Source of the DNA: Pelagibacteraceae bacterium AG-313-A04
GTDB taxonomy: Bacteria > Pseudomonadota > Alphaproteobacteria > Pelagibacterales > Pelagibacteraceae
Reading direction: 5' to 3'
DNA: 64,000 bases
Assembly (NCBI GenBank): GCA_003284275.1
Contig: QBVU01000002.1
Span: 62,001 to 126,000, forward strand
Shown here: piece by piece, positions 1 to 64,000 of the stretch
Layout of the letters: each line of letters begins with the position of its first letter
Position numbering within the stretch: position 1 is the first letter of the stretch
Notes under the pieces: generated by a model
The model's database searches: none
What the model saw: only the letters and a program-made list of their open reading frames with translations
Told to the model about the DNA's origin: nothing
Translations under genes and position numbers: made by a program

Positions 1-22
1 TATATAGGTTTGTCAAAATCAT
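1..22 (-). CDS. cdsA: Start of phosphatidate cytidylyltransferase (partial, probable)
   Basis: An ATG at 22-20 overlaps the uppS TGA stop in an ATGA arrangement and opens a frame reading M-I-L-T-N-L-Y before the window ends. In alphaproteobacteria cdsA normally follows uppS, so this is probably its 5' end. Seven codons cannot confirm the identity; the call rests on position and translational coupling only. Confidence 0.35.
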
Positions 23-687
23 ATGTTTCCGAAATTCCTTTGAATTTTGTTATATCTTCTAATAATTTTTCGTAAATCTCTAGAGTTGAAATCAGGCCAC
101 AATTTTTTTAGAAAAAAAAGCTCTGTATAAGCTAATTGCCAAAGTAAGAAGTTACTTAATCTTTGATACCCACCAGTTCTAATTAAGATATCTGGATTAG
201 GTATACTTTTAGTATATAAATTTTTTTCTATTTTTTTTATTGTTAGATTCCCTCTTGTTTTTTTTAAAGCGTTTAGAATTTCTATTTTTGAACCATAGTT
301 TAATGCTAAATTAATTATAATTTTTTTATTTTTATTTGTAAGATCTTTAGTTTTTCTCAGTATTAGTTTTAATTCTTTGGAAAACTTCTTTACGTCGCCT
401 AGAATATTAATTTTAATATCTTGTTTTACAATATTATTTAATTCATTAAAAAAATATTCCTTTAAAAGCTTAAATAAAAATGTTTTTTCCTTTTTTGGTC
501 TTTTCCAATTCTCAGATGAAAAAACATAAAAAGTTAATACGGGTATGTTAAGTTTCAATGATTCTTTGACAATTTTTTTAACTGTTTCTACCCCTTTTAG
601 ATGGCCAAAATTCCTACCTTTACCTTTTTTTTTACCCCACCTCCCATTGCCATCCATAATAAATGCAATATGGTTTAGGTTGTTCAT
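19..687 (-). CDS. uppS: Isoprenyl transferase (undecaprenyl diphosphate synthase)
   Basis: This cis-prenyltransferase condenses isopentenyl diphosphate onto farnesyl diphosphate to make the C55 carrier lipid for peptidoglycan and surface polysaccharide. The 222-residue protein opens with the family motif MDGNGRW (about 11-17), which holds the catalytic Asp. It then has FSSENWKRP (about 56-64) and, near the C-terminus, RTGGYQRLSNFLLWQ, which binds diphosphate. Length is slightly below the usual 230-250 residues, mainly in the tail. It overlaps frr by 4 bp (684-687) and precedes the probable cdsA, the conserved order of this translation and lipid cluster. Identity is secure. Confidence 0.96.
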   Translation of the reverse strand: MNNLNHIAFIMDGNGRWGKKKGKGRNFGHLKGVETVKKIVKESLKLNIPVLTFYVFSSENWKRPKKEKTFLFKLLKEYFFNELNNIVKQDIKINILGDVKKFSKELKLILRKTKDLTNKNKKIIINLALNYGSKIEILNALKKTRGNLTIKKIEKNLYTKSIPNPDILIRTGGYQRLSNFLLWQLAYTELFFLKKLWPDFNSRDLRKIIRRYNKIQRNFGNI

Positions 688-1244
688 ATTAAACTTATCT
701 CTTTTTCTTTTTCAGTTAATGTTTTCTCTATTATATCTATGTATTTGTCAGTCAACTTTTGAATATTTTTTTCAAAATTTTTATTACTATCCTCTGAAAT
801 TATTTTTTCTTTAAGTTTTTTTTTAAGATCTTCATTAGCTTCACGTCTTATATTTCTAATAGCAACTTTACCTTTTTCGCCCATATTCTTTAAAATTTTT
901 ATAAGATCTTTTCTTCTTTCTTCTGTCAAATCTGGTATTCTAATTCTAATAATTTGACCATCCAATTGCGGGTTAACACCTAAATCAGATTTTTGTATCG
1001 CGCTCTCAATTAGAGTAGTGTTAGTTTTATCCCAAACTTGTATAGAAATTAGTCTTGCCTCAGGAACGCTAATTGTTGCTAATTGTTCAATAGGCATAAG
1101 TTGACCATAAACATCGACTTTAATTGTATCTAACATATTTATATTAGCTCTTCCTGTTCTTAGTGTTGAAATATCTTTTTTCAATGAAAGAATACTTTTA
1201 TCCATTTTTGAGGAATAATCTGACTCTTTAAATTCGCTACTCAT
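684..1244 (-). CDS. frr: Ribosome recycling factor
   Basis: RRF acts with EF-G to split the post-termination ribosome. The 186-residue length and overall sequence fit the family: an N-terminal helix, the LRTGRAN motif (about 28-34), the RIRIPDLTEERRKDL segment (about 100-115) and a charged C-terminal helix. The gene starts 3 bp after the tsf stop and overlaps uppS at its end, so it is probably co-transcribed from rpsB. In most alphaproteobacteria pyrH lies between tsf and frr; it is not here. Confidence 0.97.
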   Translation of the reverse strand: MSSEFKESDYSSKMDKSILSLKKDISTLRTGRANINMLDTIKVDVYGQLMPIEQLATISVPEARLISIQVWDKTNTTLIESAIQKSDLGVNPQLDGQIIRIRIPDLTEERRKDLIKILKNMGEKGKVAIRNIRREANEDLKKKLKEKIISEDSNKNFEKNIQKLTDKYIDIIEKTLTEKEKEISLI

Positions 1245-1247
1245 TGA

Positions 1248-2114
1248 TTACACACCTTCTCCAACTTTATATCTAATAAAATCCAATATTTTCATCTCTT
1301 TGTCTACAGAGTTTTCCTTTAAAATTTCAGAGACCTTTTTTTTTGGATCCATTATCCATAGCTGGCTCAAAAGTGAATTATCATTCAAAAATTTGGTTAA
1401 TTTTCCTTTTGAAATTTTTTCTGCCATAGGAGCTGGTTTACCTGAATTACTAATCTCTGCTTTTATTATTTCTAATTCTTTATCAATTATATCCTGATTA
1501 ATACCTTCATTATTTATCGCTAAAGGACTTGATGCCGCGATATGCATCGCAATCTTGTTGCCTATGTCATCGTTTTTTCCTTTTGATATACCGTCTATTT
1601 TTACAACAGAAATTATCTTACCTATACCTTTTTCAATTGCTGAGTGAACATAAAAAAAATTAGTTCCTTGAGAGTTTTCGAAAAAATCTGATCTTCTAAT
1701 TGTAATTTTTTCTCCAATTTTTGAAATTAAATTAACTAAGTTGTCTTTTACAGTAATTCCATTTAACATTTTTACTTGATTAAGTTTATCCAAATCACCT
1801 TTTGTATTAAAGTTTATTTCTGATAGCTCTTTACAAAATTTGATAAAATCTTGGTTCTTTGCGACAAAATCTGTTTCGCTGTTTATTTCAATCAAAGAAA
1901 TATTTCCCTTGCTCTCTTTTACTAAGGCTAAGCCTTCCGAGGCAGTCCTGCTCATTTTTTTGGAGGCTTTTGCTATTCCTTTTTTACGTAAAAACTCGAC
2001 GGACTTATCTATATCACCTTTGGTTTCATCAAGAGCAAGTTTACAATCTTTAAATCCCACTCCTGTCATTTCTCTTAGTTTTTTAATATTAGCTAATAAA
2101 TCTTTGTCTGACAT
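1248..2114 (-). CDS. tsf: Elongation factor Ts
   Basis: EF-Ts exchanges GDP for GTP on EF-Tu. The 288-residue protein has the N-terminal UBA-like domain with TGVGFKDCKLALDETKGD (about 17-34), then the exchange core with SETDFVAKNQDF (about 79-90) that contacts EF-Tu. The C-terminal part has KPAPMAEKISKGKL, typical of full-length bacterial EF-Ts. It lies 13 bp downstream of rpsB and 3 bp upstream of frr, so the three genes form one transcription unit. Identity is secure. Confidence 0.97.
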   Translation of the reverse strand: MSDKDLLANIKKLREMTGVGFKDCKLALDETKGDIDKSVEFLRKKGIAKASKKMSRTASEGLALVKESKGNISLIEINSETDFVAKNQDFIKFCKELSEINFNTKGDLDKLNQVKMLNGITVKDNLVNLISKIGEKITIRRSDFFENSQGTNFFYVHSAIEKGIGKIISVVKIDGISKGKNDDIGNKIAMHIAASSPLAINNEGINQDIIDKELEIIKAEISNSGKPAPMAEKISKGKLTKFLNDNSLLSQLWIMDPKKKVSEILKENSVDKEMKILDFIRYKVGEGV

Positions 2115-2127
2115 TAGAATGTAATTA

Positions 2128-2871
2128 TTAATTATTTATCTTTTTTTTAGACGGTTTTTCATCTACTTTTTCTTCAGACCCCTTAATAAATTTCTCTGCG
2201 TCTTTGATTGTTTCTTTTAAAAGATCACAATATAAATTTATTGATCTTCTAGCATCATCATTTCCAGGAATTGGAAAATCTATTCCAGTAGGATCTGAAT
2301 TAGTATCTAACACGGCAATAATTGGAATTTTTAATTTTTTTGCCTCTGCTACAGCTAGAGACTCAATATTTGTATCAATTACAAATAATAAGTCTGGAGT
2401 TTTTCTCATTTCTGATATTCCGCCAAGGGATCTTTGAAGTTTCTCTCTTTCCTTATTAAACTTCAAAATTTCTTTTTTTGTAAATCCAAGATTTTCTTTA
2501 GATAGCTGATCATCTAATTTTTTTAATCTCTTGATAGAGTTTTGAATGGTATTCCAATTTGTTAACATCCCCCCTAGCCATCTATAATTAACATAAAATT
2601 GACCAGTTTCTTTAGCTAGATCACTTATTTGTTCTGAAGCCTGTTTTTTTGTAGAAACCACTAAAATCTTTCCGCCACTAGAGATTACTTTATGAACTTG
2701 CATAAGTGCATTTTTAATAAAATCTACTGTTTGAGTTAAATCGATAATATGAATTGAGTTTTTTTCACCAAAAATATATTTTTTCATTTTTGGATTCCAC
2801 CTTAGCGTTTTATGACCCAGGTGTACGCCTGCTTCTAAAAGTTGTTTAATGTCTACTTTAGGTACGTTCAT
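2128..2871 (-). CDS. rpsB: 30S ribosomal protein S2
   Basis: S2 is a late-assembling protein of the small subunit. The 247-residue sequence carries the family marks: [19 protein letters not shown] near the N-terminus, [15 protein letters not shown] in the middle, and PDLLFVIDT plus [13 protein letters not shown] in the second half. A Lys-rich extension ends the protein. It is the first gene of the rpsB-tsf-frr-uppS unit and is preceded by a structured, relatively GC-rich leader (2872-2953), which suggests control of its translation, probably autogenous. Confidence 0.98.
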
Positions 2872-2953
2872 ATTTTTTCCCGGTTAATCCACCACAGTAA
2901 TTCCAGTTATCTGGACCGGTAGGGCGATGCCCTTGTAACTGTGTGCGAAATTA
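2872..2953 (-). ncRNA. Structured 5' leader of rpsB (candidate S2 autoregulatory RNA)
   Basis: This stretch is clearly richer in G and C than the flanking genes. Read as RNA on the minus strand, CACAGU (2943-2938) pairs with ACUGUG (2898-2893) to close a domain. The domain contains two small hairpins, AGGGC/GCCCU (2933-2921) and UCCAG/CUGGA (2915-2902). A pseudoknot is possible between ACCGG/CCGGU at 2915-2920 and 2880-2884, the latter only 8 bases from the start codon, so folding could mask the ribosome site. A structured S2 leader has been described in Pelagibacter by comparative genomics; this fits by position, but I have not aligned them. Confidence 0.7.
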
Positions 2954-2959
2954 TCATCA

Positions 2960-2987
2960 CATATATACAATGAGATAAAAAAATCAA
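2960..2987 (-). promoter_or_regulatory. Putative promoter of the rpsB operon
   Basis: On the minus strand TTGATT (2987-2982) is followed after 16 bases by TATATG (2965-2960). This resembles sigma-70 -35 and -10 boxes and would start transcription just before the structured rpsB leader. The background is so AT-rich that chance matches are common; the position supports it. Confidence 0.45.
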
Positions 2988-2991
2988 CTAT

Positions 2992-5900
2992 CTAAACTGT
3001 TATTTTTTCTACGTATTTCTTAGCTTTTAGAGCTTTGAATTGATTAAGATCAAATTTTCTATTTTCCTCAAGTGAATAATAAGCCTGTTTTTTTTTGTTT
3101 TTAACTATTAAATTAATTTTAGTATCACCTTTCATAGATAGCAAACTTTTAATTTCATCTAGATCATAATTATCTTTTAATTCAATGGTTACTTTGGAAT
3201 AAGGTTTGTTTATTACTTCGTTTAAACTTAATATTTTTTTTACATTAATTCTTTTTTTTGCACCATCACCAGTAACTCTGTCTTTTTGGAGTGTTAGAAC
3301 AAATGACTCTGCCTCTTTTAGCTTTTCTCTATTAGCAATTAAAATTTCTGCAAATAAAAATAATTCAAATTCAGCTTTTTTGTCACTAAACTTTACTATC
3401 GCATAAGGGGTGCCTTTTGCACTTTTTTTTTCTTGAATAGACATGATAGTTCCTGCAACAAGACTTTCGTTTAAATCATTATCAGAAAATTGATTATAAG
3501 AGCTAATATTCAATTGATCAAAAATTTCTTCATACTCGTTCAACGGATGGTTGGTTAAATAAAAACCAATAGATTTAAATTCTTCAAATAAAAGCTCTTT
3601 AACTGACCAAGATGAGGAAGGGTTAAAATCAAATTCTTCTTTATTATTAATTTCATCACTAAAAAGATTTGACTGATGATTTTCTCTGTCATCATTTACA
3701 TTTTTAATTTGTTGAATAATTTTTGGAATCGAATTTAATATTTTGCTTCTATCCTTGTCAAATTCATCGAAAACACCTGACTTAACTAAACCTTCTAATT
3801 GAAGTTTATTTACGTCCTTTGCGTTAACTCTATTTATAAAATCAATAAAAGAATTATATTTTCCATTTTTCTCTCTCTCGTTAATTATATTGGATATAGC
3901 CTCATAGCCAACATTTTTAATAGCTCCAAGTCCATAATAAAGTTTTCCGTTAATTGCTCTAAAATCAGAAAAACAATTATTTATTGAGGGTTTAATTATC
4001 TCAATACCCAATTTTTTAAGCTCTTCTACAAATTCTCTTAATTTAGGAGTATTAGTTAGCTCTGTTGACATAGTGGCTGCTATAAAATCTTCTTTATAGT
4101 ATGTTTTTAAATAACTTGTTTGATAAGCAATCAAAGCATAAGCTGCAGCATGACTTTTGTTAAAACCATACTGCGCAAAAGGTTCAATTTTTGTGAAAAC
4201 AAAATTAGCAACATCTTTAGCAATGCCATTTTTGAGAGCTCCATTGATAAATCTTTCTTTTTGTTTATCTAACTCTGCTTTCTTTTTTTTTCCCATAGCC
4301 CTTCGTAAAATATCTGCTTCACCTGCTGTAAAACCTGCAAGTGTTTGTGCGATTTGCATTACTTGTTCTTGATAGATAATTATTCCATACGTTGGGGTTA
4401 AAATTTCTTTCAGGGTTGGGTGAATATAATCAGGCTCTTTAATTCCATTTTTACAATCATTATAAATAGGAATATTGCTCATCGGACCCGGTCTATATAA
4501 AGCAACGAGTGCGATGATATCGTCAAATTTATTTGGTCTCATTTGCTTAATTGCCTCTCTCATCCCAGCACTTTCAAGCTGGAAAAGCCCTGTCGTTTCC
4601 CCAGTAGAAAGCATAGAAAAAACTTTTTTATCGTTAAGATCAATTTTGCTTATATCAAGATCAATTTTTTTTAATTTTAATCTTTTGATGGTATTATCAA
4701 TAACTGTAAGTGTCTTTAAACCAAGTAGATCAAATTTTACAAGCCCGGCGTTTTCAGAGGAATACATATCGTATTGTGTGGATGGTAAAGTTAAATTTGA
4801 ACTGTGGTCCATATATAAAGGAAATTGATCAGAAAGTTTATCTCCAGCTATTACGACACCTGCAGCGTGAGTTGCCATGTTACGATTAAGCCCCTCTAGT
4901 TTTAATGAGAGTTCCAAAAGTTTTTTAACTTTAGTGTTGTTCTTTACTTCTTCTTTGAATCGTGGTTCTCGATCGATTGACTCTTTTAATGTGAGGGGTC
5001 TTGACGGATCAAATGGTACCATTTTACAAATTCTATCCACGTGACCATATGAGAGACCTAAAACACGTCCAACATCTCTTAAAACCATTCTTGCCTTTAA
5101 TTTACCAAAGGTAATGATATGGGCCACGCCATTTTTATATTTTTTCTTTAGGTACTCGAATACTTGATCTCTTTTTTCCTCACAAAAATCTATATCAAAA
5201 TCAGGCATCGAAATTCGATCAGGGTTTAAAAACCTTTCAAAAATCAAATCAAATTCAATTGGATCAAGGTCTGTAATGTCTAAACTGTATGCAACTAATG
5301 ACCCTGCTCCAGAACCTCTACCTGGTCCAACTGGAATAGAGTTTTTTTTAGCCCATTTTATATAATCAGAAACTATTAAAAAATAACTGGCATAATCCAT
5401 AGAATTTATAATGTCTATTTCATGCTTTAATCTATCTTCATAAATTTTGTTGATCTGATTTTTTGATAAGTTTTTATTTTTTTTAAGAACAAAATTTTCT
5501 AACCTATTTTTTAATCCTTTTTCTGCTAGTCTTATTAATTCTTCTTCTGGAGAACCGCTTTCTTTACTTGCGATAGAAGGTAATATTGGCTTAGATTTTT
5601 TTGGTTTAAAATTAAATCTCAAATGAAAGTTATAATTATTCTCTAAGGCCGCAGGAATATCTGAATATATCTTTTCTAGTTCTTCTTTAGATTTTAAAAA
5701 GTGTTGATTATTGTATCTAAATCTATTTTTATCTTCTACGAAATTTTTTTCTCCTATACAAATTAATGCATCATGTGCTTCATACATATCCTCTTCTAAA
5801 TAAAAAATTTCTTGTGTTGCAATTAAAGGTAGCTTAGAAGATTTTGATATATTAAGTAAATAATTTTCAAAATTTTTTTCTTGTGTTTCGTTATGACGTT

Positions 5901-6408
5901 GAATTTCTATATACAATCTATCTTTAAAAGAGTTTTTTAAAGAGATTAATATTTTTTCAAAGTCTTTAAGTTTATTTTTAAAAAAAAGTTTACCAAAAAA
6001 ATTTGTGAAATTTCCAGTAAGTAAAATTAAACCTTCACTATTATCTATAAGATCTTTTAAGCTGCAAGAAGGTTCGGTTATCGCATTATTTTTCAAATAA
6101 CTTGATGAGGATAATTTGGTTAAATTCCTATATCCTTCCTCTGAAGTTGCATACAATGTAATTTTACCAACTGTATCAGATGTGTTTAGATTTATTTGAG
6201 TTCCAATTATTGGGTGAGTGCCTACTTTCGATATTTTCTCTGAAAATTCTAGAGCACCGCATAAATTATAACTATCAGCTAGGCCGATTGATTTAATTTT
6301 ATTAAACTTACAATAATCTGCTAATTCATCAATTTTAATGGCTCCTTCACATATTGAATATTGAGTGTGTATTTTTAGATGATTAAAATTCTTATTATTA
6401 ACGAGCAT
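2992..6408 (-). CDS. dnaE: DNA polymerase III alpha subunit
   Basis: This is the replicative polymerase catalytic subunit. The 1138 residues show the N-terminal PHP domain (HLKIHTQYSICEG and GLADSYNLCGALEF, about 9-55), then the polymerase core with GRGSGAGSLVAYSLD and PDFDIDF (near residue 400), two of the catalytic aspartates. The fingers contain YQEQVMQIAQ and GEADILRRAMGKKK. The OB-fold region near the C-terminus (VAGTIMSIQEKKSAKGTPYA) is recognisable. Length is normal for DnaE1. Its start overlaps the end of lolD by 11 bp, the usual alphaproteobacterial order. Confidence 0.97.
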   Translation of the reverse strand: MLVNNKNFNHLKIHTQYSICEGAIKIDELADYCKFNKIKSIGLADSYNLCGALEFSEKISKVGTHPIIGTQINLNTSDTVGKITLYATSEEGYRNLTKLSSSSYLKNNAITEPSCSLKDLIDNSEGLILLTGNFTNFFGKLFFKNKLKDFEKILISLKNSFKDRLYIEIQRHNETQEKNFENYLLNISKSSKLPLIATQEIFYLEEDMYEAHDALICIGEKNFVEDKNRFRYNNQHFLKSKEELEKIYSDIPAALENNYNFHLRFNFKPKKSKPILPSIASKESGSPEEELIRLAEKGLKNRLENFVLKKNKNLSKNQINKIYEDRLKHEIDIINSMDYASYFLIVSDYIKWAKKNSIPVGPGRGSGAGSLVAYSLDITDLDPIEFDLIFERFLNPDRISMPDFDIDFCEEKRDQVFEYLKKKYKNGVAHIITFGKLKARMVLRDVGRVLGLSYGHVDRICKMVPFDPSRPLTLKESIDREPRFKEEVKNNTKVKKLLELSLKLEGLNRNMATHAAGVVIAGDKLSDQFPLYMDHSSNLTLPSTQYDMYSSENAGLVKFDLLGLKTLTVIDNTIKRLKLKKIDLDISKIDLNDKKVFSMLSTGETTGLFQLESAGMREAIKQMRPNKFDDIIALVALYRPGPMSNIPIYNDCKNGIKEPDYIHPTLKEILTPTYGIIIYQEQVMQIAQTLAGFTAGEADILRRAMGKKKKAELDKQKERFINGALKNGIAKDVANFVFTKIEPFAQYGFNKSHAAAYALIAYQTSYLKTYYKEDFIAATMSTELTNTPKLREFVEELKKLGIEIIKPSINNCFSDFRAINGKLYYGLGAIKNVGYEAISNIINEREKNGKYNSFIDFINRVNAKDVNKLQLEGLVKSGVFDEFDKDRSKILNSIPKIIQQIKNVNDDRENHQSNLFSDEINNKEEFDFNPSSSWSVKELLFEEFKSIGFYLTNHPLNEYEEIFDQLNISSYNQFSDNDLNESLVAGTIMSIQEKKSAKGTPYAIVKFSDKKAEFELFLFAEILIANREKLKEAESFVLTLQKDRVTGDGAKKRINVKKILSLNEVINKPYSKVTIELKDNYDLDEIKSLLSMKGDTKINLIVKNKKKQAYYSLEENRKFDLNQFKALKAKKYVEKITV

Positions 6409-7084
6409 TAACTCGTTTTATATCACCATTAGAAATAAACAACTTGTAATCTGCCCTGTTGGCAAGTTCTCTATTATGAGTTGCAAAAATAATAGTTTTT
6501 TTTAATTTTTTTAATTTTAGAAAATAAGAAAATATCTCTTTTGACGTTTTGAAATCTAAATTGCCAGTTGGTTCATCTGCTAATATTAAATTAGTCTCAG
6601 CAATTAAAGCTCTAGCAATAGCAACTCTTTGTTGTTCTCCACCGGATAATTGGTTTGGAAAATGTTGTGATCTGTCTAAAATTTTAACAGCTTTGAGAAT
6701 TTTTTTAGCCTCTTTTTCAGCGTAAGCTAAATTTTCACCTTTAATGATTAATGGCATCATTACATTTTCAACAGCTGTAAAGTCGTTTAATAAATTATTG
6801 TCCTGAAAAATTATAGATATATTTTTTCTTCTAGTTTCATCTCTCTTTTCATCTGTAAAATTTTTTGTAAAAGTATCATTTATCTTAATATCCCCTACTG
6901 TAGGCTCATCTAACAAAGCTAATAAGTGAAGCAATGAAGATTTTCCAGATCCAGATGGACCAACTAATGCTACCAGGTCTCCCTCTTTAATCTGTAAATT
7001 AAGTTTGCTAAATAAAGTAATATTTCCATTAAAATGTTGATAGGTTTTTTTGAGATTGACAGTTTCGATTAAAATTTTATTCAT
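6398..7084 (-). CDS. lolD: Lipoprotein-releasing ABC transporter ATP-binding protein
   Basis: LolD powers the inner-membrane complex that extracts outer-membrane lipoproteins and hands them to LolA. In 228 residues it shows Walker [10 protein letters not shown] (about 42-50), the Q-loop [11 protein letters not shown], the signature [15 protein letters not shown], Walker [10 protein letters not shown] and a switch His in FATHNRE. It overlaps the 3' end of the permease gene by 8 bp and dnaE by 11 bp. Related MacB-type ATPases share these motifs; the adjacent LolC/E-type permease makes LolD the best call. Confidence 0.93.
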
Positions 7085-8309
7085 ATTTTAACGCTCTAAA
7101 TGTTTTCATTTTCGAGATATGTCTAGCTGGAATATATGAAGCAATAGCTGAAACTAATAATGATAAAATAAAAATTAAAAATATTGAATATAGATTTATT
7201 TCGCTTGGTAACTCCTCTAAAAAATAGATATCGCTTGGAAATATTTCTAATTTAAAAACTTTAGAGAGAAATATTCTTACTTTTTCAATATTTGATGAAA
7301 ATGTTGTTCCTAAAATGATGCCGGATATTGTTGCAAAAAACCCTATGGTAAAACCTGTTAAAAAAAAAGATTTCTTTATTGATGTATTATTTAAACCTAA
7401 AGTTTTTAAAATAGCTATTTCTTTAGTTTTGTTTTTAATTAATATTGTAAGGCCTGAAATAATATTAAATGCAGCAACGATGATTATTAAAGTAAGTATA
7501 ATAAACATTACATTTCTCTCAACTTTCAAGGCGCTAAAAAAAGATTTATTTAAATCGGACCAGGTGTAGATAAAATAATTTTGATTAATTTTTTCTATTT
7601 GTTTTTTGTATAAATTAGCTTCTAACGGATTTTTTAAATAAATTTCTAAGTTTTGATCTTTTGTATCCTTGTCAAAAATTGACAAAGCATCATCTGTTGT
7701 TAAGAAGATAATATTCTGGTCAAACTCTACAAATCCAGTGTTAAATATTCCGGCTACATTAAAGCTTTCTTGTTTTGGTAAAGTTCCTAATGGTGTTGAA
7801 ACGAACGCTGATGACATTAAATTTATACTATCTCCCTCAACTAAATTTAAGTTAAATGCAAGTTCAGATCCTATAAATATACTTTTTTTTTTAAATTTTT
7901 TTACATCACCGCTTACAATATTATTTTCTAAAAATTCTTTTATTTTTTTTTCTTCATTATTTACGCCTTTAAAGATAACACCTTTTGCTTGATCATTAAT
8001 GATTATTATACCTTCACCCGAAAATGTTTTGCTCACAATAATATCTTTAAAATTATTTTTTATTTTAGAGACATATTCTTCATCAATATTCAAACCATTA
8101 GGTTGAATGATAATATGAGGATTTAAACCAAGTATTTTATTTGTTAACTCAGTTTTAAAACCATTCATTACTGACATAACAATAATTAAAATTGCTACTC
8201 CAAGCATAATTCCTAAAAAAGAAAAAATAGAAATTATTTTTAAAAAACCTTCTTTTTTTTTAGGTCTGAGATTTCTTACTGAAATTAATCTTTCTACTTT
8301 TGTGAACAA
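7077..8309 (-). CDS. lolC: Lipoprotein-releasing system permease (LolC/LolE family)
   Basis: This is the membrane subunit that pairs with LolD. Residues 1-60 hold the family signature region (RNLRPKKKEG, then a first membrane helix and VMSVMNGFKTEL). A large periplasmic domain (about 60-260) follows, then three C-terminal helices with the cytosolic coupling segment EIAILKTLGL. The 410-residue length is typical. Only one permease gene is present, as in many alphaproteobacteria where one protein (LolF-like) replaces the LolC/LolE pair. It sits 4 bp after proS. Confidence 0.92.
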   Translation of the reverse strand: MFTKVERLISVRNLRPKKKEGFLKIISIFSFLGIMLGVAILIIVMSVMNGFKTELTNKILGLNPHIIIQPNGLNIDEEYVSKIKNNFKDIIVSKTFSGEGIIIINDQAKGVIFKGVNNEEKKIKEFLENNIVSGDVKKFKKKSIFIGSELAFNLNLVEGDSINLMSSAFVSTPLGTLPKQESFNVAGIFNTGFVEFDQNIIFLTTDDALSIFDKDTKDQNLEIYLKNPLEANLYKKQIEKINQNYFIYTWSDLNKSFFSALKVERNVMFIILTLIIIVAAFNIISGLTILIKNKTKEIAILKTLGLNNTSIKKSFFLTGFTIGFFATISGIILGTTFSSNIEKVRIFLSKVFKLEIFPSDIYFLEELPSEINLYSIFLIFILSLLVSAIASYIPARHISKMKTFRALKYE

Positions 8310-8313
8310 AATA

Positions 8314-9627
8314 TTATCTTTTAAGTTTAGATTTAATATCTTCTAGGCCCAACATCTCGCTTTCTGAGTTTAATTCTTTAAATTCAAATTTATTTTCTTC
8401 AGATTTTGAACCAATAATTATTTGATAAGGAATACCTATTAAGTCATGCTTTTTGAATTTATTTGACATATTTTCATCAACATCATCTAACAATACGTCA
8501 ATATTTTGTTTTTTTAATTCCACATAAACCTTTTTTGCTTTTTGTAAGTTTTCTTTATTGCTTTTAGTGATACTTGGAATGATGACTATATCAAATGGTG
8601 ATATTGGCTTAGGCCATTTCATAATGCCATTATTATAGTTTGCCTCTATTGCAGCACCTACGAGTCTAGAAACCCCTATACCATAAGACCCCATTTTAAC
8701 AGAAATTTTCTTTCCACTTTTATCATCTATTAAACAATTCATTGGTTTTGAATATTTATCACCGAAGTAAAAAATATGCCCAACCTCAATACCTTTTGTT
8801 TTAATCTGATTTTTTTTATCAACCTCTATGTTAAATTTTTTTTCGTCAAATTTTTCATCTGTTGCTGCATATATATCTGTAAAATCTTTTCTCATTTTAG
8901 AGAGCGAGGTGTCACTAAAATCATATTTGTCTAAATTAATTTCAAATATTCTTTTGTCAGCAAATATTTGGCTTTCGCCAGTTTCTGCTAAAATAATAAA
9001 TTCGTGAGAAAGATCACCGCCAATCGGCCCGGTGTCTGCTGCCATAGGAATAGCTTTTAAACCTAATCTATTAAAAGTTTTTAAATAAGAGAAAAACATT
9101 TTATTGTAAGATTTTTTTGCATCATCATCTGTTAAATCAAAGGAGTATGCATCTTTCATGAAGAATTCTTTACACCTCATTACACCAAATCTTGGTCTTA
9201 TCTCATCTCTAAATTTCCATTGTATGTGATAAAGAATTTGTGGAAGTGATTTATATGATTTTATACTTGACCTAAAAACATCTGTAATTAATTCCTCGTT
9301 GGTAGGGCCGTAGAGCATTTCTCTTCCTTGGCGATCTTTAATTCTCAACATTTCTTCACCATAATCATCATACCTGCCACTCTCTTTCCAGATTTCTGCT
9401 GATTGAATGGTTGGCATTAGCATCTCTTGGGCTCCAATATAATTTTGCTCTTCTCTAACTATTTGTTCAATTTTTTTCATTACTTTAAATCCCATTGGCA
9501 GCCAAGAATAAATACCTGCAGATGACTGTTTAATCATTCCAGTTTGCAACATTAGTTGGTGTGACTTAATTTTTGCCTCCGCTGGTAAATCTTTAGTTAT
9601 TGGAATAAATAATTTTGATAGATACAT
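8314..9627 (-). CDS. proS: Prolyl-tRNA synthetase (short form)
   Basis: This class II synthetase charges tRNA-Pro. The 437-residue protein has motif 1 region GIYSWLPMG, motif 2 (FRDEIRPRFGVMRCKEFFMKD region), PMAADTGPIGGDLSHEF, and motif 3 MGSYGIGVSR, then an anticodon-binding domain. It is about 130 residues shorter than the E. coli enzyme because the YbaK-like editing insertion between motifs 2 and 3 is absent. That is the normal architecture in alphaproteobacteria, so it is not truncated. It lies between the DUF1467 gene and lolC. Confidence 0.96.
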   Translation of the reverse strand: MYLSKLFIPITKDLPAEAKIKSHQLMLQTGMIKQSSAGIYSWLPMGFKVMKKIEQIVREEQNYIGAQEMLMPTIQSAEIWKESGRYDDYGEEMLRIKDRQGREMLYGPTNEELITDVFRSSIKSYKSLPQILYHIQWKFRDEIRPRFGVMRCKEFFMKDAYSFDLTDDDAKKSYNKMFFSYLKTFNRLGLKAIPMAADTGPIGGDLSHEFIILAETGESQIFADKRIFEINLDKYDFSDTSLSKMRKDFTDIYAATDEKFDEKKFNIEVDKKNQIKTKGIEVGHIFYFGDKYSKPMNCLIDDKSGKKISVKMGSYGIGVSRLVGAAIEANYNNGIMKWPKPISPFDIVIIPSITKSNKENLQKAKKVYVELKKQNIDVLLDDVDENMSNKFKKHDLIGIPYQIIIGSKSEENKFEFKELNSESEMLGLEDIKSKLKR

Positions 9628-9628
9628 T

Positions 9629-9883
9629 TTATTGCAAATATTCTCTTAAATTTAGTAAATCAAATTTAACTAGATAATATATTACAATAAAAATTATTGA
9701 AGTAATTATCGTAGTAATTAAAAATTTTCTTGCTATTTTGGGATTATTAGGGGCCCCAGGATCAACGCCCTCTAATTTTTCTGTAAATTTTTCTTTATTA
9801 GATTGAATTCCAATTGGTAAAACTGAAAAAAAAATTATCCACCAAATCAGTACATAAACTATTATTGAGCCAGTGATTCCCAC
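9629..9883 (-). CDS. DUF1467 family small membrane protein
   Basis: This 84-residue protein has two predicted membrane helices (about 4-24 and 52-72) joined by a short loop with PIGIQSN and GVDPGAPNNPKIARKF. Those motifs match the alphaproteobacterial DUF1467 family, whose function is unknown. It starts on the last base of the RNase J stop (TAATG) and ends 1 bp before proS, the usual alphaproteobacterial position. A role in the envelope is possible but nothing here shows it. Confidence 0.85.
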   Translation of the reverse strand: MGITGSIIVYVLIWWIIFFSVLPIGIQSNKEKFTEKLEGVDPGAPNNPKIARKFLITTIITSIIFIVIYYLVKFDLLNLREYLQ

Positions 9884-11544
9884 TAAATTCTCGCTATATT
9901 AATATTGGTAAAAGGTTTTTTTCCTGTTTTATCTCTTACAATTCTTCTGCAGTTCTGCTTTATTGTTTCAATTAAATTTTTTTGTTGATTTTTGTTGTCT
10001 AGTGAAAAAGTTCTACAAATGTTAAAAATTTCATCTTCCATATCAAAAATAAAGTGATCGGTATTTTCTTTTTCAGGAATTCCTTTAAAAGATATAATTG
10101 GTTTTTTTATTTTCCCGTTATTGGATACTAGAAGTGTAATTTCTAAATATCCATTAATCGAGAGATTTTTTCTCTCTTTAATTGACTGGGCATCTGTTTC
10201 AACATTAACGTATCCATCTAAATAAATTTTACCAGATGGTGCTTTATCTATAATTTCAGGTTTATCTCCAGGTAATATTTTAATTATATCTCCATTTTCT
10301 ATTAATAAAGTTTTTGGAACTTGCATTTCTTTTGCAAACGCAACATGCTCAGCCATATGCCGGTGTTCACCATGAACTGGAATAACACACTGAGGTTTAA
10401 CCCATTTATACATATCCTTCAAATCATCACGGTTAGGATGGCCAGAGACATGAACAAAAGCATTTTCTTCGCTTATCATCTCTATCTTATTTTTTACTAT
10501 TAGATTTTGTATAGAGTATAATTTCTTTTCGTTACCTGGTATAATTTTAGATGAAAAAATTATACAATCACCGCTCTCCATAAAAACTTCTGGATGTACT
10601 CCATTAACTATTCTATTCATAGCGCCCATAGGCTCTCCTTGACTTCCAGTTGCTAAATATAAAATTTTATTTTTTGAAACTTTTTTTGCATCCCTTGGAT
10701 CTAAAGGCTCAATTAATCCTTTAAGATAACCGCATTTTCTTGCTGCTTTATATATTCTTTGCATAGATCTTCCGACTAAACAAATATTCCGTCCTGTCTT
10801 TTTCGCGCAATAGAAAATAGTCTCCATTCTAGCCACGTTAGATGCGAAAGATGTTACCAAAATTCTGTTAGTTTTGATTTCCATAATTCTTAACAAACTA
10901 TCTCGCACATCAGACTCTGAGCCTGACCTGCCGGGGCTGAAAATATTTGTTGAGTCGCATATCATTGCAGATACACCACTATCTCCTATAGATTTTAATT
11001 TTCTCTCATCTATTTGACTTCCTATTAATGGATTAGGATCAATTTTCCAATCACCAGTATGGAGGATTGTACCCAAGGGAGTTTTAATACTTAATCCGTT
11101 AGGCTCTAAGATAGAATGAGTTAATGTCACGAAGTCAATCTCAAACGCACCAAGCTTGATTTTACTATTCAAAGGCACAACTTTTAAATAAGAGGATATA
11201 TCAATTTTTTTTTCTTTGAATTTTTCTAAAATTAGTGCAGCAGTGAATGGAGTAGCGTAAATCTTACACTTTAAATTAGGCCAGATATGAGCAACAGCAC
11301 CAATATGATCCTCATGAGCGTGTGTTAAAACTATTCCAAGTAAATCATCTTTTTTATCAATTATAAACCCTGCATCAGGCATTATCAGATCAATACCGGG
11401 AACGGAGTCATCGGCAAAAGAAACGCCCATATCTACAATTATCCACTTTTGATTATCCTCTTTACCGTAGGCGTACAAGTTCATATTACCACCTATTTCT
11501 CCTGATCCCCCTAAAGGACAAAAAAGTAATTCTTCTTTACTCAT
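9883..11544 (-). CDS. rnj: Ribonuclease J
   Basis: RNase J is a metallo-beta-lactamase/beta-CASP nuclease with 5' exonuclease and endonuclease activity in RNA turnover. The 553 residues show the metal-binding motif LTHAHEDHIGA (about 74-84), GTILHTGDWKIDPNP, the beta-CASP motif TGSQGEPMGAM and the late motif HVSGHPNRDDL, followed by VIPVHGEHRH. An RNase E/G gene is also in this window (60010), a combination common in alphaproteobacteria. It overlaps coaX by 4 bp (ATGA) and is probably co-transcribed with it. Confidence 0.95.
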   Translation of the reverse strand: MSKEELLFCPLGGSGEIGGNMNLYAYGKEDNQKWIIVDMGVSFADDSVPGIDLIMPDAGFIIDKKDDLLGIVLTHAHEDHIGAVAHIWPNLKCKIYATPFTAALILEKFKEKKIDISSYLKVVPLNSKIKLGAFEIDFVTLTHSILEPNGLSIKTPLGTILHTGDWKIDPNPLIGSQIDERKLKSIGDSGVSAMICDSTNIFSPGRSGSESDVRDSLLRIMEIKTNRILVTSFASNVARMETIFYCAKKTGRNICLVGRSMQRIYKAARKCGYLKGLIEPLDPRDAKKVSKNKILYLATGSQGEPMGAMNRIVNGVHPEVFMESGDCIIFSSKIIPGNEKKLYSIQNLIVKNKIEMISEENAFVHVSGHPNRDDLKDMYKWVKPQCVIPVHGEHRHMAEHVAFAKEMQVPKTLLIENGDIIKILPGDKPEIIDKAPSGKIYLDGYVNVETDAQSIKERKNLSINGYLEITLLVSNNGKIKKPIISFKGIPEKENTDHFIFDMEDEIFNICRTFSLDNKNQQKNLIETIKQNCRRIVRDKTGKKPFTNINIARI

Positions 11545-12287
11545 AATAATTCTTTATAAACATTTGATAAACCTTTAACAGTTATATCTTGATCAACTAT
11601 AGTATTCTTTTTAATCAATTTTTTAAAAAAATTTGCATAGCCTCCTGTTAATATAATCTTATACTTAATTTTATTTTTAGAAATTATTTTGTTGATAATA
11701 TTGTTTACTAATCCTTCGTATCCCCAGACAAATCCAGCATTTAAAGCCTCTTTAGTATTTTTTCCATAATTTTTCTGATTTGAATTTAAATCAACCGTAG
11801 GAAGTAAAGCTGTGGCTTTACTCAAATTTTCGATAGAAAGTTTAACTCCAGGTGCGATTACACCTCCTTCATACACACCATTTTTAATAACATCAAACGT
11901 CGTTGCAGTCCCAAAATCTATGACTAAACAATTGTGAAATTTTTTTGCTCCAATTGCGTTCGCGACACGGTCTGAACCTAGTTGTTGTTTATTTTTTATA
12001 TTAATCTTTATAATTTTATTTAAATTTAAATTTTTAAGTTCTAAAATTTTATATTTTGTACGCTTTAATTTTTTTTTAATATTCCTGAATACATTAGGAA
12101 CAACGCTTGAAAATAAAAAAATAAGATTTAAATCCTTATTTATCTTTTTTTTAGCAATTGTATTTAAGAAATTACCTCTATACATCTTATTAGTTTCAAA
12201 ATTATATGATCTTAATATTTTAAACCTATTATTTAAAACACATATTTTTGTAGAAGTATTACCTATGTCACCGATTAAAAATTTCAT
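11541..12287 (-). CDS. coaX: Type III pantothenate kinase
   Basis: CoaX phosphorylates pantothenate, the first step of coenzyme A synthesis. The 248-residue ASKHA-fold protein has the phosphate motif GDIGNTSTK (about 6-14), LGSDRVANAIGA (pantothenate and dimer region), VIDFGTATTFDVI with the catalytic Asp, and GGVIAPGVKLS. Length is typical. It overlaps birA by 4 bp at its start and rnj by 4 bp at its end. The birA-coaX-rnj order is widespread in alphaproteobacteria. Confidence 0.95.
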   Translation of the reverse strand: MKFLIGDIGNTSTKICVLNNRFKILRSYNFETNKMYRGNFLNTIAKKKINKDLNLIFLFSSVVPNVFRNIKKKLKRTKYKILELKNLNLNKIIKINIKNKQQLGSDRVANAIGAKKFHNCLVIDFGTATTFDVIKNGVYEGGVIAPGVKLSIENLSKATALLPTVDLNSNQKNYGKNTKEALNAGFVWGYEGLVNNIINKIISKNKIKYKIILTGGYANFFKKLIKKNTIVDQDITVKGLSNVYKELL

Positions 12288-12853
12288 ATTTTTTTTGTGA
12301 ATTCTTTTAACCCTGAAAAAGAATTTCGATAAGCTTTTAATAATAATCTTTCATAATTTTTTTTAATCATAATAAAAAGTTTTTTATTATCTATATTTTT
12401 ATTTGTAATTTGTTTCAAAGAAGTTGACAAAAAATGACTATTTTTTGGATTTAAATTGGTATTTATTCCTATTCCAACTATTAAAAATTTTTTTCCGTCA
12501 TTAATAACAGTTTCTTGCAAAATTCCACAAATTTTTTTTCTTTCAAATAAAAGGTCGTTTGGCCATTTTATCTCTATTTTATTTGAAAATTTTTTAATAA
12601 GAATACTTTTTATGAAATAAGAATTTAAAACTGCAAATTTTTTAGAATTTATTTTCATTTTACTCATATCAAAAAAAATAGTTAAAAAAAGATTTCCTTT
12701 TTTTGAAATCCATTTTTTACCCATTGTTCCTCTACCTTTTGTTTGTTTTTCTGATAAGATTATTGTTGGTCTAATATTTTTTTTCTTAATTAGTCTATGA
12801 GCTATATCATTTGTACTTTTAACACTTTTAAATTTAAGTGATTTCAACTTCAT
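12284..12853 (-). CDS. birA: Biotin--[acetyl-CoA-carboxylase] ligase, minimal form
   Basis: This enzyme attaches biotin to AccB (encoded at 63258-63683). The 189-residue protein is only the catalytic domain: there is no N-terminal DNA-binding domain, and the C-terminal SH3-like domain seems absent. Recognisable motifs are GRGTMGKKW (about 41-49, normally GRGRxGRxW), KWPNDLLF (about 98-105), KICGILQE and VGIGINTN. The ATP-loop motif has Thr-Met where Arg-Arg or Arg-x is usual. Without the DNA-binding domain it should not repress biotin genes. It starts on the nuoN stop. Confidence 0.9.
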   Translation of the reverse strand: MKLKSLKFKSVKSTNDIAHRLIKKKNIRPTIILSEKQTKGRGTMGKKWISKKGNLFLTIFFDMSKMKINSKKFAVLNSYFIKSILIKKFSNKIEIKWPNDLLFERKKICGILQETVINDGKKFLIVGIGINTNLNPKNSHFLSTSLKQITNKNIDNKKLFIMIKKNYERLLLKAYRNSFSGLKEFTKKI

Positions 12854-14268
12854 TAATTCAAAAATAATATATCTACTGCATTATTCAAAACTGAGGGATA
12901 TAGGAAGAACGTTAAAAGAAAACTGCAGCTTATTAAAATCGATAATTGTGCGAATTTATTTTTTGTTGCGTCAAAACTAATCACGCTGTCATCAAAATAA
13001 ATGGTCTTAATTATTCTAAGGTAATAAAAAGCTGATATTACAGTAGTTAACAATCCTATTATTGCTAATACATACATCTTTTGTTCGACCACAGCTGAGA
13101 AAACGTAAAATTTTGCGAAAAATCCTCCGAGTGGAGGTATGCCCGCTAAAGAAAATAGAATTACTAAAAATGAGATAGCCAAAACTGGATGTTTTTTTGA
13201 AATCCCTGATAAGTCAGATATATTTTCTTTATACTGACCATCTTTCTTTAATAAGTACAAACATGAAAAAGCTCCAATATTCATTACAACATAAATAGCA
13301 ATATAGACTATTGCGCTCTCATAACCTGGGATAACTCCTGTTGCTACACCAGCTAAAGCGTAACCTATGTGTCCTATTGAACTATAAGCCAATAATCGCT
13401 TTATGTTTTTTTGTCCAATTGCGGCAACTGCACCTAAAATCATCGATGCTATAGATATAAAAATAATTATAGTTTGCCACTCCATTAATATTTTTGAAAA
13501 AGGAATAAACATAAACTTAATCATAACTGCTAGTCCGGCAACCTTTGGGACTACTGCAAAATAACTTGTTATTGAAGTTGGCGCGCCTTCATATACATCT
13601 GGTGTCCACATGTGAAAGGGAACAGCTGATACTTTAAATGCAAGACCAACTAAAATAAATACCATGGCAAAAACTGCACCTGTATTTTCCTTATTTAGCT
13701 CGTTAGAAATTAAATCAAAATTTGTTGAACCTGTGAATCCATATAATAAAGAGCAACCGTAGAGTAATAAACCTGATGATAAAGCACTTAATACAAAATA
13801 TTTAATACCAGACTCAGAAGATTTTAAATTATCTCTGTCAATTGAAGCTAAAATATATAGCGACAAAGATTGTAGCTCTAAGCCTAAATAAAATAAAATT
13901 ATATCATTAGAACTTACCATAAAGAACATTCCTAAGATTGATAATAAAATTATTATTGGATACTCAAATTTTGCTAATTTATTATCCAAGATAAAATTTT
14001 TTGAAGAATTCAGAACAAATAAGCTTGAGACTAGTATCAAAATTTTAAAAAAGTTGGAAAAAGCATCACGCGTAAAGCTTCCTAAAAATATTTTCTCTAC
14101 GTTATTTGAGCTGTTTAAAATTATTGCGATAGTCAATAAAATTATAAGTGAAGTTAAGTTAAAGATTAAATTGAAACTATTTTTTATAAATACCCCGACC
14201 ATCAAAATTGAAAATATAGACAGAGTTAAAAAAATTTCTGGTAGTAGTGTATATAAGTTGTTAATCAT
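12853..14268 (-). CDS. nuoN: NADH dehydrogenase subunit N
   Basis: This is an antiporter-like proton-pumping subunit of the complex I membrane arm. The 471-residue protein is almost entirely membrane helices. It has the core GIKYFVLSALSSGLLLYG, a broken-helix Lys in LAFKVSAVPFHMWTPDVYEGAPT, and LLAYSSIGHIGYAL, all diagnostic of NuoN. It is the last gene of the nuo operon; its stop shares one base with the birA start and its own start is 1 bp after nuoM. Confidence 0.96.
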   Translation of the reverse strand: MINNLYTLLPEIFLTLSIFSILMVGVFIKNSFNLIFNLTSLIILLTIAIILNSSNNVEKIFLGSFTRDAFSNFFKILILVSSLFVLNSSKNFILDNKLAKFEYPIIILLSILGMFFMVSSNDIILFYLGLELQSLSLYILASIDRDNLKSSESGIKYFVLSALSSGLLLYGCSLLYGFTGSTNFDLISNELNKENTGAVFAMVFILVGLAFKVSAVPFHMWTPDVYEGAPTSITSYFAVVPKVAGLAVMIKFMFIPFSKILMEWQTIIIFISIASMILGAVAAIGQKNIKRLLAYSSIGHIGYALAGVATGVIPGYESAIVYIAIYVVMNIGAFSCLYLLKKDGQYKENISDLSGISKKHPVLAISFLVILFSLAGIPPLGGFFAKFYVFSAVVEQKMYVLAIIGLLTTVISAFYYLRIIKTIYFDDSVISFDATKNKFAQLSILISCSFLLTFFLYPSVLNNAVDILFLN

Positions 14269-14269
14269 A

Positions 14270-15757
14270 TTAATTTAAACCACCCGTTTTAAGATCAATT
14301 TCATAATTATTAATTAAATTGTCTACTGAAACACTAAAAGTTTCCATTAAAGGAACTGGATAAAAACCAAATAAAATAACTAGCAAAGCTAATAAACCTA
14401 ACATAATCATCTCTGATCTATTAACATCTTTTAATTTTTTTATTTGATCATTTTTTGTTTCACCAAAAATAACTCTTTTTGTAAGCCAAAGCATATAGGC
14501 AGCACCCAAGACAACACCAAACGTGGCTAGCATAGCAACTAAATAATTTTTCTGAAAGGAACCTGTTAAGACCAAAAATTCACCTAAAAAGCCGGACGTT
14601 CCTGGAAGGCCCAATCCAGCTAGAGCAAAAACAATAAATAAAAAAGAATATTTTGGTAAATAACTCACTAGACCACCGTATGTGCTAATCATTCTAGAGT
14701 GTAATCTGTCATAAACAACACCTACACAAAGGAATAGTGCTGCTGAAATCAATCCATGACTAATCATTTGAAAAATACTTCCTTCAATTCCTTGTTTGGT
14801 AAATGTAAAAATCCCAAGAGTAACATAACCCATATGGGCAACTGAAGAATAAGCTATTAATTTTTTCATATCCTCTTGCATTAACGCGACCAAAGAAGTG
14901 TAAATAATTGCAATAATACTTAGTGCAAAAATTAAAGGTGTAAAGTATTCTGAAGCTAGTGGAAACATGGGTAGTGAAAATCTCAAAAAACCATATCCAG
15001 CCATTTTTAAAAGTATAGCAGCTAAAATTACTGAACCAGCGGTAGGCGCTTCGACGTGTGCATCAGGCAACCAGGTGTGTACTGGCCACATAGGCATTTT
15101 TACAGCAAAAGAACTAAAAAAAGCTAACCATAATAAGTTTTGATACTCTTTGGGTATCTTAATTTCATAAATTTGAATAACATCAGTTGTCCCAGTTATC
15201 CAATAAATTGCAATTATTGCAACAAGCATTAAAACTGATCCTAAAAGAGTAAATAGAAAAAATTTAAAGGCTGAGTACACTCTTCTAGGCCCGCCCCATA
15301 CACCAATTATTAAAAACATTGGAATTAATCCTGCTTCAAAAAATAAATAAAATACAACTAAATCTAATGAGCAAAAAACTCCAATCATGAAAGTTTCTAA
15401 TATTAAAATCGCTATTAAAAATTCTTTTACTCTGTCTTTCACGCTGTTTATGCATGAGATGATGCAAATTGGGGTTATTAATGTTGTTAGAACTATAAAA
15501 AGAATAGAAATTCCGTCTACACCTAATTTAAATTTAATAAAATCATTTATCCAAGCTTGTTCCTCTAAGAATTGGAAATCTGCCGACGCATTATCCATTG
15601 AATACCAAACAAATAAGGATAAAATAAATGTTGCTAAACTACTAAACAAAGAAATGTAAATCGCACTAATATTATTTTTTTTTTCTCTAGATAGGAAAAT
15701 AAAAAAAGAACTTATTAATGGTAAGAATATAAGAGTAGATAAAATAGGAAAGTTCAT
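14270..15757 (-). CDS. nuoM: NADH dehydrogenase subunit M
   Basis: The second antiporter-like subunit of complex I, 495 residues and about 14 membrane helices. Key marks are the Glu in FFEAGLIPMFLIIGVWGGPRR, FAVKMPMWPVHTWLPDAHVEAPT with the conserved Lys and PHTWLPxAH-type motif, and LIAYSSVAHMGYV. Spacing to nuoL upstream is 3 bp and to nuoN 1 bp. Confidence 0.97.
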   Translation of the reverse strand: MNFPILSTLIFLPLISSFFIFLSREKKNNISAIYISLFSSLATFILSLFVWYSMDNASADFQFLEEQAWINDFIKFKLGVDGISILFIVLTTLITPICIISCINSVKDRVKEFLIAILILETFMIGVFCSLDLVVFYLFFEAGLIPMFLIIGVWGGPRRVYSAFKFFLFTLLGSVLMLVAIIAIYWITGTTDVIQIYEIKIPKEYQNLLWLAFFSSFAVKMPMWPVHTWLPDAHVEAPTAGSVILAAILLKMAGYGFLRFSLPMFPLASEYFTPLIFALSIIAIIYTSLVALMQEDMKKLIAYSSVAHMGYVTLGIFTFTKQGIEGSIFQMISHGLISAALFLCVGVVYDRLHSRMISTYGGLVSYLPKYSFLFIVFALAGLGLPGTSGFLGEFLVLTGSFQKNYLVAMLATFGVVLGAAYMLWLTKRVIFGETKNDQIKKLKDVNRSEMIMLGLLALLVILFGFYPVPLMETFSVSVDNLINNYEIDLKTGGLN

Positions 15758-15760
15758 TTT

Positions 15761-17668
15761 TTAATTTAGAATCAAATATGTTAGTAGAATTGATAAACCT
15801 ATTAACATTACAAAAGCATAATCATATATAAAACCTGTTTGAAAAATACCTGCTTTGTCAGAAAGTTTTTTTATTAATTTTGAAATGCCATCAGGCCCAA
15901 ATCTATCTATAAAACCTATATCACCTTTTTTCCATAAGAAAGAGCCAATTTTTTTAGCAGGACTAACAAATAATAATTCGTATAGTTCATCTATATACCA
16001 TTTATTAAGTAAAAAATTATAAAGTGGAGAGTTGGTATTTTTAAATTCCTCTAAAATTTTCTTGTTTGAAATAAAATAGTAATATGAAATTGGTATAGAT
16101 ATTACTACTAACACTGGTGTTAAAATTAAAAACCAGAAAGGTATCGGATCGTGTTTTATCTCATTTAAAAAAAATATTGATGACTGCCAAAAGTCGTTAC
16201 TATGATGGCCAATAAATGTGGTTTTGAAAAAATAACCAGAAAAAATTGCACCAACAGCTAAAAATAATAAAGGACCTAACATTAAAAATGGAGACTCATG
16301 AGTTTCATTGATTGGTACTTTCAAATTATTGTATGGACCGTGAAAAGTTTTAAAAAATAGTCTCCAAGAATAAATTGAAGTTAGAAAAGCTGTAAAAATC
16401 CCAATAGCTGCTGCATAGTTTCCTAAGGAAGAATTTCTTAAATAGGCAAATTCAATTATTGCATCTTTAGAATAGAAACCAGACAAAAAAGGAAATCCAG
16501 TTAACGCCAAAGTTCCTATCAACATAAAAACATAGGTATAAGGAAGTTTTTTTCTTACGCCACCCATATTCCTTATATCTTGTTCATCTTTAAACGCATG
16601 AATGACAGAACCCGAACCTAGAAATAATAAAGCTTTAAAAAAAGCATGGGTAAACAAATGGAACATTGCTACATGATAAGCGCCTACACCAGCAGCAAAA
16701 AACATATAACCTAATTGACTGCAAGTTGAGTAAGCAACTATTTTTTTGATATCATTCTGAACAAGGGCAACTGATGCTGCAAAAATTGCGGTTATCATTC
16801 CTACAACTGTAACTAGGTTCAAGGCAGTTTGAGAATATTCAAACAACGGGGAACATCTAACTACTAAAAATACACCAGCTGTTACCATTGTAGCTGCATG
16901 AATTAGTGCTGAAACTGGTGTGGGCCCTTCCATGGCATCTGGTAGCCAAGTATGTAACAAAAATTGAGCTGATTTACCCATAGCTCCAATAAATAAGAAT
17001 AAACAAATCAATGTGATTAAAGTTGTTTCAAAACTTAAGAATACGAACTTCTTTTCAATAAATTGTGGAGCTAAGTCAAAAACTTCTTGAAAATTTATTG
17101 TACCAAAATAAAAAAATATTAAAAAAATTCCAATCGCTAAACCAAAATCACCTATCCTGTTCACGATAAAAGCTTTTATTGCTGCATTGTTTGCGCTTTC
17201 TTTTTTATACCAAAAACCAATTAGTAGATAAGAGCACAACCCTACTCCCTCCCAGCCAAAAAATAATTGTAGAAAGTTATCTGATACTACAAGAACTAAC
17301 ATTGAAAATGTAAATAAAGATAAGTAAGACATAAATCTTGGTTTGTGAGGATCATGGCTCATGTAGCCTATGGAATAAATATGAACCAATGCTGAAACAA
17401 AAGTGACAACTACAAGCATCACTGAACTTAAAGGGTCAATATTAATAGACCAATTTGCAACAAAATTTCCTGAACTTATCCATTCAAATATTTTAAAATT
17501 TCCATACGCATTACTTTGAACTCCATTCCAAAATAAAATTATTGAAAATACAGCTGAGATACTTACGAACAAGCTCGTGGTAATTTCAGAAAAATATTTA
17601 AATAATGATTTACCAAAAAAACCTAGTATTGATCCAACTAATGGTAAAAAAATTACAGCGTACTCCAT
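15761..17668 (-). CDS. nuoL: NADH dehydrogenase subunit L
   Basis: The distal antiporter-like subunit, 635 residues. It has the FFGWEGVGLCSYLLIGFWY motif, QFLLHTWLPDAMEGPTPVSALIHAATMVTAG, and KKIVAYSTCSQLGYM. The C-terminal part includes the long lateral helix region and a final membrane anchor (LLTYLI). Length is normal for NuoL. It begins 0-1 bp after nuoK, consistent with one polycistronic message. Confidence 0.97.
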   Translation of the reverse strand: MEYAVIFLPLVGSILGFFGKSLFKYFSEITTSLFVSISAVFSIILFWNGVQSNAYGNFKIFEWISSGNFVANWSINIDPLSSVMLVVVTFVSALVHIYSIGYMSHDPHKPRFMSYLSLFTFSMLVLVVSDNFLQLFFGWEGVGLCSYLLIGFWYKKESANNAAIKAFIVNRIGDFGLAIGIFLIFFYFGTINFQEVFDLAPQFIEKKFVFLSFETTLITLICLFLFIGAMGKSAQFLLHTWLPDAMEGPTPVSALIHAATMVTAGVFLVVRCSPLFEYSQTALNLVTVVGMITAIFAASVALVQNDIKKIVAYSTCSQLGYMFFAAGVGAYHVAMFHLFTHAFFKALLFLGSGSVIHAFKDEQDIRNMGGVRKKLPYTYVFMLIGTLALTGFPFLSGFYSKDAIIEFAYLRNSSLGNYAAAIGIFTAFLTSIYSWRLFFKTFHGPYNNLKVPINETHESPFLMLGPLLFLAVGAIFSGYFFKTTFIGHHSNDFWQSSIFFLNEIKHDPIPFWFLILTPVLVVISIPISYYYFISNKKILEEFKNTNSPLYNFLLNKWYIDELYELLFVSPAKKIGSFLWKKGDIGFIDRFGPDGISKLIKKLSDKAGIFQTGFIYDYAFVMLIGLSILLTYLILN

Positions 17669-17980
17669 TTATCCTTTCATTCCATGGATGTCTTCAACTC
17701 TTATTGAGCCTCTGTTTCTATAATAAATAACAATTATTGCTAATCCTATTGCTGCTTCTGCTGCAGCCACCGTCAAAATTAACATTGTAAATATTTGCCC
17801 AACTATGTCTCCAGAAAAAATTGAGAATGATATTAGATTTATGTTTACTGATAACAATATTAATTCAATAGACATTAATATTACTATTACGTTCTTTCTA
17901 TTTAAAAAAATGCCAATCACACCTAGAAAAAATATTATTGCACCTAGAGATAAATAATGACCTAGTCCAATTTCAATCAT
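17669..17980 (-). CDS. nuoK: NADH dehydrogenase subunit K
   Basis: A small complex I membrane subunit of about 103 residues with three helices. Family marks are [11 protein letters not shown] with the buried Glu one helix-turn before ([10 protein letters not shown]) and the C-terminal [18 protein letters not shown]. The ATG at 17980 is preferred to the TTG at 17983; either overlaps the nuoJ stop (17973), so translation is probably coupled. Confidence 0.95.
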
Positions 17981-18599
17981 CAATTTTTACTCCTTTATTG
18001 CTCTCTACATCTCTAAGCTCAATTGATGTTGATGGATTTCTAGAAATTTGATTTAAATAACTTTGTTTTTTTACTCCTTTTCTTTGTCTAAAAGTTAAAA
18101 GTATGGCCCCTATCATTGATAATAAAAGTATGACTCCAGCTAGTTGAAAATACAAAATATAATCAGTGTACATAACCAAACCTAACTGATGTGTGTTTGA
18201 AATATTTGATAAATTTAAAGTACTGCTTGACATTAGATCATCTTTATATTTCCAACCACCAACTACCACTAATAGCTCTAAAAAAATTAAAACACTTACT
18301 ATTAACCCTATTGGAATATGAGTTGATTTTTTTCCAATAAACCAAGATTGTTTTTGTTCAGCGACGTTAAGCATCATTACTACAAATAAAAATAAAACTG
18401 CTACAGCTCCGACATAAACAATTAAAATAATCATTCCTAAAAATTCAGCGCCGACCATTATAAAAAGGCATCCAACCGATATAAAATCTAAGATTAAAAA
18501 GAAAACTGAATTAACGGTATTTCTTGATGTGATTACCATTAGAGATGAAAAAATTGCAATAATAGAAAAAAAATAAAAAAATACGGAATGAGCTAACAT
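17973..18599 (-). CDS. nuoJ: NADH dehydrogenase subunit J
   Basis: A complex I membrane subunit near the quinone site, 208 residues with five helices. It contains [44 protein letters not shown], the pi-bulge helix region typical of NuoJ/ND6. The tail after the last helix (about 165-208) is polar and Lys/Ser rich. It starts right after the nuoI stop. Confidence 0.95.
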
Positions 18600-19085
18600 T
18601 TATCTATAAGGTTTATCTAGCTTAATATTCTTAGCCAAGACTGTCTCCCATCTGTCACCATTGTCTAATAATTTTTCTTTATTATAATAAAGCTCTTCTC
18701 TTGTTTCTGTTGCAAATTCAAAATTTGGACCTTGGACTATAGCTTCTACAGGACACGACTCTTGACATAAACCACAATAAATACATTTCAACATATCGAT
18801 ATCATATCTTGTTGTCTTTCTGCTGCCATCTGCTCTTTCAGTTGACTCGATTGTAATAGCTTGGGCAGGACAAACTGCTTCACAAAGTTTACAGGCTATA
18901 CATCTTTCCTCGCCATTTGGATATCTTCTTAAAGCGTGCTCTCCTCTCATACGAGGGCTTATTGGACCTTTTTCAAAAGGATAATTTACAGTTTTAGATT
19001 TCCTAAACATTTCTTTAATGGCCATTAATAAACCTTTAATAAACTCAACTAAAAAAATAGTTTTAAAAATTCTACTTAAAGTCAT
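18600..19085 (-). CDS. nuoI: NADH dehydrogenase subunit I (2x 4Fe-4S)
   Basis: The TYKY-type ferredoxin subunit carrying clusters N6a and N6b, which lead electrons toward NuoB. In 161 residues it shows two binding motifs, [12 protein letters not shown] and [12 protein letters not shown], and the preceding [10 protein letters not shown]-like segment ([19 protein letters not shown]). All eight cluster cysteines are present. It overlaps the nuoH stop by one base. Confidence 0.97.
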
Positions 19086-20089
19086 TAAAAGTTTCCTTTT
19101 GGCAATTTATCAAAATAAAATAAAAAACTTGAAGTTAACACTAAATATATTAAGGAAAATGGAAGAAATATTTTCCATCCTAATCTCATCAATTGATCAT
19201 ATCTGTATCTTGGTACTATTGCTTTTATTAATGCGAATAAGAAAAATAAAAATAAAATTTTTAAAACCATCCAGATTGGAGCTGGAATTATATTAATTGG
19301 GTAAATATCGATAATTGGTAACCAACCGCCTAAAAAAAGTATAGAACCCATGGCACACATTAAGAGAATATTTGCATACTCTCCAAGCCAAAACATAGCA
19401 TACATCATTCCAGAATATTCAGTTTGATATCCTGCCACTAACTCAGCTTCGGCTTCAGGTAAATCAAAAGGTGGTCTATTTGTCTCTGCTAATGCAGATA
19501 TAAAAAAAATTACGAACATTGGAAAAAGAGGAATTACGTACCATAGTTCTTTCTGCGCCAAAACAATATCTTTTAAGTTAAGTGACCCAACGCACAGCAA
19601 TACATTAATAATTATTATTCCGATAGAAACTTCATACGAAACCATTTGAGCTGCAGACCTAATAGCGCCCAAAAATGGATATTTGGAATTCGACGCCCAT
19701 CCACCCATTATAATACCGTAAACACCTAGAGAAGAAACAGCGAATAAATATAATATACCGACATTGATATCAGACAAAACTAATTCCTCACTCATGGGAA
19801 TAACTGCCCAAGCAACCAAAGCTAAAGTCATAGTTACAATTGGAGCAAGTATAAATACTGCTTTATTTGCACTGGCTGGAATAATTATTTCTTTAAAAAT
19901 ATATTTTAATGCATCAGCTAATGTTTGTAACAAACCAAATGGCCCAACTACATTTGGTCCTTTCCTTTTTTGTACTAAACCCCATACCCTTCTATCCAAC
20001 CAAACAATCATGGCCACTGAAACTAGTATTGGAACTAATAAAAATAAAATTCTATAAACTTCGTTACTTAAAATTTGTATGTAATCCAT
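19085..20089 (-). CDS. nuoH: NADH dehydrogenase subunit H
   Basis: The membrane subunit that forms much of the quinone chamber, about 334 residues and eight helices. Diagnostic segments are [39 protein letters not shown]-like [10 protein letters not shown], and [27 protein letters not shown], with the acidic residues of the E-channel. The ATG at 20089 is chosen; a GTG at 20092, overlapping the nuoG TAG, is an alternative. Confidence 0.96.
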
Positions 20090-20091
20090 CA

Positions 20092-22146
20092 CTAATTATT
20101 TGTCCCATTTTTTTTAATTTTTTGACGAATTTGACGACACTCACTCATTGTTTTTGATGAACGTGAAATAGAGTTAGTGTAATAATAGTCAAGTTTTCTA
20201 ACAAAAATATTCTCATTGAAAAAACTTGTTTCAATATTATTTGTTTTAATTGCCGACTTTTTTGGAAGTTGGTTTATCCCTGAAAAATTTGGAACAGTTT
20301 CTAAAACTTCTTTTCTTAGCTCATCAAAATTAGCTGTCTTATCTTTAAAACCTAATTTTTTAATAATTCGATTGAAAATTTTCCAATCTTCTAATGCTTC
20401 CCCGATAGGATAGGATGCTTTTTTGCCTTCTTGCACTCTTCCTTCAAGATTTTCATACAAACCATTTTGTTCAGTATATGCCGCACTTGGTAAAATTAAA
20501 TCTGCAATTTCTGCGCCTCTATCTCCATGACTTCCTTGATAAACAATAAATTCATCATTTTTTTGAAATTCTAAATTATCAGATCCTAATAAATATAAAA
20601 GTTTGAATTTTCTATTTTTTAAATCATCAAAAAAAGATAAGGATTTTTCTTTTTTGCTTTGTAAAATTTGTAAATCTAAAAGACCTATTGTTGATGCGTT
20701 TTGTACAAGTATATTTAATCCATTCCAGTTCTCATTAATAAAATTATTTTTTGTTAAAAACTTTTTAAATTCTTCATATATATATCCTCCGCTTTTAAGC
20801 TCTAAAGCAGATTCTCCGATGATGATTATTGGTTTTTTTGCTGATAAAAGTTTTTGAGAAAAATCGTGTTCTTTATTAACAATTTTTTTTACATCTTCTG
20901 TACTGTCTCCAATTATTTCATATTCGTAGGTTAATTCACCAGGATTTCCTATTGAAAAAATTGGAATTTTTTTTTGTACAAATGTTTTTCTTATTCTAGC
21001 GTTTAAGATTGTTGCTTCATGTCTTGGGTTGGTGCCGATTAGCAAAATTAGATCTGCATTTTCAATTCCTGTTATTGAAGAGTTAAAAATATAATTCATT
21101 TTTTCATCTGAATTTATGTAAAAATTTTTTTCTCTGAACTCTAAATTTTCACTTTTTAGTGTTTTGAATAACTTCTTAAAGCTCAAAGCATTTTCCATAT
21201 TGACCATATCACCAATATGACCAGCAATTTCATTAGGTTGAACGGAATGTATTTTATTAACTAAAAAATCTATGGCTTCGTCCCATGTAGATTTTTGTAA
21301 TTTATTACTTTTTTTAATATATGGAACATCTAGTCTTTGCTTTAATAAACCATCACAAGAATATCTTGTTTTATCAGATATCCACTCCTCATTAATTTCA
21401 TTGTTTAGTCTTGGTAAAATTCTTTTTACCTCCCAATTGTAAGTATCAATTCTTATGTTTGAACCTACGGCATCCATCACATCTACACTTTCCGTTTTTT
21501 TAAGCTCCCATGGTCTTGCTTCAAAAGCATAAGGTTTAGATGTAAGTGCTCCTACAGGACACAAATCAATAACATTCGCAGACAACTCTGACTCCATAGA
21601 TTTTTCCAAGTAAGTCGTGATTTCCATATTTTCACCTCTACCAATGGCACCAATTTCTGGAACTCCCGCAACTTCTGTTGCAAATCTCACACATCTTGTA
21701 CAATGAATGCATCTTGTCATTTGAGTTTTTATCAAAGGTCCCATATATTTTTCTTTTACATCTCTTTTATTTTCAACAAATCTTGATTTATCTACTCCAT
21801 AATAAAGAGACTGATCTTGTAAATCACACTCTCCACCTTGATCACACACAGGACAGTCTAATGGATGATTGGCTAATAAAAATTCCATTACACCTTTTCT
21901 AGCTTTTTCTACTAATGTAGTATTTGTTTTTATATTCATTCCCTCTGTAGCTGGCATAGCACAAGAAGCAATTGGTTTAGGTGCTTTCTCTAATTCAACT
22001 AAACACATTCTACAATTTCCAGCGATTGATAGTTTTTCGTGATAACAAAATCTTGGTATCTCAACATCTGCGAGCTCGCAAGCCTGAAGAACTGTCATTC
22101 CTTTTTCAAACTCAATCTCTTTTCCATTTATAGTTATTTTAGGCAT
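20092..22146 (-). CDS. nuoG: NADH dehydrogenase subunit G
   Basis: The largest peripheral subunit, carrying one 2Fe-2S and two or three 4Fe-4S clusters. From the ATG at 22146 ([16 protein letters not shown]) it has 684 residues; an upstream extension to 22173 lies inside nuoF and is not expected. The N-terminal ferredoxin fold shows [18 protein letters not shown]. Then come [29 protein letters not shown] and a C-terminal molybdopterin-oxidoreductase-like domain with little metal-site conservation, as usual. It overlaps nuoF by 8 bp. Confidence 0.96.
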
Positions 22147-23470
22147 TTTTATTCTCCAATAAATGTTGATCAACTAAATAAGGGTTGTTCAATTTTTTCT
22201 TAATCAAAGGTTCTTCTCTACAACGGCTCTCCACTTCTTTTCTAAAATGTCTTAACAAACCTTGGACTGGCCAAGCTGATCCTTCACCAAATGCACAAAT
22301 AGTATGACCCTCAATTTGTTTAGTTACATCAGAAAGTAAATCTATGTCACTAAAAGTTGCTTTTCTTTTAACCACTCTATCTAAAATTCTCCACATCCAA
22401 CCTGATCCCTCTCTGCATGGAGTACATTGACCACAACTCTCATGTTTATAAAACCTAGCAATTCTAGCCATGCACTCAACAATATCCTGATTTTTATTAA
22501 TAACCACTATCCCTGCAGTGCCTAACCCACTTTTATTTTCAATTAAAGAGTCAAAATCCATTGTTAAAGTATCGCAAACTTTTTTTGGTAATAAAGGCAT
22601 AGATGAGCCACCTGGAATAACTGCTTGAAGATTATCCCACCCTCCAACTACTCCTCCAGCATGTTTTTCTATTAAATCTTTTAGAGGAATTCCCATTTCT
22701 TCCTCAACGTTGCATGGAGCATTTACGTTTCCTGAAATACAAAATATTTTAGTCCCAGTATTTTTTGGTCTACCTATTGAGGCAAACCATTTACCGCCTC
22801 TTCTTAAAATTGTTGGAACCACAGCAACGGTTTCTACATTATTGACTATTGTAGGACATCCGTACAAACCAACTAGTGCTGGAAAAGGTGGTTTTAATCT
22901 TGGTTGACCTTTATTGCCTTCGATGCTTTCCAATAAAGCGGTTTCCTCACCACAAATATATGCTCCAGCTCCATAATGAATATGAATGTCAAAATCCCAT
23001 CCAGAACCACAGGCATTTTTACCTAAGAAATTTTTAGCATAGGCCTGATTAATCGCTTCTTGTAATCGTTTACCTTCATTTAGATACTCTCCTCTTATAT
23101 ATATATAACAAACATGAGCATTAACTGTGTAACCTGCAATTAAACATCCTTCGATTAATTTTTGAGGCTCAAATCTTAAAATATCTCTATCTTTACATGT
23201 TCCAGGCTCAGACTCATCTGCATTAATTACTAGATAGTGTGGACGTGATCCAACTTCTTTTGGAGCAAATGACCATTTTAAACCAGTTGAAAATCCTGCT
23301 CCTCCTCTTCCTCTTAGTTCAGAAGTTTTCACCTCATTAATTATCCATTCACGACCTTTAGAAATTAAATCTTTAGTATTTTTCCAATCATCACGTTTTA
23401 TTGAATTTTCAATATCCCATCCAAATTCATTATAAAGATTTTTAAATATTCTATTTTCTTTCTTAAGCAT
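22139..23470 (-). CDS. nuoF: NADH dehydrogenase subunit F
   Basis: The NADH- and FMN-binding subunit, also holding cluster N3. The 443-residue protein has the FMN/NADH glycine-rich motif [45 protein letters not shown] and the 4Fe-4S motif [12 protein letters not shown] with a fourth Cys in HTICAFG. It overlaps nuoE by 8 bp and nuoG by 8 bp. Confidence 0.97.
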
Positions 23471-24068
23471 GTTTTTCTCCGTTGCTTATTGAAATTTTTT
23501 CTGGGGAAGTATTTTTTCTCCCACGATATGAACCAGGTTTTAAAGGTTTATCATTTATTAGAGAAATTAGTATTTCTTTTGTGCTTTTTTCATCTAAGTC
23601 TTCATAGTAATCATCATTTACTTGTACCATGGGTGCACTGACACATGCTCCAAGACACTCCACTTCCATCCATGAACAGTTACCTTTTTTTGAAATTTCA
23701 TTTTCATTTGGAGATATATTTTCTTTACATAATTTTACAATTTTATCGGCACCTCGTAATAAGCAAGGTGTTGTAGTGCATACCTGTATAAAATGTTTTC
23801 CTACTGGTGCTAAATTATACATTGTGTAAAAAGTAGCTACCTCATAAACTGAGATATATGGCATGGCAAGATATTTAGCTATATGTTTCATTGCTGCTAA
23901 AGGTATCCAGTTATCATTCTGTCTTTGAGCTAAATAGAGTAAGGGCATCACTGCACTTTTTTTGTTTTTTTCTGGGTATCTTTTTAAGATTTTTTCAATT
24001 TTTTTCAAATTTTCGTCTGAAAATTTAAATTCTTTTGGTTGATTATCATGTATTTTTTTTATGCTCAT
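23463..24068 (-). CDS. nuoE: NADH dehydrogenase subunit E
   Basis: The thioredoxin-like 2Fe-2S subunit (cluster N1a) that docks on NuoF. In 201 residues the ligands are the two cysteines in [11 protein letters not shown] and the two in [17 protein letters not shown]. An N-terminal helical region contains [16 protein letters not shown] and the [11 protein letters not shown] segment. The last 25 residues ([12 protein letters not shown]...) are a polar tail. It overlaps nuoD by 4 bp. Confidence 0.96.
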
Positions 24069-25240
24069 CTATCTACCTCTCCAAAAACAATGTCTAATGA
24101 GCCAAGCACAGCTGGGACGTCTGCCAACATATGGCCGCGAATTAGATAATCCATAGCTTGTAGATGGGAAAATCCCGGAGCTCTTATTTTGCATCTATAA
24201 GGTTTGTTGCTTCCATCAGATATTAAATAAACACCGAACTCACCTTTTGGTGCCTCTACAGCTGTATAAACATCTCCCTTGGGTACTCTGTATCCTTCAG
24301 TAAATAATTTAAAGTGGTGTATTAATGCTTCCATTGATTGTTTAATATCGTCTCTGTTTGGAGGTGAGATTTTATTATCTATGGATATAACTGGGCCCTT
24401 CGGCAATCTTTCAATACATTGTAATATAATTTTTACACTTTCCCTCATTTCTTCAATTCTACAAAGATATCGATCGTAACAGTCACCATTCTTTCCGACT
24501 GGAATTTTAAAGTCTAAATCTTTGTAAATTTCATATGGTTGCGATCTTCTTAAATCCCAAGGAACACCTGAACCTCTTAACATAACGCCAGAAAAACTGT
24601 GATCAAGAGCCTCTTGCTTCGTGACAATACCTATTTCAACATTACGCTGTTTAAAAATACGATTATCAGTAAGTAATCCCTCTAGATCATCGATTATTTT
24701 GGGAAACGACTTACAAAATTTTTCAATATCCTCAACAAGTTTCATTGGGATATCTTTGTGCACTCCTCCAGTTCTAAAATAATTAGCATGTAATCTTGAT
24801 CCGGATGCTCTTTCGTAAAAGGTCATTAAAGTTTCTCTTTCCTCAAAACCCCACAGAGAAGGTGTAAGGGCTCCTACATCTAAGGCTTGAGTAGTAACAT
24901 TTAAGATATGACTTAAAATTCTGCCAATTTCACAGAATATTACTCTTATGTATTTTGCTCTTATGGGTACTTCTACTTTTAACAATTTTTCAGCTGCTAA
25001 TGCAAAAGCGTGCTCTTGGTTCATAGGTGCTACATAATCTAACCTGTCGAAATAAGGTAAAGCCTGAGTGTAAGTTTTTTGCTCTATTAATTTTTCTGTC
25101 CCTCGATGAAGAAGGCCAATATGCGGATCGGCTTTTTCAACTATCTCACCGTCTAATTCTAATATTAATCTTAACACTCCATGTGCTGCTGGATGCTGTG
25201 GTCCAAAATTAAGGCTTAATGATTTAGTTTTTTTTGCCAT
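24065..25240 (-). CDS. nuoD: NADH dehydrogenase subunit D
   Basis: The 49-kDa-type subunit related to hydrogenase large subunits; with NuoB it forms the quinone-reduction site. The 391 residues begin with [16 protein letters not shown] (quinone-site His in HPAAHG), then [28 protein letters not shown] and a C-terminal DIVFGEVDR, all family hallmarks. It overlaps nuoC by 17 bp, a long overlap for this operon. Confidence 0.97.
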
Positions 25241-25838
25241 CTTTTTCTGAGTTTTTTATTTCTTTTATATAATTTGTGCCTTCCCAAGGGCTTTCAAAAT
25301 CAAAATTTCTGTAATTTTGCTCAAGCTTGACTGGTTCATAAATAACTTTTTTATCCTTTTCGCTATATCTAACTTCATTAAAACCCGTTAATGGAAAATC
25401 TTTTCTCAATGGATGACCTTTAAAACCATAGTCTGTCAAAATTCTTCTTAGATCTGGATGATTTTTAAATTTTATCCCATACATATCAAAGACTTCTCTT
25501 TCCATCCAATTAGCTGAGGGAAATATTTTTGTAAGAGAGTTTACAGATTGATCTGTTTCAAATTTAATTAAAAGTTTAATTCTTAAATTATTTTCATGAG
25601 ATAAGAAAAGATAAACTAACTCAAATCTTTTTTCATTATCTGGATAATCAACTCCTGCAATATCAATTAGTTGTTTAAATTTACAATTTTCATTTGATTT
25701 CAAAAATTGAACTACATCAACAATATCTTTTTCATCAACTTCAATTAAAAGTTCATCATTAACTATTAAGGAATTTTTAACTTTACTCGAAAGTTCAGAA
25801 TTAACTATTTTCTCAATTTTTTGTAATTTCAAAATCAT
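25224..25838 (-). CDS. nuoC: NADH dehydrogenase subunit C
   Basis: The 30-kDa-type subunit of the peripheral arm. The ATG at 25838 ([12 protein letters not shown]), 1 bp after the nuoB stop, gives 204 residues, normal for the family. An open extension to 25952 runs antisense-free through nuoB but in another frame and is rejected. The signature [31 protein letters not shown] is present, followed by [10 protein letters not shown] and a C-terminal [12 protein letters not shown]. Confidence 0.95.
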
Positions 25839-25839
25839 T

Positions 25840-26376
25840 TTACCTTTTAAGAGAGCCTTCTCTTCTAATTTTCTTTTGAAGTTGTAAAATTCCGTATAAT
25901 AAAGCTTCTGCTGATGGAGGGCAGCCTGGTATATAAATATCGACAGGCACAATCTTATCGCATCCTCTCACAACAGAATATGAGTAATGGTAATATCCGC
26001 CTCCATTCGCGCAACTTCCCATGGACACAACATATCTTGGTTCAGGCATTTGATCGTAAACTTTTCTTAAAGCTGGAGCCATTTTATTCGTTAATGTTCC
26101 CGCTACAATCATTACGTCTGACTGTCTTGGTGAAGCTCTTGGAGCAGCACCAAATCTCTCAAGATCATATCTTGGCATTGAAGTTTGCATCATTTCAACG
26201 GCGCAACACGCAAGACCAAAAGTCATCCAGTGCAAAGAACCCGTACGAGCCCAATTAATTAAATTATCACTCGATGTTGTTATAAAACCTTTATCTGCAA
26301 AATCTTTTGCTAAATCTTTAAATTCCTCTGGTATTTCTTTTTGTTTATCTGAAAAAATGTTGTTATTTATTCCCAT
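25840..26376 (-). CDS. nuoB: NADH dehydrogenase subunit B
   Basis: The PSST-type subunit with cluster N2, the last electron donor to quinone. The start at 26376 (MGINNN) is chosen because AGGAG lies 7 bases upstream; the earlier ATG at 26397 falls deep in nuoA. The 178 residues contain [11 protein letters not shown] with the tandem cysteines, [20 protein letters not shown] and [12 protein letters not shown], giving all four ligands. It overlaps nuoA by 10 bp. Confidence 0.96.
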
Positions 26377-26735
26377 TCCAACGCTCCTTTTTTCCATTCA
26401 TAAATAAAACCAATTGTTAAAACTCCCAGAAAAAACATCATTGACCAGAATCCTAAAGCACCTATTCCTCCTAAAGATATTGCCCAAGGAAAAAGAAAAG
26501 CAATCTCTAAATCGAAAATAATGAAAAGTATTGCAACTAAGTAAAATCTTACGTCAAATTCCATTCTTGAGTCGTCGAATGGTTCAAAACCACATTCGTA
26601 TGCTGATAACTTTTCTGGATCTGGGTTTGAGGGAGAAGCTAGATAATTAGCAACAATAAAACCTATGCTTAAAAATAAAGCTATAAATAAAAATATTATT
26701 ATAGATAAATATTCTGATAAAAAATTATAAATCAT
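26367..26735 (-). CDS. nuoA: NADH dehydrogenase subunit A
   Basis: First gene of the nuoABCDEFGHIJKLMN operon (26735 down to 12853), in which all 14 subunits are separate genes with no accessory gene between them. The 122-residue protein has three membrane helices and the ND3 loop [16 protein letters not shown] with its conserved Cys, then [22 protein letters not shown]. The 5' leader carries a small stem-loop (26756-26776), and two tRNA genes lie upstream on the same strand. Confidence 0.96.
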
Positions 26736-26755
26736 GTTTTTTTTATTAATACCTA

Positions 26756-26776
26756 CCTCAATACCGTAGCTTGAGG
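26756..26776 (-). other. Stem-loop in the nuoA leader
   Basis: CCTCAA (26756-26761) and TTGAGG (26771-26776) form a perfect 6-bp stem with a 9-base loop, 20 bases before the nuoA start. There is no T-run on the nuoA side, so it does not look like an intrinsic terminator. It may affect mRNA stability or initiation, or be chance. Confidence 0.4.
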
Positions 26777-26901
26777 ATTCTTATATTAATAGTGTTTCTT
26801 TATAACATTTTAACTTTAAGAGTACAGGACAGAAGGAAGCATTTTTGTTGATCGATTTATGTTAATTTTCAACTCCCTAGATGAAAACGATTATCAACTA
26901 G

Positions 26902-26979
26902 TGGCGGGAGTGACCGGGCTCGAACCGGCGACCTCCTGCGTGACAGGCAGGCGCTCTAACCAAACTGAGCTACACCCCC
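26902..26979 (-). tRNA. tRNA-Asp (GUC)
   Basis: A complete cloverleaf is read on the minus strand. The acceptor GGGGGTG pairs with CACTCCC, the D arm is GCTC...GAGC, and the anticodon arm CCTGC-CTGTCAC-GCAGG gives GUC. The T arm is GCCGG-TTCGAGC-CCGGT, and the discriminator G is followed by an encoded CCA. It is 78 bases long. It follows tRNA-Val after 17 bases and was probably made from the same transcript, with nuoA 166 bases further on. Confidence 0.96.
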
Positions 26980-26996
26980 ACAGTTGTTGAATTTAA

Positions 26997-27072
26997 TGGT
27001 GGGCGGTAAAGGACTCGAACCTATGACCCTCTCGGTGTAAACGAGATGCTCTACCAACTGAGCTAACCGCCC
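26997..27072 (-). tRNA. tRNA-Val (UAC)
   Basis: A complete cloverleaf with encoded CCA, 76 bases. The acceptor GGGCGGT pairs with ACCGCCC, and the anticodon arm CTCG-TTTACAC-CGAG gives UAC. The first 55 bases plus 10 bases upstream are repeated exactly at 31406-31470, so this gene is the integration target of the adjacent islet. Its 5' flank beyond 27082 is islet DNA, which supplies its likely promoter (27092-27119). Confidence 0.96.
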
Positions 27073-27082
27073 TATTAAATAA
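27018..27082. repeat. Direct repeat, nuo-proximal copy (att-like, inside tRNA-Val)
   Basis: This 65-bp segment is identical to 31406-31470 in the same orientation, at an offset of 4388 bp. It runs from the T-loop of tRNA-Val back to the tRNA 5' end and 10 bases of upstream flank (TATTAAATAA). At the nuo side the chromosomal tRNA continues; at the other side islet DNA begins. This is the pattern left by site-specific recombination at a tRNA gene. Confidence 0.92.
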
Positions 27083-27091
27083 TTACTGTGT

Positions 27092-27119
27092 TTTATATCT
27101 TTTAGTATAATAACGTCAA
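27092..27119 (-). promoter_or_regulatory. Putative promoter of tRNA-Val/tRNA-Asp, inside the islet
   Basis: On the minus strand TTGACG (27119-27114) and TATAAA (27097-27092) are separated by 16 bases, a close match to the sigma-70 consensus. Initiation would fall about 12 bases before the mature tRNA-Val. The sequence lies outside the 65-bp repeat, so it belongs to the islet and would replace the original tRNA promoter. Confidence 0.6.
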
Positions 27120-27169
27120 GTTATAATAGCCTTAAAAATACTCATATAACAATTTTTTGGTTACAAAGA

Positions 27170-27187
27170 GTGACGAGAGAGTGACGA
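27170..27187. repeat. Paired GTGACGA repeat, tRNA-proximal end
   Basis: GTGACGA occurs at 27170-27176 and 27181-27187, period 11 bp, with GAGA between. The same pair, same orientation and same period, is found at 31345-31362. It begins 4 bp beyond the stop of the DUF3883-type gene. One helical turn between copies suggests two protein subunits bound on the same face of the DNA. Confidence 0.75.
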
Positions 27188-27190
27188 AAA

Positions 27191-28090
27191 TTAATTGTTT
27201 TTTTTTGAAATTAAAAATCCATCATTTTCAGTTTTCCAAATATTTGAATTATCAATTAAATTTTCTTTAATATTATTAATCATTAAAATTTTATCATAAT
27301 CAAATTTTTTGGAGTTACTTAAGTCAACAGGCAATAAATACAAATAATAATTATGATTATATATCTTTGAGATATTGTATTCATTAGGAGATAGGTGAAA
27401 TTGATAGTTAGTTTTACTTACTGCCTTTACCTCAATGTAAATTTTTTCACAATTTTCATTATAACTTTGAATATCATATCCTGCGGACACATCCTCAAGT
27501 GCTATATGGAGGACTTTAAGTGTTTTATCTATTTTCTTTAATTTTAAAACCTCATTTTCATAAACCAATTTTTCAGCGTCCTGACCTAGTTGTTCTTTAG
27601 ATTTAAGCTCTTCTTTTAATTTAAAAGGTGACTTTTTTTGTTTCTTAATTTTATTTAGTATTTCATTATTTATAATAATGTATTCATCGTTTTCGTTTTT
27701 AATTATTCCTAAACTAATTAAAAAGTTCCTCATGTCACTTGTTTGATAATTAAAATATTTATCTGGTTTGAATTTAAATTTATTATCTTTATCTAATGTA
27801 AAATTTTGTAAATATTGCTTTAATAAAACAAAATTAATATTATTTTTTTGAAAAATTTTATTAATTAAAATTTCTTTAAAACTTTTTGTTTTATCTTTTA
27901 ATACTTTGATTTTATCTCCCTCGATTTCAAAAATATCATTCTCAAATAAAAAATTTAAATTTTCTCTTACATGAGTGTGATCTCGCGAATAATTTATTTT
28001 TATATCTGACGTGTCTCTACCCTCAAGTGATAACTCGTAAAGTTTTTCTAAATTTTGAAAATTAATATTTTCGAATAAATCAAAATTCAT
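27191..28090 (-). CDS. DUF3883-type nuclease-like protein of the islet
   Basis: Third gene of the islet operon, 299 residues. The N-terminal half (1-150) has no motif I recognise. Residues about 168-250 resemble DUF3883: LGQDAEKLVYENEVL, then VSAGYDIQSY (Asp206), IYIEVKAVSKT (Glu220, Lys222) and LSPNEY. The spaced Asp and ExK are the pattern of PD-(D/E)xK nucleases, and all three residues are present, so activity is possible. DUF3883 domains often accompany helicases in defence loci, but the substrate here is unknown. The start overlaps the helicase gene by 4 bp. Confidence 0.8.
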   Translation of the reverse strand: MNFDLFENINFQNLEKLYELSLEGRDTSDIKINYSRDHTHVRENLNFLFENDIFEIEGDKIKVLKDKTKSFKEILINKIFQKNNINFVLLKQYLQNFTLDKDNKFKFKPDKYFNYQTSDMRNFLISLGIIKNENDEYIIINNEILNKIKKQKKSPFKLKEELKSKEQLGQDAEKLVYENEVLKLKKIDKTLKVLHIALEDVSAGYDIQSYNENCEKIYIEVKAVSKTNYQFHLSPNEYNISKIYNHNYYLYLLPVDLSNSKKFDYDKILMINNIKENLIDNSNIWKTENDGFLISKKNN

Positions 28091-29937
28091 ATATTTAAAT
28101 CAGAATAAAGATTATCCCAGTCTTCATCTTCAGGGTGGCTGAATGTTAAATTATCACTTTCTATTACTTGCATTTGTCTATTAGCTTTTTGAAAAACACG
28201 TTCATAAACTTTCGTATCAATTGAGTTTTCATAATGTAAAAAATGATAATAAACAGGAAATTTTTCAGAACCTCCAACACGATGAATTCTATCTAGTGAT
28301 TGAAGAAATTCTGATGTGTTGTAGTTCATGTCATAATAAATAGCATTATGACAAGCCTTGTGTAATGAAATTGACTCTGAGCAAGCCTGTGGAATTGCGA
28401 CTAAAGCATTCAAGTTTGAAAGTTTGTCATTAAATTCATCGCTAATTTTCTCTCTGTCGTCTAATTTTGTTTTTCCAGTTATAACCTTAATATTTATTCC
28501 TTCGGCATTTAATTCTTTTAATATTAAATCTATTGTTTTTAAATGAGTTGACCAAATTAATACTTTTTCGTTTTTTTTAATTAATGTTTGACAAATATTT
28601 TTAAGATATTCGATTTTAGCTGGTTTTTCATTTAAATCGTATTTGGCAATTAGATTTTGTAAATCTTGGTCATTAAGTAAATTTTCATCGCCTTTACGTA
28701 AATCTGGAGGAATCGCTGTAATCAAATTTTTCACGTAAGAACATGTTTGTCGTAGTCTTATCATTCTTGCTCTCTGAATTTTTTTTATCAATTCAATATT
28801 TTTTAAGTAGTCAGATTTTGTATAAAATTTAATTTTGGTAATTATAGCCTTATGGATTTTGCCTTCTATAGGATTCATTTTAACTAAATATGGTTTGATA
28901 AAATTAGGTTTTGATAAACCTAACTGTTTTTTTGTAACCCTTGTGTAAAAAGGATAAATCTTTTCATTTATTAAATCAGCTGCTTGTTCGAAATTTTTAT
29001 TGTCAATAAATACTTCAATTTCAGCTTTTTTACGTGAATTAATTATTTCATCATTTGGATATAAAAAATCAAAATAATTATAAAAATCTTTAAAATCTTG
29101 TGGCATTGGTGTCCCAGTTAAAATAATTTTATACTTACTAAGATAACGCAATTCAAGAATTGACCTTGACCAAAGGCCTCCAATCTTTTTTATGTTATGT
29201 GCTTCATCAATAACTAATAAAAATTTTTTTGTTAAGAAAAATTCTTTTAATAAGCTCAAATCGTTAGTAACTGTTGAAAAATGACAAGCGAATACCTCGC
29301 TCTTACTTTTACCTTCGTATAATCTTTTTCTTTTAACTTTATTTTCATCTAAAATTTTTAACCTTGAATCTCTTCCTAAATTTAATTTGAATTCTCTATT
29401 CCAAGACAGATAACAATTTTTTGGTCCTATCAAAAAAATAGCATCGATTTTATTTTGTAGTTTTAGATATTCATAAAAAGCTAATACAACAGATGTCTTT
29501 CCACTTCCTGGAACAGAAAAATTTGCAGCACAATCTGAATTGAATAAGTGAAAAAGGCTTTTTTTTTGATGGTCTTTTAGTTCTCTTTTTAGATAGTTTA
29601 TCTTTTTATCAAAAGAAGAAAAATTTTTATCATTTAGATTGTCTTTGATTTTTTCTAATCTTTTAATCTTTTCCTTAAATGAACTATCTTTTTCATTTTT
29701 TTCTTTTAAAATTTTTTTAGTATTATCACAAATAGTGAAATTATAATCATTATCTTTAAAAAATTGAATTAATTCTTTTAAATTTAAATCATTTGACTTA
29801 GTTTCAAATTTTAAGTTGTGATCATCGATGAGCTTAAAACCAAAATATTTTATTTGAAGTTTTGTACTAGTTGGTATTTTTTCTTTTGTAAGTAATGAGA
29901 ATTTGTTATTGCGGTATTCTAAGTGAAGAGACACCAA
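28087..29937 (-). CDS. SNF2-type superfamily 2 helicase/ATPase of the islet
   Basis: Middle gene of the islet operon, 616 residues. After a non-helicase N-terminus (1-115) come SVPGSGKTS (Walker A, about 141-149), VIDEAHNIK (DEAH, 244-247), LTGTPMP (273-279) and, in the second RecA domain, IWSTHLKT (about 461-468) and QSLDRIHRVGG (motif VI, 546-556). All motifs needed for ATP hydrolysis are intact. No nuclease or methylase domain is fused. The frame opens with TTG (29937) then GTG (29934), straight after the ParB-like gene's TAA, and no early ATG exists, so translation is probably coupled. Confidence 0.9.
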   Translation of the reverse strand: MVSLHLEYRNNKFSLLTKEKIPTSTKLQIKYFGFKLIDDHNLKFETKSNDLNLKELIQFFKDNDYNFTICDNTKKILKEKNEKDSSFKEKIKRLEKIKDNLNDKNFSSFDKKINYLKRELKDHQKKSLFHLFNSDCAANFSVPGSGKTSVVLAFYEYLKLQNKIDAIFLIGPKNCYLSWNREFKLNLGRDSRLKILDENKVKRKRLYEGKSKSEVFACHFSTVTNDLSLLKEFFLTKKFLLVIDEAHNIKKIGGLWSRSILELRYLSKYKIILTGTPMPQDFKDFYNYFDFLYPNDEIINSRKKAEIEVFIDNKNFEQAADLINEKIYPFYTRVTKKQLGLSKPNFIKPYLVKMNPIEGKIHKAIITKIKFYTKSDYLKNIELIKKIQRARMIRLRQTCSYVKNLITAIPPDLRKGDENLLNDQDLQNLIAKYDLNEKPAKIEYLKNICQTLIKKNEKVLIWSTHLKTIDLILKELNAEGINIKVITGKTKLDDREKISDEFNDKLSNLNALVAIPQACSESISLHKACHNAIYYDMNYNTSEFLQSLDRIHRVGGSEKFPVYYHFLHYENSIDTKVYERVFQKANRQMQVIESDNLTFSHPEDEDWDNLYSDLNI

Positions 29938-31296
29938 TTAATTTTTCCATTTATCTTTGAGTTTATTAATATTTTTCTTTGTTCCTTTTTTTATTTCATA
30001 AAAATTTTTCTTAATTTCATTATTTTTTGTTTCTATATTTCGGCAAATTTCAAACGCTTTATCAACGTCTGGTATTTTCATTTGTTCTATTTGATCAAGA
30101 TCTAAATCTTCGTGATTTAATTTTTGTAAAGCCTCATTTAATCTATTTATTGGATCTTGTTGATCTTTTTCCCGTGTCGATAAATTTTGTATTTTCTTTA
30201 TTACGTTAAGCACTTGTTCTTCTTTTTCCTCATGCCATTTTAATTCTCTTTCATCTGGATCAGTTATATTTGGATCAACATCCTCAAGTTTACCAATTTT
30301 TAATACATCTTTTTTTTGATTTTTAATCCATTTAGGTAATTGTCTTATTAAAAATCTATTATCTCCTACACCTAATTCACTTGTCTCTTTTATTTTAATA
30401 AAATTAAATGCAGCGTTTTTAATAATTCCAATCTCATTTTTTTCTATATTATGTTCAACTAGGAATTTATCGTTTTCAAATTTCGAAGTAATATTCTTAC
30501 CTAATTCCTCAAAAGACATCCATCTGTTAGATATTCTATTATAATCTCCTTTTACATTATTTTCCTCGAGAAACTCCTCCATTAATTTTATTGGCTCAAA
30601 AAATTCTAAATTAAATTTTTTTAAATTTTGTTTAAATTTTTTAGGATCAACATCGCCATAAGTTGGATCATCTTTTAAAAGTTCTTCTAAAGGTATGCCT
30701 GCTTTAAAGTATGAGTAATAAGTTAATGCTTTATTCATTTTACTATATTCTGACTTTCCGTCTCTATAAACCTGATATCTATTTTCTAGAATTGCTATAT
30801 CTTTTACTGTTGGTCTTTCTGGACTGTCTGATCCTGGAAGTATCACAACTTTTAATCTATTATATTTTTCGTTTGGATAATCTTTGCTTAATTCTTGAAA
30901 TGCCCATTTTCTTCTATTTCCATTAATTAAAAAACCATCTGCAGTCATAACTGCAGGCTCTGATTGGCCATCTTTTGCCAAAAGCTTTTTCAAATCCTGA
31001 TTTTTTTTTGGATCAGATTTTGAAATATAATCAGAAATTATTTTTTGTGTATCGTCACTGTTTTTATCTAATGACCCTTTAATTTTTTCATGAGATAGTA
31101 TTTGGTGCTTTATTCTTCCATTGTCTAATCTAAACTTGCAATATTCAACAGGAACTTCATATACTTCGGATTTTTTATCTTTAATTTTCCAATCTCTGTA
31201 TGGAATAACAAATTTAGCGCCTGTTGGGTTTTTTACTGAATTTATATCTTTTTCTTTAACTGGATTTATTTCAATTTGGCTTTGAACAATGGTCAT
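29938..31296 (-). CDS. ParB/sulfiredoxin-fold protein of the islet
   Basis: First gene of the islet operon, 452 residues. Residues about 45-180 look like a ParB/Srx domain: a preceding EPAVMTADG strand, GNRRKWAFQEL (126-136, matching the GxxRxxA nucleotide-binding motif) and AILENRYQVYRDGKSE (168-183, resembling the ParB ENxQR segment). A helical middle region and a very charged, coiled-coil-like C-terminus (about 380-452) follow. Related domains occur in ParB CTPases and in DNA-modification and defence loci (for example DndB- and DpdB-like proteins). No parA and no plasmid genes are nearby, so plasmid partition is unlikely. Confidence 0.75.
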   Translation of the reverse strand: MTIVQSQIEINPVKEKDINSVKNPTGAKFVIPYRDWKIKDKKSEVYEVPVEYCKFRLDNGRIKHQILSHEKIKGSLDKNSDDTQKIISDYISKSDPKKNQDLKKLLAKDGQSEPAVMTADGFLINGNRRKWAFQELSKDYPNEKYNRLKVVILPGSDSPERPTVKDIAILENRYQVYRDGKSEYSKMNKALTYYSYFKAGIPLEELLKDDPTYGDVDPKKFKQNLKKFNLEFFEPIKLMEEFLEENNVKGDYNRISNRWMSFEELGKNITSKFENDKFLVEHNIEKNEIGIIKNAAFNFIKIKETSELGVGDNRFLIRQLPKWIKNQKKDVLKIGKLEDVDPNITDPDERELKWHEEKEEQVLNVIKKIQNLSTREKDQQDPINRLNEALQKLNHEDLDLDQIEQMKIPDVDKAFEICRNIETKNNEIKKNFYEIKKGTKKNINKLKDKWKN

Positions 31297-31313
31297 AGTC
31301 TATTTCAAAATTA

Positions 31314-31342
31314 ATCTTAATCGATATATTTCTTTTTCTCAA
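31314..31342 (-). promoter_or_regulatory. Putative promoter of the islet operon
   Basis: On the minus strand TTGAGA (31342-31337) and TAAGAT (31319-31314) are 17 bases apart, leaving about 18 bases to the ATG at 31296. The GTGACGA pair (31345-31362) lies directly upstream of the -35 box, a position suited to an activator or an autoregulator. Confidence 0.5.
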
Positions 31343-31344
31343 CA

Positions 31345-31362
31345 GTGACGATTGAGTGACGA
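31345..31362. repeat. Paired GTGACGA repeat, distal end
   Basis: GTGACGA at 31345-31351 and 31356-31362, period 11 bp, with TTGA between. It mirrors the pair at 27170-27187 in sequence, spacing and orientation. It lies just upstream of the islet operon promoter and 43 bases inside the direct repeat. Recombinase arm sites or operator sites are both possible. Confidence 0.75.
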
Positions 31363-31405
31363 ATATGGGTTGTAATTTAAAAAAGATAGGATTTGCAGGG
31401 GAAAA

Positions 31406-31460
31406 AACCTATGACCCTCTCGGTGTAAACGAGATGCTCTACCAACTGAGCTAACCGCCC
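31406..31460 (-). pseudogene. Truncated tRNA-Val copy at the islet edge
   Basis: These 55 bases equal the 5' part of tRNA-Val, from G1 to the first T-loop bases, after which the sequence departs (TTTTCCCC in place of CGAGTCC). The 3' T-stem strand, the 3' acceptor strand and CCA are missing, so no mature tRNA can form. A weak promoter (TTTACT, 17 bases, TATATC, 31505-31477) upstream is probably the ancestral tRNA-Val promoter. Confidence 0.9.
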
Positions 31461-31470
31461 TATTAAATAA
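31406..31470. repeat. Direct repeat, distal copy (att-like)
   Basis: Perfect 65-bp partner of 27018-27082. Beyond 31470 chromosomal sequence resumes; inside 31406 is islet DNA. Recombination between the copies would excise 4388 bp and restore tRNA-Val with its former 5' flank. Confidence 0.92.
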
Positions 31471-31559
31471 AACCGAGATATACAATAAAAATTTTGTAAA
31501 GTAAAAAAGTATTTAAATTGTAGTGTAATTTATATAAATAGCAGTATTATTGGTCTTGT

Positions 31560-32090
31560 ATGATTTTAACTTGTAATTCATGCGATAAAAGATTTGTTGT
31601 TCCGGATGCAGCTATAACAGCTACTGGAAGAATGGTACAATGCGGTTCGTGTGGAAATAAATGGAAACAATTTCCTGAAGATGAAAGTAAAAAAACTAAA
31701 TCAGTTTCTACGACTAAAAAAATTGCTTCTAAACCTAAACCAGTTCAGCAGAGAATAAAAATACCAAAAAAAAAGGTGAAGAAGAGTAACGTAAAAAAAA
31801 CTAGAGAAATCAGTTTATACTCACCAGAATATTTAGCAAAAAAACATGGTATTAATTTAGATAATACAGAACAAAAAAAAACAATTAGTACCAAAGACAG
31901 AGTATCTTTTGGTTTTTACAACTCGCTTATTTTGTTTTTGATAATCATAATTGCTTTTTCAAAAGGGTTATATTTTTCACAAGAATTTATAGTTCAAAAT
32001 TTTCCATTCGCTGAATATTATTTAGACTATTTCTTTGAAAGTATAAGAAATTTATTTGAAATTTGGAAAAATTTAATTTCTAGTTATTAG
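31560..32090 (+). CDS. Zinc-ribbon (MJ0042-type) membrane protein
   Basis: The 176-residue protein begins MILTCNSCDKRFVVPD and QCGSCGNKWKQFP, a CxxC...CxxC zinc ribbon of the MJ0042 type common in alphaproteobacterial and myxobacterial proteins. A basic, Lys-rich linker (about 45-95) follows, then one membrane helix (about 122-140, YNSLILFLIIIIAF) and a short C-terminal domain. Function is unknown; the layout suggests a cytosolic zinc head tethered to the membrane. Its last 11 bases overlap the end of the convergent 850-residue gene. It is the first chromosomal gene after the islet. Confidence 0.75.
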   Translation: MILTCNSCDKRFVVPDAAITATGRMVQCGSCGNKWKQFPEDESKKTKSVSTTKKIASKPKPVQQRIKIPKKKVKKSNVKKTREISLYSPEYLAKKHGINLDNTEQKKTISTKDRVSFGFYNSLILFLIIIIAFSKGLYFSQEFIVQNFPFAEYYLDYFFESIRNLFEIWKNLISSY

Positions 32091-34632
32091 ACTCTAATTC
32101 TTTAATATTTATAAAATTATCAGACAAATTTGAGTTATTTTTTTTTATATCTTCATAAAAATTCCAAGCCAAAACCAAAAGAGTATTATTTTTATCTTTA
32201 ATAAATGATTTTTTTCTAATTGGTATTTTAACACCAGGTATATATTTATTATGTTTCAATTTATTATCTTCTACAATGAAATCAATTTCATTAGAAATTC
32301 CATAAAAATTTAATGCGGTTGATGCTTTTGCTGGTGCACCGTATCCGATAATTTTTTTACCATTTTTTTTAATTTTTTTTAAATTATTCAAAACATTTTC
32401 TCTGATCTTATAAACCTTGTTTCCAAAATTTTGATAAGTTTTATAATCTTTTATCCCAAAGTTTTCTTCCTCCTTGAGCATATTTTTTACACTTTTTTCA
32501 ATTTTTATCTTCTTATCTTTTTTTACGTAAACTCTTATTGAGCCTCCATGTGTTTCTATCTTTTCGGATTTATATATTTTTGCATCAAACTGTTTAAAAA
32601 AATAAACTAAAGAAGTTAAAGACCAATAATTATAATGTTCGTGATAAATATTATCAAAGGTAAAATCTTTTAGCGTATTCATCAGGTATTGAACTTCGAT
32701 AATTATAGTTCCTTTTTTACTAATTAAACTTAACATGCAATCTGCCATTTCTTTCAATTTATCGGAATGAGCAAATACATTAGATGCTAAAATTAAATCT
32801 GCATTTTTTTTTATTTTTTTAAGATTCTTTTTTTCTAAAAATCCATTAAAAGTTCTTATTTTATTCTTATTTGCTAATTTAGATAAGTTTTTAGCAGGCT
32901 CTATCCCTAAAACTTTTTTAAATCCCATCTCTATGAAGGGTTTAAGAGCAATCCCATCATTGCTACCTATATCTATAATATATGATTTTTTTTTATTAAG
33001 TTTTAGTTCCTTATAATATTTTTTTGCTGCATTAATAAAATGATCTCTGAAAATTTTTGAAGTAGATGAGGTGTAAAGATAATTCGAAAACATTTTTTTT
33101 GGTTCTACAGCTACAGATAATTGACAATTATGACATTTTTGACAATAGTTTACTTCTAAAGGATATAAATCGCTTTTTTCATCTTTTTTATTTATTAAAT
33201 TATTTGCCAGGGGTTGGTATCCAAGAGAGAGAACTCTTTTAAGATCAGTGCTACCACATGATCTGCACTCAAATTTATAACATTTTAATAATAATTCTTT
33301 TTCTTTTTCTTCTACAATTGTCTTTCTTATTGTATGAGTAATTCCATAATTTTCATGATCCCTTTCACCTCTTACAAGATTTAGAAACGTTGTGTCTTTC
33401 GTAAAAACCATTGTGTGAGCTACATTTGGTTTTATGACTGAAAGTTGACCTGCGTTTACCACTTGAGTTATTTTTGGAGCGTTTGGATTAATTATATCTT
33501 GAAATATCTCTATGATTTGCCCTTTAGTAAACAGACATTTTTGCTCTTGTTGTGGATGAAAATGATTGGCTCTCATCGATCCTTTTTTAGACTCAATTAA
33601 TCCAATCAAATTTATTGGCTCAGTCAGCTCGTGGTTACTTATCGCGCCTCTATTGTCTATAAAAAGATTATCACCGTCTTTTGCATACTCTAAATCTTTT
33701 GTTAAATTTTGCTTAGACCATTTTTGAATCATTTCTTTAATATTTTGATCTAAATTATAAAGAAATTTAAAACCTGTACTTAATAATTTTTTATTTGATA
33801 AAGAAAAACCTAAATTTGGAACTTCATCGTTGGTCTCTTTTAATAGTATTTTAGGATTATATTTTTTACAAATCCCAGCAACTGCTTTAACTGTAAGTGT
33901 TTCTTTTGTTAAATTAAAAACGTCTGAATTAATTTCATCTTTTTCTTCCATAAATTTAAAACATCGAGCTACATCTATCAGTGGCACAAGGCTTTTGATC
34001 TGTCTTCCACCGGCGAATAATTTTAGTGTTCCGTTTTGTGAAGTTATTTTTGAAAATAGATTGGGCATTATGTCAATTCTCATAGAGTCAGTTGAATAAC
34101 CGTATACTGAGCCAAGTCTCAAAATTACAAAATTTTTACCTGATTTCTTTAATTGATTTTCATTTATAGCTTTTGAGGTAGCGTAGGACAAAACAGGTTT
34201 CGTATTTTCATTTTCCTCTATATCAGTTTTAACCTCATTAATTCCCTCATAAACTACATGTGTAGAGGGAAAAATTATTTTACATTTATCATTTATAACA
34301 TCTAAAATATTTTGAGTTCCTTTTTCCGCAACTTCTTTTATCTTTTCGTCTTGTGATTTAGACGACTCACTTTTTGTTCTAGGAACATCTGTAATACCTG
34401 CCAAGTGATGCACAACGTCTGCGTCTTCGAAAAAGCTTTTTACCAAACTTTTGTCCAAAATATCACCTTGAACAAATTCCATATTCCAATTTCGAATCTG
34501 ATTTACTCTCTCAGAAATAAATCTATTATCTATAACAGTAATTTTATGATGCCAGCTTACGCCAGAATACAATTTACACAGTTCTGTGCCTATATAACCT
34601 AAACCGCCAGTTATGATGATTTTTTTTTTCAT
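32080..34632 (-). CDS. Fused NAD-dependent epimerase / cupin / C-methyltransferase, sugar modification
   Basis: One 850-residue frame joins three enzyme types. Residues 1-310 are a Rossmann epimerase/dehydratase (GGLGYIG, 9-15; YATSK, Tyr150 and Lys154). Residues 320-440 are a WxcM-like cupin (ANHFHPQQEQ, IKPNVAHTMVF), similar to sugar ketoisomerases. Residues 450-850 are a zinc-headed sugar C-methyltransferase (CRSCG and CQKCHNC, then the SAM motif IIDIGSNDG and a C-terminal GYGAPAKASTALNF domain). These are normally separate genes, so the protein probably makes an unusual branched or deoxy sugar for the cell surface. The order of reactions is inferred. A divergent glycosyltransferase lies 50 bp away. 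Confidence 0.85.
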   Translation of the reverse strand: MKKKIIITGGLGYIGTELCKLYSGVSWHHKITVIDNRFISERVNQIRNWNMEFVQGDILDKSLVKSFFEDADVVHHLAGITDVPRTKSESSKSQDEKIKEVAEKGTQNILDVINDKCKIIFPSTHVVYEGINEVKTDIEENENTKPVLSYATSKAINENQLKKSGKNFVILRLGSVYGYSTDSMRIDIMPNLFSKITSQNGTLKLFAGGRQIKSLVPLIDVARCFKFMEEKDEINSDVFNLTKETLTVKAVAGICKKYNPKILLKETNDEVPNLGFSLSNKKLLSTGFKFLYNLDQNIKEMIQKWSKQNLTKDLEYAKDGDNLFIDNRGAISNHELTEPINLIGLIESKKGSMRANHFHPQQEQKCLFTKGQIIEIFQDIINPNAPKITQVVNAGQLSVIKPNVAHTMVFTKDTTFLNLVRGERDHENYGITHTIRKTIVEEKEKELLLKCYKFECRSCGSTDLKRVLSLGYQPLANNLINKKDEKSDLYPLEVNYCQKCHNCQLSVAVEPKKMFSNYLYTSSTSKIFRDHFINAAKKYYKELKLNKKKSYIIDIGSNDGIALKPFIEMGFKKVLGIEPAKNLSKLANKNKIRTFNGFLEKKNLKKIKKNADLILASNVFAHSDKLKEMADCMLSLISKKGTIIIEVQYLMNTLKDFTFDNIYHEHYNYWSLTSLVYFFKQFDAKIYKSEKIETHGGSIRVYVKKDKKIKIEKSVKNMLKEEENFGIKDYKTYQNFGNKVYKIRENVLNNLKKIKKNGKKIIGYGAPAKASTALNFYGISNEIDFIVEDNKLKHNKYIPGVKIPIRKKSFIKDKNNTLLVLAWNFYEDIKKNNSNLSDNFINIKELESNN

Positions 34633-34682
34633 TTTATAGCGTTATATTTACTTATAATAACTTTTAATGTAACTCAATTATA

Positions 34683-35564
34683 ATGAAAATTATTGATTGC
34701 TTTATGTATTATGATGAAGATTTAGTTTTAGATATTCGACTTAATATACTTGACAAATATGTGTCTAATTTTGTGATTTGTGAAGCAAATTTTAATCATA
34801 ATGGAACAAACAGAGATCTTAAATTTGATATTAAGAAATTCGCAAAATTTAGAGAAAAAATAATTTATATACCTTTAAAACAGCAGCCTAAAAATTTAAG
34901 AATAGTTGAAAATCACGATAGTCGAGATTTAAAGAATTCTAAAATATTGGATAATGCTGTTTTGAGGGAAAATTTTCAAAGAAATTATTTACAAAATGAG
35001 ATACAAAAATTTGATGATGAAGATTTGATTATTATAAGCGATTTAGACGAAATTCCTAATCTTAAAAAATTTGATTATAATGCAAATATAACTTTTTTTG
35101 AACAAAAAATGTTTTTTTATAAGTTTAATTTAGTGCAGAAAAATTTTATTTGGTATGGTTCTAGAGCATGTAAAAAAAAACACCTAATTAATCCCCAATG
35201 GTTAAGAAATATTAGATCAAGGAAATATCCATTATGGAAATTAAATATTCTTTTCTCAAAGAAAAAATATAATAATGTGAATTTTATTAAAGGTGGGGGG
35301 TGGCATTTTTCTAACATTAAAAGGCCAGAAGAAATTGATTATAAAATGAAAAATTATTTACATCATCTTGAATATGAGGAAAGTGGACTAGGTGTGGAAA
35401 ATATTAAAAAAATAGTTTCAGAGAAAAAAGTAATTTATGATCACAGTGTTGATAAAAAAAGTAAAAAATGGAATTCAACGATCAAGTTATCAAAAGAAGA
35501 TGATAGCGAGTTACCTGAATTTATAACTAAAAATAAATCAATTTTTTCAGATTGGATTGATTAA
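34683..35564 (+). CDS. Family 17 (GT17)-like glycosyltransferase
   Basis: A 293-residue protein with MKIIDCFMYYDEDLVLDIRL at the N-terminus, FVICEANFNHNG, DLIIISDLDEIP (a DxD-like acidic motif, about 116-127) and GGGWHFSNI. These segments are typical of the GT17 family, related to beta-1,4-mannosyl-glycoprotein GlcNAc transferases, which in bacteria act in surface glycan synthesis. Donor and acceptor cannot be read from the sequence. It is transcribed divergently from the sugar-modifying fusion gene, which may supply its donor sugar. It ends 7 bp before the convergent lon gene. Confidence 0.82.
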   Translation: MKIIDCFMYYDEDLVLDIRLNILDKYVSNFVICEANFNHNGTNRDLKFDIKKFAKFREKIIYIPLKQQPKNLRIVENHDSRDLKNSKILDNAVLRENFQRNYLQNEIQKFDDEDLIIISDLDEIPNLKKFDYNANITFFEQKMFFYKFNLVQKNFIWYGSRACKKKHLINPQWLRNIRSRKYPLWKLNILFSKKKYNNVNFIKGGGWHFSNIKRPEEIDYKMKNYLHHLEYEESGLGVENIKKIVSEKKVIYDHSVDKKSKKWNSTIKLSKEDDSELPEFITKNKSIFSDWID

Positions 35565-35571
35565 AAATCGA

Positions 35572-37956
35572 TTAGTGAGTACTTAATTCCTCTTTTAATT
35601 TGTTTTTTTTAGACATCTGGTCTACTTCCACCCACTCAACTCTTTTTAAAGACTTGGTCAAAGCAACTTTTAAAACTTCGTCTACGTTTTTGACTGGAAT
35701 AACTTCAATTGAATCTAATACTGTTTTAGGAACTTCTATAAGATCTTTTTTATTTTCTACAGGTATTAAGACTTTTTTTATTCCAGCTCTATGAGCGGCC
35801 AACAATTTTTCCTTTAATCCACCAATTGGAAGCACCAGACCTCTCAAGGTGATTTCTCCTGTCATGGCAACATCTTTGTTTACCGGTATTTCAGTTATTG
35901 CTGATATTATAGAAGTAACCATACCTATCCCAGCTGAAGGACCATCTTTTGGTGTTGCACCTTCTGGAACATGAATGTGAAAATCTTTTTTATCGAAAAT
36001 TGGAGGAATGATTCCATAATCTAAGCTTTTTGATCTTATGTATGATTTTGCAGCTTTAACTGACTCTTGCATCACATCTCCAAGCTTCCCTGTAATTTGC
36101 ATTTTTCCCTTTCCAGGCATTACAGCTGACTCGATTTTTAATATTTCACCCCCAACCTCTGTCCAAGCTAAGCCTGTCACTACTCCAACTCTGTTCTCTT
36201 CTTCAATTTCTCCATAATTAAATTTTTGAACGCCTAAAAGATCTTTGAGATCTTTATCGTTAATAGGATTGTTTACCTTTTCATTGTTGTCAATTTTTTT
36301 AACTAATTTTCTCGCAATTTTTGATATCTCTCTCTCGAGATTTCTAACGCCAGACTCTCTTGTATAGTGTCTGATAATTTTTCTATTAATTTTTTCATCT
36401 ATCATCCACTCATCTTTTTTTAAGCCATTATTTTCACTTTGATTTGGTATCAAGAATTTCTGAGAAATATTAACTTTTTCGTCCTCTGTATATCCAGACA
36501 GTCTAATAACTTCCATTCTGTCTAAAAGCGGTGGAAGAATATTTAAGGTGTTGGCTGTCGTCACAAACATGACATCTGACAAATCATAATCGACCTCTAA
36601 ATAATGATCGTTAAATTCTTTATTCTGCTCAGGGTCTAAAGCTTCTAGTAAGGCTGAAGAAGGATCACCTCTATAATCGTTACCAACCTTGTCTATCTCA
36701 TCCAATAAAAAAAGGGGATTCTTCGTGCCAGCTTTTTTCATCATTTGAATTATTTTTCCAGGCAACGACCCAATGTATGTTCGTCTGTGCCCTCTTATTT
36801 CTGCCTCGTCCCTAATTCCTCCTAAGGAAATTCTTATAAATTTTCTATTAGTTGCTTTTGCTATTGACTTTCCTAGAGATGTTTTGCCTACACCCGGAGG
36901 GCCTACTAAGCATAAAATTGGGCCTTTCATCTTTTGAATTCTTTTTTGTACAGCTAAAAACTCGATTATCCTCTCTTTTACTTTTTCAAGGCCATAATGA
37001 TCCTCATCAAGAATCTTTTGAGCATTATTTAAATCAGTATTGATTTTAGATTTTTGAGACCAAGGCAGTTCTGTCATCCAATCAAGATAATTTCTTACAA
37101 CTGTTGCTTCAGCTGACATAGGACTCATAGATTTTAATTTTTTTAATTCGGACAAACATTTTTCTTTGGCAAGCTTAGGCATTTTTGCATCATTAATCGC
37201 TTTAGAAATTGATGATAATTCATCTTTCCCTTCATCAATTTCACCTAATTCTTTTTGAATAGCTTTAAGCTGTTCATTTAAGTAGTATTCTCTTTGAGTT
37301 TTCTCCATTTGATTTTTTACTCTACCTCTTATTTTTTTCTCTACAGAAAGTACGCTAGTTTCTTTTTCTATTAATTGATGAATTTTTTCTAATCTTTTTT
37401 TAAGATCAAGAATTTCAAGAAGTTCCTGTTTTTCAAAAATTTGTATATTTAAGTTTGAGGAAATATTGTTTGCAATTTGAGAAGGATTTTTTAAATTTTT
37501 AAAATTGACTGATCCTTCGCTGAGATCTCTTTTGTTTAAAACTTGTAACTTATCAAATTTTTTAACAAGCCCTAAAGCTAATGGCTCAAGATCTTTTGAA
37601 ATATTTTGATCTTCACAAATTTCAACTTCACAACTTAAAAAATCATTTTTATCGTCTTTATAGTTTATAATTTTAATTCTTTTTTCACCTTCAACTAAAA
37701 CTTTTACTGTCCCGTCTGGAAGTCTTAAAAGCTGTAAGACTTTACTCAAGCAGCCATACTGATAAAGGTCTTTACCAGTTGGATCGTCTATTTCGGAGTT
37801 TTTTTGGGTTATTAAAACAATAGATTTATCCGTTTTCATTACTTCTTGTAATGCTTTAATAGATTTTTCTCTTCCAACAAAAAGGGGTACCACCATTGAT
37901 GGGAAAATCACTATATCTCTCAATGGCAAGAGAGGTTTCAGATATGATGCCTTCAT
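35572..37956 (-). CDS. lon: ATP-dependent protease Lon
   Basis: Lon degrades misfolded and regulatory proteins. The 794 residues show the N-terminal substrate domain ([21 protein letters not shown]), the AAA+ module with Walker [12 protein letters not shown] (about 352-362), [13 protein letters not shown] (Walker B), and the C-terminal peptidase with the catalytic Ser in PKDGPSAGI and the Lys in [17 protein letters not shown]. Length is normal. It is followed, on the same strand, by nothing but the convergent glycosyltransferase, and preceded by clpX 50 bp upstream, so lon is likely the last gene of the tig-clpP-clpX-lon block. Confidence 0.97.
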
Positions 37957-38006
37957 GAAATTATAATATGGCTATTAATAGACTAATTTCAAGAAACAAA
38001 TTTTAA

Positions 38007-39260
38007 TTAAGCTACTGATGTTGATGATTTGCTGCCATATGTGACAATGGGCTCCGAAGTCCCATTTACAGCTGCTTTGTCCACAGTAATTTTAATCACA
38101 TTTTCCATATCTGGAAGTTCAAACATGGTTTTAAGTAAAATACCTTCAAGTATTGATCTTAATCCTCTTGCTCCAGTTTTCTTAGCAATAGCTTTTTTAG
38201 CTATTTCTAAAATAGCATCATCTTTAAATTCTAATTCTGCATCTTCGAATTCAAATAATCTTTGATATTGTTTTATTAAAGAATTTTTTGGTTCTTTTAA
38301 AATTTTAACTAACGATTTTTCATCTAGATCGTCTAAGGTTGCTATAATCGGCATTCTCCCAATAAACTCTGGTATCAAACCATATTTAATTAGATCTTCA
38401 GGTTCTAACATTTTCATAATTTCAGACAAAGGTTGTTCTTTGAAGTTTTTTACTTTAGCTCCAAACCCTATAGAGCTTCCTTTTCCTCTGCTATCAATTA
38501 AAGCGTCCAATCCTGCAAACGCGCCTCCGCATATAAATAATATATTTGTGGTATCTACTTGCAAAAATTCCTGCTGCGGATGCTTTCTTCCTCCTTGAGG
38601 AGGCACGCTGGCAACCGTACCTTCCATTATTTTTAGTAAAGCTTGCTGAACACCTTCTCCGGAAACGTCTCTTGTAATTGAAGGGTTCTCAGACTTCCTA
38701 CTTATCTTATCTACCTCGTCAATATAAACAATGCCTCTTTGAGCTTTTTCAACATTATAGTCTGCCGCCTGTAACAATTTAAGAATAATATTTTCTACAT
38801 CTTCTCCTACGTAACCAGCTTCAGTCAAAGTAGTTGCGTCTGCCATTGTAAAAGGAACGTCTAATATTCTAGCTAAAGTTTGAGCTAACAAGGTTTTTCC
38901 GCAACCAGTTGGGCCTACTAGCAATATATTTGATTTTGACAATTCTATATCTTTATTATTTTTTGTTTCATGATTTAATCTTTTATAATGATTATGCACA
39001 GCTACAGATAATATTTCTTTAGCAAATTTTTGACCTATTACATAATCATCTAATACTTTACAAATTTCTTTAGGTGAAGGAACTCCGTCTTGATGTTTTA
39101 CAAATGAACTTTTATTTTCCTCTTTGATAATGTCCATACAAAGTTCTACGCACTCATCGCAAATAAAAACTGTAGGACCAGCGATTAATTTTCTTACTTC
39201 GTGCTGACTTTTTCCACAAAAAGAACAGTAAAGAATATTTTTATTATTTTTTTCTGTCAT
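38007..39260 (-). CDS. clpX: ClpXP protease ATPase subunit
   Basis: ClpX unfolds tagged substrates and feeds them to ClpP. The 417-residue protein has the N-terminal zinc domain with four cysteines (CSFC at 12-15, CDEC at 34-37), Walker [13 protein letters not shown], Walker [11 protein letters not shown], the GYVGEDVE pore loop and, further on, the IGFGA tripeptide-type loop that docks ClpP. The sensor-2 segment GARGLRS closes the AAA+ module. It lies downstream of clpP after a 79-bp gap. Confidence 0.97.
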
Positions 39261-39339
39261 AACGAATCAATAATATGAATATAAAACTCTGTAGAATACT
39301 TAGCAAGTTGAAGTTGTAAAAATGACTAGATATTGTGTC

Positions 39340-39927
39340 TTAGTTTCTTTTCTCCACAACAGAGTCTATCAACCCAAATTTTTTAGCATCTTCTGCTGTC
39401 ATAAAATTGTCTCTCTCTAAAGCACTCGATATTTCTTCCACAGATTTCCCCGTATGTTTAGAGTAAATTTTATTTAACCTTTCCTTCAAAGATAGAATTT
39501 CTTTTGCATGAATTTGAATATCTGTTGCCTGACCTTGAAAGCCTGCAGAGGGTTGATGAACCATAATTCGTGAATTAGGAAGGGAATATCTCTTACCTTT
39601 TTCACCAGCGGCCAAAAGAAATGACCCCATCGAAGAAGCTTGACCTATACAAAGAGTAGAGACAGGAGAATTAATATATTGCATAGTATCATAGATACCA
39701 AGTCCAGCCGTTACTAACCCACCAGGGCTATTTATATAAAAATTGATCTCCTTTTTTGGATTTTCAGACTCTAAAAAAAGCAGTTGTGCTGTTACCAATG
39801 AAGCTACCGCATCATTCACTGGGCCTACTAAAAATACTATTCTTTCTTTTAAAAGTCTTGAATAAATATCATACGCTCTCTCCCCTTTACTAGTCTGCTC
39901 AACAACCATTGGGATTAAGCTGTTCAT
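39340..39927 (-). CDS. clpP: ClpP protease subunit
   Basis: ClpP is the serine peptidase ring of ClpXP. From the ATG at 39927 ([20 protein letters not shown]) it has 195 residues. Alternative starts at 39951 (ATG) and 39966 (TTG) would add residues seen in some homologues, so the start is uncertain by up to 13 codons. The catalytic Ser lies in [11 protein letters not shown], the His in [10 protein letters not shown] and the Asp in the final third (ERDNFM). It stands between tig and clpX in the usual alphaproteobacterial order. Confidence 0.95.
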
Positions 39928-39973
39928 TTTTTCTTCAAGCTCACGACTCATTAGTAATTTATACAACTATTAA

Positions 39974-41341
39974 TTACTTTTTACTAATTTTTTTTGATTT
40001 TTGCTTATTTTTCTCAAGCGATTTAGACTTAGAAGCATCTTTGGAATCCGGTTTGTTAAACTCTAATATAATTTTTTCAGCCTCTATAGAATTTAACTCT
40101 TTTGAATTAAGTTTAATTTTTGATTTTATCAAATTAATAATTTTTTCTTCATAAATAGAACCTTTCAAACTTTGGGAGGCGCTTGGATTTTTTTTGTAAT
40201 AGTCAAGAACCATCTTTTCTTGACCGGGCATACCTTTAATTTGTTTTTGAATTTCTGCTCTCACTTCATCATCAGTTACTTTCAGATTATTTTTTTCTCC
40301 ATATTCGTTCAGTAATAATCCTAACTTAATTCTTGATTTAGCTAACTTTTCATTTTTAGTTTTGTATTTTTCTTTTTCCTCTGGTTTTAAATTTTGTGTC
40401 ATGATTAATATTTCTTGATCGATAAGGTTTTGTGGTAAATCAACTTGATGGTTTTTTTCTATTTGATCCAAAATTTCTTTTTTAGTTATTGAATTTAATG
40501 CTTGTAAATACTGATTGGAAATTTGTTCTTCAATTAATGAATTCAAGTCCTTAACATCTTTTGCGCCCATCATTTTAGCAAAATGATCATCTATCTTACT
40601 TTCTATAGGTTTTTTAACATTTAAAATTTTACACTCAAATATCGTCTTTTTATTTGCCAATTCTTTTTTAGGATGATTTGCAGGTAATGTTGCATCTACT
40701 AATTTTGCATCTCCCTTTTTAACGCCAATAAGCTGTTCATCAAATCCTTTTAAAAAGAGATCTTTTCCTAATTCAATTTGAACGCCTTTACCTTCGCTGC
40801 CTTCAAATTTGTTTCCATCTATTTTTGCTGAGTAATCAAAGACGACTTGATCTCCAATAACTGCTTTTTCATTTTCCTTTTTATCTTCAAATTGCTTATT
40901 TTGCGCAGCTATTTCTTTTAATTTTTTTTCTATAACCTTACTCTCAATTTTTACTTTATACTCTGTCGCTTTAAATTTTTCAAAATTCTTTAGATCAACT
41001 TTTGGTAAACAATCAATTTGAAGTTCATAATTTAAATCTTTGCCCTCTCCGAATTGTTTTAAATCAATTTTTGGTTGGCCAGCAACTTTAAGTTTTATTT
41101 CATCTATAGCTTTGCTTGATGTTTCTCTTAAAATTTTATCTACAACTTCTCCATAAATAGATTTCCCAAATTGATTTTTTATAACTGCTGGGGGAACCTT
41201 GCCCGGTCTAAAACCTTTAAGAGATACTTCTTTTTGTAATTCATTAAGTCTTTCATTCATCTTTGTTTGAATGCTTTTTTTGTCAACTACTACTGATAAA
41301 GTTGTTCTCAGACCTTTTTTTGATTTAATTTCTACTTTCAT
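39974..41341 (-). CDS. tig: Trigger factor
   Basis: Trigger factor is the ribosome-bound chaperone and prolyl isomerase. The 455 residues begin with the ribosome-binding domain (GFRPGKVPPAVIKNQFG, about 42-58). A central FKBP-type domain (GDQVVFDYSAKIDGNKFEGSEG) and the helical C-terminal arms follow, ending in a Lys/Ser-rich tail. It starts only 7 bases after the tRNA-Leu CCA, so it is probably transcribed with that tRNA and freed by tRNA processing. Confidence 0.95.
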   Translation of the reverse strand: MKVEIKSKKGLRTTLSVVVDKKSIQTKMNERLNELQKEVSLKGFRPGKVPPAVIKNQFGKSIYGEVVDKILRETSSKAIDEIKLKVAGQPKIDLKQFGEGKDLNYELQIDCLPKVDLKNFEKFKATEYKVKIESKVIEKKLKEIAAQNKQFEDKKENEKAVIGDQVVFDYSAKIDGNKFEGSEGKGVQIELGKDLFLKGFDEQLIGVKKGDAKLVDATLPANHPKKELANKKTIFECKILNVKKPIESKIDDHFAKMMGAKDVKDLNSLIEEQISNQYLQALNSITKKEILDQIEKNHQVDLPQNLIDQEILIMTQNLKPEEKEKYKTKNEKLAKSRIKLGLLLNEYGEKNNLKVTDDEVRAEIQKQIKGMPGQEKMVLDYYKKNPSASQSLKGSIYEEKIINLIKSKIKLNSKELNSIEAEKIILEFNKPDSKDASKSKSLEKNKQKSKKISKK

Positions 41342-41348
41342 AATTTTG

Positions 41349-41433
41349 TGGTGGGCAAGAAGAGACTCGAACTCTTAAGCCTTGCGGCACTGGTTTCTAA
41401 GACCAGCGCGTATACCAATTCCGCCACTTGCCC
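41349..41433 (-). tRNA. tRNA-Leu (UAG)
   Basis: An 85-base class II tRNA with encoded CCA. The acceptor GGGCAAG pairs with CTTGCCC, the anticodon arm CTGGT-CTTAGAA-ACCAG gives UAG, the long variable arm is TGCCGCAAGGCTT-like, and the T arm is AGAG-TTCGAGT-CTCT. It precedes tig directly. Confidence 0.96.
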
Positions 41434-41449
41434 AATTAATAATCGACAC

Positions 41450-41478
41450 TTTATATATTAATTTAATTTTTAGTTAAA
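41450..41478 (-). promoter_or_regulatory. Putative tRNA-Leu/tig promoter
   Basis: On the minus strand TTTAAC (41478-41473) and TATAAA (41455-41450) are 17 bases apart, placing initiation about 10 bases before tRNA-Leu. The -35 box lies in the last codons of the WecA-like gene. The AT-rich background makes this tentative. Confidence 0.4.
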
Positions 41479-42524
41479 CGATAAAGTCTCGAGTAAATTA
41501 TCATATAAACTAATAATAAGGTGAAGAACCAATACCTACTTAATAATGGTTCGTTTAGAAAATACAACCCAGGAGTAATGAGGATTATATAAAAAAGATT
41601 TATAACAACTGAATTAAGATAATTACCTTTATTTTTTCCACAAATATTTGAGATTTTATAAAAACTTAACATATGTAAATGATTTTCATCTGGATAAATC
41701 GGAGATTTATTTTGTAAAACTTTTCTCAAAAATGAGAAGAAAACTTCAAAAAAAAGATAAAATAAAAGTGTGCAAAAGAAGAATGAGGAAATTGTTGGAT
41801 TCAAGTTATTAGTAATTATTGTATTCAAGCCAGCGAGTGCTCCCATAGTGTAAGCACCACTGTCACCTAAAAAAATTTTTGCGCTTGGAAAATTAAATAA
41901 TAAAAATATTAAAAGGATTATAATTTGAGAAATTATTAAAATTGAAAACTCCAAATTACCGTTATTAATATTAATGTAAGCTAATATAATATTTATAATA
42001 ATTAAATTAATTGTTAATAAACCATTAAAACCATCTATTAAATTTGCCCCATTAATAACAAATAGAAAACAAATAAGTACAAATATTGAGGAAAACATAT
42101 CACTCGACATTAAGTGAGATAAAAATGGAATATCTATGTTTAGGATCTTTATGGGTAATATGTATATGGAAATAAATAGAAGAAGAATCATAATCATTAA
42201 TCTATTTAATGGTTTTATGTTTATTCTTAAGTCGTCCAAAAAACCAATTAAAAACACTGAGCAACCTATAAAAGCATAATTATATAAAACCTCTTGATAT
42301 AATAGGTAATAAATATAGAAAAAAATACTCAATGAAATAAAAGCAGCTATGCCTCCGCTTCGGGTAATAGGAATTTCATGGAAAGCTTGAGGTTTTGAAA
42401 AATCCTTGTCAAGTAAAGCCCCATCTTTTATTTTATGTGAGTATTTACTTACTAGAAAAAAAATAAAAAAACTTATTAAAGCAAATATCGACAAAAAACT
42501 TGCTTCAATTGACTCTGTCCCCAT
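41463..42524 (-). CDS. WecA/MraY-family polyprenyl-phosphate sugar-phosphate transferase
   Basis: This multi-pass membrane enzyme (353 residues, about 10-11 helices) moves a sugar phosphate from UDP-sugar to undecaprenyl phosphate, starting a surface glycan. Motifs are GFLDDLRINIKP (the Asp pair), NLIDGFNGL, FLGDSGAYTMGAL and DENHLHMLSFY with conserved His. MraY would sit in the mur/fts cluster, so WecA-like GlcNAc-1-phosphate transfer is more likely. The UDP-sugar is not certain. It needs the carrier lipid made by UppS. Its stop is 30 bases from tRNA-Leu on the same strand. Confidence 0.85.
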   Translation of the reverse strand: MGTESIEASFLSIFALISFFIFFLVSKYSHKIKDGALLDKDFSKPQAFHEIPITRSGGIAAFISLSIFFYIYYLLYQEVLYNYAFIGCSVFLIGFLDDLRINIKPLNRLMIMILLLFISIYILPIKILNIDIPFLSHLMSSDMFSSIFVLICFLFVINGANLIDGFNGLLTINLIIINIILAYININNGNLEFSILIISQIIILLIFLLFNFPSAKIFLGDSGAYTMGALAGLNTIITNNLNPTISSFFFCTLLFYLFFEVFFSFLRKVLQNKSPIYPDENHLHMLSFYKISNICGKNKGNYLNSVVINLFYIILITPGLYFLNEPLLSRYWFFTLLLVYMIIYSRLYRLTKN

Positions 42525-42532
42525 TTATTTTT

Positions 42533-43411
42533 TTATCCTTTATTATTTTTTTTAAATATATAAATTCCAATAAGTATTACAACTAATGATACTAAAACTT
42601 TCCAAGTAATTACCTCATCCATAAGAAAATAACCAAAAATAATTCCAAAAATAGGTATTAAATACGCTACCTGTGTCTGAAAAACTAAACCGTTTACTGT
42701 TAATATTCTAAATCGGATTAGCCAGGCTAAACCTGTTGCGATTACCCCTAAATACAACAATGAAAGAGTCGAAGTAAAGGTTGGAGTAGACTCCCACGGA
42801 GTTTCAAAAATTAAAGAAAAAGGCATTAGAAAAATTACTGACCATATAGTTGTTGAAGTTGTAACATTTTCATTTTTTTTGTTTTTTAACCTTAAAGTTA
42901 ATAAACCCCCAATGCAGTAAAACGTTGATCCTAGTATTGTAATTAGAACATAAATAAAATTTTCACTATTTATAATTACTTTATCAAAAAACAATAATAT
43001 TATTCCACTGAAACCAATCAAAACACCTAGAGATTTATGGTAAGATAATTTTTCATCTTTTGTAAAAAAATGTGCAAGTATTGAGCCGCTTAGGGGGGTT
43101 GTGCTCATTAGTATTGCTGCAAGGTAGCTATTTATTTTGGCAGTACCTATAGCAATTAGAACAAAAGGTATTGCAATATTGCAAAGACCAATTAGGGCAT
43201 ACCTATTCCAACTTTTGCTAAAAGCCTCAATTTTAATTCCAGATATTTTACAGAGAATTAATAGTGGTATACTTGCAAAAATTACTCTTACTAAAGCAAG
43301 TGTAATTGGATCATAAGAATATGTTGCTATTTTTATATTAAAAAAAGAGGAACCCCAAATAATAGCGAGTAATATTAATAAGGTAAAATCTAAGGTATTT
43401 GCTTCTCTCAT
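42533..43411 (-). CDS. EamA/DMT-superfamily transporter
   Basis: A 292-residue membrane protein with about ten helices in two EamA repeats (about 10-140 and 152-288). Each repeat has the usual pattern, for example LLAIIWGSSFFNIKIA and YLGVIATGLAWLIRFR. Family members move amino acids, nucleotides or other metabolites; nothing here identifies the substrate. It lies 8 bp upstream of the WecA-like gene and is divergent from glnA (120 bp between starts). Confidence 0.85.
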   Translation of the reverse strand: MREANTLDFTLLILLAIIWGSSFFNIKIATYSYDPITLALVRVIFASIPLLILCKISGIKIEAFSKSWNRYALIGLCNIAIPFVLIAIGTAKINSYLAAILMSTTPLSGSILAHFFTKDEKLSYHKSLGVLIGFSGIILLFFDKVIINSENFIYVLITILGSTFYCIGGLLTLRLKNKKNENVTTSTTIWSVIFLMPFSLIFETPWESTPTFTSTLSLLYLGVIATGLAWLIRFRILTVNGLVFQTQVAYLIPIFGIIFGYFLMDEVITWKVLVSLVVILIGIYIFKKNNKG

Positions 43412-43531
43412 TTTATATGTCTAATGTGTGGATATGTGATAAATGCATAGCTGATATATATATTTAATTATACTATAAAAAGCATCCTTATATATGTTCA
43501 CAACGATTAAACGAAATTCTAAGGGAGCAAA

Positions 43532-44938
43532 ATGAGTTCGAAAGATGTACTTAAGCTTATAAAAGACAAACAAGTTGAATTTGTTGATCTGAGGTTTACA
43601 GATCCAAAGGGTAAGCTTCAACATCTAACAATGGACTCAACAGTTGTCGACGAGGATATGTTAGACAACGGGGTGTTTTTTGATGGATCATCTATAGCTG
43701 GTTGGAAAGCTATCAACGAGTCAGACATGATTTTAAAACCTGATTTAGAGAGACCTATAATTGATCCTTTTAACTCTCATGCTACAGTCAATATATTTTG
43801 TGATATTTTGGATGCGGTGAAAAAAGATCCTTACGGAAGAGATCCAAGAGGAACCGCAAAAAAAGCTGAGGAATATCTTAAAAAATCAGGAATAGGAGAT
43901 AAGTCATACTTTGGACCTGAGCCAGAATTTTTTGTTTTTGATGACGTTAGATTTAAAAATGATATGAATGAAACTAGCTTCAGCATAGATAGTTCAGAAG
44001 GACCTTACAATACCGGAAAAAAATATGAAAATGGTAATATGGGTCATAGACCAGGAATAAAAGGTGGTTATTTTCCTGTGCCACCGGTTGATAGCGCTCA
44101 GGATATGAGAGGAGAGTATTTAAAGGCTCTTAAAGACATGGGCGTAAAAGTTGAGAAACACCACCACGAGGTGGCTCCAAGTCAACATGAATTAGGTATG
44201 TACTTTGGAACTTTGACAAATATGGCAGACAATGTTCAATTATATAAATATGCTGTTCAAATGGTGACGCATTCTTTTGGAAAAACAGCTACATTTATGC
44301 CTAAGCCAGTTAAAGGTGATAACGGTTCTGGTATGCACTGTCACCAATCTATTTGGAAAGGAAATACTCCAGTATTCATGGGTAAAGAATACGCGGGCTT
44401 ATCTAAAGAAGCATTATATTATATAGGTGGAATTTTAAAACACGCGAAAGCAATCAACGCATTTTCTAATGCTACGACTAATAGTTACAAACGTTTAATT
44501 CCCGGTTTTGAAGCTCCAGTAATTTTGGCTTATTCAGCAAGAAATAGATCAGCATCTTGTAGAATACCGGTAATAATGAATCCTAAAGCTGCGAGAATGG
44601 AAATAAGATTTCCAGACGCTGCTGGTAACCCTTATCTTACTTTTGCATCAATGTTAATGGCGGGTATTGATGGTATTAAAAATAAAGTAGATCCAGGTAA
44701 AGCATTTGATCAAGATTTATATTCTTTAACTGAAGATGAGGTAAAAAAACTTCCAACAGTATGCGGTTCTTTAAGAGAAGCAATGCAAAGCCTTGATAAA
44801 GATAGGAAATTTTTAACCGAAGGTGGAGTATTTACTGACGACCAGATTGACGCTTATATTGAATTAAAGTTCCAGGAGATTTATAAATTTGAGCATACAC
44901 CTCATCCAATTGAATTTGAGATGTATTATAGCAGTTAA
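43532..44938 (+). CDS. glnA: Glutamine synthetase type I
   Basis: GS makes glutamine from glutamate, ammonia and ATP. The 468-residue protein has the N-terminal beta-grasp motif FDGSSIAGWK, the catalytic core with KPVKGDNGSGMHCHQS (ATP region), NRSASCRIP and RMEIRFPD. The Tyr in DQDLYSLTEDE matches the adenylylation site, so GlnE control is possible. A strong AAGGGAG ribosome site lies 4 bases before the ATG. No glnB is adjacent, unlike many alphaproteobacteria. The stop overlaps that of convergent sufA by three bases. Confidence 0.97.
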   Translation: MSSKDVLKLIKDKQVEFVDLRFTDPKGKLQHLTMDSTVVDEDMLDNGVFFDGSSIAGWKAINESDMILKPDLERPIIDPFNSHATVNIFCDILDAVKKDPYGRDPRGTAKKAEEYLKKSGIGDKSYFGPEPEFFVFDDVRFKNDMNETSFSIDSSEGPYNTGKKYENGNMGHRPGIKGGYFPVPPVDSAQDMRGEYLKALKDMGVKVEKHHHEVAPSQHELGMYFGTLTNMADNVQLYKYAVQMVTHSFGKTATFMPKPVKGDNGSGMHCHQSIWKGNTPVFMGKEYAGLSKEALYYIGGILKHAKAINAFSNATTNSYKRLIPGFEAPVILAYSARNRSASCRIPVIMNPKAARMEIRFPDAAGNPYLTFASMLMAGIDGIKNKVDPGKAFDQDLYSLTEDEVKKLPTVCGSLREAMQSLDKDRKFLTEGGVFTDDQIDAYIELKFQEIYKFEHTPHPIEFEMYYSS

Positions 44939-45270
44939 ACTTTAAAAGACTCGCCGCAACCACAACGCTCAGTTTCGTTAGGATTTTTAAATACAAATTG
45001 AGAGGAAAACTTTTCCTTTTTGTAATCCATTTCTGTTCCTAAGAGATACATAATTGCTTTTGGATCAATCAGGACCTTAACTCCCTTTTCCTCTATAACT
45101 TCTTCATTAGGTTTAATATCTTTGGCATATTCCATCACATAAGACATTCCCGCACATCCTCCTGACTTAACACCAACTCTCACACCAATAGCTTTATCTT
45201 CTGACTTAGACATAATTTCTTTAATTCTCTCAGCTGCGTTTGTACTTAATTTTAATACTTGTTCGCTCAT
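44935..45270 (-). CDS. sufA: A-type iron-sulfur carrier
   Basis: This carrier passes nascent Fe-S clusters to targets. The 111-residue protein has the three conserved cysteines in GGCAGMSYV (about 39-47) and ERCGCGESF (about 100-108). SufA, IscA and ErpA cannot be told apart by these motifs; its place at the end of the suf operon supports SufA. It overlaps sufT by 4 bp. Confidence 0.9.
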   Translation of the reverse strand: MSEQVLKLSTNAAERIKEIMSKSEDKAIGVRVGVKSGGCAGMSYVMEYAKDIKPNEEVIEEKGVKVLIDPKAIMYLLGTEMDYKKEKFSSQFVFKNPNETERCGCGESFKV

Positions 45271-45569
45271 AAATTTAATTCTAATTTTGCTGCCTCTGAC
45301 ATCATATCTTTAGTCCAAGGAGGACTCCATACTAATTTTAAGTCAACATCAGAAATTTCTTCAATTTTTAATACATTTTCTTTTACCATTTTAGGCAAAC
45401 TTTCAGCAACAGGACAGTTTGGTGAGGTCAAAGTCATTTCTATATTTACTTTTTTTTCATCACTGATTTCTATTTTGTAGATAAGCCCAAGTTCATAAAT
45501 ATTGACCGGTATTTCAGGGTCATAAATCTTTTTAATTTCTGCAACTACTTTATTTTTCAATTCACTCAT
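45267..45569 (-). CDS. sufT: SufT / DUF59 Fe-S maturation factor
   Basis: A 100-residue MIP18-family (DUF59) protein, typically helping deliver Fe-S clusters. It has IYDPEIPVNIYELGLIYKIEI and TLTSPNCPVAESLPKMV with the conserved Cys. The ATG at 45569 (MSELKNK) overlaps the sufU stop by 4 bp; the longer frame to 45617 reads inside sufU and is not preferred. Confidence 0.9.
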   Translation of the reverse strand: MSELKNKVVAEIKKIYDPEIPVNIYELGLIYKIEISDEKKVNIEMTLTSPNCPVAESLPKMVKENVLKIEEISDVDLKLVWSPPWTKDMMSEAAKLELNL

Positions 45570-46006
45570 TTTTTTTCTGCTGCTGACAAACAAGTATGCC
45601 AAGCCATTGTTGCGCATTTCACCCTCATTGGAAACTCTTGCACTCCAGATAAAGATGAGATTGTTGTTATTTGATCCTCTGAAAGACTATTAATAGTAAT
45701 TTTTGCTTTATTCTTAATCATGTTTAAAAAATCTTCATTTATTTTCTTTAAAAAAGATAAATCTTTTCCTTTTACTATTTCAGTCAAAATAGATGCTGAT
45801 GCTAACGAAATTGCACACCCTTCTCCCTCAAAACTTAAATCTTCAATTTCTTTATCTTTGTTTAGTTTTAAATAAATATGAACTTTGTCACCGCACAAAG
45901 GATTATGAGCTTTTGCATCATTTGTATAACCAACGCACTTACCTTTATTTCTTGGATTTTTTCCATGATCTAAAATTATTTCTTGATATAACTCTTTTAA
46001 TTCCAT
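45566..46006 (-). CDS. sufU: SufU-type scaffold or sulfur-transfer protein
   Basis: A 146-residue IscU/NifU-fold protein. The metal ligands follow the SufU pattern: C38-G-D40 (PLCGDKV), C63 (GEGCAIS) and C131 (KCATMAW). The segment SLSGVQEFPMRVK before C131 matches the insertion that separates SufU from IscU. In Bacillus SufU is zinc-bound and accepts sulfur from SufS; no sufE is seen here, so the same role is likely. It is adjacent to sufS. Confidence 0.9.
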   Translation of the reverse strand: MELKELYQEIILDHGKNPRNKGKCVGYTNDAKAHNPLCGDKVHIYLKLNKDKEIEDLSFEGEGCAISLASASILTEIVKGKDLSFLKKINEDFLNMIKNKAKITINSLSEDQITTISSLSGVQEFPMRVKCATMAWHTCLSAAEKK

Positions 46007-47224
46007 TTAATTCTGAAATACTTTCTGACATTTTTTTATTGCATCTGATAATTTGTCTATATCTTCTTTGTCATTGTAAACTCCAATTGAAGCCCTAGCA
46101 GTTGCTGATATGCCAAGTTTATCGTGCAATATTTGACAACAATGGTGTCCTGCTCTTATTGCTACACCATCATCATCTAAAATAGTTGCAATGTCATGAG
46201 GGTGGATACCTTTTAAAGTAAAGCACAAAACTGATCCTCTTTCGTGTGGATCTCCAATAATATTTACAGAATTATTTTTTCTCAATTTTTCTAATCCATA
46301 TTGTAAAATTTCGTTTTCATGAGTTGCTATTTTTTTGATACCAATGTCTTCAATAAAATTTAATGCTTCTGCAAATGCAACTACTTCTGCTGTTTGCATT
46401 GTTCCGGCTTCAAATTTTGTATATGCATCAGCAAAAGTAATATTGTCTTTTTTTACCTCATTAATCATTCCTCCTCCGCCTTGATATGGGGGTAAGTCAT
46501 CAACCCATTTTTTTTTCATATACAATACACCTAGACCGTTTGGACCATACATTTTATGGCAAGATATTGCGTAAAAATCGCATCCTATTTTCTGCATATC
46601 AATTTCAGAATGAGGTGCACCTTGTGTTCCATCAATTAAAACTGGAATATTTTTTTCTTTTGCAAGATCTACAATTTTTGTAATTGGTAAAATTGCTCCA
46701 GTAACATTTGATATGTGGGTAATTGCAATAATTTTTGTTTTATTTGTTATAAGTTTTTTAATCTCCTCTATTTCAACATCACCGTTTTCATTAACTTGAG
46801 CAAATTTTATGACTGCGCCTTTATCAGTTCTTAAATAGTTCCAAGGCACATAATTAGAGTGATGTTCTAACTCTGTTATTAATACTTCATCTCCTTTTTT
46901 TATATATTTTTTTCCATAGGACGATGCTACTAGGTTTATTGCTTCTGTTGCACCTTTAGTAAATATTATTTCTTCTCTGTGTTTGGCATTTAAATATTTT
47001 TGAATTTTATTTCTTGTAGCCTCAAATCTATTAGTCGCTTTTACTGCAAGAGTATGGACACTTCTTCCAACATTAGAATATTCTGTTTCATAAAAGCTTG
47101 AGATTTTATCTATTACAACTTTTGGCTTTTGGGAAGAATTTGCACTATCCAAATAAACTAAAGGCTTACCATTAATTTTTTGTTTAAAGATTGGAAATTC
47201 TTTTTTTATATTTTTAATATCCAT
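46007..47224 (-). CDS. sufS: Cysteine desulfurase SufS
   Basis: This PLP enzyme releases sulfur from cysteine. The 405 residues include YLDSANSSQKPKVV, the ITELEHHSNYVPW region, the PLP Lys in AISCHKMYGPNGLGVLY (about 226) and the catalytic Cys in RAGHHCCQILH. It overlaps sufD by 11 bp and ends 0-1 bp before sufU. Confidence 0.96.
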   Translation of the reverse strand: MDIKNIKKEFPIFKQKINGKPLVYLDSANSSQKPKVVIDKISSFYETEYSNVGRSVHTLAVKATNRFEATRNKIQKYLNAKHREEIIFTKGATEAINLVASSYGKKYIKKGDEVLITELEHHSNYVPWNYLRTDKGAVIKFAQVNENGDVEIEEIKKLITNKTKIIAITHISNVTGAILPITKIVDLAKEKNIPVLIDGTQGAPHSEIDMQKIGCDFYAISCHKMYGPNGLGVLYMKKKWVDDLPPYQGGGGMINEVKKDNITFADAYTKFEAGTMQTAEVVAFAEALNFIEDIGIKKIATHENEILQYGLEKLRKNNSVNIIGDPHERGSVLCFTLKGIHPHDIATILDDDGVAIRAGHHCCQILHDKLGISATARASIGVYNDKEDIDKLSDAIKKCQKVFQN

Positions 47225-48458
47225 TGATTTGTCTTCCTATCTTTTCTATTAAAAATTTCTTCAAATTATCTTCAGGTAATTTCTCTAAAATTTCAGATAA
47301 AAAACCATTAATGAGCATTTGATAAGCTTTCTTTTCGGGAATCCCTCTCGATTTTAAGTAATGAATTGAATTTAAATCTATGCTTCCTGATGTAGAACCA
47401 TGGGAACATTTGACATCATCTGCATAAATTTCTAATTCTGGTTTAGCATCAAATTCTGCGTTGTCATTTAATAATAAAGCTTTACTTAATTGATATGCAT
47501 CTGTTTTTTGAGCATCTTGTTTAACAAATATTTTTCCTTGGTAAACTCCTTTGCTTTGATCATTTAATACATTCTTAATTTTTTGATAGCTTTGACAGTT
47601 CTTGAAATTATGATTTACGCTACTTTTAATTTCTTGATGTTCTTCGCTTCCAAGACTTAGTGCTGAAAAAATTGAACTTTTAGCGTGTTCTTCATTCAAA
47701 TTAATTTCTATATCAATCTTGTTAAATTTAAGTCCAGTAGAAAGAATATAATTATCTAAATTAGTATTCTGCTTTAAATCACTTTTTAAATAGTTATGAA
47801 AATAACAATTACATCTATCCTTGTTTATAAAAATATTTTTTAAGTTTGAGTCTTTTTTCAGCTCTAAGTAGTCAAAAGAATTTACAAAAAAATTATTTTT
47901 AGAGTTGGTATCTGTATAGTTGAGTATTGTTAATTCTGAATTTTCATTAAGAATTAATGAGTTTTTATAACTTATTATTTGTTCCTTAATGCTCTCAGAA
48001 AAATGATTGTAAACAACTAAAGGTTTTTTAAATTTATAATCTTTAGATATTTCAAGATAATAGCCGCCCGTAGCCAGTGCATTGTTAAGTAGATTTAAGG
48101 AATTTTGATTGCTAACAGATATTTGGTTTTTATAGTCGTACTCTTTAATCAAAACCTTATTTTTGTCCTCAAACTTAAATTCATTTGAAACAAGTTTTCC
48201 GTCTAATATAAATAGATAATTATGATCAAATTCTTTAATTAATTCAAATTTTTTTTCTTTTACTGAGATATTGTCATTAGTGATATTGAAAAAATTTTTA
48301 CTTAGTATTGTATTAAGATCAGTAAATTTCCACGCCTCTTGTCTTTTATTTGGAAAACCATTTTTGCTAAAAAGATCTAATTCTTTGTTTCTAAATTTTT
48401 TTTCCTGTGCAGAGAGACCTTTAATATTATCGACTTTGAAGTCGTAAAAATTTTTCAT
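47214..48458 (-). CDS. sufD: Fe-S assembly protein SufD
   Basis: SufD pairs with SufB in the SufBC2D scaffold. The 414-residue protein is divergent in its N-terminal half, with only KRQEAWKFTDL recognisable. The C-terminal beta-helix has KSSVNHNFKN, SKGVYQGKIFVKQDAQKTDAYQ and the SufB/D signature ELEIYADDVKCSHGST with its conserved Cys and His. The context between sufC and sufS makes the call firm. Confidence 0.93.
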   Translation of the reverse strand: MKNFYDFKVDNIKGLSAQEKKFRNKELDLFSKNGFPNKRQEAWKFTDLNTILSKNFFNITNDNISVKEKKFELIKEFDHNYLFILDGKLVSNEFKFEDKNKVLIKEYDYKNQISVSNQNSLNLLNNALATGGYYLEISKDYKFKKPLVVYNHFSESIKEQIISYKNSLILNENSELTILNYTDTNSKNNFFVNSFDYLELKKDSNLKNIFINKDRCNCYFHNYLKSDLKQNTNLDNYILSTGLKFNKIDIEINLNEEHAKSSIFSALSLGSEEHQEIKSSVNHNFKNCQSYQKIKNVLNDQSKGVYQGKIFVKQDAQKTDAYQLSKALLLNDNAEFDAKPELEIYADDVKCSHGSTSGSIDLNSIHYLKSRGIPEKKAYQMLINGFLSEILEKLPEDNLKKFLIEKIGRQINGY

Positions 48459-49193
48459 TTAAATAAAATTTGCGTAACCTGTTTTTTCTAATTCAACTCC
48501 AAGATCTGCGTTCCCGGTCTTAACAATCTTTCCTTTAGATAAAACATGTATGAAATCTGGCTTTATATAATCTAAAAGTCTTTGATAATGAGTTATGATT
48601 AAGAAAGCGCTATCTTTACTTTTATAAGAGTTAACACCGTCAGCAACAATTCTTAACGCATCTATATCTAAACCCGAGTCAGTCTCGTCTAAAATTGCAA
48701 GCTTAGGCTGTAGTATTTTCATTTGCAAAATTTCATTTTTTTTCTTTTCACCACCTGAAAACCCAACGTTTAATTGACGTGATAAAAATTTCTCTTCTAT
48801 TCCAAGCTCGGATGATTTTTCTTTAACTATTTTCAAAAAACTTAATGTGTCTAATTCTTTTTCACCTCTTGCTTTTCTTATTGAATTAAGGGACGTCCTT
48901 AAAAAAACATTAGTGTTTACTCCTGGTATTTCTAATGGGTATTGAAATGCTAAGAAAATTCCTTTTTGAGCTCTTTCTTCAATTGATAGTTCACTAAGAT
49001 TTTGACCGTCAAATTTAATTTCTCCTTTTGTCTCGTAACCATTCTTGCCAGACAATATATTTGCTAATGTACTTTTTCCGGAACCATTTGGTCCCATTAT
49101 TGCGTGAACTTCACCGGGTTTAATATCAAGATTTAAGCCATTTAAAATATACTTATTATCGACTTTTGCTTCTAAGTTTTTAATATTTAACAT
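48459..49193 (-). CDS. sufC: Fe-S assembly ATPase SufC
   Basis: The soluble ABC-type ATPase of the SufBCD complex, 244 residues. Walker A is GPNGSGKSTLANIL (about 34-47), the signature GFSGGEKKKNEILQM and Walker B AILDETDSGLD are typical of SufC rather than of transporters. It sits between sufB (1-bp overlap) and sufD. Confidence 0.97.
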   Translation of the reverse strand: MLNIKNLEAKVDNKYILNGLNLDIKPGEVHAIMGPNGSGKSTLANILSGKNGYETKGEIKFDGQNLSELSIEERAQKGIFLAFQYPLEIPGVNTNVFLRTSLNSIRKARGEKELDTLSFLKIVKEKSSELGIEEKFLSRQLNVGFSGGEKKKNEILQMKILQPKLAILDETDSGLDIDALRIVADGVNSYKSKDSAFLIITHYQRLLDYIKPDFIHVLSKGKIVKTGNADLGVELEKTGYANFI

Positions 49194-50629
49194 TATCCTA
49201 CACTTCCCTCTAAGCTTATTGCCACAAGTTTTTGTGCTTCAACCGCGAATTCCATTGGTAGTTGCTGTAAAACTTCTTTACAAAAACCATTCACTATTAA
49301 ACTAACTGCTTCTTCTTGGTCTAGTCCTCTTTGATTGCAGTAATAAAGTTGCTCCTCATTTATTTTTGTAGTTGTTGCTTCGTGTTCTATTGTTGAAGTA
49401 GAATTATTATTTTTAATATAAGGAATAGTGTGTGCTCCACATTTATTACCCATTAATAAAGAATCACATTGAGTATAATTTCTAGAATTACTAGCTTTAT
49501 TTTTAATTTCTACAAGACCCCTATACATATTATCTGCTTTACCAGCAGAAATACCTTTTGAAATTATTTTACTTTTTGTATTTTTTCCTAAGTGGATCAT
49601 CTTTGTTCCAGTATCTGCTTTTTGATGATTATTGGTAATTGCAATTGAGTAAAATTCTCCGACAGAGTTATCTCCTTGTAAAATACAACTAGGATATTTC
49701 CAAGTTATCGCTGAGCCTGTTTCGACTTGTGTCCAAGAAATTTTTGAATTTCTTCCCCTACAAGCTCCTCTCTTTGTTACAAAATTATAAATTCCACCAA
49801 CACCATTTTCATCTCCAGGATACCAATTTTGCACTGTTGAATATTTTATTTCTGCGTCATCTAAAGCAACTAGTTCAACATTGGCAGCATGAAGTTGGTT
49901 TTCATCTCTCATAGGAGCTGTGCAACCCTCTAAATAACTAACATAACTTCCTTTATCAGCAATAATCAATGTTCTCTCGAACTGGCCAGTTTCTGAAGCA
50001 TTAATTCTAAAATACGTAGACAATTCCATTGGGCATTTCGTGTTAGGCGGTATGTAAACGAATGATCCGTCTGTAAATACAGCAGAATTTAAAGTTGCAA
50101 AATAATGATCACTTAAAGGTATAACAGAGCCAAGATATTTCTTTACTAAATCAGGATGTTTTTGTACAGCTTCTGAAATCGAACAGAAAATTATTCCTTT
50201 TTTTGTTAGCTCATCCTTGAAAGTAGTTGCAACTGAAACCGAGTCAAAGACAGCATCGACAGCTATACCGTTTAATCTCTTTTGTTCATCTAAAGGAATT
50301 CCAAGTTTTTTATAGGTCTCTATGATTTTAGGATCTATTTCATCTAAACTTTTAGGTTTTCCAGATGTGCCTTTTGGTGCAGAGTAATAGTATAAGTCCT
50401 GATAATTAATTTTAGGATATTTTGGTTTCTGCCAGTCTGGCTCTTTTAAAATCTTTAATCTATTAAAAGCTTTAAGTCTCCATTCTAACATCCATTTTGG
50501 TTCTTTTTTTATTTTAGAAATAAATCTAATCGTATCTTCGTTTAAGCCTTTCGGAGCTCTAATGTTTTCAACATCTGTAGTGAAACCATATTTATATTCT
50601 TTAGAATTTTTTAAATCTTCTGTTTTCAT
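49193..50629 (-). CDS. sufB: Fe-S assembly protein SufB
   Basis: The main scaffold subunit, 478 residues. It contains [12 protein letters not shown] near the N-terminus, [39 protein letters not shown] (a conserved Cys of the beta-helix) and [12 protein letters not shown], then [16 protein letters not shown]. It overlaps iscR by 4 bp, so regulator and machinery are translated from one message. Confidence 0.97.
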
Positions 50630-51051
50630 TTATTTAATGTTTGGTTTTTTTTAATTAAATCTTGCAATTTAACTTTTTCAAAAAAATTATTTATATGTTG
50701 GTCAAGTTGGTCCCATAAATTATGGGTTATACATTTTGAAGACTTGTTATTACATCCTTTTTTTGAGTCTTTTTTGCAATTCAAAGTTTTTATTTCTTCA
50801 TCTACAGCTGAAATTATTTTTGAAATTTTAATTGTATCTGGTGAATGTTCTAAAACATAACCACCCTTAGCTCCCCTAACACTTTTAACTAAATTATTAT
50901 GTTTAAGTTTAATAAATATTTGTTCTAAATAAGCCAAAGAAATGTTTTGCCTTATTGAAATATCTGTCAAACTTATAGGGCCTTTATCTTTAAATAGAGC
51001 TAAATCTGCCATAGCCATAACAGCATACCTGCCTTTTGAGTTTAATTTCAT
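50626..51051 (-). CDS. iscR: Rrf2-family Fe-S regulator (IscR-like)
   Basis: First gene of the suf operon, 141 residues. The N-terminal winged helix has [13 protein letters not shown] and [14 protein letters not shown]. Three cysteines, [16 protein letters not shown] (about 94-109), followed by THNLW match the IscR cluster-binding loop, although the spacing (7 and 6 residues) is longer than in E. coli IscR. It probably senses Fe-S status and controls the operon. An iron-box-like palindrome lies 110-127 bp upstream. Confidence 0.88.
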
Positions 51052-51159
51052 AATTAATCGCTTTAATACAGCATTTTTTATTTAATTCCTACCTTTACAC
51101 TATGATTTAAAAAAAAATATTTGCCGCAGAAAAACGTGCTATAAACCATTACTTTTTTT

Positions 51160-51178
51160 AAAAATAATAATCATTATC
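51160..51178. promoter_or_regulatory. Fur-box-like palindrome
   Basis: AAAAATAATAATCATTATC matches the classical 19-bp Fur consensus (GATAATGATAATCATTATC) at 16 positions, with a central ATAAT-C-ATTAT dyad. It lies 4 bases before the hydrolase ATG and about 109 bases upstream of iscR, between the divergent genes. The iron-linked neighbour supports function; AT-rich sequence weakens the match. Confidence 0.5.
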
Positions 51179-51182
51179 AAAT

Positions 51183-51839
51183 ATGAAACCTAAAAGTTTA
51201 GAAATTTTTATTCCAGGGCCTGCTGGTAGACTTGAGGCAAAATATTATAAAAATCCAAAATTTGGTTCTCCTGTTGCAATTGTTTTACATCCACATCCTC
51301 AATATGGTGGAACAATGAATAATAGAATTGTTCAATTGATGTACAATATTTTTTTAGAAAACGGTTTTTCAGTAATCAAAGTAAATTTTAGAGGTGTTGG
51401 AAAAAGTGATGGAGTTTTTGATAATGGTCAAGGTGAATTATCTGATGCTGCGGCCGCTTTGGATTGGATTGAGAGACAAAACTTAGATTATAGTCAGTGT
51501 TGGGTCTCAGGATTTTCATTTGGATCTTTAATTTGTATGCAATTGATCATGAGAAGGCCTGAAGTAAATAACTTTATTGCTGTTTCTCCTCAACCTAATG
51601 TATATGATTTTTCTTTTTTAGCTCCATGTCCTACATCTGGCCAAGTAATTTACAGTGAAAATGATGAACTTGTAACTAAAGAAAGTATAAATGAATTAGA
51701 TACAAGGATAAAAAGTCAGAAAGGTGTTGAAGTTATTTTCTCTAAAGTTAAAAACTCTAATCATTTTTTTAAAAATAAAGAAAAAGAATTATCAGAGGAA
51801 ATTGAAAAGTATTTGAAAGAAAAAACTGCTTTAATTTAA
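51183..51839 (+). CDS. Alpha/beta hydrolase
   Basis: A 218-residue alpha/beta hydrolase. It has VLHPHPQYGGTMNN (oxyanion HPHP motif, about 36-49), VNFRGVGKSDG, the nucleophile elbow GFSFGS (Ser about 116), an Asp in SENDELV and a His in NSNHFF. The family is conserved in alphaproteobacteria, often annotated only as hydrolase; substrate is unknown. It is divergent from the suf operon, sharing an intergenic region with the Fur-like box. It ends 2 bp before convergent anmK. Confidence 0.85.
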   Translation: MKPKSLEIFIPGPAGRLEAKYYKNPKFGSPVAIVLHPHPQYGGTMNNRIVQLMYNIFLENGFSVIKVNFRGVGKSDGVFDNGQGELSDAAAALDWIERQNLDYSQCWVSGFSFGSLICMQLIMRRPEVNNFIAVSPQPNVYDFSFLAPCPTSGQVIYSENDELVTKESINELDTRIKSQKGVEVIFSKVKNSNHFFKNKEKELSEEIEKYLKEKTALI

Positions 51840-51841
51840 TT

Positions 51842-52954
51842 CTAGATTTGTTTGCCACCTTTTGTTGGTGCTTTGCATCCGGTAGTGTTTGGATAAGATA
51901 ATGGAAGATTCATAATTGATCTAGCTGCTAGATAAGCAAAGGCTTGTGACTCTACAAAATCTCCATTTATTTGATAATCATCAATTAATTTCAAATTAAT
52001 ACTATTTGGTAATTTTTTTTTAATCATTTCCAACAAAATTTTATTTTTTCTGCCTCCACCACAAAATAATATCTCTTTAAATTTAGATCTTGAATCAGCT
52101 AAACATAGTGTTAGTTCTTCACTGATGATACTAGCAGTAAAATCTGTGAGTGTAGCTGCTCCATCTTCAAGGTTTAACCCTCTTACAAATGAAACATCAA
52201 AATCATTTGTATCAAATGACAACTTATCTTTGTTTTTTCTGTTAGCATACAATTCTAATGCCTGCTCAAAAATAATTTCATTTTTTTTTCCAATTGAAGC
52301 AAGTTTTCCATCTTGATCAAATTTCTTACTAGAATTTTTTCTCACCCAAGAGTCAATGAGACAATTGCCAGGACCTATATCTTTGCTTATTAATCTTGAA
52401 AGCTCATTTCTATCTTTGATAATTGTAATATTTGAAATGCCCCCGATATTAAGAAAACAAATTGGTAAATTAATATTGTGTTGAAAACTAATTAGGTGAT
52501 GGAAAACAGGTGTCAATGGTGCCCCCTGCCCTCCGTTTAAAATATCATTCGATCTGAAGTCGTAAACTATTTTTTTATTTGTTAATTGTTTTAAAAGATT
52601 TCCATTGCCTAATTGCCTAGAAATTTTTTCCTCGTAATTATGATAAATAGTTTGTCCATGAAACCCTACTATAGTTTCACTGCTTAAATCAAAGCTTTTA
52701 ATTATTTCAGCGTGAAAAATAGTTATTATCCTCTCCAAATTTTTTATTTCATTATCGAACGATTTTAGATGTTCGATTTTGCTTATTTTTTGCTTTAAGT
52801 TGTGAATAGAATTATAAATATAAGAATCATATTCAAAGTATTTATCTTTTATAATTTCATAATGATTTATCCCATTAGTTTTAATGATAGATGCATCCAC
52901 ACCATCTCCAGAGGAACCACTCATTAATCCCAAACAAATCCAATTTTTTTGCAT
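51842..52954 (-). CDS. anmK: Anhydro-N-acetylmuramic acid kinase
   Basis: AnmK phosphorylates and opens 1,6-anhydro-MurNAc in cell-wall recycling. The 370-residue protein has GLMSGSSGDGVDASII (about 9-24), VGFHGQTIYH, the catalytic Asp region in IGPGNCLIDSW, LFCGGGRKN and, at the C-terminus, ESQAFAYLAARS and NTTGCKAPTKGG. Length is typical. It is divergent from tyrS, with 55 bp between the starts. Confidence 0.95.
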   Translation of the reverse strand: MQKNWICLGLMSGSSGDGVDASIIKTNGINHYEIIKDKYFEYDSYIYNSIHNLKQKISKIEHLKSFDNEIKNLERIITIFHAEIIKSFDLSSETIVGFHGQTIYHNYEEKISRQLGNGNLLKQLTNKKIVYDFRSNDILNGGQGAPLTPVFHHLISFQHNINLPICFLNIGGISNITIIKDRNELSRLISKDIGPGNCLIDSWVRKNSSKKFDQDGKLASIGKKNEIIFEQALELYANRKNKDKLSFDTNDFDVSFVRGLNLEDGAATLTDFTASIISEELTLCLADSRSKFKEILFCGGGRKNKILLEMIKKKLPNSINLKLIDDYQINGDFVESQAFAYLAARSIMNLPLSYPNTTGCKAPTKGGKQI

Positions 52955-53009
52955 ATTTTTATTTATTTATAATAATTTTTGTATAATAGTTGCTTTATCA
53001 AATATCACT

Positions 53010-54248
53010 ATGAAAAAAAAATTTTTGCAGGAAATGCAAGACCGAGGGTACCTAAATCAATGCACTAATTTAGATAGATTAGGTAATATTTGTAATAAAG
53101 AGTCGATATCTGCATATATTGGCTTTGACTGCACCGCAACAAGCTTACATGTAGGAAGTTTATTACAAATTATGATTTTAAAGCTGATGCAAAAATATGG
53201 GCATCGCCCTATTGTTTTGCTTGGAGGAGGAACTACATTAATTGGTGATCCATCAGGAAAAGACTCAACAAGAAAAATTTTAAAAGAAGAAGAAATTAAA
53301 AATAATATTAAAAGTATTAAAAAAGTATTCAATAAAATCTTAGATACTTCTAACAATAAAACATCTCCTATCTTTGTAAACAATGCAGATTGGTTAAACA
53401 AATTAAATTATATTCAATTTCTTAGAGATGTTGGTAGTCACTTTACAATAAATAAAATGCTCACATTTGATAGTGTCAAGACTAGACTGGATAGAGAACA
53501 ATCATTAAGTTATATGGAATTTAATTACATGATTTTGCAAGCGTTTGATTTTTACCAATTATTTAAAAATAAGAATTGTATTTTACAAATTGGAGGTTCA
53601 GATCAATGGGGTAATATAGTTAATGGCGTAGATTTAATCAGACGAAAATTACAAAAAGAAGCATTCGGTTTAACTTCCCCATTAATAACACTTTCTTCGG
53701 GAGCAAAGATGGGAAAAACTGAATCGGGAGCAATATGGTTAAACGATGAACTGTTATCTCCTTACGATTATTGGCAATTTTGGAGAAATACAGATGATAG
53801 AGACATAAAAAAATTTTTATATTACTTTACCGAAATTGAAATAAATGAATTGAAAAATATTTATAAAAATGAAAAAAATATTAATAATTTGAAAATTTTG
53901 TTAGCGAATGAAGCTACTAGATTGCTTCACGGAGCTGATGCAGCAAAAAAAGCTGAACAAACAGCAAAAATCACTTTTGAAAAGGGTGGGCTTGGATCTG
54001 ATTTACCAGAAATTAGAGTTAAATTAAATGAAATCGAGAAAGGGATAGGTATTTTAGATTTTATTGCTAATAATAAAATTCTACCTTCAAAAAGTGAAGC
54101 ACGAAGAGCTATTGCTAATAAAGGATTTAAAATAGATGGCATTGTAATTGAGGATGAAAAAAAAATCTTAAAGCCAGAAGATTTTAAAAAAAATATTTTT
54201 AAACTTTCCTACGGAAAAAAAAAACATTACTTAATTAAAATTATTTAG
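53010..54248 (+). CDS. tyrS: Tyrosyl-tRNA synthetase
   Basis: A class I synthetase of 412 residues from the ATG at 53010 (MKKKFLQEMQDRGYL); the open frame upstream to 52884 overlaps the divergent anmK and is rejected. The HIGH-like motif is LHVGS (about 46-50), KMSKS-like is GAKMGKTESGA (about 231-241), with GGSDQWGNIVNG between. The C-terminal S4 domain is clear (PSKSEARRAIANKGFKIDG). Its last 8 bases overlap the convergent AsmA-like gene. Confidence 0.97.
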   Translation: MKKKFLQEMQDRGYLNQCTNLDRLGNICNKESISAYIGFDCTATSLHVGSLLQIMILKLMQKYGHRPIVLLGGGTTLIGDPSGKDSTRKILKEEEIKNNIKSIKKVFNKILDTSNNKTSPIFVNNADWLNKLNYIQFLRDVGSHFTINKMLTFDSVKTRLDREQSLSYMEFNYMILQAFDFYQLFKNKNCILQIGGSDQWGNIVNGVDLIRRKLQKEAFGLTSPLITLSSGAKMGKTESGAIWLNDELLSPYDYWQFWRNTDDRDIKKFLYYFTEIEINELKNIYKNEKNINNLKILLANEATRLLHGADAAKKAEQTAKITFEKGGLGSDLPEIRVKLNEIEKGIGILDFIANNKILPSKSEARRAIANKGFKIDGIVIEDEKKILKPEDFKKNIFKLSYGKKKHYLIKII

Positions 54249-56415
54249 GATCTTTATTTCTCTCTAAAATTTTTTGAATAAATCTTGGGGTTATTGTTTT
54301 TATAGGATTTATAGTAGTTTTAATTTTACCCTTTGGACCTTTCATTTTAAAGCTAATTCCAAACAATCCTTCTCCCACCTCTTTAGGTATAACGATATTT
54401 CCTAGAACAGGTATTTTTGAAATTATTTTATTTAAATTTTTAGCTGGCACTAAAGTTCCTTTTAAACTAGTTGTTCCCGCTTCATCTTGATATCCTTCCA
54501 TTATAACTGACATACTGGGCCCTAAAGCGATTATTTCATTTAATTTTAGAAAATTTTTATTTTTTTCCATATTTATTTCTAGTAAGTCAAAAGATATACC
54601 CTCTCCTTCAGCTAAATCTGCCAAACCACCAAGGTCAGCTAATGACAACAATTTTATTACGCCTGGCGCATTAATAACTTTAAATTTTTCAATTCTTAGC
54701 TTTGAATTTGATTTTTGACCTTCGATCAGAGATGTAAAAAGAAGTTTACCGCCTGAAAGGCCTTTAAAAAAGTTATATTCACTTAATAATGGTTGAGGAA
54801 GATCAGAATAAATTTCAAGAAATCTTTTTTTAGCTTGTTTATCTGTCTTCATTGAAATATCTAAAAAATTATTTTCACCAAAATCACCTTTTGATGAGAG
54901 TTTAATCAACTTTCCTTTTTGAATTTCCCCTAATAATCTAAAATTTTTAAGTTTTTCAGAAACAGGTGTTTTAATATTTTTAATATCTATTTCAAATTTT
55001 TTACTTACTTGATTAAATATATTTTTATCATTTTGTTTGCTTAAAAACTTTGGCAAGTAGGTTGCGTCAAATTTTGTTCCTTTAATCGAAATTTTTTTAT
55101 TCCATTTTACAGAGAAATTGTTGTTTAAAGTTTCTATATTAATTTTTTTTAAAGACACTAAGTCATTACCCTTAAGCTCTAAACCAAGCAGCTTAATTGA
55201 ATTATCCCCCTCATTATAATTTAATTTTTTAAAATTAATTAAGTTATTCTTTTTTTCTATTTCAAAAGCAAAATTAGCGATTTTTTCCTTTGATTTTTTA
55301 TAATTTATAAGATTAAGATTGAGATCATTTTTAAAATCAAAGTTTGCATTAATTTTTAATAAATTATTACTAAAGTTATTATCAATTTTAAAATCAAGAA
55401 AATTGGAGTTATCTAAAGAATATTTTCCTATTCCACTAATTTTAAAGCTTGTCGGAGATAAATTTGATTTTACTTGTGTTTCAATAAAACTTAATTCTTT
55501 TATTTCGTCATTAATTAAATCATTTTTAATGCTTTTAGCTAATAAAAAATTACTTTTTTTTAGTTTGCCTGAAAGATTGTAATCATAATTCTGCAATTTA
55601 TATGTGTCATCAAAGTTCAATGAGAGGTTATTGCTGAAATTTCCAGCTAGTAATTTTATTCTATCTTCAAGGTTGTATTTACTTAATAATTTTTTGTATT
55701 TGTAAAAAACTTTTTCATCTAAATCAATGTCAGAATTGAAATTTGAAACTAATTTTATTCCTTTTTCAAAATTTAGCCTAATATCGCCGTCAGAAATTTT
55801 CATACCATCCATAGTTCCGTAAATATTTTTTATTAAAACATCTTCTTTATCAGCAAAAAAATTAAAATTGGTTTTTCTTAAATTTACATTGCTTAAAATG
55901 TTGGCTTTTAAACCCCTTACATTACCTTTGATTATATAAGAGTCTATTTTACTAATATCATTAAAAAAGATTTCAATTTCAGAAATTAATTTACCTTCTG
56001 ATATTTTATTATTTAAATAGTTTTTAAAGTTTGAAGGTTTGATTAATTTTGAAAGTTTATTTAATTCAATAATATCTATTTCTTTTAACACGAGATTTAT
56101 TTTTTTTATTTTTAAATCAGTTTTAATTAAGGCAAAAAAATCGATGTAAACTTTTATATTTTCTACAGGAATGTAAAGATTATTGTAATTAATTTTAGGT
56201 TTAGCAGTTTCTATGAACAAACTTAACTCTTTAAAGTCCAGTTTAAAACTTACAGTTTTTAATTCTAGTTTTATATTTTTTGTTTGATCAATCTTATTAG
56301 TAATTAATTTATTAAATCTATCTGTTTTAATACCAATTGTCGAAAGTGTAATAAAAATAATGATAATTGAAAAAGATGCAATTAAGAAAAAATTGAAAAT
56401 AATTTTTCTTATCAT
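54241..56415 (-). CDS. AsmA/YhdP-like envelope protein
   Basis: A 724-residue protein with one N-terminal membrane helix (about 4-27) and a long beta-rich periplasmic part. The C-terminal region (about 580-715) has LADLGGLADLAEGEGISFD, LGPSMSVIMEGYQD and GTLVPAKNLNKIISKIPVLG, typical of the AsmA-like C-terminal domain. Members are thought to bridge the inner and outer membranes and help move phospholipids; that role is inferred by family. The start overlaps the prfB stop by 4 bp. Confidence 0.8.
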   Translation of the reverse strand: MIRKIIFNFFLIASFSIIIIFITLSTIGIKTDRFNKLITNKIDQTKNIKLELKTVSFKLDFKELSLFIETAKPKINYNNLYIPVENIKVYIDFFALIKTDLKIKKINLVLKEIDIIELNKLSKLIKPSNFKNYLNNKISEGKLISEIEIFFNDISKIDSYIIKGNVRGLKANILSNVNLRKTNFNFFADKEDVLIKNIYGTMDGMKISDGDIRLNFEKGIKLVSNFNSDIDLDEKVFYKYKKLLSKYNLEDRIKLLAGNFSNNLSLNFDDTYKLQNYDYNLSGKLKKSNFLLAKSIKNDLINDEIKELSFIETQVKSNLSPTSFKISGIGKYSLDNSNFLDFKIDNNFSNNLLKINANFDFKNDLNLNLINYKKSKEKIANFAFEIEKKNNLINFKKLNYNEGDNSIKLLGLELKGNDLVSLKKINIETLNNNFSVKWNKKISIKGTKFDATYLPKFLSKQNDKNIFNQVSKKFEIDIKNIKTPVSEKLKNFRLLGEIQKGKLIKLSSKGDFGENNFLDISMKTDKQAKKRFLEIYSDLPQPLLSEYNFFKGLSGGKLLFTSLIEGQKSNSKLRIEKFKVINAPGVIKLLSLADLGGLADLAEGEGISFDLLEINMEKNKNFLKLNEIIALGPSMSVIMEGYQDEAGTTSLKGTLVPAKNLNKIISKIPVLGNIVIPKEVGEGLFGISFKMKGPKGKIKTTINPIKTITPRFIQKILERNKDPK

Positions 56416-57501
56416 TTATTTTTTAAACCTGCCTCTATAAATTGATCAATATTACCATCCAAGACACTTGTTGGATTAGTGTTTTCAATTTTATTTCTTA
56501 AATCCTTTACTAATTGATAAGGTTGTAATACATAAGATCTAATTTGATGGCCCCAACCTATATCAGTTTTAGTACTTAACTCTCTTTGATTTGCTTCATC
56601 TTTTTTTTGAATTTCATACTCGTATAATCTCGCCTTTAACATTTTGAAACATGTTTCTTTATTTTTGTGTTGTGACCGTTCATTTTGACATTGCACTACA
56701 ATTTTTGAGGGTAAATGTGTTATTCTCACTGCGCTATCTGTAGTATTAACATGTTGTCCACCTGCTCCACTTGAACGATAAGTGTCAATTCTTAAATCTT
56801 TTTCATCTATTTTTATTTGAATATCATCATCAACTGCTGGATACACCCAGACACTTGCAAAACTTGTATGTCTTCTAGCGCCGCTGTCAAATGGAGATAT
56901 TCGCACTAATCTATGAACACCTGACTCAGACTTCATCAGTCCATAAAGGTAATTTCCCTCTACTTTTATAGTTGATGACTTTATTCCTGCTTCTTCTCCT
57001 TTGTGTTCACTAATAATTTCATATTTAAAATTTTTTTTATCAAACCATTTCATATACATTCGTCTCAGCATATCTGCCCAATCTTGACTTTCTGTTCCTC
57101 CAGCTCCTGCATGGATTTCCAGATAAATATCATAATTATCGTTTTCACCAGATAAAAAACAATTATTCTCATTGCTTCGAATTTCTAATAAAATTTTTGA
57201 AATTTTTTGTATACAATCGTTGATGGTGTCTTCGTCTTTTTCTTGAGATGCAAGATCGAATAAATCTTTAATATTTACCAAATCCTTTGACAGTTTGTTA
57301 TATGAATTTAAAATATCTTCAAAAAATTTTTTTTGTTTGACAGTTTTTTTTACTAAATTCTGATCTTTCCAAAAATTTTCTTTAGAGGAAATTTTTTCTA
57401 ATTCCTTTAATTTAATCTCAATATTTTCTTTATCAAAGGTACCCCCTGATATTATTAAGGGATTTTTTTGCTAAATTTAAATTTGTTTCAAAATTTTCCA
57501 T
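56412..57501 (-). CDS. prfB: Peptide chain release factor 2, programmed +1 frameshift
   Basis: RF2 reads UGA and UAA. The ATG at 57501 opens 22 codons (MENFETNLNLAKKSLNNIRGYL) that end in an in-frame TGA (57435-57433). A +1 shift on CTT-TGA joins them to the long frame, giving about 362 residues, close to the E. coli length. The AGGGGG and CTT-TGA context is the classical recoding site. The body has the SPF codon-recognition motif (VRISPFDSG) and the catalytic GGQ (GAGGQHVNTTDSAVR). Its ATG overlaps the stop of the PBP gene. Confidence 0.96.
57433..57447 (-). promoter_or_regulatory. prfB +1 recoding site
   Basis: Read on the minus strand, AGGGGG (57447-57442) acts as an internal Shine-Dalgarno, followed by TAC and the slippery CTT-TGA (57438-57433). 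When RF2 is scarce, ribosomes pause at TGA and slip +1. Sequence and spacing match the well-known bacterial prfB signal. Confidence 0.95.
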
Positions 57502-59864
57502 TAGTAAAATTGTCTAAATTTAATTATTTTATCACTGTCGTTTGTTGATACTAAGGTATTCTTATTTATATTGTTAATATCTTTTAATTTCAATGCTTCA
57601 ATAATTGAGCTTTTTTCACCGATCGCTGATTTAACTCCTGTATCATAGTTTAAAGATGTTAAATAAATATTTTCTGGAATTTCAAAATCACTGAAATCGT
57701 CTTTAAACAGAGCGTTTTCCACAAAGTCTTTAAAAATTGGTAAAGCTGCTTTTGATCCAGTTTCATTTTTACCTAAAGTTTTTGGATTATCGTAACCAAT
57801 GTAAACACCGACTATAAGATTGGATGAAAATCCAATAAACCATGCATCGTAGTTATCATTTGTTGTACCAGTTTTTCCAGCTAGAGGTACTTTTAAAGAT
57901 CTTAGTTTTTTTGCTGTTCCCCTTTTCACTGTTCCTTGTAAAATAGAATTCATTTGATACGCTGTTTCTTCACTAATCACCTTTTTACTTTTACTTTCTA
58001 TTTTTGGAAGAAGATCGTCATTATTAATAAATTTGTCACATCCTATACATTTTATATCTTTATCTTGGAATATTGTGTTTCCCCTTCTGTCTTGTATTCT
58101 CGAAATTAATTTAGGATTAATTTTATTTCCCCCATTAACAAAAGGTGCATATGCAGATGTTAAGTTCATTAGAGTAGTTTCAGCAGCTCCTAATGAAACA
58201 GAAAGTAGTTCAGGAATTTCATCGTAAATATTAAGTTCTTTAGATAATGTCAAAATTTTATTTAAACCTAAAACTTTTGCAATCCTAACTGTCATCAAAT
58301 TCCTTGAATACTCAATTCCTTTCCTGAAAGTAGAGGGGCCATAAAACTTTTTTCCGTAATTTTCTGGTTTCCAGTTTTTTAATCCTATCCCTTGGCTTTC
58401 TACAAAAGGGGCATCAAGTATTATAGAATTTGGAGCAAAGCCGTTCTCTAAAGCAGCAGCATAAACTATTGGTTTAAAAGCAGAACCGGGCTGTCTTTTT
58501 GCTTGTGTAACTCTATTGAACTCACTTGTTTTAAAATTAAATCCACCTACTAAAGCCAGAACATTGCCATTAAAAGGATCGATGGCTACTATACCTCCAT
58601 TAACTTTTGGGTACTGTTTTATTTTCCAAAAGCTTCTCTCTTTTTTTACAAACAATATATCGCCTACTTTATGGGTCTCCGGGATTGATTTTTTTTGTCT
58701 TATTGTCCAATTAATATCTTTTAATAATAAAACACCTTCTAAATTTTTTTTCTTTTTATTATTAATTATTTTAAAAGTTATTTTATTATTGTTGGTTGAC
58801 GTAATTTCTGCAAATTTCCAATTCAAAGTAGGATCTAATTTGAATTGAGCTAGTTTATTTTCCCAATTTTTATTTTTAATTTTATTTGTTATAGGGCCTC
58901 TCCATCCTCTTCGTTTATCATAATCCTCAATACCTTTTCTTAAAGATTTCAGAGCTTGTATTTGATATTCAATGTTTAATGGAGTGCTAATACTCAATCC
59001 TTGAGAGTAAAGTTTCTCGAAACCATAAATATTTTTTACTGTTCTTCTTACCTCTTCTGTATAAGAATTAGCTTCATTAACTATTTCAATTTTTCTTTTT
59101 TTAAGTTTAAGTTTCGATTCTTTAAATTTCTTATAATCTTTTTTGGATATAAAATTGTTATCTGCTAAATTTTGTAAAACTAAATTTCTTCTAAATTTTG
59201 CAGTTTCAGGATATCTGTATGGATTATATTTACTTGGAGCTTTTGGAAGAGCAGCTAATAATGCTGCCTCTGAGTAATTAAGATCTTTTATTGATTTATC
59301 AAAGTATTCCAAGCTAGCAGCTGCTATTCCATAAGTTCCTTGACCTAAATAAATCTGATTTAAATACAATTCTAGAATTCTCTCTTTTGAATATGCTCTC
59401 TCAATTCTGAAAGCTAGAATTGCTTCTTTTATTTTTCTTTTCATTGATACTTCATTTGTAAGTAAAAAGTTTTTAGCAACTTGCTGTGTAATTGTCGAAG
59501 CTCCCTCTAATCTTTTGTTTTGAGCAATATTTTTTAAGTTATTAATTATAGCTCTTAGTATTCCTCTTGCATCTATTCCTGGATGACTAAAAAAGTTTTT
59601 ATCTTCAGCAGAGAGAAAAGAATTAATAACTTTATCTGGTAATGAATCGTAAGGTATGAATAACCTTTTCTCCAAAGCGTATTCGGCTATTAATTTATTA
59701 TCCTGTGAGTAAACCCTGCTTGATATAGGTGGCTGATAATTTGAGAGTTTTTTATAATCAGGTAGCCCAATTGAAAAATACCATAAAGTTGAAAATACAA
59801 AAAAAACAACTACTAATAAGAAAATAATTAAAAACTTAATAGAAAAGTTTAGAAAATTTAACAT
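57501..59864 (-). CDS. mrcA: Class A penicillin-binding protein (PBP1A type)
   Basis: A bifunctional peptidoglycan synthase of 787 residues. After one N-terminal helix (about 9-31) the glycosyltransferase domain has SAEDKNFFSHPGID (catalytic Glu), EGASTITQQVAKNFL, RKIKEAILAFRIER and NQIYLGQGTYGI. The transpeptidase domain has the active Ser in RQPGSAFKPI, SRNL (SxN) and AGKTGTTNDNYDAWFIG (KTG). An OB-like insert lies between the two. It is divergent from rne (145 bp between starts). Confidence 0.95.
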   Translation of the reverse strand: MLNFLNFSIKFLIIFLLVVVFFVFSTLWYFSIGLPDYKKLSNYQPPISSRVYSQDNKLIAEYALEKRLFIPYDSLPDKVINSFLSAEDKNFFSHPGIDARGILRAIINNLKNIAQNKRLEGASTITQQVAKNFLLTNEVSMKRKIKEAILAFRIERAYSKERILELYLNQIYLGQGTYGIAAASLEYFDKSIKDLNYSEAALLAALPKAPSKYNPYRYPETAKFRRNLVLQNLADNNFISKKDYKKFKESKLKLKKRKIEIVNEANSYTEEVRRTVKNIYGFEKLYSQGLSISTPLNIEYQIQALKSLRKGIEDYDKRRGWRGPITNKIKNKNWENKLAQFKLDPTLNWKFAEITSTNNNKITFKIINNKKKKNLEGVLLLKDINWTIRQKKSIPETHKVGDILFVKKERSFWKIKQYPKVNGGIVAIDPFNGNVLALVGGFNFKTSEFNRVTQAKRQPGSAFKPIVYAAALENGFAPNSIILDAPFVESQGIGLKNWKPENYGKKFYGPSTFRKGIEYSRNLMTVRIAKVLGLNKILTLSKELNIYDEIPELLSVSLGAAETTLMNLTSAYAPFVNGGNKINPKLISRIQDRRGNTIFQDKDIKCIGCDKFINNDDLLPKIESKSKKVISEETAYQMNSILQGTVKRGTAKKLRSLKVPLAGKTGTTNDNYDAWFIGFSSNLIVGVYIGYDNPKTLGKNETGSKAALPIFKDFVENALFKDDFSDFEIPENIYLTSLNYDTGVKSAIGEKSSIIEALKLKDINNINKNTLVSTNDSDKIIKFRQFY

Positions 59865-60009
59865 AATATTAGCTTAAAATGATAATTCTGACTTTCTTTA
59901 GGCATATTGAAATTAAAATGTATAATTAATCGTAAAATTGTATAAAATAACACCTAATGACAAATTTATATTTATTTAAAAATAAAGAAATAACAGGAAT
60001 TCTAATAAA

Positions 60010-61824
60010 ATGGAAAAAAACTTATATATTGATGCTTCGCATCCAAATGAAACTCGTATTGTTCTTAAATCAGAATCTTCGATTGAAGAATATGAATATG
60101 AAGATAAAAACAATTTAAATTTCAAAAATAATATTTATCTTGCAACGATAAGTAGAGTTGAACCATCTTTACAAGCGGCTTTTGTTAATTTTGGTAGAGA
60201 GAGACATGGTTTTTTAGCATTTAATGATATTCAATCTGACTATTACCAGTTGCCTTCAGAAGATAAAGAAAAAATCAGAATAGCTGAAGAAAAAATAAGA
60301 GAAGAACTAAAAGATAAAACTATTGAAATCAATCAAGATATTAATCAGTCAGACGAAAAAGAGACTAAAAATCATATTGATGGAGAACATCCAGAAAATA
60401 TTGAAAAAAAACAAGATTATCGAGAAAAGGTGAAGTCATCGTATGGAATTAAAAGATATAAGATACAAGAGGTGATTAAACCAGGACAAGTAATCTTAAT
60501 TCAAGTTATAAAAGAAGAAAGAGGACAAAAAGGAGCTGCTCTAACTACTTTTATTTCCTTAGCAGGAAAATATATGGTTTTAATGCCAAATACTCCAAAA
60601 GGAGGAGGTATATCCAGAAAAATTTTCAATTCTTCGGATCGTCAAAAAATAAGAACTATATTAAATGAAATAGAAATACCAAAAAGTATGGGTGTAATTG
60701 TTAGGACAGCTGGAGCCAACAAAACAAAAAAGGAAATTGATAAAGATTTTCAAAATACATTGAAAACATGGGAAGATATAAAAGCAAAAGCATTGGATTC
60801 TAATGCACCGTCACTCGTTTATGAAGAAGGAGATATAATTAAAAGAACATTAAGAGATACATACGATAATGATACAAAAAATGTTTACATTGAGGGAAAC
60901 GAAGCATACCAAAAAGCAAAAAAATTTATGAAAGAATTGATGCCAAAAAATGTAAAAAATATTAAAAAATATAGAGGCAAAATTCCACTATTTCACGATG
61001 CTAATATAGAAAAAGATTTAATTAATATTTATGAACCAACTGTCAAATTAAAATCTGGTGGTTACATAGTAATTAATCCAACTGAAGCTTTAGTTTCTAT
61101 AGATATAAACTCAGGACAATCTACAAGACAAACTAATATTGAAAGAACAGCTTTAAATACTAATTTAGAAGCAGCTGTAGAAATTGCAAATCAAATCAAA
61201 TTAAGAGACTTATCTGGTTTAATTGTGATTGATTTTATTGATATGGTTAATTTTTATAATAGAAGGACAGTAGAGAAAAAAATGAGAGAGAGCATCAGAA
61301 AAGATAGAGCGAGAATACAACTGGGAAGAATAAGTAATTTTGGTCTTCTTGAAATGACTAGACAAAGATTACGCGAGGGTTCTATTAAGTGGGAAACTCA
61401 GTTATCCCTCTCTTCGTTTTCACAAAAAATATTAAAGAAAATTCAACAATTGGCATTTTCAGATAAGGTCAAGATTATTAACTCATATATACCTGAAAAA
61501 GCTAAATTATATATAGAAAACAATTTATTGGATGAACTAAAGTATTTTCAAAAAAAATATTCATTTGAAGTAAAAATATTTTCAGATAATAAATTTGTTA
61601 TTCCAGAATATAAAATTGACTTATTAAATAAATCCAAAAAAAAATTAAAATCTATTGAGAATATTAATCTCATCGTTAACTCAAAGAAAAAATTTAAAGA
61701 TACATTGAAAGAAAAAAAATCTGTAAGTAAGGAATCTTCTAAATCTAAAGATAAAATTAAAAAAACAAAATTAAAAAAAAAAATTAGAACTTTATGGATA
61801 AGAAGAAGAAAAAAATTAAATTAA
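60010..61824 (+). CDS. rne: Ribonuclease E/G without a zinc-link
   Basis: This endonuclease starts mRNA decay and processes stable RNA. The 604 residues have an S1-like domain (about 38-170) split by an acidic, Glu/Lys-rich insertion (about 75-145) as in alphaproteobacterial RNase E. The catalytic Asps lie in VSIDINSG (D365) and VIDFIDM (D408, D411). After RQRLR (451-455) the CPxC zinc-link of other RNase E/G proteins is missing, and I see no cysteine in the protein. The C-terminus (about 540-604) is a basic tail, not the long degradosome scaffold of E. coli. Confidence 0.93.
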
Positions 61825-62589
61825 ACCTTTGGACGGGGAGCTAGGAATAGCTAAATAGTTTTTGTTCATTCTTCCTGCTTTGTAAGAATTTCTTCCAGAA
61901 ATTACTGCATCTTTAAATGCTCTTGCCATTAAAATTGGTTTTTTGGCGTTTGCGATAGCGCTATTAATTAAAACTCCGTCACATCCTAGCTCCATTGCAA
62001 TGGTTGCGTCAGATGCAGTTCCTATTCCTGCATCTACTATTACTGGAACTTTTGATTGTTTAATTATTAAAGAAATATTAATTTTATTTTGAATACCTAA
62101 TCCTGTGCCAATAGGAGAAGCTAGAGGCATAATAGCCGAAGCTCCGTTATCTTCTAATTGTTTTGCTAATATAGGGTCATCGCTGCAATAAACCATTACT
62201 TTAAAACCTTCTTTAACAAGTATCTTCGTAGATTTGATTGTTTCAATCATATCAGGGTAAAGTGTTTTTTTATCTCCTAAAACTTCTAACTTTACTAATT
62301 TCCATCCTCCCATTTCACGTGCCAACCTTAGAGTTCGTAATGCTTCCTTAGAATTAAAACAGCCAGCGGTATTAGGTAAATAGATAATTTTTTTCGGATT
62401 TAGATAATCAGTTAATAAAGGTTTTTTTTTATCCAGTACATTGACCCTTCTAACTGCTACAGTAACCATATCTGCACCTGAGGCCTGAACTGCCTTTGCG
62501 GTTTCAGAAAAGTTTTTATATTTTCCAGTTCCAACAATAAGTCGTGATTTTAATATTTTTCCTGCAATTTTAAAAACATCATTTTTCAA
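61816..62589 (-). CDS. thiG: Thiazole synthase
   Basis: ThiG builds the thiazole phosphate of thiamine from deoxyxylulose phosphate, dehydroglycine and ThiS-bound sulfur. The 257-residue TIM barrel shows [44 protein letters not shown], the Schiff-base Lys in [11 protein letters not shown], and [31 protein letters not shown]. It is 1 bp after thiS and its end overlaps the convergent rne by 9 bp. Confidence 0.96.
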
Positions 62590-62590
62590 A

Positions 62591-62794
62591 TTATCCGCCC
62601 CCTATAAAATGAACAATCTCAACTTTATCATTATCTTTTAAATATTTTTTTTTAAAATTATCTTTTGGTATTATCATTCCATTAAGTTCTATTGCTAATT
62701 TTTTATTTGATAATTTATATTTCTTGAGTAAATCAAATATTGAATAATTAGTTTGAATTGATACTTTTTTTCCATTTAATTGTATTTTTGCCAT
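62591..62794 (-). CDS. thiS: Sulfur carrier protein ThiS
   Basis: A 67-residue ubiquitin-fold carrier ending in the required Gly-Gly (FIGGG). The start is put at the ATG of MAKIQLNGK (62794), not at the non-ATG start seven codons earlier. [15 protein letters not shown] at the C-terminus is typical. It directly precedes thiG, its partner. The gene is divergent from aroQ with 29 bp between starts. Confidence 0.93.
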
Positions 62795-62823
62795 AATTAA
62801 GTTATTCAATATCAAGAAATTTT

Positions 62824-63261
62824 ATGAATAAAATTATAATTCTTAATGGACCAAACCTCAACCTTTTAGGTGAAAGAGAAAAAGATCAATATGGTAATAT
62901 CACACTTAAAGAAATTGAGAATAACTGTAAGGATTATGCTAAAAAAAATAAAATAGATCTTTCTTTTTATCAATCAAATATTGAAGGTGAACTTGTAAAT
63001 GAGATACAAAATTCTAGAGATGAACAGGATGGGTTAATTATTAATGCTGGGGGCTACACCCATACTTCAGTAGCAATTCACGATGCTTTAAAAATATTAA
63101 AAACTCCAATTATTGAATTGCATATTAGTAATGTTTATAATAGAGAGGAATTTAGGCATAAATCTTTAATTAGTAAAGTTGCTAAAGGAGTAATTTGTGG
63201 TTTCGGTGCTAATGGATATTTAATGTCATTAGAAGCTATGAACAAACTTTTAAAAAAATGA
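62824..63261 (+). CDS. aroQ: 3-dehydroquinate dehydratase, type II
   Basis: This dodecameric enzyme performs the third step of the shikimate pathway. The 145-residue protein has NGPNLNLLGEREKDQYG (flexible lid and Tyr), the INAGGYTHTSVAIHDAL segment, ELHISNVYNREEFRHKS with the catalytic His, and GFGANGYLMSLEA. Length is exact for type II. It overlaps accB by 4 bp, the common aroQ-accB-accC order. Confidence 0.97.
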   Translation: MNKIIILNGPNLNLLGEREKDQYGNITLKEIENNCKDYAKKNKIDLSFYQSNIEGELVNEIQNSRDEQDGLIINAGGYTHTSVAIHDALKILKTPIIELHISNVYNREEFRHKSLISKVAKGVICGFGANGYLMSLEAMNKLLKK

Positions 63262-63683
63262 AAATTGATAAAAAATTAATAAAAGAATTAGTTGATAATT
63301 TAAAAGAATTTGAACTTACGGAACTTGAGTATCAAGAAGGTCAAACGAAAATAAAAGTTTCAAAAGCATCAAGAGGATTAGAACAAGTAAAAACAAGCGC
63401 TGTTGTCTCGCCAAACAAATCAGTTTTGAAATCTGCTGATGACAGTGATGGGATTAGAGTTAAATCTCCAATAATTGGAACAGCTTACTTAGCGCCAGAA
63501 CCTGGAGCAAAAAAATTTGTTGAGGTCGGAGATAAAATTAAAAAAGGTCAAACTGTTATGATTGTGGAAGCAATGAAAACAATGAACCATGTGCCTTCTA
63601 CCTCTGATGGGGTGGTTAAAAAAATATTAATCGAAGATGGTCAACCTGTTGAGTTTGGACAAACCCTCGTTTTGCTAAAATAA
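63258..63683 (+). CDS. accB: Biotin carboxyl carrier protein of acetyl-CoA carboxylase
   Basis: AccB carries biotin between the carboxylase and the transferase in fatty-acid synthesis. The 141 residues have an N-terminal helical region, a Ser/Lys-rich linker (about 37-66) and the biotinyl domain with [10 protein letters not shown] (biotinyl Lys107) and [15 protein letters not shown]. BirA at 12284-12853 should be its modifying enzyme. accC follows after 7 bp. Confidence 0.96.
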
Positions 63684-63690
63684 AAAACTA

Positions 63691-64000
63691 ATGTTTAAAA
63701 AAGTTTTAATTGCCAATAGGGGGGAAATTGCTGTTAGAGTTATAAGGGCTTGCAAAGAATGGGGTATTAAAACAGTAGCAGTCCACTCTGATGTCGACTC
63801 GGAATCAATGCATGTTCGACTTGCTGATGAGAGTGTTTGTATAGGATCTCACCAACCACAAAATAGTTACCTAAATATTTCCTCTATTATGTCAGCTGTG
63901 GATTTGACTGGTGCAGAGGCAATTCACCCTGGTTACGGTTTTTTATCTGAAAATGCAAAATTTTCAGAAATAGTGAATAAACATGGAATTAAATTTATAG
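63691..64000 (+). CDS. accC: Biotin carboxylase of acetyl-CoA carboxylase (5' part)
   Basis: The frame starts at the ATG 7 bp after accB and runs off the window after about 103 codons. It reads [20 protein letters not shown], then the [32 protein letters not shown] region, diagnostic of the biotin carboxylase N-terminal domain. The ATP-grasp and C-terminal domains lie beyond 64000. Confidence 0.95.

What the first reader, a model, noticed from the sequence alone, without database searches (positions are those of the whole stretch)
27191..31296. ParB-like + SNF2-type helicase + DUF3883-type operon: candidate undescribed defence system
Three genes with 0-4 bp spacing encode a ParB/Srx-fold protein (GNRRKWA motif), an intact SNF2-type ATPase and a protein with DUF3883-like D...ExK residues. 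Each domain type is known from phage-defence or DNA-modification loci. I know of no named system with only these three. Dpd and Dnd also use ParB-like proteins, and Dpd a SNF2 helicase, but the DNA-modifying enzymes they need are absent. A self-contained sensor, motor and nuclease set on a mobile islet would suit anti-phage defence. The function is inferred.
Basis: partly seen in the sequence, partly recalled or inferred. Interest (0 to 1): 0.87.

Follow-up and report, generated by a model that had tools for sequence, protein, structure and literature searches.

The report
Methylase-less restriction islet in SAR11
A small mobile DNA insert in a SAR11 ocean bacterium carries three genes that together look like an ATP-driven DNA-cutting defence machine; relatives of these genes occur in very different bacteria, usually beside a DNA-methylating gene that this mobile marine version lacks.

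Summary
The three-gene operon is real and intact. It is the whole cargo of a 4.4-kb insertion in a tRNA-Val gene, bounded by perfect 65-bp direct repeats. Nine congeners show the empty site. The proteins are a ParB-like protein, an SNF2 motor and a PD-(D/E)xK nuclease of the NOV_C/DUF3883 family.

The trio is not unique. It recurs in the same order in other SAR11, in other Alphaproteobacteria, in a Streptococcus prophage and Bacillota viral contigs, and in Streptomyces. A ParB-SNF2 pair is common on Enterococcus and other plasmids. Outside the window's own clade, most relatives sit next to a DNA methyltransferase (m5C or N4/N6), often with Vsr, MutH or BanI/DpnII-type enzymes. In some Bacillota the NOV_C nuclease is replaced by a PLD nuclease fused to SNF2. 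This points to an ATP-dependent restriction family for which I found no name in PADLOC 2.0 or the open literature.

The window's trio belongs to a separate SAR11 clade of three members. All three lie on mobile elements, and none carries a methyltransferase in the sequence seen. Best reading: an ATP-driven restriction module in a methylase-less form. How it spares host DNA is unknown. Defence activity is inferred, not shown.

The parts
27018..27082 (.). left att repeat: 65 bp covering the 5' half of intact tRNA-Val and its 5' flank
   Evidence: perfect 65-bp direct repeat with 31406-31470; tRNA-Val 26997-27072 intact; single copy at the empty site in congeners
27083..31470 (.). inserted islet (4388 bp: cargo plus one repeat copy)
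   Evidence: absent from nine congeners, where tRNA-Asp/tRNA-Val lie about 100 bp from the zinc-ribbon gene
27169..27187 (+). tandem AGTGACGA pair just inside the left end (possible recombinase arm sites)
   Evidence: two sites in the window, 0 expected by chance; found in none of the other 396 order genomes searched
27191..28090 (-). NOV_C/DUF3883 protein, 299 aa: predicted PD-(D/E)xK nuclease, N-terminal part possibly two winged helices
   Evidence: PF13020 6.8e-14; G169, E173, GYD206, E220-x-K222 and E237 invariant in eight relatives; AF2 pLDDT 80-93 over the core; Foldseek matches Hjc resolvases at prob 0.98-0.99
28087..29937 (-). SNF2-family ATPase/translocase, 616 aa, TTG start
   Evidence: PF00176, PF00271; motifs conserved in relatives
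29938..31296 (-). ParB/Srx-like protein, 452 aa (GNRR motif 126-129, LE...Q motif 170-175, long helical C-terminus)
   Evidence: invariant R61, G121, G126, N127, R129, E171, Q175, Y184 in 15 relatives; PDB profile hits to ParB; Foldseek to Spo0J/ParB-N
31344..31362 (+). tandem AGTGACGA pair just inside the right end
31386..31453 (-). partial tRNA-Val copy left by integration
   Evidence: Rfam tRNA hit at 33.7 bits; not called a tRNA by ARAGORN
31406..31470 (.). right att repeat
   Evidence: its right flank matches the original upstream flank of tRNA-Val in congeners

Best explanation
The islet carries an ATP-driven DNA restriction module. Proposed steps: the ParB-like protein (nucleotide-binding ParB/Srx fold) and/or the winged helices of the NOV_C protein recognise foreign DNA; the SNF2 motor is loaded and translocates along dsDNA; the NOV_C PD-(D/E)xK domain cuts. 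Across the family this is the restriction half of R-M loci, with an exchangeable nuclease (NOV_C or a PLD fused to SNF2) and an exchangeable methyltransferase (m5C or N4/N6). The window belongs to a SAR11 mobile-element clade that carries the restriction half without a methyltransferase. It must therefore tell host from foreign DNA in another way, most simply by cutting DNA that carries foreign modifications (as type IV enzymes such as SauUSI do), or by relying on a methyltransferase already in the host. Shown by computation: gene content, intact motifs, predicted fold of the ParB-like and NOV_C proteins, recurrence, methyltransferase linkage in relatives, absence of a methyltransferase from this element. 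Inferred: complex formation, translocation, cleavage, anti-phage role, mode of self-recognition.
For: Same trio, same order, in many diverged loci. A methyltransferase lies beside it in G066, G120, G390, G806 and G571 (N4/N6) and in Javan191, L051, L053-L056, Rhizobium and Azospirillum (m5C). Restriction-type neighbours: BanI/DpnII-type enzyme before the trio in Javan191 and a MutH-type third gene in L. plantarum, Vsr and MutH/Sau3AI in other loci. Nuclease swap: PLDc_2 fused to SNF2 in Priestia and L. plantarum, where NOV_C is missing. NOV_C core fold. Control: 63 other SNF2 loci in viral contigs have no ParB, NOV_C or methyltransferase of these types. The methylase-less SAR11 clade is supported 100/100, and its elements hold no methyltransferase in the sequence seen.
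Against: No function was tested. The ParB assignment rests on weak profile E-values and a low-confidence model (pLDDT 56). No Foldseek hit of either model reaches E 0.001. Only three methylase-less SAR11 members are known; the host assemblies of two of them are about 87% complete, and L052 is a metagenomic contig read over 13.7 of 15.4 kb. The Streptomyces locus also shows no m5C or N4/N6 methyltransferase, and the Enterococcus loci none of these two types, so the link is strong but not universal.
Confidence: 0.72

Rival explanations
1. Restriction half that depends on a methyltransferase elsewhere in the host genome (for example the CcrM-like N6 enzyme shared by SAR11, or the resident m5C enzyme) for self-protection, so it is an ordinary R-M split between element and chromosome.
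For: G000 has an m5C methyltransferase on the same contig about 49 kb away, and four of the five SAR11 trio genomes tested have a PF01555 enzyme of about 360-375 aa away from the trio. Relatives of the trio use m5C or N4/N6 enzymes.
Against: The m5C gene is next to what looks like its own type II endonuclease (my reading of the ORF, TdeIII-like). G239, a carrier of the same clade, has no PF00145 hit. The CcrM-like enzyme is not specific to carriers of this clade. A mobile element relying on host methylation would kill hosts lacking it.
Confidence: 0.25
2. Maintenance or mobilisation genes of the element (ParB-type partition or recombination helper) rather than defence.
For: ParB fold; in the SAR11 clade the trio rides on integrated elements, two of which carry an integrase.
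Against: No ParA in the islet and no integrase within it; relatives sit beside methyltransferases and restriction enzymes; a nuclease and an SNF2 motor are not partition parts; the trio occurs in many unrelated contexts.
Confidence: 0.1
3. Inactive remnant of an R-M island whose methyltransferase was lost.
For: No methyltransferase and no integrase in the islet.
Against: All three ORFs are intact with invariant catalytic residues and coupled starts; two other carriers at 41-55% identity are also intact and also lack the methyltransferase, so the state is old and maintained.
Confidence: 0.05

Closest known systems
CglI / NgoAVII ATP-dependent R-M (R- and H/N-proteins plus methyltransferase)
   Same: Separate helicase-like motor and nuclease subunits, with a methyltransferase gene in the same system (PMC4267653, PMC7913695); PLD nuclease also appears in some members of the present family
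   Different: Motor is DEAD-family with Z1 and C domains, recognition by a B3 domain, no ParB-like subunit; the window trio has a PD-(D/E)xK nuclease and no methyltransferase
SauUSI (type IV)
   Same: SF2 motor with PLD nuclease and no methyltransferase; cuts modified DNA (PMC7913695); precedent for a methylase-less ATP-driven restriction enzyme
   Different: Single chain with its own target recognition domain; no ParB-like protein; PLD not PD-(D/E)xK
Dpd 7-deazaguanine system (DpdE helicase)
   Different: No deazaguanine insertion genes in the islet; the match is far below the family cut-off (NF041062: 23 against 500 bits)
PbeABCD / CxC ABC-ATPase system
   Same: SF2 motor similarity (PbeA, 58 bits); some such loci have methylases (PMC10853773)
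   Different: Defined by a CxC ABC ATPase and DndE; PbeA is an HKD nuclease-helicase fusion; none of these in the islet
PD-T4-1 and other DUF3883/NOV_C proteins
   Same: NOV_C nuclease domain (2.5e-16); DUF3883 was proposed as a restriction-endonuclease domain (PMC3710099)
   Different: Only the C-terminal domain matches; no ParB or SNF2 partner in that model

Membership tests
ParB/Srx superfamily | GxxR-type nucleotide-binding motif followed by LE..Q motif | tested here: met
   GN(R)R and LE/Q columns (nearly) invariant in 15 relatives; PDB profile and Foldseek hits to ParB
ParB/Srx superfamily | nucleotide (CTP/ATP) binding | not testable with these tools
   needs biochemistry
Chromosome/plasmid partition ParB | ParA partner next to it | tested here: not met
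   no other sizeable gene in the islet
SNF2 translocase | intact SNF2 and helicase-C domains with Walker A/B and arginine-finger motifs | tested here: met
PD-(D/E)xK nuclease (NOV_C) | conserved D...ExK in the right fold | tested here: met
   D206, E220, K222 invariant; predicted core matches Hjc
Type II/III-like R-M system | cognate DNA methyltransferase in the locus | tested here: not met
   no m5C or N4/N6 methyltransferase in the window islet, the G239 island or the L052 contig stretch; met in most relatives outside this clade
Type IV restriction | cuts only modified DNA | not testable with these tools
   needs phage/plasmid assays
CglI/NgoAVII | R-protein with PLD and B3 domains | tested here: not met
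   no such Pfam domain in the three proteins
DISARM | DrmA/DrmB core | tested here: not met
   only weak SNF2-type matches; no further genes in the islet
Dpd | DpdA and deazaguanine genes | tested here: not met
   only three genes in the islet; not searched elsewhere in the genome
Dnd/Ssp/Pbe | DndCDE or CxC ABC ATPase with DndE | tested here: not met
   only three genes in the islet; not searched elsewhere in the genome
Zorya | ZorA/ZorB motor | tested here: not met
   only an SNF2-type match to ZorD; no further genes in the islet

The most novel reading that the evidence does not exclude
A mobile-element branch of a widespread, unnamed ParB-SNF2-nuclease restriction family has given up methylation and recognises foreign DNA by a nucleotide-gated ParB-like protein, i.e. 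restriction whose self/non-self signal is neither its own methyl mark nor a known modification-reading domain.
Probability: 0.3. Interest if true: 0.82.

Novelty: new variant of a known kind. Interest (0 to 1): 0.62.

Why it matters
If right, this is a cross-phylum ATP-dependent restriction family that current defence models miss: the ParB-like subunit matches no PADLOC 2.0 model. It has exchangeable nuclease and methyltransferase parts and is also present on conjugative Enterococcus plasmids. The SAR11 branch would show how one of the most abundant and most streamlined bacterial groups carries restriction as a 4-kb plug-in, and it poses a clear question: how a restriction machine without a methylase spares its host.

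Tried and rejected
Scans of viral contigs with the window ParB or the two-member SAR11 alignment (A1) alone found nothing; broad 8- and 15-member alignments were too divergent for the pattern search. The genome-contig scan found only the G239 locus. The structure model of the ParB protein is poor in its N-terminal half and is used only as support. The profile search of solved structures with NOV_C gave nothing, so its fold rests on the predicted model. A plain SNF2 search of viral contigs returned mostly unrelated phage helicases, used as a control. Promoter and terminator scans were at or near chance and are not used. Considered and rejected as identity: Dpd, Dnd/Pbe, DISARM, Zorya, partition locus (see membership table).
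Full report
WHAT IS THERE. The finding's three ORFs are exactly where stated: ParB-like 31296-29938, SNF2 29937-28087 with a TTG start, NOV_C/DUF3883 28090-27191, all on the minus strand, with 0 bp and a 4-bp overlap between them. SNF2 (PF00176, PF00271) and NOV_C (PF13020) are secure. The ParB-like protein has no library hit on its own.

THE ISLET. The trio is the only sizeable coding content of a bounded insertion. A perfect 65-bp repeat, 27018-27082 and 31406-31470, covers the 5' half of tRNA-Val and its flank. The left copy belongs to an intact tRNA-Val; the right copy is a partial tRNA. In nine congeners tRNA-Asp/tRNA-Val lie about 100 bp from the zinc-ribbon gene that lies right of the islet, and the sequence just right of the islet continues the congeners' tRNA flank. 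So 4388 bp were inserted. Just inside each end lies a tandem AGTGACGA pair, seen in none of the other 396 genomes of the order that were searched. There is no integrase in the islet, and the assembly's only phage-integrase-type gene is on another contig (a 322-aa frame, Xer-sized, my reading). The islet is therefore probably moved in trans, or has lost its integrase.

RECURRENCE IN SAR11. Of 397 genomes of the order, two carry the ParB-like protein and five an SNF2 match. In G239 (AG-898-C07, a Pelagibacteraceae assembly) the same trio, at 41, 48 and 46% identity, sits at one end of a 17.3-kb island between 46-bp repeats of tRNA-Thr, with integrase and primase-like genes. An IMG/VR contig (L050/L052) carries it at 46, 55 and 47% with another integrase. 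The G239 and L052 elements also share two further genes but not their integrases. None of the three elements has an m5C or N4/N6 methyltransferase in the sequence seen.

RECURRENCE ELSEWHERE. G066, G120 and G806 (SAR11), G571, Rhizobium, Azospirillum and the viral contig L051 (proteobacterial), Streptococcus phage Javan191 and the Bacillota contigs L053, L055 and L056, and a Streptomyces plasmid all have ParB-SNF2-NOV_C in this order. G390 and L054 are cut by contig or locus ends but show the NOV_C-methyltransferase junction. The Bacillota loci (Javan191, L053-L056) are close relatives, not independent. All of these except Streptomyces have a methyltransferase: N4/N6 immediately convergent or about 0.5 kb away in SAR11 and G571, m5C adjacent or within about 5 kb in the others. 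G066, G120, G390 and G806 thus show a second, MTase-bearing type inside SAR11. Three more Bacillota loci (Priestia, L. plantarum, Exiguobacterium) have ParB plus an SNF2 protein of about 850-860 aa with an N-terminal PLD domain (above the Pfam cut-off in two, just below in the third), no NOV_C, and an m5C methyltransferase. Enterococcus plasmids, 50 of the 74 plasmid records matched by the SNF2 search, have a homologous SNF2 protein; in the three inspected it follows the ParB-like gene and an 815-869-aa protein. Restriction-type neighbours are frequent: a BanI/DpnII-type enzyme in Javan191, a MutH-type protein in L. plantarum, Vsr and MutH/Sau3AI.

CONTROL. 63 other SNF2 loci of viral contigs, mean 12.4 kb, found by SNF2 similarity alone, contain no ParB-like protein, no NOV_C and no methyltransferase by the same profiles. 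The methyltransferase profiles were built from members of this family's loci, so distant methyltransferases could be missed. The association is specific to this SNF2 family.

TREE. On the SNF2 tree (19 rows) the three methylase-less SAR11 proteins form a clade (100/100) on the side of the Bacillota loci. The MTase-bearing SAR11 proteins form another clade (100/99) on the side of the alphaproteobacterial loci. SAR11 therefore acquired the module at least twice if the split is read at face value. The root is unknown and end branches are long.

PROTEIN FOLDS. NOV_C: G169, E173, GYD206, E220-x-K222 and E237 are invariant over eight relatives. The model (eight sequences, mean pLDDT 77, 80-93 over the core) matches Hjc resolvases at Foldseek probability 0.98-0.99 (TM to target about 0.5), with R.SwaI, AvaII, FokI and SPARDA nucleases further down. 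The E-values are weak and the top E-value rows are unrelated matches with rmsd above 15. The N-terminal half reads as two winged helices from its secondary structure (my inference). ParB: a 15-member profile has ParB structures 7o0n, 7bnr, 7bnk and 4umk as its best hits (E 0.003-0.011) and Spo0J 1vz0 further down (E 0.47). The low-confidence model still has Spo0J and pNOB8 ParB-N as its six best Foldseek hits.

MECHANISM. The nuclease changes (NOV_C or PLD) and the methyltransferase changes (m5C or N4/N6), while ParB-SNF2 stays. That is what is expected of the motor/recognition core of an ATP-dependent restriction enzyme. Published enzymes show that one plan can appear as R-M and as type IV: CglI and NgoAVII have separate PLD-B3 nuclease and ATPase subunits plus a methyltransferase, and SauUSI has PLD, SF2 motor and a modification-reading domain with no methyltransferase (PMC4267653, PMC7913695). 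The methylase-less SAR11 clade could be the type IV-like branch of this family, or could borrow host methylation. G000 does have an m5C gene 49 kb away, but it appears to have its own endonuclease next to it, and G239 has no m5C gene at all in its 87%-complete assembly.

KNOWN OR NEW. DUF3883 as a restriction domain and SNF2 in R-M operons are published (PMC3710099, PMC2292703). No paper found in the searches made describes the ParB-SNF2-NOV_C set as a system, and PADLOC 2.0 has no model that fits the ParB-like subunit. DefenseFinder and subscription papers could not be checked. I rate it a new variant of a known kind (restriction), unusual for its ParB-like subunit and for the methylase-less mobile branch.

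Noticed in passing
27169-27187 and 31344-31362: Tandem AGTGACGA pairs at both ends of the islet, in the same orientation, found in no other SAR11 genome searched; possible binding sites of an unknown recombinase that moves this integrase-less islet.
   Followed up: partly
26997-27190: The insertion is at the 5' half of tRNA-Val, so the native upstream region of this tRNA is now 4.4 kb away and its promoter must come from the element's end.
   Followed up: partly
G000 contig 2: 40391-42490 (outside the window; L027 9386-11487): m5C methyltransferase convergent with a 272-aa protein that looks like a TdeIII-type restriction enzyme: a second, probably complete type II R-M pair in the same genome.
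   Followed up: partly
L016, L018, L023 (Enterococcus plasmids): ParB-like plus SNF2 pair preceded by an 815-869-aa protein of unknown function, without NOV_C or PLD; homologous SNF2 proteins are in 50 Enterococcus plasmid records.
   Followed up: partly
L019 6138-7004, L024 6171-7013, L051 6156-7022: Unannotated 280-289-aa gene directly before the ParB-like gene in alphaproteobacterial loci; no Pfam hit for the two tested; possibly a further restriction enzyme.
   Followed up: no
L052: Marine mobile element with integrase next to tRNA-Ser, a GIY-YIG-like repeat protein and the trio; shares only small genes and a primase-like gene with the G239 island.
   Followed up: partly
32080-34632: 850-aa protein that reads as a fusion of an NAD-dependent epimerase, a sugar-isomerase-like cupin and a methyltransferase, next to a zinc-ribbon gene.
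   Followed up: no
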